From: Planctomycetales bacterium
GTDB taxonomy: Bacteria > Planctomycetota > Planctomycetia > Isosphaerales > Isosphaeraceae
DNA: 40,585 nucleotides
Direction: 5' to 3'
Assembly: GCA_027451885.1 (NCBI GenBank)
Contig: DAIDHX010000248.1
Span: forward strand, 1-40,585
The translations under genes and the position numbers were made by a program. Shown piece after piece: positions 1-40,585 of this stretch (positions within the stretch are counted from its first letter, which is position 1; every line of letters starts with the position of its first letter). The notes under the pieces are model-generated. The model ran no database searches. It was given only the letters and a program-made list of their open reading frames with translations, and was not told where the DNA came from.

Positions 1-488
1 GCCTGGTCGAGGCCGGGGTGCGGTTCGTAACCCTCACCTTCGGCGGCTGGGACTTTCATTCAAGCCTCGAAAAGGGCATGCACAGGGTGCTGCCGCCGCT
101 CGATGCCGCGGTCGGTTCACTGGTGCAAGATCTCGAGTCGCGCGGCCTGCTCGATTCGACCATCGTGATGGTCATGGGCGAGTTCGGGCGCACCCCGCGC
201 ATGAATCGCGTCGGGGTGCCAGGCTCGGACGCTGTACCCGGGCGCGACCACTGGGGCAACTGCATGAGCGTCCTCATCGGCGGCGGCGGACTGGCCAGAG
301 GGACGATCGTGGGCGCGTCCAACGCCCGTGGCGAGGTCCCCAGGGACAGACCCATCCGACCCATCGACCTCACCGTCACGCTCTATCACCAGTTTGGCAT
401 CGACCTCGACACCACCTTCTACAACCGCTCCGGCCGGCCGATCCCCATCGGCGGCGACGGCCAGGTCATCCACGAGCTGGTCGGTTAA
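1..488 (+). CDS. DUF1501 family protein, C-terminal part (5' end outside window)
   Basis: The reading frame is open from base 3, and an internal GTG at 18 is not the true start. The visible C-terminus (about 161 residues) has the sulfatase/alkaline-phosphatase-like layout of DUF1501 proteins: a GGWDFHS segment, then MGEFGRTPRMN, then GRDHWGNCMSVLIGGGG. In this family such Asp/His/Glu-rich motifs resemble the metal-binding core of the alkaline phosphatase superfamily. DUF1501 proteins are abundant in Planctomycetota, usually secreted through a Tat signal and often paired with cytochrome-domain proteins, but neither the signal nor the partner lies in the window. The substrate is unknown. It ends at TAA 486-488, and a promoter-like element follows at once, so it is probably the last gene of its transcript. 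Confidence 0.85.
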   Translation, partial: LVEAGVRFVTLTFGGWDFHSSLEKGMHRVLPPLDAAVGSLVQDLESRGLLDSTIVMVMGEFGRTPRMNRVGVPGSDAVPGRDHWGNCMSVLIGGGGLARGTIVGASNARGEVPRDRPIRPIDLTVTLYHQFGIDLDTTFYNRSGRPIPIGGDGQVIHELVG

Positions 489-491
489 GAA

Positions 492-520
492 TTGACGCGA
501 CCAGACCGCGGCTGATACAA
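492..520 (+). promoter_or_regulatory. Candidate sigma70 promoter
   Basis: TTGACG (492-497) is followed after 17 bases by ATACAA, or after 16 by GATACA, in the gap behind the DUF1501 gene. The -35 is good and the -10 is weak. It would serve the isomerase gene and the small ORF at 565. Confidence 0.3.
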
Positions 521-564
521 GCCTGGCGCTTCTCTGACATCACTCGAGAGAAGAAGGAGCTTCC

Positions 565-645
565 ATGAGACGCCAGCCAGGTCCAGCCCTGATTCACCGG
601 GCCGCGGCACCGGCTTGCTCGGCGGGGCGGATCGTTGGACAATGA
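565..645 (+). CDS. Possible small ORF (26 aa) with strong Shine-Dalgarno
   Basis: ATG at 565 is preceded by AAGGAG with a 5-base spacer, the best ribosome site in this gap. It opens a 26-codon frame (MRRQPGPALIHRAAAP...) ending at TGA 643-645. The frame is the same as that of the downstream isomerase, with one TGA and 14 codons between them. It could be a leader peptide, a decayed N-terminal extension of the isomerase, or chance. No family is recognised. Confidence 0.25.
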   Translation: MRRQPGPALIHRAAAPACSAGRIVGQ

Positions 646-687
646 ATCGCGTCGTTGTCCAACCCGCTCTGGCCCAGGAACCCTTCC

Positions 688-1473
688 ATGTCGCTGCTCG
701 GCATCGTGACTTACAACATCGCGAAGGACTGGGACCTGCCGACCATCATCCGCCGGTTGGAGAAGCTCGAATACGAGGGAGTCGAGCTCAGGACCTCGCA
801 CGCGCACAAGGTTGAGGTCAACCTGTCACCGCTCGAGCGCGAGGAGGTTCGCAAGCGCTTCGACGATTCGCCCGTGAACCTGGCCGGGCTGGGAAGCGCA
901 TTCGAGTTCCACTCCGCCAATCCAGATGAGGTGAAGCACAACATCGCGGGCACCAAGGAATACGTCCGGCTCGCGCATGACGTGGGCGCGCCCGGGGTGA
1001 AGGTGCGGCCTAACGGCGTTCCGAAGGGCGCGGACATGGACGCCACGTTTCGCCAGATTGCGAAGGCCCTGGATGAGGTCGGGCGCGACGCCGCGGATTT
1101 TGGGGTTGAGATCCGCGTCGAGGTGCATGGGTCTGTGACCTCGGAGCCAGCGCACTTTGCCAGGATTCTGAGCCATGTCCAGAGCGACAACGTCTTCGCG
1201 TGCTGGAATTCCAACCCCGGCGATGTGAAGAACGGTTCGATCGCGGAAAGCTACGGCATGATCGGGCCGAAGATTCGCGAGGTTCATCTGCGTGACCTCA
1301 CCGACGAGGCCTACCCCTGGCGCGACCTGTTCGGTCGTCTCAAACACCAGGGCTACGAGGGTTACACACTGGCAGAAATCGGCGCGAGCACGGACCCTGA
1401 ACGCGTCTTGCGCTACTTCCGTTCGCTCTGGCTGGCGTACCAGCCGAAGCCAGAACCCAGGGGCAAGCGTTAG
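688..1473 (+). CDS. Sugar phosphate isomerase/epimerase (xylose isomerase-like TIM barrel)
   Basis: This 261-residue protein has the pattern of AP-endonuclease-2/xylose-isomerase-like TIM barrels. It opens with a beta strand (LGIVTYNIAKDW), followed by EYEGVELR (strand 2). It continues through GAPGVKVRPNG, VEIRVEVHGS (metal-ligand Glu and His strand), FACWNSNPGD, REVHLRDL and a C-terminal GYEGYTLAEIG. Members act on sugars or sugar phosphates with a divalent metal; the substrate cannot be read from sequence. ATG 688 is chosen because AGGAA lies just upstream and homologous barrels begin near it. An upstream TTG at 655 would add 11 residues (NPLWPRNPS) that look untranslated. Its stop overlaps by 4 bases the end of the convergent zinc-ribbon gene. 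No signal peptide is seen, so it is probably cytoplasmic. Confidence 0.85.
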   Translation: MSLLGIVTYNIAKDWDLPTIIRRLEKLEYEGVELRTSHAHKVEVNLSPLEREEVRKRFDDSPVNLAGLGSAFEFHSANPDEVKHNIAGTKEYVRLAHDVGAPGVKVRPNGVPKGADMDATFRQIAKALDEVGRDAADFGVEIRVEVHGSVTSEPAHFARILSHVQSDNVFACWNSNPGDVKNGSIAESYGMIGPKIREVHLRDLTDEAYPWRDLFGRLKHQGYEGYTLAEIGASTDPERVLRYFRSLWLAYQPKPEPRGKR

Positions 1474-1955
1474 AGCTCATCCTCGGCGGTGGGAGCGGCC
1501 CAGATCTGGTCGAGGATAATGCGGGCGTCGGCGATCTGGTCGGCGGGGACGAGGAGGCGAATTCCGCCGGTGGCCACGCGATACATCGAAGCGCTTCCCA
1601 TGCGTTCGCCTTCGAGATAGGTCGGGATGCCTTCGGCCTCGAGGCGAATCCGCGCGGCGGCGAGCGCGGTCGAATCGCTGAAGATCCGCACAGGCGCCCA
1701 ACCCACGCCCACGGTCATGGGCGATGCGGACGCGGGGTCGTCCCCCGGCCGAGCGATGAGCTCCAGATCGTGCTTGGGACAGGTCGCGCCCTGGGGCAGC
1801 ATCAGGTAGTTTTCACAAACGGGGCAATAGCCCTTTTCCTGGAGCCGCTCGCCACACTGGTCGCAAAGCGTGGATTCACCCGCTGGGTACGCACGCCGAC
1901 AACGTGGACACATCAGCGGCGAATGTCCCGACGTCTTCGAATCAGCGTACTTCAT
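1470..1955 (-). CDS. Zinc-ribbon protein with C-terminal DUF2007-like domain
   Basis: 161 residues. The N-terminal half carries paired cysteines (C16-x2-C19, C31-x2-C34, C44-x2-C47, then C59-x2-H62), enough for two zinc-ribbon knuckles. The C-terminal half (about 88-155) reads VRIFSDSTALAAARIRLEAEGIPTYLEG...GGIRLLVPADQIADARIIL. This is the PII-like fold of DUF2007 'putative signal transducing' proteins, in which a beta strand and helix are followed by an LxVPxxxxxxA motif. The fusion suggests a cytoplasmic sensor or adaptor; no ligand or partner is evident. It lies 50 bases behind plsY on the same strand and may be the last gene of that operon. ATG 1955 is taken; ATG at residue 15, directly before the first CxxC, is an alternative. 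Confidence 0.7.
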   Translation of the reverse strand: MKYADSKTSGHSPLMCPRCRRAYPAGESTLCDQCGERLQEKGYCPVCENYLMLPQGATCPKHDLELIARPGDDPASASPMTVGVGWAPVRIFSDSTALAAARIRLEAEGIPTYLEGERMGSASMYRVATGGIRLLVPADQIADARIILDQIWAAPTAEDEL

Positions 1956-2005
1956 GGGCGATCCAGGGCCAACCGAGATGGGCGAATGGATTCAATCGTT
2001 TCAGA

Positions 2006-3850
2006 TTACCGCGCCTTCGTTCCGTCGTGAAGCCATCCCGCGGGAACGACACCGTCGTCGCGCACGGGCGATCGCATGCCACCCTCGGGTAGGCGCCGGG
2101 ATAGCTCGACCAGGTGGATCGCTCCCGACCGTGTTGCTACCGCAACCAGACCCTGCTCGCGCGCGATCGCCAGGTCGATCGGGCGCGTCCTGCCCATGTT
2201 GAGCGCGCCCAGCAGCGGCATCGAACCCAGCGGCACGAGCGGCCGGGCACGGGCGATCTCGAGCACACTCTCTTGTTCGCGCACGGTGAGCACGTAATCG
2301 CACCGAGGTGCGCGCGCGCCTTCGGCCCCAGCCGGCAAATCCACGCCGACCGCCGGTGTAACAACCGCGGTGGGAAGCAAAATCCAGTCACCCTCGCCCG
2401 AATCCGACGGGAACGGCGTATCCCCCTCCGCGCACGGCAGCCGCCTGAGCCGTTTCGGTCCCGGGGCACTCGCCAGGTCGATCGCCAGGCTCTCGCCCGC
2501 GGAGGGCAAGGTGACAAGCGCGGCAGCGCCCGATTGCGATAGGATCAGCCGGCCAGGCGGTTCGGGGTCGTTCCATTCCAGCCGATCGAGCACGCGTCCA
2601 GGCGCGCCTGACTCCGCGAGCGCGACGGTTTCCAGGCTGGGCGCGGGCTTTTTTGCGTCCCCCTCTGTGCGCCCAGCGCAGAGCACAAACACGCGCATGC
2701 CGTCGCGTGAGACGGCGAGGTCGCGGGGATAGAAGCTGGTCCGCACGCGATCGCCGACGCGGTTGCCCGCGCAATCGAGCGACTCGATCCAGCCGGGCTC
2801 GACATGGCGCTCATCGCCGCCAGGCTGGACGAGCACCACAAAGCCCCTGCGCGTGGCCGCGATCGCAAGCGGCCGGCCGTCGAGCTCGACCTCGCGCACA
2901 GGCCCCAGGCGCTTCTGCGCATCCACCGGGTAGATCACCACCCGTTCGTAGCGTGGGCAGGTGGCGGCGACCCACGATCCCGTGCGGTCGAAGGTAATGC
3001 GATCGATGCGCTGAAGCCCCGTGAGCGCGCGGTCGCATTCGCGCAAGTTCCACGGCCCCGCGTTCGCCTCGATGCGTGCGCGGGCGTGGCGCTCGAGGAT
3101 CAGGCCAACCGCGCCCAGCAGCCCCACCCCCAATGCGGCCGCCACAATCCAGCGCGTGGACGCCCTGCCCGATCGAGGTGCATCGCCCGCCGCGATTTCC
3201 CGTTTCTTTCTCAGGTTCACTTTTGGCTCCGTGCCCGCAAGGATCCGCTTCAGGTTCGCCCGATGGCGGACGAGCAGCAGGGTCAAGATCCCGACCGAAA
3301 AAACGGTCAGCGCCCGATTCTCCCGCACGAACGGCGCGCCCACCCAGAACAGGCGGTCGAGTACAAACGCCAGGCCGCCCAGCAGCGAGGCCAGCGAAAC
3401 GTAACGCCAGATTGCAAAGGAGACCAGAAACACGGCGATCGCGGCCAGGCTCGCAATCGGATCAAGCGCCAGGATCGAGCCCAGGCTGGTGGCCACGCCC
3501 TTGCCCCCCTTGAAGCCCAGATAGATTGGGAACGAATGGCCGACGATCGCCGCCACGGCGAGCCCCACGGGCAGGTCGACCGCGGACGATCCGATCGTGG
3601 CTGTAAGCAGGCGCGGCACGCCCCACGTGGGCAAGAAGCCCTTGAGCGCATCGAACGCAAGCACCAGTAAGAAGAACCGAAAACCGAGCGCCCGGCCGAC
3701 GTTTGTCGCCCCGACGTTGCCCGAGCCGAGGGTGCGCACGTCGATGCCCTTCAGCCAGCGCACGAGCAAATAGCCAAACGGAATCGCACCCGCCAGGTAG
3801 GCGGCGATCATGGCGCAGACTGAGATGGCGATCTGAGTTCCCGGGTTCAC
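2006..3850 (-). CDS. plsY: PlsY acyl-phosphate:glycerol-3-phosphate acyltransferase fused to a beta-propeller-like domain
   Basis: 614 residues, about three times the usual PlsY length. Residues 1-210 are a complete PlsY, the membrane enzyme that moves an acyl group from acyl phosphate to glycerol-3-phosphate to make lysophosphatidic acid. Visible are the first loop motif GSGNVGATN (42-50), the second GHSFPIYLGFKGGKGVAT (104-121), multiple membrane helices, and the family's closing HRANLKRILAGTEPK (196-210). A basic linker and a further helix (about 234-252) lead into about 360 soluble residues. These contain repeated strands such as FDRTGSWVAATCP, LAVSRDGMRVFVLC and LAIAREQGLVAVATRSGAIHLVEL, typical of WD40/YVTN-like propellers. 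The start overlaps the nucleotidyltransferase stop by 4 bases (ATGA), so the two are translationally coupled. I am sure of the PlsY part; the propeller call is from pattern only. Confidence 0.9.
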   Translation of the reverse strand: MNPGTQIAISVCAMIAAYLAGAIPFGYLLVRWLKGIDVRTLGSGNVGATNVGRALGFRFFLLVLAFDALKGFLPTWGVPRLLTATIGSSAVDLPVGLAVAAIVGHSFPIYLGFKGGKGVATSLGSILALDPIASLAAIAVFLVSFAIWRYVSLASLLGGLAFVLDRLFWVGAPFVRENRALTVFSVGILTLLLVRHRANLKRILAGTEPKVNLRKKREIAAGDAPRSGRASTRWIVAAALGVGLLGAVGLILERHARARIEANAGPWNLRECDRALTGLQRIDRITFDRTGSWVAATCPRYERVVIYPVDAQKRLGPVREVELDGRPLAIAATRRGFVVLVQPGGDERHVEPGWIESLDCAGNRVGDRVRTSFYPRDLAVSRDGMRVFVLCAGRTEGDAKKPAPSLETVALAESGAPGRVLDRLEWNDPEPPGRLILSQSGAAALVTLPSAGESLAIDLASAPGPKRLRRLPCAEGDTPFPSDSGEGDWILLPTAVVTPAVGVDLPAGAEGARAPRCDYVLTVREQESVLEIARARPLVPLGSMPLLGALNMGRTRPIDLAIAREQGLVAVATRSGAIHLVELSRRLPEGGMRSPVRDDGVVPAGWLHDGTKAR

Positions 3851-4602
3851 TGGTCGCGCCCGATCTTGTATTTCGGCGGCAGCGGCGTGCCCAGAAACGC
3901 CCCGCGCCTGGCTTCAAAAATCGAATTGGCTGTGTCGTAATCATCATGGCGGCCGATGTCGAGCCAGTAGCACTCCTGGCGATAGCAATGGATCGCCCTG
4001 CCCGATCCGCGCATCGTTTCGAGCAGCTCGGGCATGCCGATCGCCTGCCCCGGCTTGAGAAAGCTCCACGCTTCGGGATGAAGAATGTAAACGCCCATGC
4101 TCACCTGGAAGCGATACTCGGGCTTTTCCTGATAACCGGCGAGAATATGGGGATCGTCGCCGAACTGGAGCACGCCGAAGTCGATCCTCACCTCGCGGGG
4201 ATACGACGCGATCGTTGCGCTTGCGCTGCGATTCGTGTGAAACTCATACATCGCATGATAGTCAAGCGTGGTCAGAATATCGCCGTTGATCACGAGCGCG
4301 GATTCGCGCGGAGGCTCGATCAAGGTGAGCCCGCCAGCGGTGCCAAGCGGAGTGGTCTCGCGGCAATAGTCGAGCCGAACGCCAAAGCGTTTGCCATCGC
4401 CGCAGAAGGTCTCGATGAGCTCGGTAAGATACCCCGTGACGATGGTGACATCGCGGAATCCAAAGCGCCCGAGCTGGCGAAGCACGACCTCGATGATCGG
4501 CATCGGATCAGCCTCGCCAAGCGGCATGAGCGGCTTGGGCAGCACGTGGGTATAGGGCCTAAGCCGTGTCCCTTTGCCGCCGGCAAGCAGGATGGCTCGC
4601 AT
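3847..4602 (-). CDS. Sugar-phosphate nucleotidyltransferase
   Basis: 251 residues. The N-terminus MRAILLAGGKGTRLRPYT followed by LPKPLMPLG is the nucleotide-binding signature of the NTP_transferase family, which couples an NTP to a sugar-1-phosphate with release of pyrophosphate. Further family marks are ETTPLGTAGGL (about 82-92), the metal-site VINGDILTTLDY (Asp in NGD), and QEKPEYRFQVSMGVYIL. It lacks the C-terminal left-handed helix of larger members, so it resembles short glucose-1-phosphate, mannose-1-phosphate or heptose-1-phosphate nucleotidyltransferases. Lying between an RfaG-like transferase and an LPS-type kinase on one side and PlsY on the other, it probably makes a nucleotide sugar for envelope glycans. 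The exact sugar and nucleotide are undetermined. Confidence 0.88.
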   Translation of the reverse strand: MRAILLAGGKGTRLRPYTHVLPKPLMPLGEADPMPIIEVVLRQLGRFGFRDVTIVTGYLTELIETFCGDGKRFGVRLDYCRETTPLGTAGGLTLIEPPRESALVINGDILTTLDYHAMYEFHTNRSASATIASYPREVRIDFGVLQFGDDPHILAGYQEKPEYRFQVSMGVYILHPEAWSFLKPGQAIGMPELLETMRGSGRAIHCYRQECYWLDIGRHDDYDTANSIFEARRGAFLGTPLPPKYKIGRDQ

Positions 4603-4656
4603 GGAGATCCCTTCCTTGGAAAGAGGGTCGCGCGGTGGCGACCGAGGTTCGATTGG

Positions 4657-5910
4657 TTATCCCGCGTGAGCCTTTTGCCTGGCGAAGTGCGGCATGCCTG
4701 CGCGTTCCAGCGCGCTCGAGCCGCGTTCGCGTCTGCGTGCCTTCACGGCGGCGACTTCTTCAAAGATCGCGATCAACTTGCGCACATGCGCGTCAAAGGT
4801 AAGCTCCGCGCCCAGTTCCCGCGCCTGGTGCGCCATCGCGCTGCGCCCGGCGGGATCGGCCATGCGCTCAAGCGCCGCCGCCAGTCCGGAAATATCGCTC
4901 GGCTCGTTCACGATCCAACCGTGGACCCCATCGGCGACCAGCTCGCTCGCGCCGTTTCTGCGGGTGGAGATCACCGGCAATCCGTACGCGAGCGCCTCGA
5001 GCAAAACGAGCGAGCACGGGTCGTAATGCGTCGGCTGAGCGAAGAAATCGCTCGCCGCGAACCAGGGGCGCACATCGTCCTGAAAGCCCAGGAAATGAAC
5101 CTCGTTCGCGATGCCCAGCCTCCGCGCCAGCTTGCGATACGGCCGGTCGTTGCCGCCGCCGGTGACGATCAAGTGAATTGGCACTGCGCCTGGGTTTTGC
5201 CGCCTGCGCAACCCCATCGCCTGGATCAGCTCGCCGAGGCCCTTGAGGGCGTAGTTATGCCCGGCGAACAGCGCGGCCAGGGCGTGAGGCCCAAGCCCAA
5301 GGGCGGTTCTGGCCTCCGCGCGGGCGGCCGCGGGATCGGGCAGCCTCATCCGCTCGGGATCGATGGCGTTATGGACCACATGGATTCGATGCAACGGCAC
5401 ATGATGAAATGTCTCGAGATGCCGTGCGACCATCCGGCTCACGGCCACGATCCGTGATCCCCTGCGCGGGTCGTACTGTTTGCGCTCGGTCGCCCGCTGG
5501 CGCCAGAACTTGGGATTGAGCGCCTTGCCAAGCACATACAACCCGCGCCCGAGCGCGGCGCGTCTGCGCCCGGCGTTGGCCAGAATGCTCGCGGCCTGCA
5601 CGCCGCCTTGCGGGATCAGGACGTCCTGGGCATGGGTGCCAATGAAGCCGACTGCGCAATCGACGCCTGCCGCGTGGAGCGCTCGCTCGCTTTCCCGAGC
5701 AAAACTTGCGAGCCGGGCGAGCCGCGTCTTGCCCTCGACCGAGACAGGGCAGAATCGCGCCTGGGCGGGCAAGACGCCAGGCGCGACCGTTTCGGCGTGG
5801 ATCTCGACCTCGCAGCCGTGCTTCACAAGCGCCCGCGCCAGGTCGACGACATACGTCTCCGCACCGCCGCGGCTGGGATCCACATGTTGATAGATAAGCG
5901 CGACTCGCAT
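4657..5910 (-). CDS. Family 4 glycosyltransferase, RfaG-like
   Basis: 417 residues with the GT-B fold of GT4 enzymes. The N-terminus MRVALIYQHVDPSRGGAETY carries the glycine-rich acceptor loop. Next come a linker with SRIVAVSRMVARHLETFH and HVVHNAIDPERM, and the donor-binding half with LFAGHNYALKGLGELI, IHLIVTGGG and VHFLGF. The EX7E-type region PCSLVLLEALAYGLPVI closes it. The opening and the VVHNAID motif resemble WaaG/RfaG, which adds the first hexose to the LPS inner core. The adjoining RfaP-type kinase repeats the waaG-waaP pairing of enterobacteria. ATG 5910 is chosen because GAAAGG lies 8-13 bases upstream; the longer open frame to 6291 reads antisense to the kinase gene and is not coding. 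Confidence 0.88.
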   Translation of the reverse strand: MRVALIYQHVDPSRGGAETYVVDLARALVKHGCEVEIHAETVAPGVLPAQARFCPVSVEGKTRLARLASFARESERALHAAGVDCAVGFIGTHAQDVLIPQGGVQAASILANAGRRRAALGRGLYVLGKALNPKFWRQRATERKQYDPRRGSRIVAVSRMVARHLETFHHVPLHRIHVVHNAIDPERMRLPDPAAARAEARTALGLGPHALAALFAGHNYALKGLGELIQAMGLRRRQNPGAVPIHLIVTGGGNDRPYRKLARRLGIANEVHFLGFQDDVRPWFAASDFFAQPTHYDPCSLVLLEALAYGLPVISTRRNGASELVADGVHGWIVNEPSDISGLAAALERMADPAGRSAMAHQARELGAELTFDAHVRKLIAIFEEVAAVKARRRERGSSALERAGMPHFARQKAHAG

Positions 5911-5926
5911 CTGTTGAGCCTTTCTT

Positions 5927-6847
5927 TCAGCCTTGCCACAGCGAGAGGAATCGCCCGAGCCGCTTACCCCGGCCCGAGCCGCGATTATGAGCCGAGTACC
6001 GCCCCGCGCGCAGCCGCACAAGCCACGCCAGCAGACCTGGCCGGCGAACGCCCGCGTAGCGGCAATAGTGCACCAGGAATCGCAAGCGATCGCGGTCGTC
6101 GATCGCCGCGACCTCCTCCGTGGAGTAGAGCAACTGGCCGAGATCCTTGATTCTGCGATAAGGGGCGGTGAATCGCGATTCGATAGCGCGGTGGAGGTCG
6201 ATGAGGGCAAGCCGCGGGCTGCGCGGATCCCGATCCGCGAGCGCGGGATCGAGAAAAAAATGGCAGAGATAAAGATCGCTGTGAAAGACATTGCGGCGGT
6301 GAATCGCCGCTGCGATCCTGGCGATCTCCCTGGCGAGCGCGCGTTTGAGCGCCGCGAAGTCGGCGGGGGCCATGCCGCGTTCGAGGCCGGGCAAGAGCTC
6401 GTTGAGCGCTCCTTGACCCGAGAGCTCGAGCACCATCAGGAAGCTCTGCTGATCGCCAGTTTCCGCGACCCGGCCACCCAGCGCCACGACCTCCGGTACG
6501 TTGATCCCGAGGGCGCGGACGCGTTCCAGGTTCTGCCGCTCCACCTCGGCCGGCGAGCGCGTGCCGGTGATCCGCTCCGGGAACGAGCGCTCGAAATGCC
6601 GCTTGAGATAGACCGAGATCGGCCGATCACCCAGCCGGTGATCCGGATCGCTCGGGTGCAGGATCACCCGCGCCGTGGAACGTCCTTGCTTGGCATGGAA
6701 GCGGTCGCGCGAATCCACTCCCATCGCCCGCTCCGTCGTCCAGCCCGTGAGATACCGCGCGAAACGCGCGTCAACCCACAGCCAGTTGCGCTCGGAGTCA
6801 ACCGCGGCCGCGCTCGTAGAGTTCATCATGGCTGGCTTCATGGTCAT
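5927..6847 (-). CDS. Lipopolysaccharide core kinase, RfaP/InaA type
   Basis: 306 residues, a small protein-kinase-like fold. Seen in order: YLKRHF with the likely ATP-contacting lysine (K82), FLMVLELSGQGALNELL (hinge region), the catalytic-loop motif HSDLYLCHFF (189-198, catalytic Asp 191) and the metal-binding LALIDLHRA (Asp 217). HxDLYxxHF is characteristic of RfaP/WaaP, which phosphorylate heptose in the LPS core, and of related InaA-family kinases. ATG 6847 is chosen because it forms an ATGA overlap with the stop of the upstream membrane glycosyltransferase; in-frame ATGs at 6865 and 6841 exist. The GT4 gene begins 16 bases downstream. The protein has no signal or membrane helix, fitting a kinase acting on the inner face of the cytoplasmic membrane. 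Confidence 0.87.
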   Translation of the reverse strand: MTMKPAMMNSTSAAAVDSERNWLWVDARFARYLTGWTTERAMGVDSRDRFHAKQGRSTARVILHPSDPDHRLGDRPISVYLKRHFERSFPERITGTRSPAEVERQNLERVRALGINVPEVVALGGRVAETGDQQSFLMVLELSGQGALNELLPGLERGMAPADFAALKRALAREIARIAAAIHRRNVFHSDLYLCHFFLDPALADRDPRSPRLALIDLHRAIESRFTAPYRRIKDLGQLLYSTEEVAAIDDRDRLRFLVHYCRYAGVRRPGLLAWLVRLRAGRYSAHNRGSGRGKRLGRFLSLWQG

Positions 6848-8445
6848 CGCCGCAGCACCTCCCACGAACCCGGCCGCTCGAAGCGATAGACCCGCACCGC
6901 GGCGGTTTGCCGCGTCTGATCGGGAAATTCGGCAATGACACGGGCGGTTCTGTCCAGCAACCTGCGTAGCGTGCGCGCCCGCGGGCTTGGGGCCTCGAGC
7001 TCGTCACGCTCCACGACGATGTAACGCAAATGGGCGTCCGTGAGCGCCTGGCGGACGTGCCAGTAGTCATAGCCCAGCTTGCCGGAGATGAACCGCGCCC
7101 AGCCGCGCGTATCGAGCACAAGCTCCTGATCGGCCGCGTGCTGGGCGAGCCAGCGCCCGGCTTCAAGATGAGCCTCACGGCTCCAGTGGCCGCGATGTTT
7201 CGGCCGCACCTGCGTGATCACCGAAAGCATGATAAGAAGCGCCGAGGCGGCAACACCCAGCCAAAGCGCCCGCGCGGGCAGAAGCCGGCACTTGACCGCG
7301 ACCCCTCGCGCGCACACAAAAGATCCCGCGGCTGCCCAGGGCGCGGCGGCGATAAGCAACGCCATCGTGTGCCGGCCGGAGAGATAACCCAGCACCGTGC
7401 TATGCCGTAAAAGCGCAAGGAAATAAATCGCTGAAAACACAAGCAATATCCGGGATGTCGCGCGGCTCGCATCCGGATCGAGCTCCGGGCAAAGGCCGCG
7501 GATGAAGTCTCGCCGCGCCCAGCCCCAGCCGGCCATGACCGCGAAAAACCAGCAACTTTCTTCCCACCACTCGCGCAGGATCATGGCCGCGGCTTGACCT
7601 GCCCCCGTGATCCGGATCGTGTCCGACTCTTCCTTGGGTGAAAAGTCCAACCGGGGATCGTCGAGCCCCGGCGGAACAGAACGAATCGCATGCGGCGGCG
7701 TGGCAGCGCTCTTGCCAAGCGACGCGCCCAGGCGAAGGGCGAGCTTTTCCGAGATCTCGCCCTTGATCGCCGCATAGGCGCACAGCACCGCGCCAAAGGC
7801 AAGCGCGATCGCCACGAGCCCGGGAAACCGCTTGCGGCTCAGGTATCGCGGACCCTGAAGCATGCCCATCAGCCAGGCCAGCGCGAGCGCAGGCGGGACC
7901 AGAATCGCCTCCGGCCGTGCCAGATACCCCAGGCCGGCGACCACCCCCGAAAGCGCCCCAAGCCGCGTGCTCGGCTTCAACCAGGCGCAAATCCCAAACC
8001 AGAGCGCGGAGAAAATCCCCAGCAAGCCGACCGAGTCCGCCAGCGTTTCGTGCCCCAGCTCCGCCATGTGCGGATACAGCACCACAAGGGCGGCGGCGAG
8101 CAGGGCGATCCTGCGGTCAAAGAGTATTCGCGCAATTCTATGTACTGGAAAGATCAGAAGCACCGACGCGAGCGCCGAGACAAGCTGTGCGGTCAATCGC
8201 CAGGATGTCGGGCCCGGTCCAGCCGCCGCCGCCACAAACGGATGCAGAGCCGCAATGAGCGCAGGGTAAAGCGGGTGCAGGTCGGTCCCGCGCACCACGT
8301 CCTCCCACGGCCTGTGCCCGAACTCCCGCGCAACCGCGATCACCTTGAGCCCATCCTGCGCGGGCAGAACCGTCCGCCCGATCGCAAGCCCGTGCATCGC
8401 GAGCGCGAACAGCACGACCGCGATCAACCAGCGGCGGTCGGCCAT
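6844..8445 (-). CDS. Membrane glycosyltransferase, PMT/ArnT-like (GT39/GT83 type)
   Basis: 533 residues with about ten membrane helices and a soluble C-terminal domain of about 120 residues. After the first helix comes the luminal loop REFGHRPWEDVVRGTDLHPLYPALIAALHP; an acidic residue followed by HPLYP matches the catalytic-loop style of dolichyl- or undecaprenyl-phosphate-sugar transferases such as ArnT and PMT. Later landmarks are YPHMAELGHETLADSVGLL and GYLARPEAILVPPALAL. Such enzymes move a sugar from a lipid carrier to an acceptor on the outer face of the membrane. It is the first gene behind the promoter at 8534-8561, and its ATG is preceded by a perfect AAGGAGG site. Acceptor and sugar are not determined; the neighbours suggest LPS. 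Confidence 0.8.
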   Translation of the reverse strand: MADRRWLIAVVLFALAMHGLAIGRTVLPAQDGLKVIAVAREFGHRPWEDVVRGTDLHPLYPALIAALHPFVAAAAGPGPTSWRLTAQLVSALASVLLIFPVHRIARILFDRRIALLAAALVVLYPHMAELGHETLADSVGLLGIFSALWFGICAWLKPSTRLGALSGVVAGLGYLARPEAILVPPALALAWLMGMLQGPRYLSRKRFPGLVAIALAFGAVLCAYAAIKGEISEKLALRLGASLGKSAATPPHAIRSVPPGLDDPRLDFSPKEESDTIRITGAGQAAAMILREWWEESCWFFAVMAGWGWARRDFIRGLCPELDPDASRATSRILLVFSAIYFLALLRHSTVLGYLSGRHTMALLIAAAPWAAAGSFVCARGVAVKCRLLPARALWLGVAASALLIMLSVITQVRPKHRGHWSREAHLEAGRWLAQHAADQELVLDTRGWARFISGKLGYDYWHVRQALTDAHLRYIVVERDELEAPSPRARTLRRLLDRTARVIAEFPDQTRQTAAVRVYRFERPGSWEVLRR

Positions 8446-8533
8446 TCTCGTCCTCCTTGATCCTTAGTACGCCTTGCCTTCCTGGCAAAGACGAGCCCCC
8501 CGCGCACCGCGGGCGCGGAATCTCCTGTCGCGG

Positions 8534-8561
8534 ATTATAGATTGACTTCAATTCCGGTCAA
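8534..8561 (-). promoter_or_regulatory. Strong sigma70-type promoter for the envelope operon
   Basis: On the minus strand TTGACC (-35, 8561-8556) is followed after 16 bases by TATAAT (-10, 8539-8534), an exact -10 consensus in an otherwise G+C-rich gap. It lies about 90 bases before the ATG of the membrane glycosyltransferase. The leader can form two small hairpins (for example TTGCC/GGCAA around 8474-8488) before the Shine-Dalgarno AAGGAGG. Confidence 0.7.
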
Positions 8562-8586
8562 CCTCGATTGGCAAGCCCGCACGCAC

Positions 8587-10842
8587 TCACGCTGGCGTTT
8601 GAATCTCACACGCAGTGGGCGCGGATGGGTCTGCGGCCTTGAAAGCGCGTTTTTCGATTGGCTCGAGCTGCTTGAAGAGCGTGCCCAGGGTGGGCTCATA
8701 GTTGCGGAACCGCTCGACCGAGCGGGTATAGATTGGCTGGCGAACCTGGGTGACGCTGGCGGTGCGCACCGGCCGGTCGGTGCGATGGAACTCGAGACAG
8801 GCGGGATCCCACTCGAGCCCGGCCGCGGCCACGATCTTGCGGGCGACGCCTTCGAGGTCGCTGACTGTGTCTTCGTAATCGATCTCGATCATCCGGCCAG
8901 GGAGGACCGAGCGCCAGTGCTCCATGAGCCGAATGTAATTGCGAAAGCGTGCGGCGATGTGATCTTTGTGGAACGCCCAGGGGATCTTGCCGAAATCGGT
9001 CATCCAGCAGGAGACGGCGACGTCGCGCAGATCGCGCCGGGTGTGAATGAAAAGCGCATGCGGAAACAGGAGCGCGAGCAAGCCGAAATTCGCATAGTTT
9101 TCAGGCATCTTGTCCACAACGCGGTCCTTTGTGCCGCCGTCATGCTCGGCAAGGGCCTTCAAGTGCAAATCGGCAATACGCTTGAGGGCCTCAGGCGTGA
9201 GCTGCTTCATGGCGAGCGCGGGGATCTCGTCGATGCCGAGCACGGCGGGAACAGCCTCGAACGAATGCCGCGCGAGCCGGAGCTCCCCCGCGCCATGGAC
9301 CCGGGCGTGGCTGGCCAGAATCTGCTCGGTGAGCGTGGTGCCTGAACGGGGCAGGCCAAAGATAAAGATCGGCCTGCGCGATTCCGATCCCTGGCCCGCG
9401 AGCCGGCTCAAAAGCTCGAGATCGAAGGCCTCGATGAGCCGGTCGACAAAGCGGTCGTGATCGGCGGGATCGTAGCTCGCGCGTGTGCCCGTCTTGAGCG
9501 AAAGAGCGTTCGATTCCTCCAGGCACTGGGCCGCGCGGGCGTAATCCTGCCGCGCATCGAGCACATGCGCCAGCGCGAAGAGCAGCCGGGCGCGAAAATG
9601 GGGCGTGAGTTTCTCATCAGCCAGCCTGGTCTCGAGCGCGGCGAGATCGTCCTCAGGCAGTTTGCCGCGCAGCAGCGTAGCCAGCCGCCCCAGCGGCAGT
9701 GGGAAATCAGGCTGCATGGCCCGGGCATGGCGATAGTCGGCCTCGGCTTCCTCAAGCTCGCCGACCTCCTCATGCAAGTGGCCCAGATTCATCCGCGCTG
9801 CCGCGGCGTCGGGCTGAATCGCAAGCGCAGCCTCAAATTGCGCACGCGCCTCGGCGAACCGATGCTCGTCCTGGAGCGCCCGCCCAAGCGCAATCCGCGC
9901 GCCGGCGTGGTCCGGCTTGAGCGCGACAAACGCCTGCCAGGCGGAAATCGATTCGGGCGCGTTCTCGAGCTCGTCGTAGCACTCCGCCAGCCAGAACCAG
10001 AAATCGGCGTTCGTGGGCTCGAGATCAAGCGCGCTTTTGAACCAGGGGACGGCCTCGTCGTATTTCTCCTCAGCCTTGAGAACCAGGCCGAGATGCGCGC
10101 TTGTGAGCGGCTGGTTGGGCGCGAGCCGAAGTGCTTCGAGATACTCGGTCCGGGCTTCGTCGTATCGACCCTGGCAGCGATAAACATTACCCAGGTTGTG
10201 ATGCGGCTCCGCGGCGTTTGGGGCCAGCTTGACCGCTTCCTGGCAGTGTGGGAGCGCTTCGTCCAGGCGCCCGCGTTCGAGCAACGCCTGGCCCAGGTTC
10301 GTTTGCGCGGGACCATACTCCGGCGCCTGCGCAACGGCCCGTTCAAAGTGCGTGATCGCTTCATCAATTCGGCCCAGCTCGCGGAGCGAGATCCCCAGGT
10401 TGTTGTGCGCGACCACAAAGCCCGGCCTGGCTTTGAGTGCGAGCTCGAACTGCTCGACCGCCTCGTCGTGCCGCTTGAGACCCTGAAGCGCGCTGCCCAG
10501 GTTGCAAAGCGCCTCGGGAAACTGGGGCCAGATCCCCAGCGCGGAGCGGCAGCAGCCGGCCGCGCGCTCGAATTGCCCAAGCGCCCGGTACGCCTCCGCC
10601 AGGTTCGCGTGATACACATACGCGTTCGGCTGGATCGCCACGGCACGGCTCATAAGCTGGATCGCACTGGCGTGGTCGCCCCGCTGGTGCTCCAGCAAAC
10701 CAAGCATATGAAGCGCCTCGGCATTATCGCGCTCAAGCTGGAGCACCCGCGCGTACATGGGTCCCGCCTGCGCAAGCTGGCCGGCCTGGTGCAGGCGTAT
10801 TGCCGAGGCCATGAGCGCCTGCGCTGGGGTCGCGTTCTGCAT
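8587..10842 (-). CDS. TPR-repeat sulfotransferase
   Basis: 751 residues in two parts. Residues about 5-385 are some eleven tetratricopeptide repeats of the 34-residue kind (for example AHNNLGISLRELGRIDEAI and PHHNLGNVYRCQGRYDEA). Residues about 490-735 are a sulfotransferase domain. RPIFIFGLPRSGTTLTEQIL (490-509) holds the 5'-phosphosulfate-binding loop of PAPS-dependent enzymes; DKMPENYANFGLL and HTRRDLRDVAVSCW (3'-phosphate-binding Arg/Ser region) follow. It resembles bacterial TPR-sulfotransferases distantly related to tyrosylprotein sulfotransferase, in which the TPRs probably hold a protein or glycan partner. There is no signal peptide. It stands alone behind its own promoter, between the DUF58 gene upstream and the envelope operon downstream, both on the same strand. 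The substrate is unknown. Confidence 0.9.
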   Translation of the reverse strand: MQNATPAQALMASAIRLHQAGQLAQAGPMYARVLQLERDNAEALHMLGLLEHQRGDHASAIQLMSRAVAIQPNAYVYHANLAEAYRALGQFERAAGCCRSALGIWPQFPEALCNLGSALQGLKRHDEAVEQFELALKARPGFVVAHNNLGISLRELGRIDEAITHFERAVAQAPEYGPAQTNLGQALLERGRLDEALPHCQEAVKLAPNAAEPHHNLGNVYRCQGRYDEARTEYLEALRLAPNQPLTSAHLGLVLKAEEKYDEAVPWFKSALDLEPTNADFWFWLAECYDELENAPESISAWQAFVALKPDHAGARIALGRALQDEHRFAEARAQFEAALAIQPDAAAARMNLGHLHEEVGELEEAEADYRHARAMQPDFPLPLGRLATLLRGKLPEDDLAALETRLADEKLTPHFRARLLFALAHVLDARQDYARAAQCLEESNALSLKTGTRASYDPADHDRFVDRLIEAFDLELLSRLAGQGSESRRPIFIFGLPRSGTTLTEQILASHARVHGAGELRLARHSFEAVPAVLGIDEIPALAMKQLTPEALKRIADLHLKALAEHDGGTKDRVVDKMPENYANFGLLALLFPHALFIHTRRDLRDVAVSCWMTDFGKIPWAFHKDHIAARFRNYIRLMEHWRSVLPGRMIEIDYEDTVSDLEGVARKIVAAAGLEWDPACLEFHRTDRPVRTASVTQVRQPIYTRSVERFRNYEPTLGTLFKQLEPIEKRAFKAADPSAPTACEIQTPA

Positions 10843-10956
10843 CGAATCTCAGGTTCCTGTCTCGGCGGCGAGCCCTGAGCTCTCGACCAGGCGCGCTCCG
10901 CAGCGCGGCCGTCCTCGCCACGGGAAATCGATCGTACCGGGCATCCACCTGGATTT

Positions 10957-10985
10957 GTTGTAAAGGCCACCGATAGCCAAGTCAA
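10957..10985 (-). promoter_or_regulatory. Candidate sigma70 promoter for the TPR-sulfotransferase
   Basis: On the minus strand TTGACT (10985-10980), 17 bases, TACAAC (10962-10957). The spacing is ideal, with five of six -35 and four of six -10 matches. It sits in the gap behind the DUF58 gene, about 115 bases before the sulfotransferase ATG. A perfect 6-bp hairpin (CGCGCT/AGCGCG, 10892-10907) lies in the leader. Confidence 0.5.
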
Positions 10986-11002
10986 ATCACTGTGACCGAA
11001 GG

Positions 11003-12316
11003 CTACAACCGCAGCCGGCGCTTGAGGTCGAGATAACGCTCGATCGTGCGGATGGCAACCTGATCCGCCCTGGATTCCAGCACCTCCACTCCCGAACGCC
11101 TGAGCTGCTCCATGAGCAGCGCCCGTTCGTAGGAGAGCTCGCATGCCACGCCCAGGCGATAAAAATCGAGCGCGGTGCGCGGAATCGCCAGCTCCTCCTG
11201 CTCGATCGTTTCGTCCGCGATCGTCACGACCAGGGGCAGATGCCGGGGATAGAGCAGCCGCAGGTAAAGCAGCATTCTCCGCGCGGCTTCCGTGACAGTC
11301 AGGTCGGTCAAAAGGATCACGAGCGTGCGTTTGAGGTTGCGCTTCGCCGCGAGTGTGAGCGCAGCTTCATAGTTCGGCTCGACCAGCCGGGGCTGCCGGG
11401 CGTGCAGGCTTTCGATGACGGCCTTGAGCTGGACTGCCTCTCGGCGCGGGTGCAGATAGTTCTCTACCTGGTCGGAAAACGCGAGCAGGCCCAGGCCGTC
11501 TCCCTGGCTGAGCGCGGAGCGGGCGACCAGGATCGCCGCCTCGAGCATGGCGTCGAACTTGGTCCGGCGGCCGCAGTAAGTGGTCATGGCCCGGCTGGAA
11601 TCCACCAGAATCAAGACCTGCTGATGTCGTTCTATCTCGAAATTGCGGCTGATGGGTCGCGATAGCCGTGCAGTGGCCTTCCAGTCAACCCAGCGGATGT
11701 CGTCCTGCGGGCTGTACTCGCGGAGCGATTCGAACGAGGTCCCCGCGCCTCGGAAGCGATAACGATGGCTGCCGGCCTGGCGTAAAAGCGCCCTGCGCTC
11801 GGCAAGCTCGGCGGCCTTTGCGCCGGCCAGGTAAGGCAAGCAGAAGAGCGACAGCGGCGCAGGGGATCGCTTTTGCGCCCAGGCCAGACCGATCGGGCCC
11901 TGGATGCGGTAGGCAAGATCGCCGAATTCCGCCTCGCCCCGCTCGTGGGCCACCAGGTCGTAATGGATTTCCTGCCGCGATCGCGGCGGCGCCTCGAGCC
12001 GAAACGTGGAGGGCTCGGCCCGGCAGCTTTCAGGCACACTATCGGCCAGCACCAGCTTGAGCGCGGAATTGCTCGAATTCACCACAATCCAGGCGATCTT
12101 CTCGGGCTGGTCGAGAAAGAGCCGATTGGGCGCGATGCGCTCGAACACCGGCTGCGCGCGCAGGTGGGCGAAAAGACCATCGAGCGCGAGCCCAGCGGCC
12201 GCGACCCCCATCACGATCCACGCCACGCGCAGGGCGCTGGGATCTCCCTTGCCCGCCAGGATAACGAGCAAGGGCGCGATTGCCAGCCAGTAAAACCGCC
12301 GGGTTGGAACGATCAT
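11003..12316 (-). CDS. DUF58 (von Willebrand A-like) protein
   Basis: 437 residues. Two N-terminal membrane helices (about 8-21 and 31-48) precede a beta-rich region. The DUF58 signature follows: RGAGTSFESLREYSPQDDIR then WVDWKATARLSRPISRNFEI (189-228), leading into a vWA-like domain starting LVDSSRAM (237-244, DxS of a MIDAS-type metal site). DUF58 proteins are standard partners of MoxR ATPases and are thought to take part in assembly or metal insertion of envelope or enzyme complexes; the client here is unknown. ATG 12316 is used because it lies 4 bases behind the moxR stop and begins the first helix; the 16 codons upstream overlap moxR and are not plausible. It is the last gene of the minus-strand cluster 16026-11003. 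Confidence 0.88.
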   Translation of the reverse strand: MIVPTRRFYWLAIAPLLVILAGKGDPSALRVAWIVMGVAAAGLALDGLFAHLRAQPVFERIAPNRLFLDQPEKIAWIVVNSSNSALKLVLADSVPESCRAEPSTFRLEAPPRSRQEIHYDLVAHERGEAEFGDLAYRIQGPIGLAWAQKRSPAPLSLFCLPYLAGAKAAELAERRALLRQAGSHRYRFRGAGTSFESLREYSPQDDIRWVDWKATARLSRPISRNFEIERHQQVLILVDSSRAMTTYCGRRTKFDAMLEAAILVARSALSQGDGLGLLAFSDQVENYLHPRREAVQLKAVIESLHARQPRLVEPNYEAALTLAAKRNLKRTLVILLTDLTVTEAARRMLLYLRLLYPRHLPLVVTIADETIEQEELAIPRTALDFYRLGVACELSYERALLMEQLRRSGVEVLESRADQVAIRTIERYLDLKRRLRL

Positions 12317-12320
12317 GCCG

Positions 12321-13277
12321 CTAGCGTGGCACCTCCACATCAGCAAGCGCGCGGCCGAGCACAAGATCGGGCGTGTCGGCCGCCACCTGGGCCTCGGGCG
12401 TCAGAATCAAGCGATGCCTGAGCACCGCGGGCGCAGCAGCCTTGACATCGTCGGGCGCAACATATTCCCGCCCGTCCATCGCCGCCATCGCCTTGCTCAT
12501 GAGCAAGAGATGCACTCCCGCGCGCGGGCTCGCACCCACCTGGATTCGCGGCGATGTCCGCGTGGTTCGCACAATCTGGTTCAGATAACGCAGAACCTCC
12601 GGCGCCACCTGAATCCCTAGCAAATCCCTCCGCGCGGCGAGCATCTCGTCCGGGGTTGTGATTGGTTTGAGCTCGCGCGCGGCAGCCTGGTGCAGATCCC
12701 TTCCCTGGTGATACGCCTCCAGAATCGCAAGCTCGACCTCGTCGCTGGGATAACGCAAGAGAATCTTGGTCATGAACCGGTCAACCTGCGCCTCGGGGAG
12801 CGGATACGTACCCTCCGATTCGACCGGATTCTGCGTGGCCAGCACCGTGAACAGAGGCGGCAGCCTGTGCGTTTCCGAGCCCAGCGACACCGAGCGCTCC
12901 TCCATCACTTCAAGCAGCGCTGCCTGCGTCTTCGGTGGAGCGCGGTTGATCTCGTCAGCCAGCAGAATCGTGGTGAAGATCGGCCCCTTGCGCAACTGGA
13001 ATGACTGCGAGGCCATCTGAAAGACCTCCGTCCCCACAATATCCGCGGGCATCAGGTCAGGCGTGAACTGGATGCGCTGAAATTCCGCCTCGACAAGCCG
13101 CGCCAGAGTCTTCGCGAGCAGCGTTTTACCCAGCCCCGGCACCCCCTCGAGCAGCACATGCCCGCCGGCGAAGATCGTGGCGAGAAGCTGCTCGATCACG
13201 TCTTCCTGGCCCAGGAACACCGTGCGCAGGCCAGCCTTGATCCGAGATGCATGTTCATGAAATCGTGCGAGATCCAT
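12321..13277 (-). CDS. MoxR-family AAA+ ATPase
   Basis: 318 residues, the family's normal size. Walker A GVPGLGKT (45-52), Walker B ILLADEINRA (104-113), the stretch PPKTQAALLEVMEE after it, and sensor-1 region VLATQNPVESEGTYPLPEAQ define MoxR. The C-terminal lid has VGASPRAGVHLL. MoxR proteins act as chaperone-like ATPases with vWA-domain partners, here the DUF58 protein encoded 4 bases downstream. ATG 13277 lies within the end of the DUF4350 gene (23-base overlap), which suggests translational coupling. The open frame continues upstream to 13583, but that part is low-complexity and antisense-like. Confidence 0.93.
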   Translation of the reverse strand: MDLARFHEHASRIKAGLRTVFLGQEDVIEQLLATIFAGGHVLLEGVPGLGKTLLAKTLARLVEAEFQRIQFTPDLMPADIVGTEVFQMASQSFQLRKGPIFTTILLADEINRAPPKTQAALLEVMEERSVSLGSETHRLPPLFTVLATQNPVESEGTYPLPEAQVDRFMTKILLRYPSDEVELAILEAYHQGRDLHQAAARELKPITTPDEMLAARRDLLGIQVAPEVLRYLNQIVRTTRTSPRIQVGASPRAGVHLLLMSKAMAAMDGREYVAPDDVKAAAPAVLRHRLILTPEAQVAADTPDLVLGRALADVEVPR

Positions 13278-14433
13278 AATATTGCTTTCGGGTTTGGATG
13301 AGCTGCTTGACGAGGTGGATCGCCGCCCGGGGAATGCGCGGGCGTTCACCGGCGGCGACAAGGGCGTCGGCCTTTTGCAACACTTCGCGCACGGCGACCG
13401 GCGGCTCGACCGTCGCACGCTCGAGCTGCCGCAATCGCCTCGCCGCCGCTTCCACCACCAGGGGGGCAGCGCGGGCGCGATCGTAAAGCTGCGCCACGGC
13501 GTCGAGATACTCGCGCGCTGTGCGCCTTTCTTTTTCGTGGAATGGCTCCGCCGGCTTGAGCCGCACGTTCTGGCCGATCGCATACAGCACCAACCAGACC
13601 GTCGCCAGCCAGGCGAACGACGACGCGCCCGGAAGCTGCGCCAGGAACGTCAAAAACGACTGCGCGCGGCCGTGGCCGTGCGAATCCTCGTCGAAGGCCA
13701 GCACGCCGCCGTCATGGATGGCCCGCTGAGTAATGTCCGCGAGCAGCCGCGCGTTGTCGCCCTGGTCGAAGCCGGAGTTCGTCCAGGCGTAAGAATCGAG
13801 CAGCAGGTATACTGAGCCCGCGCCGATGCGATAGACAAAGAGCACGCCGCCGCGTTCGTCGCCGGCAAGCTGGCAGCTTTTGAGCGTGACCCCTGGTTGC
13901 GGCGGACCCACTTCCGGCGGTCTGGGCACGAGCCGCGGCCCAGCGGCGTTCACGCGCATCGACTCGCCGCTGGCAAGCGGGGCGGTGCTGGGCACGACCC
14001 GGAGTTCATTCTCCCCAACGAGAAAGGAGCTTGCGTCGGCGCTCGGGGCGAACGCCGCGTCGACGGGCGCTAGCTCCGCGCGGGCGTCTTCGGGCAAGGC
14101 GAACAGTGAGGTCGTCTCGACCACAAGCGTGTTGCCGCGCGCGACCCAGGCGCGGATGCGCGGCCAGGCGCTCGCGGACTCGCTCGCCGCCGGCGCGGTA
14201 AGCGGACCATCGCCCGCGGTGATTACACAGTTGCCGCGGCTGGCCTGGAGCGTGTCAAGCGCTTCAACGAGCGGAGCTTCGAGCAGTTCGGTGGGTATCT
14301 TGAGCCGGCCTGCCCAGCGAACGATTCCGAGGGCGCCGCCGGTCCCGCGGTCGCGTGCGCAGCCTGTGAACGGGCTGCGATAGGAAACGGCAAGCCTGCT
14401 CCCCACCAGCCCAAGGCCGATCATCCCCAGCAA
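13255..14433 (-). CDS. DUF4350-type membrane protein
   Basis: About 392 residues. An N-terminal helix (around LLLLGMIGLGLVG) anchors a mostly periplasmic domain. A second helix near residue 275 (SSFAWLATVWLVLYAIGQNVRL) follows the GHGRAQSFLTFLAQL segment, and a cytoplasmic helical tail follows it (EYLDAVAQLYDRARAAPLVV). This layout and its place between DUF4129 and MoxR match DUF4350 proteins of MoxR clusters. The start is uncertain: TTG 14433 and ATG 14424 fall inside the first helix. An in-frame CTG at 14478, overlapping the stop of the preceding gene, would give the complete helix (LARNTRARSVAIALLLLG). The C-terminus overlaps moxR by 23 bases. Confidence 0.75.
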   Translation of the reverse strand: MLGMIGLGLVGSRLAVSYRSPFTGCARDRGTGGALGIVRWAGRLKIPTELLEAPLVEALDTLQASRGNCVITAGDGPLTAPAASESASAWPRIRAWVARGNTLVVETTSLFALPEDARAELAPVDAAFAPSADASSFLVGENELRVVPSTAPLASGESMRVNAAGPRLVPRPPEVGPPQPGVTLKSCQLAGDERGGVLFVYRIGAGSVYLLLDSYAWTNSGFDQGDNARLLADITQRAIHDGGVLAFDEDSHGHGRAQSFLTFLAQLPGASSFAWLATVWLVLYAIGQNVRLKPAEPFHEKERRTAREYLDAVAQLYDRARAAPLVVEAAARRLRQLERATVEPPVAVREVLQKADALVAAGERPRIPRAAIHLVKQLIQTRKQYYGSRTIS

Positions 14434-14470
14434 AAGCAGGGCGATGGCAACTGACCGTGCTCGCGTGTTC

Positions 14471-15217
14471 CTAGCCAGCGGCCGTCCCCTTCCCGCTCAA
14501 CAGGGAGACGCAAAGCTCAAGTGCCTGAACGGCGTCGTCGCGCCTGGCCTGCACTCGGCCGTACCAGACGCGTTCCTGGATCCGGGCCAGCCGGGCGAAC
14601 TGCGCGGCAAGCTCGGGCGTACTCCCAAGCGCGCGCTCGTGCTCGCGATTCGTGCGGGTGGAATCGAACCGGATCCGCCCCTGCTGCACTAGCCACGCAA
14701 TCACCGCCAGAAGCGCAAGCCGGATCGCATCCGCGAAGCGATCCTGCCCAAGCGCCGCTTGCGCCTGCGCGAGCAGAACCTCCGCCTTCGGCAGTTCCGT
14801 CCAGGTTTCTGAGTCGCGCTTCATCGCCTGGGATGACCCCGGCATGAGCATGTCCTTTAGGATGGGCGCGAGCTTCCACAAACCGTAGATCAAGGCGGGA
14901 ATCGCAACCAGCCAGACCACGGACGGCAAGAGCGACCGCCCGCCTCCTAGAACCGCGCCTGGAATTGAAAAAAGCCACGCCAGGAAATCCAGGATCGGTT
15001 TGATCAGGCTCCAAAGAAACCGGCGGATGGCGGCGAACACGGACGTCCCGTCTCGTTCACCCGCGCGTTCCGTGGGCTCAAGCCGCTTCCACCAGAAGTC
15101 GTCCTGGCTGAAGACCTCGCGCGCAACGGCGGCGGGATCGCGCGCGGGCAAGCGACCTTGCACGGTCGCCGCCGGCGATGCGAACGCCAGCCAGCACGTC
15201 ACAACTACGCCGGTCAT
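14471..15217 (-). CDS. DUF4129-type membrane protein
   Basis: 248 residues. A signal-like N-terminus (MTGVVVTCWLAFASPAATVQG) is followed by a periplasmic stretch with FSQDDFWWKRLEP, a hydrophobic segment (LWSLIKPILDFLAWLFSIPGA) and a helix (LPSVVWLVAIPALIYGLWKLAP). The cytoplasmic helical domain has DRFADAIRLALLAVIAWLVQ and ends with TNREHERAL...FARLARIQERVWYG. The pattern RxNREhxRxL...FxxLxxxxExxWYG is typical of the DUF4129 C-terminal domain found in MoxR clusters. ATG 15217 forms an ATGA overlap with the upstream membrane-protein stop. Function is unknown; cluster context suggests a membrane part of the MoxR/DUF58 system. Confidence 0.78.
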   Translation of the reverse strand: MTGVVVTCWLAFASPAATVQGRLPARDPAAVAREVFSQDDFWWKRLEPTERAGERDGTSVFAAIRRFLWSLIKPILDFLAWLFSIPGAVLGGGRSLLPSVVWLVAIPALIYGLWKLAPILKDMLMPGSSQAMKRDSETWTELPKAEVLLAQAQAALGQDRFADAIRLALLAVIAWLVQQGRIRFDSTRTNREHERALGSTPELAAQFARLARIQERVWYGRVQARRDDAVQALELCVSLLSGKGTAAG

Positions 15218-16026
15218 AACGCGAGCCTCTCGCCAAGCGCCTCGATCCGCTTCTTGAGCTGTTCCCCTTCGCGTGTCGAGCGGATGTCGTGGTAAACGAA
15301 CGTGAGCGACAGGCTCCAGCACATCGCGATCGCGGTGAGCAGAACCGCGAGCGTGGTTCCCTCGACCACCCACAGCCACTCCACAATCGCGGCCTGCGTG
15401 CTTGACTCAAGCAGATTCGACCCGAACGCCCTGGTGCTGAAAAGCACCCGCGGCAGGAAGACCACGCCCGCCAGAACGAGCGCCATGCCGGTATAGATCA
15501 GCCCGACCGTAACGACCGCGTTATCCTCGCGGAGCACGCGGGCCGCGCGGCGAAACACCTTGCGCTCGTTCTCGAAGAGCGCCACCATGGGCACAAAACA
15601 GGTCCTGGGCAAAAGCCAGAGCATCACCGGCCAGAACAGGCTCGCGGCCAACCAGGCCAGCACGAGCCGTACGAAGGCCCAGATCAGCCGACCGCTCCTG
15701 CGAACGCAGAACGCGTAGCACTCACCCGCGGTGGGTTGTTCCTCGGATGCGAGCTTCCAGGCAAAAACCGCGCAGGGAAGCGGGCACGCAATGAACACCA
15801 GAAGCAGCCACACCGACGCGAGAATGGTCCCGAGGAAGACAAGGAATCCATCCTCCGGCGGTACCGTGTTCCGAAAGAACGAAACCGCCCCAAGCGCTGA
15901 GGCCACGAATGCCGCCAGCGTGGGCAAACCCAGAACGCTCAGCACGCCCACGTGGTCGTGAATGCACCAGAATGCCAGATCGGTCTGAGCGAGGATCCGG
16001 CGGAAGGCCATCTTCTTTGCCGCCAT
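15214..16026 (-). CDS. Multi-pass membrane protein of unknown family in the MoxR cluster
   Basis: 270 residues with about six hydrophobic segments, for example LSVLGLPTLAAFVASALGAV, FLGTILASVWLLLVFIACPL, FVRLVLAWLAASLFWPVMLW and VGLIYTGMALVLAGVVFL. A charged loop ENERKVFRRAARVLREDN lies between segments, and the C-terminus (YHDIRSTREGEQLKKRIEAL) is cytoplasmic and helical. I do not recognise a named family. It is the first gene of the minus-strand cluster, coupled by ATGA to the DUF4129 gene, so it probably belongs to the same membrane assembly. ATG 16026 has GGAG upstream; a TTG at 16068 would add 14 residues. Confidence 0.75.
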   Translation of the reverse strand: MAAKKMAFRRILAQTDLAFWCIHDHVGVLSVLGLPTLAAFVASALGAVSFFRNTVPPEDGFLVFLGTILASVWLLLVFIACPLPCAVFAWKLASEEQPTAGECYAFCVRRSGRLIWAFVRLVLAWLAASLFWPVMLWLLPRTCFVPMVALFENERKVFRRAARVLREDNAVVTVGLIYTGMALVLAGVVFLPRVLFSTRAFGSNLLESSTQAAIVEWLWVVEGTTLAVLLTAIAMCWSLSLTFVYHDIRSTREGEQLKKRIEALGERLAL

Positions 16027-16103
16027 GCCGTGCTCCGCGCTTCGATCCACACCACGAGTTGCGTTCAACCCAGGCCGGCAAGATTAAAAACATGCAGTAC
16101 GCA

Positions 16104-16131
16104 ATTGTAGTTCTTCAAACGTCCGCCGCAA
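16104..16131 (-). promoter_or_regulatory. Candidate promoter for the MoxR cluster
   Basis: Minus strand: TTGCGG (16131-16126), 16 bases, TACAAT (16109-16104). The -10 has five of six consensus bases; the -35 is poor. It lies about 80 bases before the first gene of the cluster, in the only A+T-richer part of the divergent gap. Confidence 0.35.
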
Positions 16132-16181
16132 GCACCCAGGTAAGCCAGGCGAAGATTGTGATTTCGTGGCGTTGCGGCCGC

Positions 16182-16210
16182 TTGCCGGCACTCTTCCGAT
16201 CGGTTATGAA
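16182..16210 (+). promoter_or_regulatory. Candidate promoter with embedded palindrome for the GYF-RDD gene
   Basis: TTGCCG (16182-16187), 17 bases, TATGAA (16205-16210). Between and touching them lies TTCCGATCGGTT (16195-16206), whose core CCGATCGG is palindromic. The same 12 bases recur at 28195, upstream of the amidase gene. An operator between -35 and -10 would suit a repressor. Promoter elements are only moderate matches. Confidence 0.35.
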
Positions 16211-16281
16211 CGGACCCTTGTCAGAGCTGTTCAAGCGAAGCATCGCCAGGAGATCGCCTGAGAACGGAGCGAGGTAGACGC

Positions 16282-17193
16282 ATGGATCCCTACGAGATCG
16301 GCTGGTATCTCGAGTCGGCGGACGAGAATGTCTATGGCCCGGCCTCCCGCGCGACGCTGCAACAATTCCTCAAGGATGGCACGATCACGCCCAACACGCT
16401 GGTCCGCCACTGCACCGAGGCCGAGTCTCGACCCGTCGCCGATCGCCCTGAATTCTTGCAGGATCTCGAGCTCGCCCATGCAGGGATCGCGATCGGGGAT
16501 CGCCTGGAAGAAGTCTGGCCCAGGAAGCGCAAGGAGCGCCAGGCGCTCGCCCTGGGTTCAACACCCTGCGCCTGGCACAAGTATGGTGCGGAGTACGTCT
16601 GCGCTCGCTGCCATGCACCTTATTGTTCCAAATGCCGAAACAAGTCCTCCAACAAGAAACAGTTCTTCTTCTGCCGCCGCTGCCAATCAAGCGTGTACAA
16701 CCGCCGATTCCTGGCCTACTTCGTCGATATCTTTGGCCTGGTTTACTTGCCCTTCGGGCTCTTCCTGGGACTCAACGCCGTGCTGCGAATGGGTGAAACC
16801 GGGAGCTTCATTGCCGTTGGGCTTCTCTTTCTGGGCTTTTTTGTGCTGGCCTTTCGCGACGCCGTTTTCCGCGGCCAGGGACCGGGCAAGCGCCTGTTTG
16901 GCCTGCGCGTGGTCAAGTCGTCCGACGGTGCAACGCCTCTTTCGTACGGCCAGAGCATCATACGCTGGTCCAGCCTGATGATCCCCTATTTTAACCTTAT
17001 TGATATGCTAGTTCCTTACTGGGATCCCCGGATTCGCCGATTCGGCGATCGCTGGGCGGGCACGCGTGTGATCGACACCGAGCGTGCTTTGGCCAAAGCG
17101 CGGTCCAAGATCGAACGGCGGTTGCTCAAGAAGGGAATCCAAATTCCTGCGGACTTTGGGATGTCGATGGCGGAATTTGCGAGGATTGAGTAA
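16282..17193 (+). CDS. GYF-like / zinc-finger / RDD-domain membrane protein
   Basis: 303 residues with three parts. Residues 8-55 (WYLESADENVYGPASRATLQ, then FLKDGTITPNTLVR) match the GYF_2-like fold common in Planctomycetota. Residues 96-134 hold C96, H99, C107, C110, C115, C118, C131 and C134, a B-box-like double zinc site (CAWHKYGAEYVCARCHAPYC). Residues 139-266 are an RDD domain: NRRFLAYFVDIFGLVYLPFG (Arg and Asp in the first helix), GQGPGKRLFGLRVVK before the later helices, and RRFGDRWAGTRVI at its end. RDD proteins are small membrane proteins sometimes linked to ion transport. ATG 16282 follows GGAGCGAGG. The 3' end overlaps the convergent RDD gene by 68 bases. The arrangement suggests cytoplasmic binding domains tethered to a membrane module. 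Confidence 0.85.
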   Translation: MDPYEIGWYLESADENVYGPASRATLQQFLKDGTITPNTLVRHCTEAESRPVADRPEFLQDLELAHAGIAIGDRLEEVWPRKRKERQALALGSTPCAWHKYGAEYVCARCHAPYCSKCRNKSSNKKQFFFCRRCQSSVYNRRFLAYFVDIFGLVYLPFGLFLGLNAVLRMGETGSFIAVGLLFLGFFVLAFRDAVFRGQGPGKRLFGLRVVKSSDGATPLSYGQSIIRWSSLMIPYFNLIDMLVPYWDPRIRRFGDRWAGTRVIDTERALAKARSKIERRLLKKGIQIPADFGMSMAEFARIE

Positions 17194-17953
17194 CCACGGC
17201 TTCCAGAAAGCCTTCGACGCTTTGCCTGGGGTTGTACGCCAGCCCGCTGGCACGGGTGATGAGCGTGACGAGCGCGGCGGCGATTTCCTGCCGGGGCCGC
17301 GGTAGAAGCTGCTCGCGTGAAGTAAGATATTCATCCGCGAGCGTGACGGCCTCGACGGGCACCGCGGCCAGCAGCGCGGGGGGGAGCGGATCGAACGTGG
17401 CACGCGTCCGCGGCGGCTGCACCAGGAGCGAGCTGGTTTTGACCTCTTCCTGGTAAACCACGAAGGTACCGGCCGCCATGTCGCCAATCCGCTGGCAAGA
17501 GCGTGTTAAGAGCAGGCTCACGAGCCCCACGCCGTAAAAGAGCGGGATGAAGTCGATCACGCGGAGCAGGTTGCGAATCACGCTGTCCAGAAATCCGAGT
17601 GCGTAGCCCCCGCGCTTGATCACCCGAATGCCCAGCAGGCGTTTTCCAGGGGTCTGGCCATTCATGAACCACTCGAGGATCATAAAATAGGATTCATAGA
17701 CGAGAAAAAAGCCAGCGGTCATCAGGATCGCGGCCAGGTTCCCGGATCGGTCTCCCGCGTTCCGTTCAAGCTCCGCGATCATGAGGGCCAGAATCTGAAT
17801 ACCGAACACCATGACGCCGTAGAGAACCAGAAGATCGATGAAGTACGCCGCCGCCCGCCCGGTCGGCCCCGCGAGGAGGTACGTGATCTCGATGTTTTCC
17901 GGCGTGCGGACGGTAATTACGCGATTGAGAGTTGACCCGCGATGCTCGTTCAT
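17126..17953 (-). CDS. RDD-domain membrane protein
   Basis: 275 residues. After NRVITVRTPENIEITYLLAG comes the RDD module: GRAAAYFIDLLVLYGVMVFG (Arg/Asp helix), further helices, then NGQTPGKRLLGIRVIKRGGY and a closing RSCQRIGDMAAGTFVVY. The last 80 residues (PPALLAAVPVEAVTLADEYL...) are soluble and helical. RDD proteins of this form regularly sit beside SpoIIM-family proteins in MoxR/DUF58 clusters. ATG 17953 is the only start that keeps the conserved N-terminus; it overlaps the start of the divergent spoIIM-type gene by 12 bases. The stop lies inside the convergent GYF-RDD gene (68-base overlap). Confidence 0.85.
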   Translation of the reverse strand: MNEHRGSTLNRVITVRTPENIEITYLLAGPTGRAAAYFIDLLVLYGVMVFGIQILALMIAELERNAGDRSGNLAAILMTAGFFLVYESYFMILEWFMNGQTPGKRLLGIRVIKRGGYALGFLDSVIRNLLRVIDFIPLFYGVGLVSLLLTRSCQRIGDMAAGTFVVYQEEVKTSSLLVQPPRTRATFDPLPPALLAAVPVEAVTLADEYLTSREQLLPRPRQEIAAALVTLITRASGLAYNPRQSVEGFLEAVVTQSSQIPPSTSQSPQEFGFPS

Positions 17954-18904
17954 GAATTCATCCGCTCGCGAAAAGACGCCTGGAAAGCGCTGGAATCGTT
18001 CGTGGCCGAGGCTCGAAAGGTTTCGCTGGCGCGGGTGCCGCTCGACCGCTTTCGCGAGGGGAGCAGCCTGTATCGCCAGGCGGTCTCGGACCTGGCATAC
18101 GCCCGCATGCTCTACCGCGACCACCGCGTCGCGCGCGAGCTCGAGCAGCTTGTCGGTCAGGCCCATGGCGTGCTCTACCAGGCGGGTCGATCGCAGTCAA
18201 GAAACTGGCTGGAATTCTTTCGCGAGACCTGGCCGCGCACGGTGCGTGAGGCGTCCGGACCGATTCTGTTCGCGACCGCGGTGTTCTGGGCGGGGGCGGT
18301 GGTCGGCTTTCTGGGCTGCGTGTGGAATCCTGCGCTCGAGAACTTTTTTGTCAGTCCGGCGATGCGCTCCGCGCTCGAGAGTGGTCATCTCTGGACCGAG
18401 TCGCTCACCCGCACAGCGCCTTCCGCGGCCAGCAAGATCGGTGTCAACAACATCCAGGTTTCGCTGCTGGCCTGGGGCCTGGGCGTGACCGCGGGGATCG
18501 GCACGACCTGGCTCATGGTGTTCAACGGTCTCATGCTCGGCGGGGTCGCGGCCGCCTGCCTGCGGGTGGGCATGCTCGGGCCCCTCGCCGAATTCGTCAT
18601 CGGCCACGGCTCGCTCGAGCTCCCCGCCATCTGGCTGGCCGGCGGCGCAGGGCTGCTCTTCGCCCAGGCCCAGCTCTTCCCCGGGCGCTATCGCCGAGGC
18701 GTCGAGCTTCGCCAGAAAAGCCGCAAAGCGGTGCTCATCTTCCTGGGCGTGATCCCCTTGCTCACCGTCGCCTGCGTGATCGAGGCCTTCGTTTCGCCAG
18801 GACCCGCGCCGGGGTATGCCAAGGCCTTGCTCGGCCTCGGCCTCGGCCTCGCACTGCTCGCGTACATCCTGACCGCGGGGCGAACTCCAGGGACGGCCAC
18901 CTGA
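17942..18904 (+). CDS. SpoIIM (stage II sporulation protein M) family membrane protein
   Basis: 320 residues. The N-terminal third (about 1-90, HEFIRSRKDAWKALESFVAE...) is helical and cytoplasmic. Membrane helices follow from about residue 98 (GPILFATAVFWAGAVVGFLG), with a periplasmic loop and the SpoIIM-type stretch IGVNNIQVSLLAWGLGVTAG, then FNGLMLGGVAAACLR and HGSLELPAIWLAGGAGLLFA. NNxxV...F/L and HGxLELPAI are hallmarks of the family. In non-sporulating bacteria these proteins occur with RDD, DUF58 and MoxR genes, and their role is not known. ATG 17942 is used; no good Shine-Dalgarno is visible, and the start overlaps the divergent RDD gene by 12 bases. Confidence 0.88.
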   Translation: MLVHEFIRSRKDAWKALESFVAEARKVSLARVPLDRFREGSSLYRQAVSDLAYARMLYRDHRVARELEQLVGQAHGVLYQAGRSQSRNWLEFFRETWPRTVREASGPILFATAVFWAGAVVGFLGCVWNPALENFFVSPAMRSALESGHLWTESLTRTAPSAASKIGVNNIQVSLLAWGLGVTAGIGTTWLMVFNGLMLGGVAAACLRVGMLGPLAEFVIGHGSLELPAIWLAGGAGLLFAQAQLFPGRYRRGVELRQKSRKAVLIFLGVIPLLTVACVIEAFVSPGPAPGYAKALLGLGLGLALLAYILTAGRTPGTAT

Positions 18905-19005
18905 ATCCGCGATCGGGAACCCCAGGCCACGCCTGCCGACAAACACTCCTCGATCACCTCCCCCTGGCCACCCGGTTTTCGCAACTCGCCCAGCCGCGAT
19001 CGACC

Positions 19006-19033
19006 TTGACCGCGTTCGTGGTCATGGTACAAG
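19006..19033 (+). promoter_or_regulatory. Candidate sigma70 promoter
   Basis: TTGACC (19006-19011), 16 bases, TACAAG (19028-19033): five of six and four of six consensus bases. It lies about 95 bases before the ATG of the one-TM protein gene and behind the SpoIIM-family gene. Confidence 0.45.
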
Positions 19034-19127
19034 TCGCCGTGGGCGAGGCGCTCCTCTGCTCAGTCCCTGCGCGGACATTTCTTCCCCCGGCCTGGCGCGG
19101 GCCGTGATCAGGTCAAGGACTCGACCG

Positions 19128-19877
19128 ATGTTCGGATTTCGTCGCAAGCGCAAGCCGTCCCTCCTCAGACGGCTCGTTTACTGGTTTCTGCTGCTTTCGG
19201 GCGGAAGCGCGGGGATCGGGGGCGCGTATTTCAAGGATCACCCGGTCGTGCGCGACTTCCTGGCCAGCATCTCCAACCAGGGCACGCCCCAGAACCTGAG
19301 CCAGCTTGAAAACGACGTGGCCGAGACGGTCGAGAAAACCATCACTCAGGTCGACGAATTCGCCCAGCCGGGCGAGTTCGAGGTGACGATCTCCAGCGTT
19401 GCGCTCGATCCCAGCCTGTTCAAGCCGGGGCACACGCTCGACATCCAGGCCAAGGTGGTGCGCCTGGAGTCCGACGGGCGCGACGAGACGGTCTTTGAAA
19501 CAAAGGCGTACGGCGAACGGCTGGCGACGGCAGGGCGGGACGAGCTGGCGACCGGCTGGCCCTATCGGCCGTTTCATGTGGCCTGGAAGCCGGGTCAGTC
19601 GCTCGTGGTCGAGGTTTATGACCGAATGACCGGCCTGTTCATGCCGCCGACCCGGTTTGTACTGACGCCCGAGAGCAGCGCCCCGCGGGAGTTTCCGCTC
19701 AAATCGGGCACATTCACGCTCGAGCCGGCGCGGAGGTTGAACAGGGGCACGGACGGGTCGAAGTCGAAAATCGTGGTCGCTAGCAAGCGGCTGGGCGACC
19801 TGCCAGGCGCGGAAGGCGAGACGGGCGAATCGACTCGCAACGCGCGCACAAATTCGGATGACGTCATCATCCGCTGA
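19128..19877 (+). CDS. Hypothetical protein with one N-terminal membrane helix
   Basis: 249 residues from ATG 19128, which has AAGGA 8 bases upstream; a GTG at 19104 would add 8 residues. A basic N-terminus (FGFRRKRKPSLLRRL) precedes one helix (VYWFLLLSGGSAGIGGAYF), so the rest probably lies outside the cytoplasmic membrane. Residues about 85-200 are beta-rich and look like a C2- or immunoglobulin-like sandwich (FEVTISSVALDPSLFKPGHT, VVRLESDGRDETVFETKAYG, WKPGQSLVVEVYDRMTGLFM). The tail is polar. I do not recognise a family. The following DUF3006/MBL pair starts 60 bases later, so they may share a transcript. Confidence 0.7.
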   Translation: MFGFRRKRKPSLLRRLVYWFLLLSGGSAGIGGAYFKDHPVVRDFLASISNQGTPQNLSQLENDVAETVEKTITQVDEFAQPGEFEVTISSVALDPSLFKPGHTLDIQAKVVRLESDGRDETVFETKAYGERLATAGRDELATGWPYRPFHVAWKPGQSLVVEVYDRMTGLFMPPTRFVLTPESSAPREFPLKSGTFTLEPARRLNRGTDGSKSKIVVASKRLGDLPGAEGETGESTRNARTNSDDVIIR

Positions 19878-19937
19878 AAACGCGCCCTAGGGTTGTAGGG
19901 TTACCCGACTCAAGGAACCGGGAACGGAGCCCCGAAC

Positions 19938-20189
19938 GTGGCTGAGCCTATCACGCTTTCCTTCGATCGCATCGAAGGACGAGCCCGGGACGTTGCCGTC
20001 CTGGTGACCGACGCTGGCGACACGGTCTCACTGCCGCGGGCACTCTTGCCTGCCGATGCACGCCCGGGTGTGGTGCTCACGCTTCGGCTCGAGATCGACC
20101 ACGCGGCCACCCAGGCGCTCGCCGCGGATTCGAAGGCCGTGAACGAACGCCTGACGAGCCGGGACCCTGGCGGAGATGTGAGCCTATGA
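19938..20189 (+). CDS. DUF3006-like small protein
   Basis: 83 residues from GTG 19938, with GGAACGGAG upstream. The sequence (ITLSFDRIEGRARDVAVLVT...VSLPRALLPADARPGVVLTL) has the pattern of DUF3006: a short beta-barrel-like protein beginning xxxDRIEGxxAVL, with a later LPxxxLPxxxxxGxxL. Such proteins are commonly encoded next to secreted ComEC-type metallo-beta-lactamase-fold proteins, as here, where its TGA overlaps the ATG of that gene by 4 bases. The role is unknown. Confidence 0.75.
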   Translation: MAEPITLSFDRIEGRARDVAVLVTDAGDTVSLPRALLPADARPGVVLTLRLEIDHAATQALAADSKAVNERLTSRDPGGDVSL

Positions 20190-21151
20190 ACCTGGCGCGG
20201 CCGTTCGTTCTGCGTGCGATGGCATTTGCCGGCCTGCTGTTCGCCGGTCTCGGGCTGGCCCCGACTCCGGCCGGGCACGCCGAGCTCGGCCGCGCGCCTC
20301 TGGTCATTGAGGTGCTCGACGTCGGCCAGGGCGACTCGATCTTCATTCGCTCTCCCGAAGGCAAAACCGCGCTCATCGACGCCGGCCCCACCCGCACCCG
20401 CGCGGCTGAGCTACTCCGCGCCCGTCGCGTCGACCACGTCGATCTCGCCGTGGTCAGCCATCACCATTCCGACCACTACGGCGGCATGGAAGAAGTCGTC
20501 AAACGCTACCACCCGCGCTACTTCCTGGCGAGCGATTCCGGCCATTCCACCCGGCTGTTTCTCAAGCTGCTCAAAACCATCGAGGCCGAGGAAATCACCG
20601 TCATCCGCCCCCTCGACCACCCCAGGCGCATCGAGCTCGGCTCGGTGCGGCTGACCGTCTTCCCCGCGACGAGCGAGGACAGGCGAGACGAAAACAACAA
20701 CTCGATCGGGATCCGGCTCGATTACGGCGACTTCTCGATGCTGCTGACCGGGGACAGCGAGACCCCGGAGCGTGCCCAGTGGCTGCGCACCGACGCCGCG
20801 CTCGCCGCCCGGTGCACCATTCTCAAGCTCGCACACCACGGCAGCCGCAATGGTCTCGACCCGCGCTGGCTCGCCCTGGTGCGGCCCGAGCTCGCCATCG
20901 CCAGTGTGGGGCGCGGCAACGACTACGGCCACCCCCACCCCGAAACCGTCAGCCTGCTCGCCCGCTCAAATGTCCCGCTCGCTCGCACCGATCTCCTGGG
21001 AACCATCGTGATCGAAAGCGACGGCAAGAACTGGCGGCTCGTTGAACCCCGCGTCGACGCCCGCGGCAAACCGCGCCAGGCCAGCCTTGACGAGGCCGCC
21101 GCCGCCCGCACCGAAACCGCCAGCCGCGCGCGTGAACGCACCCTGCGCTAG
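20186..21151 (+). CDS. Secreted metallo-beta-lactamase-fold hydrolase (ComEC C-terminal type)
   Basis: 321 residues. A signal-like N-terminus (LRAMAFAGLLFAGLGLAPTP) probably exports it. The fold opens with LVIEVLDVGQGDSIFIRSPE and ALIDAGP; the metal motif is SHHHSDHYGG (91-100, HxHxDH). FSMLLTGDSE (metal-bridging Asp), ILKLAHHGSRNG (third metal His) and DYGHPHPETVSLLA follow. The opening LDVGQGDS and KLAHHGS are exactly those of the C-terminal domain of ComEC/Rec2, which degrades DNA in some systems; free-standing members are likely nucleases or phosphodiesterases. The competence channel part is absent. It is coupled to the DUF3006-like gene by an ATGA overlap and is convergent with the Hsp70 gene 41 bases away; no terminator is visible between them. 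Confidence 0.88.
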   Translation: MNLARPFVLRAMAFAGLLFAGLGLAPTPAGHAELGRAPLVIEVLDVGQGDSIFIRSPEGKTALIDAGPTRTRAAELLRARRVDHVDLAVVSHHHSDHYGGMEEVVKRYHPRYFLASDSGHSTRLFLKLLKTIEAEEITVIRPLDHPRRIELGSVRLTVFPATSEDRRDENNNSIGIRLDYGDFSMLLTGDSETPERAQWLRTDAALAARCTILKLAHHGSRNGLDPRWLALVRPELAIASVGRGNDYGHPHPETVSLLARSNVPLARTDLLGTIVIESDGKNWRLVEPRVDARGKPRQASLDEAAAARTETASRARERTLR

Positions 21152-21192
21152 GCCGAAACAGATCCTCGAGGCCGAAGACCGATTGACCTGCC

Positions 21193-24036
21193 TCAGGTTC
21201 CCGCCGCCGGCGTGGACGTCAAGCGGAGGCCGACGGGAAGCGCATCCCCAAGCGCGGCGGATTGCTCCGCGAGGGCGCGCTCGTGATACTCGCGCACGGG
21301 AGCGACGGCCTCACCCTGCGCACCCAGCGCAAGGAGCCGCTCGAGCACGGCCGCGCGCAAGTCGTCGCTCACATCCCGCGCGCGGTCGCCAGTGACCCTG
21401 GCAAGTTCGGAAAGTGCAAAAATCGCGTCCGCCGTCTCGCGCTCGCCGGTGAACGCGCGCCCGAGCAACACGCCCAGCCAGCGCTCAGCCACGGACCGTG
21501 GCAAGGCCGATTCCGCCTGGGCATAGAGCGGCGCCCGGGCGCCTAGCCGCCCCAAACACCAGAGCACCACATGCGGCGGAGCCGTCGAACGTTCCGACAG
21601 CAAGGCATCCCCATAGGCTTGCCTTGTCGTGAGATTCGCCCGCTCGAGCGCAGCAGCGCAGCGCCACATTTCCGCCAGCTCGTGCGATTCCGGCTTCGGC
21701 CGCCCCGCCTTCCTCGATGGCGACGATCCCTTCGCGGGAATCAGGAACGGGGTCAATCGGCGCTCGAGCTCCTCGTGATGCGGGCGCTGAAGCCCCGCCG
21801 CCACACGCCGCCAGAGAATCCACCACTCCGCCCAGCATTGCACATCTTTTTGATGCTTCACACCTTGATGAAAAAGCGACCAGAGCGCCTTGACCCGTAG
21901 CTCGTCACGCGGGAAGCCCACGCCCGGGCGGAGCACGTAGCCCGCCAGATTCAGCCAGCGCGACTCGTGGCTCGGGCTCGCCAGCCGGGTCTCGGCCCGG
22001 TCGCGCAGCGGATCCCAGAGCGCGCGGAGCGCGGATGGGGGCCAGCTTGCACGCGGGCCGTCAAGCCGCTCCTCGAGCCGCTTGATCAGTCTGGCCGGGG
22101 CGTGATCAGGACTGGCCAGCGGGAGCGTGAACGACTCGCGCACCGCATCGATCGCCCGATCCACGTCCGATTGTTCCAGCACCACCTGCCCGGCCTGGGC
22201 GGATTCGTTTTGACCCTGGCTCCCCGCGCCTCGCATCTGGAACTGGAGCCGCCAGCGCCTGGGATCGGTGCGCGACTGGCACCACAGCTCGATGGTGCCG
22301 ACCTCGGTCACGCGCGCGGCGAGGCTCACCGCGGCGCGGTCGCCCCGGGCCTTGCGCCCCACGCGGATCATCGACTCGAGCGCGGGCAAGGCCCGGATGG
22401 TATCCGGGTCGGCCTTCACCAGATCACCCGGCCTGTCGTCGGGCCGAACCGAGCTCGAAGCCAGCGGAAAGAGAATCGGCTGGCCGGTGAGCAAATCGAA
22501 GTCGTGGCCGACGAGGGCGATCTCAGATCCTTCCTGGGCGTCGCGCGGCACAACGCAAAGCCACGGGCGCTCGGGGTCGTGGGTTTCGAGCCCGATGTAA
22601 AACGACCGCGCTGTGCCGCCGCCGATGCGGATTCCACCCCCCCTGCGGACCACGCCGTAATACGCAGCACCCCTGGCCACAGCGAGATCGAGCGACGGAT
22701 TCACGAGCACCCGCGGGCCGCGCGCCTCCGGCTCGGCCGCGAACCACGACGTCACAACGTCCACGATCCGCCGCCGCACGATCTCCGGCTGCAGCGCGCC
22801 TCCGTTGAAAAGGATCGCGTCCGGCCGGCTCGGACGATCGTCCCGCGCACTCCCTGAATGCGCGGCAACCTCCGCGGCATGCATGCGCAAAAACTTGACA
22901 AGATGCTTGAGTATCGATGGGTCAGAAACGTAGGGCAGGCCGAATTCCTGCAGCCCCGTTCGCCCCGCCCGCGCGGGTTCATCCCCCGGCGCCACGCGGC
23001 CGAAGAAGCCCTCAAGCGCCGCGGCTTCAACCTCCGCATGCGAAAGTTCGCTCTGCACGCCGCCCCCGATCAGCCGCGAGCCCCGGCCCGCGATGATCAC
23101 CGGATACCTCGCGGATCGATCGGCCGAGCCCAGAAGCTGCTCCTTCGCCGTGCGGCACGCGAACCGAAGCGCGTTCCACTGCTCCGCGTCGAGCCGCGCG
23201 CCCCCAAGCTTGCGCTCCACCACATGCGCAAGCGCCAGGTCGATGTTGTCGCCCCCGAGCATCAGGTGGTCGCCCACCGCAACCCGGCGAAAGCCCGGGC
23301 CGGAATCGGTCTCGATCACCGTGATCAGACTGAAGTCGGTCGTGCCGCCGCCGATGTCGCACACCAGAATCAGCTCGCCCGCCCGCACCTCGCGTTGCCA
23401 GTGATCCTTGTGCGTCACGATCCAGCAATAGAATGCTGCCTGCGGCTCCTCGAGCAATGTCAGGTTTGTGTAACCTGCGGCCTGCGCGGACTCGACGGTG
23501 AGCTCGCGCGCGGCCTCATCGAACGACGCCGGCACGGTGAGCACGATGTCCTGGTTCTCGAGCCGGTTCGCGGGCTCGTCCTGGGCGAATTCGTGGTTCC
23601 AGGCATCGCGAATGTGCGCCAGGTAAGCGGCGGAGGCAGCGACGGGGGAGATTCTGGGCACATCCTCAGGCGCGCCCCAGGGCAGAATGGCTGCGCGGCG
23701 GTCGACGCCGGCGTGGCAAAGCCAGCTCTTCGCGCTCGAGACCAGGCGGGCGGGGACCTTGGCTCCCTGAGCGCGGGCGAACTCGCCGACGATGTTGCCC
23801 GCGCCGTCGTTCCAGGGCAACCGCGCTGCCCCCGGGGGCAGCTCATGCACGCCCGGCAGATACAAAAACGAGGGAAGCATCGCCCGGGGCGCGGATTCCC
23901 CCGGCGCAACGAGCTGCGGCACGGCGAAGTCGCGAATGTCGGCCGTGGGCCGCTCGCGCCCCTTCGTATCCACATACGCCACCGCGCAGTTGGTTGTGCC
24001 CAGATCGATGCCGATCAGGTAGCGCGACCGACTCAT
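21193..24036 (-). CDS. Large Hsp70-family ATPase with long C-terminal extension
   Basis: 947 residues against about 640 for DnaK. The N-terminal actin-like ATPase half shows YLIGIDLGTTNCAVAY (phosphate-1 loop), the phosphate-2 motif VCDIGGGTTDFSL, LMLGGDNIDLAL, DAILFNGGALQPEIV, and NPSLDLAVARGAAYYG. From about residue 480 a substrate-domain-like beta region follows (RSFYIGLETHDPERPW...). The last 330 residues are mainly helical (DGPRASWPPSALRALWDPLR, ..., LWSLFHQGVKHQKDVQCWAE) and have no counterpart in DnaK. Large Hsp70s of this kind occur in Planctomycetota and Proteobacteria outside the dnaK-dnaJ-grpE operon. The gene begins 18 bases behind leuS and is probably co-transcribed. Client proteins are unknown. 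Confidence 0.9.
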   Translation of the reverse strand: MSRSRYLIGIDLGTTNCAVAYVDTKGRERPTADIRDFAVPQLVAPGESAPRAMLPSFLYLPGVHELPPGAARLPWNDGAGNIVGEFARAQGAKVPARLVSSAKSWLCHAGVDRRAAILPWGAPEDVPRISPVAASAAYLAHIRDAWNHEFAQDEPANRLENQDIVLTVPASFDEAARELTVESAQAAGYTNLTLLEEPQAAFYCWIVTHKDHWQREVRAGELILVCDIGGGTTDFSLITVIETDSGPGFRRVAVGDHLMLGGDNIDLALAHVVERKLGGARLDAEQWNALRFACRTAKEQLLGSADRSARYPVIIAGRGSRLIGGGVQSELSHAEVEAAALEGFFGRVAPGDEPARAGRTGLQEFGLPYVSDPSILKHLVKFLRMHAAEVAAHSGSARDDRPSRPDAILFNGGALQPEIVRRRIVDVVTSWFAAEPEARGPRVLVNPSLDLAVARGAAYYGVVRRGGGIRIGGGTARSFYIGLETHDPERPWLCVVPRDAQEGSEIALVGHDFDLLTGQPILFPLASSSVRPDDRPGDLVKADPDTIRALPALESMIRVGRKARGDRAAVSLAARVTEVGTIELWCQSRTDPRRWRLQFQMRGAGSQGQNESAQAGQVVLEQSDVDRAIDAVRESFTLPLASPDHAPARLIKRLEERLDGPRASWPPSALRALWDPLRDRAETRLASPSHESRWLNLAGYVLRPGVGFPRDELRVKALWSLFHQGVKHQKDVQCWAEWWILWRRVAAGLQRPHHEELERRLTPFLIPAKGSSPSRKAGRPKPESHELAEMWRCAAALERANLTTRQAYGDALLSERSTAPPHVVLWCLGRLGARAPLYAQAESALPRSVAERWLGVLLGRAFTGERETADAIFALSELARVTGDRARDVSDDLRAAVLERLLALGAQGEAVAPVREYHERALAEQSAALGDALPVGLRLTSTPAAGT

Positions 24037-24054
24037 GCCCGTTCCTCGACCTGA

Positions 24055-26817
24055 TCAGCTAACGACAAAATTAATGAGCTTGCCCGGCACCGCCACGACC
24101 TTGCGGATCGTTTTGCCCTCGAGCAACGGCGCAACCCGGTCCGACGCCCGTGCCGCCGCCTCGAGCGCAGCCGCGTCGCTGTCCGCCGCCACAACCACCC
24201 TGCCCCGCAGCTTGCCGTTGATCTGCACCGGCACCTCGATCTCCGACTCAACCAGAAGCGCAGGGTCATGGGCCGGCCAGGGCTCATACGCCAGCGATTT
24301 TTCCGCCCCCAGCAGCCGCCACAGCTCCTCCCCCAGGTGGGGCGCAAGCGGCGATAACAAAAGCGCAAACGTGCGCATCACCCGGAGCGGCCGCACCTCG
24401 GCCGTGGTGAACGCGTTCACAAACTCCATGAGCCGGCTGATCGCCGTGTTGAACCGCAGCGCCTCGAGATCGTCCGTCACCGCCGCGACCGTCCGCGCCG
24501 TGACCCGCGCCTGCTCGAGCGTGGGCTCAACATCCCGCACGCGGGGATCGAGCCGCGTCTCCACGGCGTCCGCGTCCACAACCATCCGCCACGCCCGCGC
24601 CAGGAACCGGTACACCCCCTCGACCCCACGCATGCTCCACGGCTTCACCGCCTCGAGCGGACCCATGAACATCTCATAAAGTCTGAGACTATCCGCGCCA
24701 TACTCGGCCACCACCGCGTCGGGATTGATCACGTTGCCCCGGCTCTTCGACATCTTGTGCGCACGCGCGGAAACCCGGATCGCCGGGTCCTGCGCCAGCA
24801 CGAAGTCGTTCCCCTTCTTGACCACCTGCTCCTCGGTCAGCCGCGCCGGCTTGGCCTGCTTGCCGTGCTGGGTGATGTGCCCGTCCTCGACCTCCTCGAC
24901 CTCCGTCGCTGACAGATAGCGCCCCGCGTCGTCCACGTATGCCGTGTATTCGACCTCGCCCAGGATCATCCCCTGATTGACGAGCCTCTGGAACGGCTCC
25001 ATGGTGCTCACGATCCCGCGGTCGAAGAGCACCTTGTGCCAGAAGCGGCTGTAGAGCAAATGGAGCACGGCATGCTCAGCGCCTCCCACATAGAGATCGA
25101 CCGGCATCCAGTAGCGTTCTTTTTCGGGATCGAAGGGCGCCTGGTCGTTGGTGGGATCGAGATAGCGCAGGTAATACCAGCACGATCCGGCCCACTGGGG
25201 CATGGTGTTGGTTTCTCTCCGCGCCTTTTCGGAATAGCGCACCCAGTCGGTGACCTTGCCGAGCGGCGGCTCCGGCTTGCCCGAAGGCTTGAAGTCATCG
25301 AGCTCCGGCAGCGCAACAGGCAGCTCATCGTGCGCGATCGCCAGCACCTGGTCGTGCTCGTCGATCACCACGGGAAACGGTTCGCCCCAGTAGCGCTGGC
25401 GTGAAAAGAGCCAGTCGCGCAGCTTGAAAGCGACGGTCCCCTTCCCCTTGCCGCGCGACTCGAGCCAGCCCACGATCGCCGATTTGGCCTCGGCCGTTGG
25501 CTTGCCGTCGAGCACAAGCTCGGCATTGCGCGAGTTCACCGCCACGCCGGGCTCGGCCTCGGCCGCGCTTAAGGGCGCGGAAGCCTGGTCCAGGCTCCCG
25601 GCCACCACACGCACGATCGGCAAGTTGAACGCCTGGGCGAATTCGAAGTCACGCTCGTCGTGCCCGGGAACCGCCATGATCGCGCCTGTGCCATAACCCA
25701 TGAGCACATAATCCGCGATCCAGATCGGGATCCGGGCGTCGTTCACGGGATTGACGGCGTAACCCCCGGTGAACACGCCGGTCTTGGTTTTGGCCAGGTC
25801 GGTGCGGTCGAGGTCGCTCTTGGACGCCGCGGCCTGGCGATAGCGCTCGACCTCGGCCTTTTGCGCGGGCGTGGCCACGCGCTCGACGAGCTCATGCTCG
25901 GGCGCGAGCACCATGTAGGTCGCACCAAAGAGCGTGTCGGGGCGGGTGGTGAACACGCTGATCGCGGCGTCCGCCATCCCCGCGATCGGAAAATGCACGA
26001 TCGCCCCTTCGCTCTTACCCACCCAGTTGCGCTGCATGTCCTTGATCGGGCGCGGCCAGTCGACGCCCTCGAGATCTTCCAGCAAACGCTCGGCGTAGGC
26101 CGTGATCCGCAGCATCCATTGCCTGAGCGGCATGCGCACGACCGGATGCCCGCCGCGCTCGCTCTTGCCGTCGATCACCTCTTCATTGGCGAGCACCGTG
26201 CCCAGCTCAGGGCACCAGTTCACCGGCACAAGCGCGCGGTAGGCAAGCCTGCGCGCATCGCGATACCCCGCGGGATCCGGCTCGCCGGGCGGGATCGGCA
26301 GTTCCGCGATCGGCCGCCCTTTCCCCTTGCGCGGCCGGCCAGCGGGATCGACCCACTCAAAATCCGGGTCGTACCACGTGCCGTGGAGCGTCAGAAAGAT
26401 CCACTGCGTCCACTTGTAATAGCGCGGGTCGGTCGTATCGATCTCGCGATCCCAGTCGTACGAGAACCCCAGCGACTTGATCTGGCGGCGGAAGTTGTCA
26501 ATGTTGCGCTGGGTGGTGATCCGCGGGTGCGTGTTGGTCTTCACCGCGTACTGTTCCGCCGGCAGGCCGAAGGCGTCCCAGCCCATCGGATGGAGCACGT
26601 TGTAGCCCCGCATCCGCTTGAACCGGCAGAGAATATCGGTCGCGGTGTAGCCCTCGGGATGGCCGACGTGCAGCCCCTCGCCGCTGGGATAGGGGAACAT
26701 GTCGAGGATGTAGAGCTTGGGGCGCGAACGGTCGAGATCCTGGGCGCGGAAGAGCTTTTCACGCTCCCAGTGCGATTGCCATTTGGGTTCAATGAGCTGC
26801 GGATGATACGCCGGCAT
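24055..26817 (-). CDS. leuS: Leucyl-tRNA synthetase
   Basis: 920 residues. It charges tRNA-Leu with leucine using ATP. Class I signatures are HVGH (50-53, in [20 protein letters not shown]) and KMSKS (688-692). The editing domain is present ([20 protein letters not shown], then [17 protein letters not shown]). Between QWIFLTL and [19 protein letters not shown] lies an extra segment of about 45 residues ([20 protein letters not shown], then [13 protein letters not shown]), absent from E. coli LeuRS but seen in planctomycete-type enzymes. ATG 26817 is preceded by GAGGTGG; the 26 codons upstream are not LeuRS-like. An intrinsic terminator ends 64 bases upstream, and the Hsp70 gene follows 18 bases downstream. 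Confidence 0.97.
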
Positions 26818-26881
26818 GAGGCCACCTCGGCCGCGCGGCGAGTGCGTCGCACCCGCGCCACGGACCGCTTCCCTTGAAGAC

Positions 26882-26912
26882 AAAAAACGGCCCACCGATC
26901 CCCGGCAGGCCG
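26882..26912 (-). terminator. Intrinsic terminator between the hydrolase gene and leuS
   Basis: On the minus strand a 10-bp stem (CGGCCTGCCG pairing with CGGTGGGCCG, two G-U pairs, loop GGGAT) is followed directly by TTTTTT. It lies 72 bases behind the hydrolase stop and 64 bases before the leuS ATG. It works only in the minus direction, since the plus strand has no T-run. Confidence 0.75.
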
Positions 26913-26984
26913 AGTCCTACATCGTCCCAAACAATCTACTCGCTTCGTGTCCGTTTGACCAGCGCCGCGGCCGGTCCCCGCGCT

Positions 26985-27893
26985 CTAGAGCGATTCCAGG
27001 AAACTGACCGTCACGCGGACCAGATTGGCGCAATCCATTGCGTGGATTTGATGGCCGACGCCGGGGAAATCCACGAGCGTGGCGTCCGGGATCTGGGCGA
27101 GCATCGTCTCGGCATCGGCCCGGGGCAGCATGCCTCCGCGTGCCTCATCGCCGCGAAGCAAGAGCACCGGGCAGGCGATCCGGGGCAAGAGCCCCGGCAG
27201 GTCAAGGCCCTCGCACCAGCGCCGCGCGAGCACGGGCTCGTAGATTCCGGGATCGAGGTCGCGTGCGAACCGCGCGCTCATGCGCAGCGATGCACCGTCG
27301 CGCGTCTCCGCCAGGCGGATTGGCCGGCCCGCCTCGTCGCGCGCCACAATGACGTCCCCGAGCGCACACGCGGCACCCCTCACGTCGTGTGACTCCGCGC
27401 TTCCCGCCAGCCGCTGCATCGCCTCGAACATCGGCGCATAAGGCGTCTCGAGGATCCGCTCCAGAAAACCCTCCGACGGCGGATCCTCGGCCACGACCGC
27501 CTTCACCTGCTCCGGCCAGCGCGCCGCGGCCGCGAGCGCCAGAATCGCACCGAGCGAATGGCCAAACAGCACCACCGGCTGGCCAACGTGCTCAAGGAGC
27601 GATCCCATGTCTTCCAGATAATCCCGGATGAGGTAACGCCCCGTGACCCGGCTCGATTTACCGTGCCCGCGGAGGTCGACGCCGTGGAGCTTCCAGTACG
27701 GCAAGAGCGCGGGAAAGAGCGTCATATAATCACGCCAGCACCTTCCCAGGCCGTGGATACAAACCAGGGGCGGACCATGATCCGGCCCCACGCCCAGATT
27801 CAGAATCACGCCGTCCGCCGCGGCAACCGCAGTCTCGCGAAACACCGGCCGCGACTGACCTTCAGAAAGCAAGGCTGGCATGATGAGCGTCAT
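26985..27893 (-). CDS. Alpha/beta hydrolase
   Basis: 302 residues if started at ATG 27893; ATG 27881 (MPALLSEG) is equally possible and neither has a clear Shine-Dalgarno. The fold is plain: oxyanion segment LVCIHGLGRCWRDY (44-57), strand and turn HGVDLRGHGKSSR, nucleophile elbow LFGHSLGAILAL (Ser 113), acid in LLLRGDEARGG, and catalytic His in VDFPGVGHQIHA. It has no signal peptide, and the substrate is unknown (esterase, lactonase or C-C hydrolase). The N-terminal part of the longer open frame, up to 28439, runs through the intergenic region and is rejected. It ends at the intrinsic terminator before leuS. Confidence 0.88.
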   Translation of the reverse strand: MTLIMPALLSEGQSRPVFRETAVAAADGVILNLGVGPDHGPPLVCIHGLGRCWRDYMTLFPALLPYWKLHGVDLRGHGKSSRVTGRYLIRDYLEDMGSLLEHVGQPVVLFGHSLGAILALAAAARWPEQVKAVVAEDPPSEGFLERILETPYAPMFEAMQRLAGSAESHDVRGAACALGDVIVARDEAGRPIRLAETRDGASLRMSARFARDLDPGIYEPVLARRWCEGLDLPGLLPRIACPVLLLRGDEARGGMLPRADAETMLAQIPDATLVDFPGVGHQIHAMDCANLVRVTVSFLESL

Positions 27894-28194
27894 CCAGGGA
27901 ACCGTGAACCCGCTGGCCGCCGCGGCCCTTTGCCGGGGCGTTCTTGAAGCCGAGACACCGAAAGAAATCCTTGCCGCAAGGCTACGCGAACCGCCAGCCT
28001 GGTGGCAATCCGGCGGCGCACAATCCGGCATGTTCGCCCTGATCGACCCAACCATCCCACGCCTTGCACTCTTCTTATTCGACCCATTTCTTGCATGCTG
28101 AGATCGGCAGGCCGTCAAGGCTAAGCCCCAAAGGCCGTGACCCTGCCCGCCTGCTCCTTTCACTTCCCATTTTGACAATCGGTGTTGAAAGGGC

Positions 28195-28228
28195 TTCCGA
28201 TCGGTTGTGCGGAAGAGTCCGATCGGAA
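28195..28228. promoter_or_regulatory. Paired palindromic sites, possible enhancer-binding sites
   Basis: TTCCGATCGG (28195-28204) and its exact reverse complement CCGATCGGAA (28219-28228) are separated by 14 bases; each arm contains the palindrome CCGATCGG. The centres are 24 bases apart. The pair lies about 120-150 bases upstream of the sigma54-type promoter, the usual place for activator sites, with A-tracts between that could bend the DNA. A terminator is excluded because no T-run follows on either strand. Confidence 0.45.
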
Positions 28229-28344
28229 CTTGAGAAAAAAAGGAAAAAAAATTGGAGTGAAGCTTCCTTCGGCCAAATGGCGTGTAGACTTGAGTCGAAA
28301 GCCGCGATTTCGGGCGGTCAAAGCTGGCAATGAGATCCTGAGTT

Positions 28345-28360
28345 TGGCACTGCGGTTGCG
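28345..28360 (+). promoter_or_regulatory. Sigma54-type promoter for the amidase gene
   Basis: TGGCAC, five bases, TTGC (28345-28359), preceded by TTT. This matches the -24/-12 consensus TGGCACG-N4-TTGCW with the invariant GG and GC at correct spacing; only the G after TGGCAC and the last base differ. Transcription would start near 28371, giving a leader of about 57 bases before ATG 28428. Confidence 0.6.
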
Positions 28361-28427
28361 AATGCAACGATTGTAAGCCCCGGCCCCGATGGCTGGGTGA
28401 TGAGACCGCCTGAACGGGAGAAGCGAG

Positions 28428-29537
28428 ATGATCCAGCATATGATGGATAGGTTCGGGGTGCGCGCAGGGCTTGCCGCTATGTCGGCGGGCGTGCTCGTGT
28501 TGGCAAGCGTACCTGGTTGTGCGCGGTCGCGGTCGTCGTATCGGCCGATATATGCCGGCGCGCCGGTGAGTTCAGGCGCGCCTTGCGTGGGCTGCGAATC
28601 CAGGTCGGGGGGAACGGTCGACTCCTCGGTGTCGAGTTCGATCACACAGGATGCGGAAGCAGGAACGATTGAATCGACTGTACCGAGTTTGCCGAGCGGA
28701 TCGAGCAAGAGCGGGAAGTCGGTTCAGTCGGTGCCGAATGAGGCGACTCCGAGGTCGCGAATCGGCCAGGACCCTGACTTTGATCCAGGCTCGAATTCTC
28801 GGTCGTCGAGCCAGAAGCCGTCCGCGCCCACGAAAACGCCTGGTTCAACGGGCAACGGACCGAGCCTCGAAGACTCAACCACCTCCCGCGCCAAGCCGAA
28901 CGCCCGGCGTTCGCAATTCGACCAGTCGGTACGGGCGCCTCGGGTGATCCGGCAGGCGAGCCTTGACCCCCGGCTGCGTGACTTCTTGAGCGATACCGCG
29001 GCGGACCAGCTTGCTTACCCCGACAAGGCCGACCGCCCCTGGAAGTATGTGATCATCCACCATTCGGCCACCGCCGAGGGAGACTACGCCCAGATTGATC
29101 GCGACCATCGCAAGCGGCTCGGCTACGATGGCTGCGGCTACCATTTCGTGATCGGCAATGGCACCACGAGCGGCGATGGCCAGATCGAAGTCGCCTCACG
29201 CTGGAATCAGCAAAAACCCGGCATTCACTGCCGCAACGCCCAGAACCATGACTTTGAGGAATACGGCGTCGGAGTCTGTCTGATCGGCAACTTCGACAAG
29301 GCGCCTCCCACGCCCCGGCAGATGGAAGCACTCAAGGCGCTCACGGCGTATCTCGAGGGCCGCTATAACATCCGCCCGAGCCGGGTTGCCACTCACACGC
29401 GCGTCGCGGCCACGCCGACGGTCTGCCCCGGTCGTTTCTTCCCGGACGACTCGGCCAGGACCTCGGCGAAGGCCGCGTACAAGGAATCCGCGCTGCGGGC
29501 ATCCTGGGTGCCCGCGAGCACCCGGGGACGCGACTAA
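28428..29537 (+). CDS. Predicted lipoprotein N-acetylmuramoyl-L-alanine amidase (amidase_2/PGRP fold)
   Basis: 369 residues. The hydrophobic N-terminus ends in LASVPGC (Cys 31), a probable lipobox. Residues 32-185 are a Ser/Thr/Pro-rich linker likely to be disordered. The amidase_2 domain spans about 195-340: YVIIHHSATAEGD (zinc His 211), YHFVIGNG, IHCRNAQNHDFEEYGVGVCL, IGNF, VATHTRVAATPTVCPGRFFP (zinc His 323 and Cys 333). This fold cuts the bond between muramic acid and the peptide stem of peptidoglycan. The linker suggests an enzyme anchored in a membrane and reaching the wall. ATG 28428 has GGGAG upstream, and the gene lies behind a sigma54-type promoter. Its TAA overlaps the convergent Nudix gene by 4 bases. 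Confidence 0.88.
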   Translation: MIQHMMDRFGVRAGLAAMSAGVLVLASVPGCARSRSSYRPIYAGAPVSSGAPCVGCESRSGGTVDSSVSSSITQDAEAGTIESTVPSLPSGSSKSGKSVQSVPNEATPRSRIGQDPDFDPGSNSRSSSQKPSAPTKTPGSTGNGPSLEDSTTSRAKPNARRSQFDQSVRAPRVIRQASLDPRLRDFLSDTAADQLAYPDKADRPWKYVIIHHSATAEGDYAQIDRDHRKRLGYDGCGYHFVIGNGTTSGDGQIEVASRWNQQKPGIHCRNAQNHDFEEYGVGVCLIGNFDKAPPTPRQMEALKALTAYLEGRYNIRPSRVATHTRVAATPTVCPGRFFPDDSARTSAKAAYKESALRASWVPASTRGRD

Positions 29538-30127
29538 AGACCCCCTCGCACACCTGACGTTGCTCTCCGGACAGCCTCGTGCAAGATGGCGATCACCGAC
29601 AACGAGTCGGTGATCTCGCCGCGCGCGAGCATCGCCCAGGCTTCATCCCAGGGCGTTTTACGCACGACCAGTTGCTCGGTCCCCTCCGGTTGTGACGGAC
29701 CCTGCGTCAGCCCGACCGCGCGGTACACATAGCCGATCTCGTCACAGACCGAGTTGGAGAGGTGGACGGTGGCGACAAGCTCGAGCGACTCTGCGCTTAA
29801 GCCGGTCTCTTCACGCAGTTCGCGCAGCGCAGTTTGCTCGGGTGGCTCCGAGAACGGCGACCCTCCTTCGGGGATTTCCCACGAGTACGCGCCAAGCGGG
29901 TAACGGTGCTGGCCGACGAGCCAGATCGAGCCGTCGTCCTCCACCGGCAAAACGCCGACAGCGCGGTTCTGAAACTCGACAACGCCGTAGATTCCCCGCG
30001 AGCCGTCAGGGCGAATCACCTGGTCCTCGCGGACCTTGATCCACGGATTCGCGTAGACGAGCCTGCGCGCAAGCGTGGTCCAGGGATTGACGCCCGCTCC
30101 CGGGCTCGAGGGTTCTTGGTTCATCAA
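29534..30127 (-). CDS. Nudix hydrolase, ADP-ribose pyrophosphatase-like
   Basis: 197 residues. The Nudix box is complete: G-x5-E-x7-REL-x-EE-x-GL at 88-110 (GGSPFSEPPEQTALRELREE, then TGL). Before it stand GVVEFQNRAVGVLPVEDDGS and WLVGQHRYPLGAYSWEIPEG, the layout of ADP-ribose/nucleoside-diphosphate-sugar pyrophosphatases. These split a nucleoside diphosphate linked to another group, using magnesium held by the glutamates. It starts 5 bases behind sucD, so it is probably the third gene of the sucCD transcript. Two adjacent ATGs (30127, 30124) can serve as start. The precise substrate is not readable. Confidence 0.9.
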   Translation of the reverse strand: MMNQEPSSPGAGVNPWTTLARRLVYANPWIKVREDQVIRPDGSRGIYGVVEFQNRAVGVLPVEDDGSIWLVGQHRYPLGAYSWEIPEGGSPFSEPPEQTALRELREETGLSAESLELVATVHLSNSVCDEIGYVYRAVGLTQGPSQPEGTEQLVVRKTPWDEAWAMLARGEITDSLSVIAILHEAVRRATSGVRGGL

Positions 30128-30132
30128 ACGGT

Positions 30133-31014
30133 CTAACTCTTGAGCACGGCCTGGAGCGTGACACCCATGTCCGCGGGGCTTTTGGCAACCTTGATGCCCG
30201 CGGCCTCGAGCGCGGCGATCTTGTCTGACGCCTTGCCCGACCCGCCAGAAATGATCGCGCCGGCGTGCCCCATGCGCTTGCCAGGCGGAGCCGTCTGGCC
30301 GGCGATAAACGCCGCAAGCGGCTTCGTGAACTTGCCCGCGGCCTTGAACGCCGCGGCTTTCTCCTCGGCGTCGCCGCCAATCTCGCCCATCATGAGCACG
30401 GCCTCCGTGTCGGGATCCGCCTCAAACATGGCAAGCGCGTCCACGAAGCTCGTGCCGTTGACGGGGTCGCCGCCGATGCCCACACAGGTACTCTGGCCAA
30501 TGCCCAGATTCGTGAGCTGCCACACCGCCTCATACGTGAGCGTGCCCGAGCGGCTCACCACGCCCACACGGCCTTGCTTGTGGATATAGCCGGGCATGAT
30601 GCCGATCTTGCACTCGCCCGGCGTGATGATGCCGGGGCAGTTGGGCCCAATCAGCCGCACCGTGGGATGATGCGCCTTGAGATACGCCACCGCGCGGGCC
30701 ATGTCGAGCACCGGAATCCCCTCGGTGATCGCCACGATCACGGCGATGCCAGCATCCGCCGCCTCGAGAATCGAATCGGCCGCGAACGGCGGCGGCACGA
30801 AGATCATCGACGCATTCGCACCTGTTTCCTTCACCGCCTGCGACACCGAGTCGAACACCGGCACGCCCAGCGTCTTCGAGCCCCCGCGCCCGGGTGTCAC
30901 GCCGCCGACCAGGTTTGTGCCGTACGCCTGGCACTGCTCCGAATGAAACGCGCCCGCCTTGCCGGTAATTCCCTGGCAGATCAGCCGCGTCGACTTGCCG
31001 ACCAGAATGCTCAT
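30133..31014 (-). CDS. sucD: Succinate-CoA ligase, alpha subunit
   Basis: 293 residues, the standard length. With SucC it interconverts succinyl-CoA and succinate in the TCA cycle, with nucleotide phosphorylation. The CoA-binding N-terminus reads [20 protein letters not shown], then [31 protein letters not shown] follows. The phosphorylated histidine lies in [13 protein letters not shown] (about His 250), just before [15 protein letters not shown]. It follows sucC after 91 bases without a visible terminator. Confidence 0.96.
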
Positions 31015-31105
31015 ATGTTAGTTCTCGTATTCCTGGATGTCACAAGTGAGCGCCTGCGCGGTTCTCCGCTTTCCAGACGCGCCTGATGGGAATGCGCCTG
31101 GGGAA

Positions 31106-32356
<1,251 letters not shown>

Positions 32357-32588
32357 TGCTTGGTTGTTCCTGGTGCGCTGGCGGGCGATGACGCAGCTTC
32401 CCGCGCTCCACTCCCCGCCAAGACATCCCACTTTTACCAGACCCGAAGGGTATCGTCCAAGCGGATGGAGATTACGAATCGGATCGACTGGCCACACCTG
32501 ACTCCAAACATTCGCCCGGATACCGCGTAACCCCGCGGGTGAATCGAGGCCGGCCCTTATCGCAAGTCAGCTACGTTACCCAGGACCA

Positions 32589-33179
32589 TTACCACTCCGC
32601 CTCGATTTCGCGCTCAAGTGCGGCGATTTCGGCGTCGGTGAGTAGCGCGGGGGGCGCAAGGTCGGGTTCGGAGGCCAGGATCGTGTCGACGCCGCTGAAG
32701 ACCTGGGCCCAGTCTTCGGCCTCGCGCGGCTCGGGCAGTTCGGCGTTGTCCGTGGGCTCATGCTCGGTGTTCCGGGTGCGTGCCAGGCGCTCGATCATGT
32801 CGAGGAACTCCTCGCTTCGCACCGCTTGGGCCCTGCGCCTGGCGGCCGCCTGGCGAATGCGGCGATCGGTCGAGACCACAACCAGGTCACGGGGATGCGA
32901 ATGGCGGGCAATCATGCGTTCGAGACGGGCGTCGGCGTTCTCGTCGCCAAGCGCAAACACAAGCGCCAGGCCGCGAAAGCGCGATTCGAGCGGGAAGTCC
33001 CCCGGCGGCGAGGACGCGTCAAACACCACCGTCGCCCGGCCCGCCCGGTCCGGACCAAGCCGGTCCGCAAGGTCGTTCAGAAACCGCCTGCGGTCGCGGC
33101 GAAAGGCCTCGCCAGCCCGGGTTGAGGAGATCCGGCCCCAGGCGTGCATCAGGTTGTAACCGTCGATGAAGAACTCCAC
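32589..33179 (-). CDS. NYN-domain (YacP-like) protein, probable ribonuclease
   Basis: 196 residues. The N-terminal MEFFIDGYNLMHAWG (Asp 6, Asn 9), RATVVFDASSPPGDF and DENADARLERMIARHSHPRD, then LVVVSTDRRIRQAAARRRAQ, give the PIN-like acidic site of NYN domains. The Bacillus YacP (Rae1) group cleaves mRNA in ribosomes. The C-terminal 60 residues are acidic and not conserved-looking. It follows pyrC after an 84-base gap on the same strand and may be co-transcribed with pyrBC. The metal-site residues look intact. Confidence 0.82.
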   Translation of the reverse strand: MEFFIDGYNLMHAWGRISSTRAGEAFRRDRRRFLNDLADRLGPDRAGRATVVFDASSPPGDFPLESRFRGLALVFALGDENADARLERMIARHSHPRDLVVVSTDRRIRQAAARRRAQAVRSEEFLDMIERLARTRNTEHEPTDNAELPEPREAEDWAQVFSGVDTILASEPDLAPPALLTDAEIAALEREIEAEW

Positions 33180-33263
33180 GAGACCCAGGCCTCGCGATGA
33201 TGCACTTGATTTCCAGACGCGGAACGACCGCCCCTTGCATCATTCGCCACCTGCCCCAGGGAT

Positions 33264-34571
33264 TCAAGCCCGTGCCGCTTCGGCAAAACGCGGGTCGCGG
33301 GAATATCGCAGCTCCCCCGCGACAATCGCCGCATGCGCCCGCCCCCGGACCTTCCAGCCCTCGAAGGGGGTGTTGCGGCTCCTGGAATGAAACTCGGACG
33401 AGTCGATCGTCCATTCGACGCGGGGGTCGATGATCGTCACATCCGCGTCGCTGCCCGGGCGAAATGTCCCCTTCTGATCGAGCTTGAGAAGCTGAGCCGC
33501 GTTCACCGTCAGCTTGCGGATGACCTCCGGCCAGGTAAGATGCCCCGGCTCGATCAGACACTTGATGGTGATCGGCAACAGCGTTTCCAGCCCCACGATG
33601 CCGAAGGGGGCCAGATCGAGCTCGCGCATCTTCTTCTCACGAGCATGAGGCGCGTGGTCGGTGGCCAGGATTTCGATGGTGTCGTCCTTGAGCCCGGCGA
33701 TGACCGCCTCGACATCGGCGTGGGTGCGCAAGGGCGGGTTCATCTTGAAATTGGAATCGAACGAGCGGAGCGACTCGTCGGTGAGCGAGAAGTGATGCGG
33801 GCAAGCCTCGGCCGTCACGCGTACGCCCCTGCGCTTGCCTTCCCGCACGAGCTCCACCGAGCGCGCTGTGGAGATGTGCTGGATGTGCAGGCGGCCGCCG
33901 GTGATCTCAGCAAGCCGGATGTCGCGCGCGACCATGATGTCCTCGGCCGCAGCGGGCATGCCGCCAAGCCCCAGACGCATCGACTCAAACCCCTCGTTCA
34001 TCACCCCCCCGTCGGTGAGCTCCGGCACCTGGCAGTGCTGCATCACAACGCGGTCGAACATCCGGGAATACTCAAGCGCCCGCCGCATGAGCGACGCCGA
34101 CGCCACGGGTGCGCCGTCGTCGGTAAACGCCACCGCGCCCCCCGCCACAAGCTGACCCAGCTCCGCAAGCTCCTGCCCCTTGCGTTCCTTGCTCACCGCC
34201 CCCACCGGGAAGACATTCGCCTGCCGCGCACGCCTCGCCTGCAACACCACAAACTCCGCCGCCGCCTGCGTGTCAATCGCCGGCCGGGTGTTGGGCATGC
34301 ACGCCACCGACGTCACGCCCCCGGCAAGCGCCGCACGCGCACCAGAGGCAATCGTCTCGTCCTCTTCGTTCCCAGGCTCGCGCAAATGCACGTGCACGTC
34401 GATCAGGCCAGGGCAAACAATCATCCCCCCCGCGTCGATCACCAGGTCGGGATCCTCACCCACGCTGCCAAGACCAAGAATCCGGCCCCGCGCCAGCCAC
34501 AAATCCCCCACTGTGTCGAGATCCTGCGCGGGATCGATCAGACGCCCCCCGCGGATCTGGATGGTCGTCAT
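33264..34571 (-). CDS. pyrC: Dihydroorotase (class I)
   Basis: 435 residues. It closes carbamoyl-aspartate to dihydroorotate, the third step of pyrimidine synthesis. GLIDVHVHLREPGNEEDETI holds the metal histidines (H60, H62). VACMPNTRPAID, ITGGRLHIQHIST, TAEACPHHFSLTDE, FKMNPPLRT and ILATDHAPHAREKK (catalytic Asp) complete the class I set, so it is an active enzyme rather than the inactive partner seen beside pyrB in some bacteria. ATG 34571 lies 4 bases behind the pyrB stop, and the sequence before it is antisense-like. The C-terminal FRPGSDADVTIIDP is the usual amidohydrolase ending. Confidence 0.96.
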   Translation of the reverse strand: MTTIQIRGGRLIDPAQDLDTVGDLWLARGRILGLGSVGEDPDLVIDAGGMIVCPGLIDVHVHLREPGNEEDETIASGARAALAGGVTSVACMPNTRPAIDTQAAAEFVVLQARRARQANVFPVGAVSKERKGQELAELGQLVAGGAVAFTDDGAPVASASLMRRALEYSRMFDRVVMQHCQVPELTDGGVMNEGFESMRLGLGGMPAAAEDIMVARDIRLAEITGGRLHIQHISTARSVELVREGKRRGVRVTAEACPHHFSLTDESLRSFDSNFKMNPPLRTHADVEAVIAGLKDDTIEILATDHAPHAREKKMRELDLAPFGIVGLETLLPITIKCLIEPGHLTWPEVIRKLTVNAAQLLKLDQKGTFRPGSDADVTIIDPRVEWTIDSSEFHSRSRNTPFEGWKVRGRAHAAIVAGELRYSRDPRFAEAARA

Positions 34572-34575
34572 GGAC

Positions 34576-35583
34576 TCAGCCCCCCCCAGGCGCCGCACGG
34601 CCCGCCCGGCTCGCATCAAGCCCGCGGCAGAGCATCGAAAGCACCGCCATCCGCACCGCGAGCCCGTTGGCCACCTGGTCCAGAATCGCCGAATGGGGGC
34701 CGTCCGCCACCTCAGGCGTGAGCTCAACTCCGCGATTGATCGGCCCAGGCGCGAGCATGAGCAGGTCCGGCCGGGCCGCCTTGATACGTTCCTGGGTCAT
34801 CATGTAAAAATGCGAATACTCACCAACGGACGGGAAAAGCGCGTTCTGCTGCCGCTCGAACTGGATCCGCAGCACGTTGATGACATCGCAACGCGGCAGC
34901 ACCTCGTCAAGATGATACGCCACCTCGCAGGCAAGCCGCTCCCAGCCGCGCGGCACCAGCGTGGGAGGCCCGCACAGAATCACCCGCGCACCCAGCTTGA
35001 GCAAGCCCCAGATGTTCGAGCGCGCCACGCGGGAATGCGCGATGTCCCCCAGCAGACCGACCGTGAGCCCCTCAATGCGCCCCTTCGCCCTGCGGATCGT
35101 CAGCAAATCCAGCAACGCCTGCGTGGGATGCTCGTGCGCCCCGTCGCCGGCGTTCACAATCGCACAGCCGACATTCTGCGACAACAGCCGCGGCGTCCCC
35201 GGCGTGGGATGACGGACGACCAGAATGTCGGCCCCCATCGCCTCCAGATTCTTGGCCGTGTCGATGAACGACTCCCCCTTGGAAAGGCTCGAACCCCCCG
35301 GCGAAAAATCCTGCGTGTCCGCCGAAAGCCGCTTGGACGCCAGGCTGAAACTGGTACGCGTGCGCGTCGAATTCTCGAAAAACAGGTTGAATACCACACG
35401 GCCCTGCAGGTCGAGAAGCTTCTTGCGGCTCGCAGCCAGCTCTCGAGCAAGAGCGTCCGCCTGGTCGAGAATCGATTCGATCTCAGCCCGCGAAAGATCC
35501 TCCAGCCCAAGCAAATGGGGCCCATGCCAGGACGTTTCCGCCGGCCGCGATCTCGGCCGCTCGCCGAGCTGGACCCGCTCCAT
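34576..35583 (-). CDS. pyrB: Aspartate carbamoyltransferase, catalytic chain
   Basis: 335 residues. It joins carbamoyl phosphate and aspartate. Carbamoyl-phosphate loop STRTRTSF (72-79), KGES (102-105), the aspartate-site region [18 protein letters not shown] (147-164), [12 protein letters not shown] and LRIQFERQ are all present. The C-terminus has [10 protein letters not shown]. No regulatory chain (PyrI) gene is nearby, and PyrC follows after 4 bases, which suits a PyrB-PyrC pair. ATG 35583 has GGGAGAG upstream; a TTG at 35601 is less likely. Confidence 0.96.
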
Positions 35584-35625
35584 CTTTGCTCTCCCGCTCA
35601 AACCTGGAATTGCACTTCGTACGGA

Positions 35626-35655
35626 ACTCTAGCAGAGCCGACGCCCGACTGGCAA
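35626..35655 (-). promoter_or_regulatory. Candidate sigma70 promoter for pyrBC
   Basis: Minus strand: TTGCCA (35655-35650), 18 bases, TAGAGT (35631-35626). It has five of six -35 and four of six -10 matches, about 42 bases before the pyrB ATG, in the 162-base gap shared with ispH. No pyrimidine attenuator hairpin is visible. Confidence 0.4.
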
Positions 35656-35745
35656 GCAACGCAAACGCTGAATCGACTTCTCGCGGGCGAGCGAATCGCC
35701 TACCATGTTCCCAGGCGGATCAAGGTCCACAGGGAATCACGGCGA

Positions 35746-36711
35746 ATGAAGATCATCCTGGCAAATCCCCGCGGCTTCTGTGCAGGGGTCAACATGGCGA
35801 TCGAGTGCCTCGAACGGGCACTCGAATTTTTCGGCCCGCCCATCTACGTTTACCACGAAATCGTCCATAACAAGTTTGTCGTCGAACGCTTCCAGAAGCG
35901 CGGCACGGTCTTCGTCGAATCACTCGCCGAAGTCCCCTCGGGCGCCCCCTTGCTCTACAGCGCACACGGCGTCTCTCCCCAGATCCGCCAGGAGGCACGC
36001 GATCGCAAGCTGGTCGCCATCGACGCAACCTGCCCCCTCGTAACCAAGGTCCACCTCGAAGCCGTCAAGTACGCCCGCGAAGGCTACACCATCATCCTCA
36101 TCGGCCACGAAGGCCACGACGAGGTCATCGGCACCATGGGCGAAGCGCCCGATCGCATGATCCTCGTCGAGACCGCGGAGGATGTCGATTCACTCGAAGT
36201 CCCCGACCCAAACAAAATCGCCTATCTCACGCAGACAACGCTCTCGGTCGATGATGCGAACCTGGTCATCGAGGCCCTGAGGCGTAAGTTCCCCAGCATC
36301 GCGAATCCACCCAAGGACGATATCTGCTACGCAACCCAGAATCGCCAGGAAGCCGTGCGCGAGCTCGCAGCGCAGGCAGACCTGGTGCTCGTTCTCGGCA
36401 GTCAAAACAGCTCAAACAGCCGACGCCTGGCTGAAATCGCCGCCGGCATGGGCATCCCCGCACACCTGATCGACGGCGTCGCCGAGATTCGCGAGGAATG
36501 GCTCAGCGGCGTCGACACCGTGCTCATCACTGCGGGCGCAAGCGCCCCCGAGGAAGTCGTTCGCGAGTGCATTGAATACCTCGAACAACGCCACGGCGCC
36601 CTGATCGAGGAACAGACCATTCGTGAGGAAAACGTGCACTTCCCACTGCCCAAGACGCTCCGCGACCTGCTCCCCGCGGCCGCACTTTCCCCAACCCGCG
36701 CAAAAGCCTGA
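35746..36711 (+). CDS. ispH: 4-hydroxy-3-methylbut-2-enyl diphosphate reductase
   Basis: 321 residues. The last enzyme of the MEP pathway, it makes isopentenyl and dimethylallyl diphosphate with an iron-sulfur cluster. The three cluster cysteines are C12 (NPRGFCAGV), C96 (IDATCPLV) and C194 (DICYATQNRQ). Substrate histidines occur in EIVHNKFVV (H41), SAHGVS (H74) and GHEGHDEV (H124), with the catalytic Glu 126. LGSQNSSNSRRLAEIA and ITAGASAPEEVV close the family pattern. ATG 35746 is fixed by the conserved N-terminus; the open frame extends far upstream but is antisense to pyrBC. Convergent with the next gene at 20 bases. Confidence 0.97.
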   Translation: MKIILANPRGFCAGVNMAIECLERALEFFGPPIYVYHEIVHNKFVVERFQKRGTVFVESLAEVPSGAPLLYSAHGVSPQIRQEARDRKLVAIDATCPLVTKVHLEAVKYAREGYTIILIGHEGHDEVIGTMGEAPDRMILVETAEDVDSLEVPDPNKIAYLTQTTLSVDDANLVIEALRRKFPSIANPPKDDICYATQNRQEAVRELAAQADLVLVLGSQNSSNSRRLAEIAAGMGIPAHLIDGVAEIREEWLSGVDTVLITAGASAPEEVVRECIEYLEQRHGALIEEQTIREENVHFPLPKTLRDLLPAAALSPTRAKA

Positions 36712-36731
36712 GGCAACCGCACCCTCACCCG

Positions 36732-37523
36732 CTAAAACGGGCGCTGGGCCGACGTGGCATAAGAGGCATCGTCTCGCATCGAATCGTTCGAAGCCCGGAA
36801 CAGATCATCCGCCAGATCTTCTCGGTTCATTTCCTCGATGACCCAGGTGGAATGCTGCACCGCCGAGACCACCATCGCCGTCACCTGGATCACCGTCACG
36901 GCCCAGATCAACTGGAATCCGTGATAGAGCAAAAAACCCTCGAGCATGTGGATTCTGCGAGGCTGGAGCGGCCACGCCGCCCAGTTCGTGCACTGGCAAA
37001 ACAGCAGGAGCCAGATCACAGCCCCCGTCGCCGCCAGCGACCGCGTGGACTTGTCAGAATCGCTCGCCTGCTCAACCCCCAGATGCACCAGATAGCCCGA
37101 GGTCAAGCTCGACAGAAGTGCGAATTCCGCCCAGCCAAGCGCCTCGCCAACATGGTCTCGCAGCCAGCGATGGCCGATGCCATGGCCATTCAGACCAAAG
37201 GACTCACCTCTTGAAAGGAACCAGAGCACGACATCCACGACGCTCATCGCCAGCAGCAAACCCGACCGCCGCTGCCAGCTTGATTGATTCCAGCGCCCCC
37301 AAAGCAGCGTGGCACCAACCAGACTGAACCAGACAATCGGCGTGTCTAAATATTGATACCACGGCTTGTCGCTCAACCAGATCATGAGATGGCGGTTGAA
37401 CATCCCCACAATGCTGACCAGCGAGCTGAAGGTCGCCAGCACAAGCGCCGCGGCGATGAAGCCGAATCCGAGCCGGCAGAGCTGATAGTTCCGGCGAATT
37501 TGATCGCGATCCTGGTCGATCAT
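36732..37523 (-). CDS. Multi-pass membrane protein of unknown function
   Basis: 263 residues from ATG 37523. About six membrane segments are visible: FGFIAAALVLATFSSLVSIV, TPIVWFSLVGATLLWG, GLLLAMSVVDVVLWFL, EALGWAEFALLSSLTSGYLV, AATGAVIWLLLFCQC and FQLIWAVTVIQVTAMVVSAV. The tail is polar. No family is recognised. The frame is open to a TTG at 37619 and the added 32 residues (ILEQDYVFRPFVATDETRRA) look plausibly coded, so the start may lie further out. The frame then meets a TGA that is also the stop of the preceding gene. It is convergent with ispH. Confidence 0.65.
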   Translation of the reverse strand: MIDQDRDQIRRNYQLCRLGFGFIAAALVLATFSSLVSIVGMFNRHLMIWLSDKPWYQYLDTPIVWFSLVGATLLWGRWNQSSWQRRSGLLLAMSVVDVVLWFLSRGESFGLNGHGIGHRWLRDHVGEALGWAEFALLSSLTSGYLVHLGVEQASDSDKSTRSLAATGAVIWLLLFCQCTNWAAWPLQPRRIHMLEGFLLYHGFQLIWAVTVIQVTAMVVSAVQHSTWVIEEMNREDLADDLFRASNDSMRDDASYATSAQRPF

Positions 37524-37625
37524 CGCGCGTCTCGTCTCATCCGTCGCCACGAACGGCCGAAAAACATAGTCCTGCTCGAGTATACGCCTTCCCCACGCGC
37601 CCGCCAAGAGCCCCAGCAATGCGCA

Positions 37626-38015
37626 TCAGGACGCCCCCACGGCGGCAATCACAAGCCGGATCTCACCAGGAGGCTCCGGCCCCAGATTCGCCAGCTCACA
37701 CGCGCCAACCTCCAGCTCCAGAAGCAAAGTATTCCGCTCAAGCACCATCCCAAGCGCAAGCTCGTAGCCCCCCTCACGCCAGATCAGTGCCCGCTCCTCC
37801 CCGTTCAACACCACACGCACAAGTCCCGTCACCCCCTCCAGCACCAGCCGGACGCATTCCCGCGCGGCGTCCAACCGCGGGCGCCCAAAACGCCGGCGAT
37901 ACACCGCTCGACACACGCCCCGAGCCGCCTCTTCCCCTCTCAGACCGCGCGCCTCGAGCCGCCCCGCATCGACCCGTTCCCAACCCTTCCTCAAACGGAT
38001 CCGGTGTTCGCTCAT
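37626..38015 (-). CDS. Small hypothetical protein with a beta-sandwich-like C-terminus
   Basis: 129 residues from ATG 38015; the open frame continues to 38231 but the extra part is low-complexity. The second half (CVRLVLEGVTGLVRVVLNGE...YELALGMVLERNTLLLELEV) alternates hydrophobic strands and recalls the jelly-roll of sugar-binding domains in glycoside hydrolase family 2, although the resemblance is weak and I assign no function. The first half is Arg-rich and helical. Its TGA stop is in frame with the downstream membrane-protein gene, only 3 codons from that gene's earliest possible start. A minus-strand TATAGT at 38117-38122 could be a -10 element. Confidence 0.55.
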   Translation of the reverse strand: MSEHRIRLRKGWERVDAGRLEARGLRGEEAARGVCRAVYRRRFGRPRLDAARECVRLVLEGVTGLVRVVLNGEERALIWREGGYELALGMVLERNTLLLELEVGACELANLGPEPPGEIRLVIAAVGAS

Positions 38016-38425
38016 CCCAGGCCAAAACCCTCCCCACGCGAGCCCAGAAAAGCCCACGCCGACACGCTTCTCACGACTTCCACTCGATCGTCTATGGCCC
38101 CAGGCCAATCCTTTCACTATACTTGGCGAATTCCGGAATGCACGGCCAGCGCCCGTCTTCGGGCTCCAGCCGGCAATCGGCCGCACCCGAGCAGGCGCCG
38201 CGAGGCCCGCCGCCGGCAATCGTCGAAACACGGATTGGCCTGTCGGAGGTCAATCAGTCGAGGACCCACGACGAGACGAGGATTCCTTCACCCCCACAAC
38301 TCCACTCGCCCAGCGGCTTCCACCCAGGGCGATGTCTTCGGAGCCCAGGCACAGCGAAGGCTTCCCTCAACTCGACGCCATCACCGGCTCGGCTTGAATG
38401 CGAGCGGTAGCGTGCGTGACTGCAC
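38016..38425. other. 410-bp gap between divergent genes
   Basis: Between the small hypothetical gene (-) and fabH (+) I see no supportable gene. Frames in the region are rich in Pro, Arg and Ser and lack start signals. The A+T-richer stretch at 38110-38140 includes ACTATACTT, giving TATAGT on the minus strand and TATACT on the plus strand, so a promoter may lie here in either direction. No convincing -35 accompanies it, and fabH has no clear Shine-Dalgarno. Confidence 0.4.
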
Positions 38426-39445
38426 ATGAGCAATGCCCACACCTTCGTCGCCCCACCTCCCCGCTCACTCACCGGTGTGCGGATCCTCGCGTGCGGAAGT
38501 TACGTTCCCGAGCGGGTCGTCACCAACGTCGACCTCAAGGAATCGCACGGCTTCGATCCCGAGTGGATCTACAACCGGACCGGGATCACCGAACGCCGGT
38601 TCGCGTTGCCCCATCAGGCAACCTCGGATCTCTGCATCGAGGCCGCCCAGCGCTGCTTGAAAGCCGCCAGGCGCGACCCCAGGGACGTCGATCTCCTCGT
38701 CGTCGGCACCTTCACTCCCGACATGGCGTTTCCTGGCACTGCAAACCTGGTTCAGGATCGCATGCACCTCCTCTGCCCGGCCTTCGACGTCCAGGCCGCC
38801 TGCGCAGGGTTCGTCTTCGCCCTCGTGATCGCCTCACAATTCGTGGCCACCGGCAACAGCCGCTGCGCACTCGTCGTCGGCGGCGATTGCAATAGCCGCG
38901 TGATCAATCCCGGCGACCAAAAGAGCTTCCCCCTGTTTGGCGACGGCGCAGGCGCTGTGCTCCTCGGACCGGGCGAGCCAGATCAGGGACTGATCTCCTA
39001 CCAGCTTGGCTCCGATGGCTCCGGTGGAGAACTGCTGGCCCGCCCCGCTTGTGGCAGCCGAATTCCCCCCACACCCGAAGCGCTCGAACGCGGCCTGCAT
39101 TACCTGACCATGGACGGCCGCGCCGTCTTCAAGTGGGCCGTGCGCGTCCTCGCCGACTCCTGCCAGGCCGTGATGAACCACGCCCAGGTCAAGGTCGCCG
39201 ACGTCCGCTGGTTCGTTCCCCACCAGGCCAATGTGCGAATCATTCACGCCTCCAGCGATGTCCTCGGTTTCCCACGCGAGTCGGTCTACAAAAACCTGGA
39301 ACGCTACGGCAACACCTCCGCCGGCTCGATCCCAATCGCCCTCGACGAGCTCTACCAGCAAGGCGCAATCCGCCGCGGCGACCTGATGTTGACCTCCGGC
39401 TTCGGCGCGGGGCTGAACTGGGGCACCGCACTCTGGCGCTGGTAA
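38426..39445 (+). CDS. fabH: 3-oxoacyl-[acyl-carrier-protein] synthase III
   Basis: 339 residues. It starts fatty-acid synthesis by condensing acetyl-CoA (or a similar primer) with malonyl-ACP. The catalytic triad is complete: Cys 126 in DVQAACAGFV, His 266 in RWFVPHQANVRI and Asn 296 in ERYGNTSAGSIPIAL. LTGVRILACGSYVPERVVTN and WIYNRTGITERRFA mark the N-terminus, and GDGAGAVLL the core. ATG 38426 is used. No fab or acp genes adjoin it here, so it stands alone, followed by the repeat-rich region. Confidence 0.95.
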   Translation: MSNAHTFVAPPPRSLTGVRILACGSYVPERVVTNVDLKESHGFDPEWIYNRTGITERRFALPHQATSDLCIEAAQRCLKAARRDPRDVDLLVVGTFTPDMAFPGTANLVQDRMHLLCPAFDVQAACAGFVFALVIASQFVATGNSRCALVVGGDCNSRVINPGDQKSFPLFGDGAGAVLLGPGEPDQGLISYQLGSDGSGGELLARPACGSRIPPTPEALERGLHYLTMDGRAVFKWAVRVLADSCQAVMNHAQVKVADVRWFVPHQANVRIIHASSDVLGFPRESVYKNLERYGNTSAGSIPIALDELYQQGAIRRGDLMLTSGFGAGLNWGTALWRW

Positions 39446-39487
39446 GAAACACACCCGCTCGACGCTCCGCACAGAGCAATTCCGCAT

Positions 39488-39611
39488 CAACTGCCTATCC
39501 CACAAGAGATTCCCCCTCTACGCATGCAGCGATTGCACAACAACTGCCTATCCCATAAGCGATTCCCCTTCTCCGCATGCAGCGATTGCACAACAACTGC
39601 CTATCCCACAA
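39488..39611. repeat. 53-bp tandem repeat, about 2.3 copies
   Basis: Copies begin with CAACTGCCTATCCCA at 39488, 39541 and 39594. The first two are full length and differ at only a few positions; both end GCATGCAGCGATTGCACAA. The third breaks off after about 18 bases. A degraded relative may precede the first copy (39473-39487). The array starts 42 bases behind fabH. As 53 is not a multiple of three, the array is unlikely to be maintained as coding. Confidence 0.9.
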
Positions 39612-39949
39612 AACTTTCCTGGACGAACTGTCATCCCAGCCAGCGCCGGGGCACTTTCTGCAGACGCCGGACTCGGCCCTTTCCTCATCCTCAAGCCGCC
39701 TGATGACCACGCTGGGGCACCCCAAAAAACTGAGATCCACGCGCCCGTGACGAATTCGGATGCGATCCTCCACCCGCCCCTCGAGCCGCGAAACCCACTT
39801 CTCGACACCCCCATCCCCGCGCACCGCCTCCAGACCCCGCCGACCGGATCAAACTCGAAACAGCCTGCAAACCTCGAGGCAAGAAAATCGTAATCGTGTC
39901 CTGGCTTCGCTCCACCGGAGTCGCCTGGCTTCAGTCTGCGCGGGCGGTT

Positions 39950-40030
39950 GGCTTCGGTCCGCGCGGGCACAATGGGTTCGGTCCGCGCGGGTGGTTGGCT
40001 TCGGTCCGCGCGGGCACAATGGGTTCGGTT
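39950..40030. repeat. 23/24-bp tandem repeat, about 3.4 units (47-bp higher-order period)
   Basis: Units GGCTTCGGTCCGCGCGGGCA-CAAT begin at 39950 (24 bp), 39974 (23 bp, ending GTGGTT), 39997 (24 bp) and 40021 (partial). The first and third are identical, giving a 47-bp period. On the minus strand a full unit reads as EPIVPART-type peptide (ARTEPIVPARTEANRPRR). Confidence 0.85.
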
Positions 40031-40105
40031 CGCAGTCGACGGTTCTCGTTTCAAGGCTTCATGTTCTGGCGAGCTTGAACTCGGATTTGCGCAGCGGTTA
40101 CGGCT

Positions 40106-40140
40106 TCACTTTCTGACAAGTTTTGGCATCACTTTCTGAC
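40106..40140. repeat. 23-bp spaced direct repeat of TCACTTTCTGAC
   Basis: TCACTTTCTGAC occurs at 40106-40117 and again at 40129-40140, a 23-base period; the intervening 11 bases are only loosely similar to those after the second copy. Confidence 0.6.
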
Positions 40141-40250
40141 GCGATTGGGTTCGCTCCTTCGGCGTGAAAACAACACCCTCGACCGCGCTGCCGATACGAG
40201 CACGCAGCGCGAGCAAGTGCGTGCATTCGTGTCAGGTCCGCCCTCTCGTG

Positions 40251-40310
40251 CTTAGCAGGACACGTTCTTAGCAGGACACGTTCTTAGCAGGACACGTTCT
40301 TAGCAGGACA
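40251..40310. repeat. 16-bp tandem repeat, 3.75 copies
   Basis: CTTAGCAGGACACGTT repeats perfectly from 40251, 40267 and 40283, and for 12 bases from 40299. All copies are identical, which suggests recent expansion. No gene spans it. Confidence 0.93.
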
Positions 40311-40340
40311 GGCGTGGTCATTGCGATACCTGGTCCACCC

Positions 40341-40511
40341 TTACAGCCGGCGCCCAGCCGGACTCGATCTTTCCGCGCTGGGTTCGGCTTGTCGCGGCGC
40401 GCTGGCCTCGCTTTTTCCGGCGGTGGGTTCGGTTCGCGCGGGCGCAATGGGTTCGGTTCGGTGTGTCAGGAAAAGTCTCGGTGATCCTGTCAGGTGAAAG
40501 GAACTGACCAT
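40341..40511 (-). CDS. Possible 56-aa protein with EPIAPAR repeat
   Basis: ATG 40511 opens a 56-codon frame to TAA 40341: MVSSFHLTGSPRLFL, then THRTEPIAPARTEPTAG, then a Lys/Glu/Ala/Pro-rich tail. The repeat part corresponds to the 24-bp units shared with 39950-40030. There is no convincing Shine-Dalgarno. It may be a genuine small repeat protein or only the translation of a dispersed non-coding repeat. Confidence 0.25.
   Translation of the reverse strand: MVSSFHLTGSPRLFLTHRTEPIAPARTEPTAGKSEASAPRQAEPSAERSSPAGRRL
40425..40461. repeat. Second copy of the 24-bp repeat family
   Basis: GGGTTCGGTTCGCGCGGGCG-CAAT (40425-40448) followed by GGGTTCGGTTCGG (40449-40461) matches the units at 39950-40030 with a few T/C changes, in the same orientation, about 450 bases away. 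A more degraded relative starts at 40379. Confidence 0.8.
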
Positions 40512-40585
40512 GGCAATTGCTCGTTCGCCATGAAGCCGACCCAGCGGCGTGGTGGGTGACCACCGCGTCGAAGCCTGGGAACGCG

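Follow-up and report, generated by a model that had tools for sequence, protein, structure and literature searches.

The gene for a lipoprotein-type N-acetylmuramoyl-L-alanine amidase, encoded at 28428–29537 (+) of the 40,585-nucleotide window analysed here, is preceded by a sigma54-type −24/−12 promoter and by a 31-bp upstream block that, judging from its distribution, probably constitutes a family-wide regulatory element with a single target. We consider it probable that the amidase is controlled by a sigma54 promoter driven by a dedicated AAA+ activator (bacterial enhancer-binding protein, bEBP) acting at this block, the candidate site B, and perhaps at a second candidate, site A. Under this model, positions 28229–28359 would control a single gene, that of the amidase. 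Sigma54 RNA polymerase would bind at 28344–28359 and stay inactive until the bEBP acts; the bEBP, bound at block B around 62 bp upstream of the −24/−12 element and possibly occupying the CTTGAG/A-tract site around 60 bp further upstream as well, would contact the polymerase across bent DNA, with the promoter opening near 28371. To our knowledge, little is known about the control of peptidoglycan cleavage in planctomycetes. If the model is correct, one lipoprotein amidase would have its own enhancer-dependent switch throughout the family, providing a defined target for finding the activator and its signal.

The promoter element, TTGGCACTGCGGTTGC, occupies 28344–28359 (+), with GG at 28346–28347 and GC at 28358–28359 separated by ten bases. 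It matches the consensus YTGGCAC-N5-TTGC and is the sole exact match to YTGGCAYN5TTGC in the window. An earlier sequence-only reading had recognized a −24/−12 element with correct GG/GC spacing, which is real, but had placed it at 28345–28360, one base off; it had also put the element 68 bases before the amidase ATG, and the ATG is indeed at 28428. Transcription of the amidase is predicted to start near 28370–28372. A single pair of promoter boxes is by itself weak evidence against chance: exact matches to the pattern number 18 in the 6.2-Mb host genome compared to 8 for a reversed control, and matches with one mismatch number 4 in the window compared to 2.9 expected. The element rises above chance through its conservation: 31 of 34 genomes carry it at a fixed place, the set being made up of amidase-bearing relatives and further loci found through block B; conservation upstream of orthologues had been proposed as a check of the promoter. 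All eight core bases (GGCA-N6-TTGC) are retained in 30 of the 34 genomes, and one more with a single change keeps GGC..TTGC. Of the remaining three genomes, two retain no more than a poor GG-N10-GC and the third lacks one; the bases flanking the element in relatives carry near 0–0.4 bit. Comparison among relatives thus supports a sigma54 promoter before the amidase that is conserved at a fixed position family-wide.

The strongest feature of the control region, unmentioned in the sequence-only reading, is block B (TCGGCCAAATGGCGTGTAGACTTGAGTCGAA, 28269–28299 (+), 31 bp), the candidate main activator site, whose consensus over the family is TCGKCCAAWCGGCGTGTAGACTTGAGTCGAA. In an information profile of the 34 genomes, at least twelve columns are invariant, with TCG at −15 to −13, GTA, ACTT, A and CG unchanged throughout, and the columns 10 bases outside the block carry 0–0.3 bit. 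Block B occurs at one or no mismatch in 37 of 45 family genomes, almost always as a single copy located at the amidase, its placement being judged by position before the amidase for the loci that were read, all but the last few of those listed; the small number of additional matches with one mismatch have their differences in the core and resemble chance hits. The host genome contains this site and otherwise one match to the core with two mismatches. At up to two mismatches the block is confined to the family, as the 302 genomes from other families of the class yielded nothing closer than three-mismatch matches, found in five genomes and in line with chance expectation. We found no description of the element in the open-access literature searched. 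Since each genome contains essentially a single block B, the activator of this site probably serves the amidase alone or very few genes, and this secreted, lipid-anchored amidase would be made only on a specific signal. The block also offers a ready bait for pulling down the regulator and a marker for the orthologous amidase gene.

The window comes from a member of the Isosphaeraceae, and the same-family relatives in our genome set include Isosphaera pallida, Singulisphaera acidiphila and Paludisphaera borealis. Of 24 relatives from the same genus or family, 20 have an amidase orthologue, and block B is present in all 21 amidase-bearing genomes of this orthologue comparison. It is absent from the four family members that have no credible amidase (G007, G019, G021 and G024, the last having a weak match that is not credible). 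This distribution bears on whether sites A and B might instead serve the gene transcribed divergently upstream. In favour of this, the intergenic stretch separates two divergent genes, and the neighbour most often found is leuS, directly divergent in most relatives; in the window an alpha/beta hydrolase gene (26985–28100 (−)) lies between leuS and the amidase. However, block B stays with the amidase where the neighbour differs from leuS, in the window and in several other genomes, and it is missing from the amidase-less family genomes. We therefore rejected ownership by the divergent gene, which is hardly credible given that block B follows the amidase across changes of neighbour.

Site A (28229–28251 (+)), conserved in 33 relatives, is a candidate second binding site and intrinsic bend. 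It consists of CTTGAG at 28229–28234 followed by two A-tracts around 10 bp apart, at 28235–28241 and 28244–28251; across the 33 relatives CTT.A is invariant and positions +7 to +10 and +16 to +20 are A-rich. A and B are 59–65 bp apart, except in two genomes belonging to a single genus, where the distance is 50 bp, and the distance from B to the −24 box is 61–65 bp, or 52 in one genome and 54 for the two poor −24/−12 matches. Three spacing outliers (A to B of 50 twice, B to −24 of 52 once) are shorter by around 10 bp, which is one helical turn and is as expected if the bound proteins need one face of the DNA. The spacer columns carry almost no information, whereas A, B and the promoter are near invariant. 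Block B lies around 70–100 bp upstream of the predicted start, a distance included in the usual range for enhancer sites.

Contiguous conserved blocks of this kind also resemble riboswitch cores, raising the alternative that a long leader harbours an RNA element, either structured or trans-acting. The consensus fold was nevertheless empty from A to B and from B to the promoter (energy 0.00), no better than column shuffles, no credible Rfam match was obtained, and the roughly 10-bp indels that separate the blocks agree better with DNA phasing. On the basis of the empty fold and the Rfam result we rejected an RNA element, which we regard as most improbable. One leader hairpin was found, no better than shuffles. 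A further short element, TTACAA, precedes site A by 33–36 bp in 20 of 33 relatives, and 25 of 34 genomes have this hexamer anywhere in the 90 bp compared to 2.6 by shuffling. In the window, the corresponding position (A minus 34) is occupied by an inverted repeat of two CCGATCGG palindromes.

It is this inverted repeat, at 28195–28228, that the sequence-only reading had taken as the activator site. Its sequence is as described there: TTCCGATCGG at 28195–28204 and its inverse CCGATCGGAA at 28219–28228 form a perfect inverted repeat of 10 bp whose arms are 14 bases apart, around 117–150 bases upstream of the −24 element, and the A-tracts lie downstream of it, before the −24 box. Besides the perfect repeat, a role as the enhancer is favoured by the 22-bp separation of the palindromes, by an enhancer-compatible place and by the fact that this is the sole such pair among the copies examined. 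Comparison with relatives points the other way. The pair was found upstream of none of the relatives' orthologues, with single scattered matches in four and none in the two same-genus orthologues, which keep all the other elements. The 10-mer behaves differently elsewhere: each of the 21 further TTCCGATCGG sites examined in the host genome stands alone in a long open frame, with no partner within 60 bp, and on these grounds we also rejected CCGATCGG as a regulon element. We thus consider the repeat very unlikely to be the enhancer and do not judge it part of the conserved control region. It is possibly a lineage-specific site of some regulator, given its capacity to fold into a hairpin and the unusual occurrence of such a pair in this genome. 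The window contains 3 copies of TTCCGATCGG compared to 0.23 expected, with CCGATCGG itself at background (4 compared to 2.8 expected); the third copy of TTCCGATCGG, at 16194–16203, is unpaired. A reversed-pattern control for CCGATCGG (5 against 29) was set aside, since reversal produces CTAG, a tetramer generally rare in bacteria. The enhancer-type architecture proposed with the palindromes is therefore retained in altered form, its layout supported by block B and site A rather than by CCGATCGG.

The main weakness of the sigma54 model comes from three genomes, G017, G004 and G023, which keep site A and block B without a standard −24/−12 element, and which leave room for a second kind of promoter. 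rpoN is present in G017 and G004 despite this. Because these genomes keep block B without a recognizable −24/−12 element, the block may have another partner or promoter. It could be the site of a regulator other than a bEBP, or A and B could form a separate sigma70-family or ECF basal promoter, with the sigma54 promoter added second. The persistence of A and B where the −24/−12 element is degenerate speaks for this alternative, and GTGTAGACTT contains TAnnnT, a possible −10 box. However, there is no −35-like box at the right distance and a scan found no sigma70-type site; a promoter for a sigma factor would be expected at many genes, yet block B is single-copy; and the fixed, helix-phased distance from B to −24 argues for coupling between the two. 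We consider this alternative unlikely, although not negligible. We assign a similarly low probability to a single-target regulator that reads block B by a recognition unlike that of palindromic bEBP sites and switches the amidase, with or without sigma54, across the family. Most known bEBP sites are palindromic, and block B is not a clean palindrome. Upstream of the amidase in G017 (locus L044), block B is intact and the nearest promoter-like boxes are spaced GG-N12-GC rather than N10, making this genome a possible natural spacing mutant.

The control that we favour, a bEBP acting on sigma54 polymerase, would draw on machinery encoded in these genomes. rpoN is present in the host genome (G000; PF04552, E = 7.6e-63) and in 23 of the 25 relatives searched, which makes 24 of 26 genomes, and the two assemblies where it was missed are incomplete. 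In the host genome the GAFTGA loop is present in nine proteins and missing from two further, degenerate ones, and bEBPs number about ten to twelve. No activator gene adjoins the amidase. The dedicated sigma54 activator suggested in the sequence-only reading is plausible given essentially one B site per genome, but none was identified among the 11 bEBP-like proteins of the host. We compared these 11 for presence in G010 and G022 and absence from G007 and G021, and only the protein encoded at G000:C126:7628-9049, a receiver-type regulator resembling NtrC/AtoC, had orthologues in the first two and not in the others. Its close orthologues (at least 56% identity, 45 genomes) are missing from G022, G012, G013, G014, G043, G044 and G023, where block B or the amidase is present, and one is present in G019, a 77% complete genome in which no amidase was found. 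With so many exceptions, this protein is a weak lead only. The lead regulator gene comes after a gene whose product resembles a fusion of an ECF sigma factor with a membrane-fusion-type protein (L269:2165-4396 and 4356-6053). Within the window, the AAA+ domain of sigma54 activators matches 12819–13202 (−) weakly (33 bits), and the product of this frame is probably another AAA+ ATPase.

The enzyme itself, of 369 residues, belongs to the Amidase_2 family (PF01510, E = 1.7e-19; 70.8 bits compared to a cut-off of 26), with the domain at residues 202–336. H211, H212, H323 and C333 are invariant in 15 orthologues, and the His, His and Cys zinc ligands of Amidase_2 are at the expected positions. An invariant Gly-Cys pair at residues 30–31 follows a hydrophobic stretch, as in a lipobox, and the lipobox cysteine, C31, is likewise invariant in the 15 orthologues. 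The protein is thus predicted to be a lipid-anchored, wall-cleaving amidase. Its closest solved structures are bacterial amidases, PGRPs and T7 lysozyme. It shares the Amidase_2 domain and invariant ligand positions with zinc amidases of the T7 lysozyme and PGRP type, but differs from them in its lipid anchor and in a long low-complexity linker ahead of the domain.

With sigma54 (RpoN)/NtrC-type systems the control region has in common an exact GG-N10-GC −24/−12 element, candidate upstream sites at a suitable distance on a constant helical face, putatively bent DNA, and a genome with rpoN and bEBPs. In contrast to those systems, the candidate upstream site is 31 bp long, mostly non-palindromic and present essentially once per genome, at one gene, and the activator is not encoded nearby. 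Francke et al. 2011 (PMC3162934) and a 2025 survey of sigma54 regulons (PMC12316311) link sigma54 to peptidoglycan and exterior functions, with the survey listing cell-wall categories that include MscS channels in Planctomycetia; the passages searched in these two papers report no planctomycete wall amidase and describe no dedicated cis block.

The control region may also be hidden by automatic annotation. The mechanical open reading frame of the upstream alpha/beta hydrolase (26985–28439 (−)) runs antisense across the whole control region and beyond the amidase start. Its Pfam domain begins only at residue 223, and the true start of the hydrolase is therefore probably well downstream of the mechanical one; annotation of the overlong frame may conceal the amidase promoter region.
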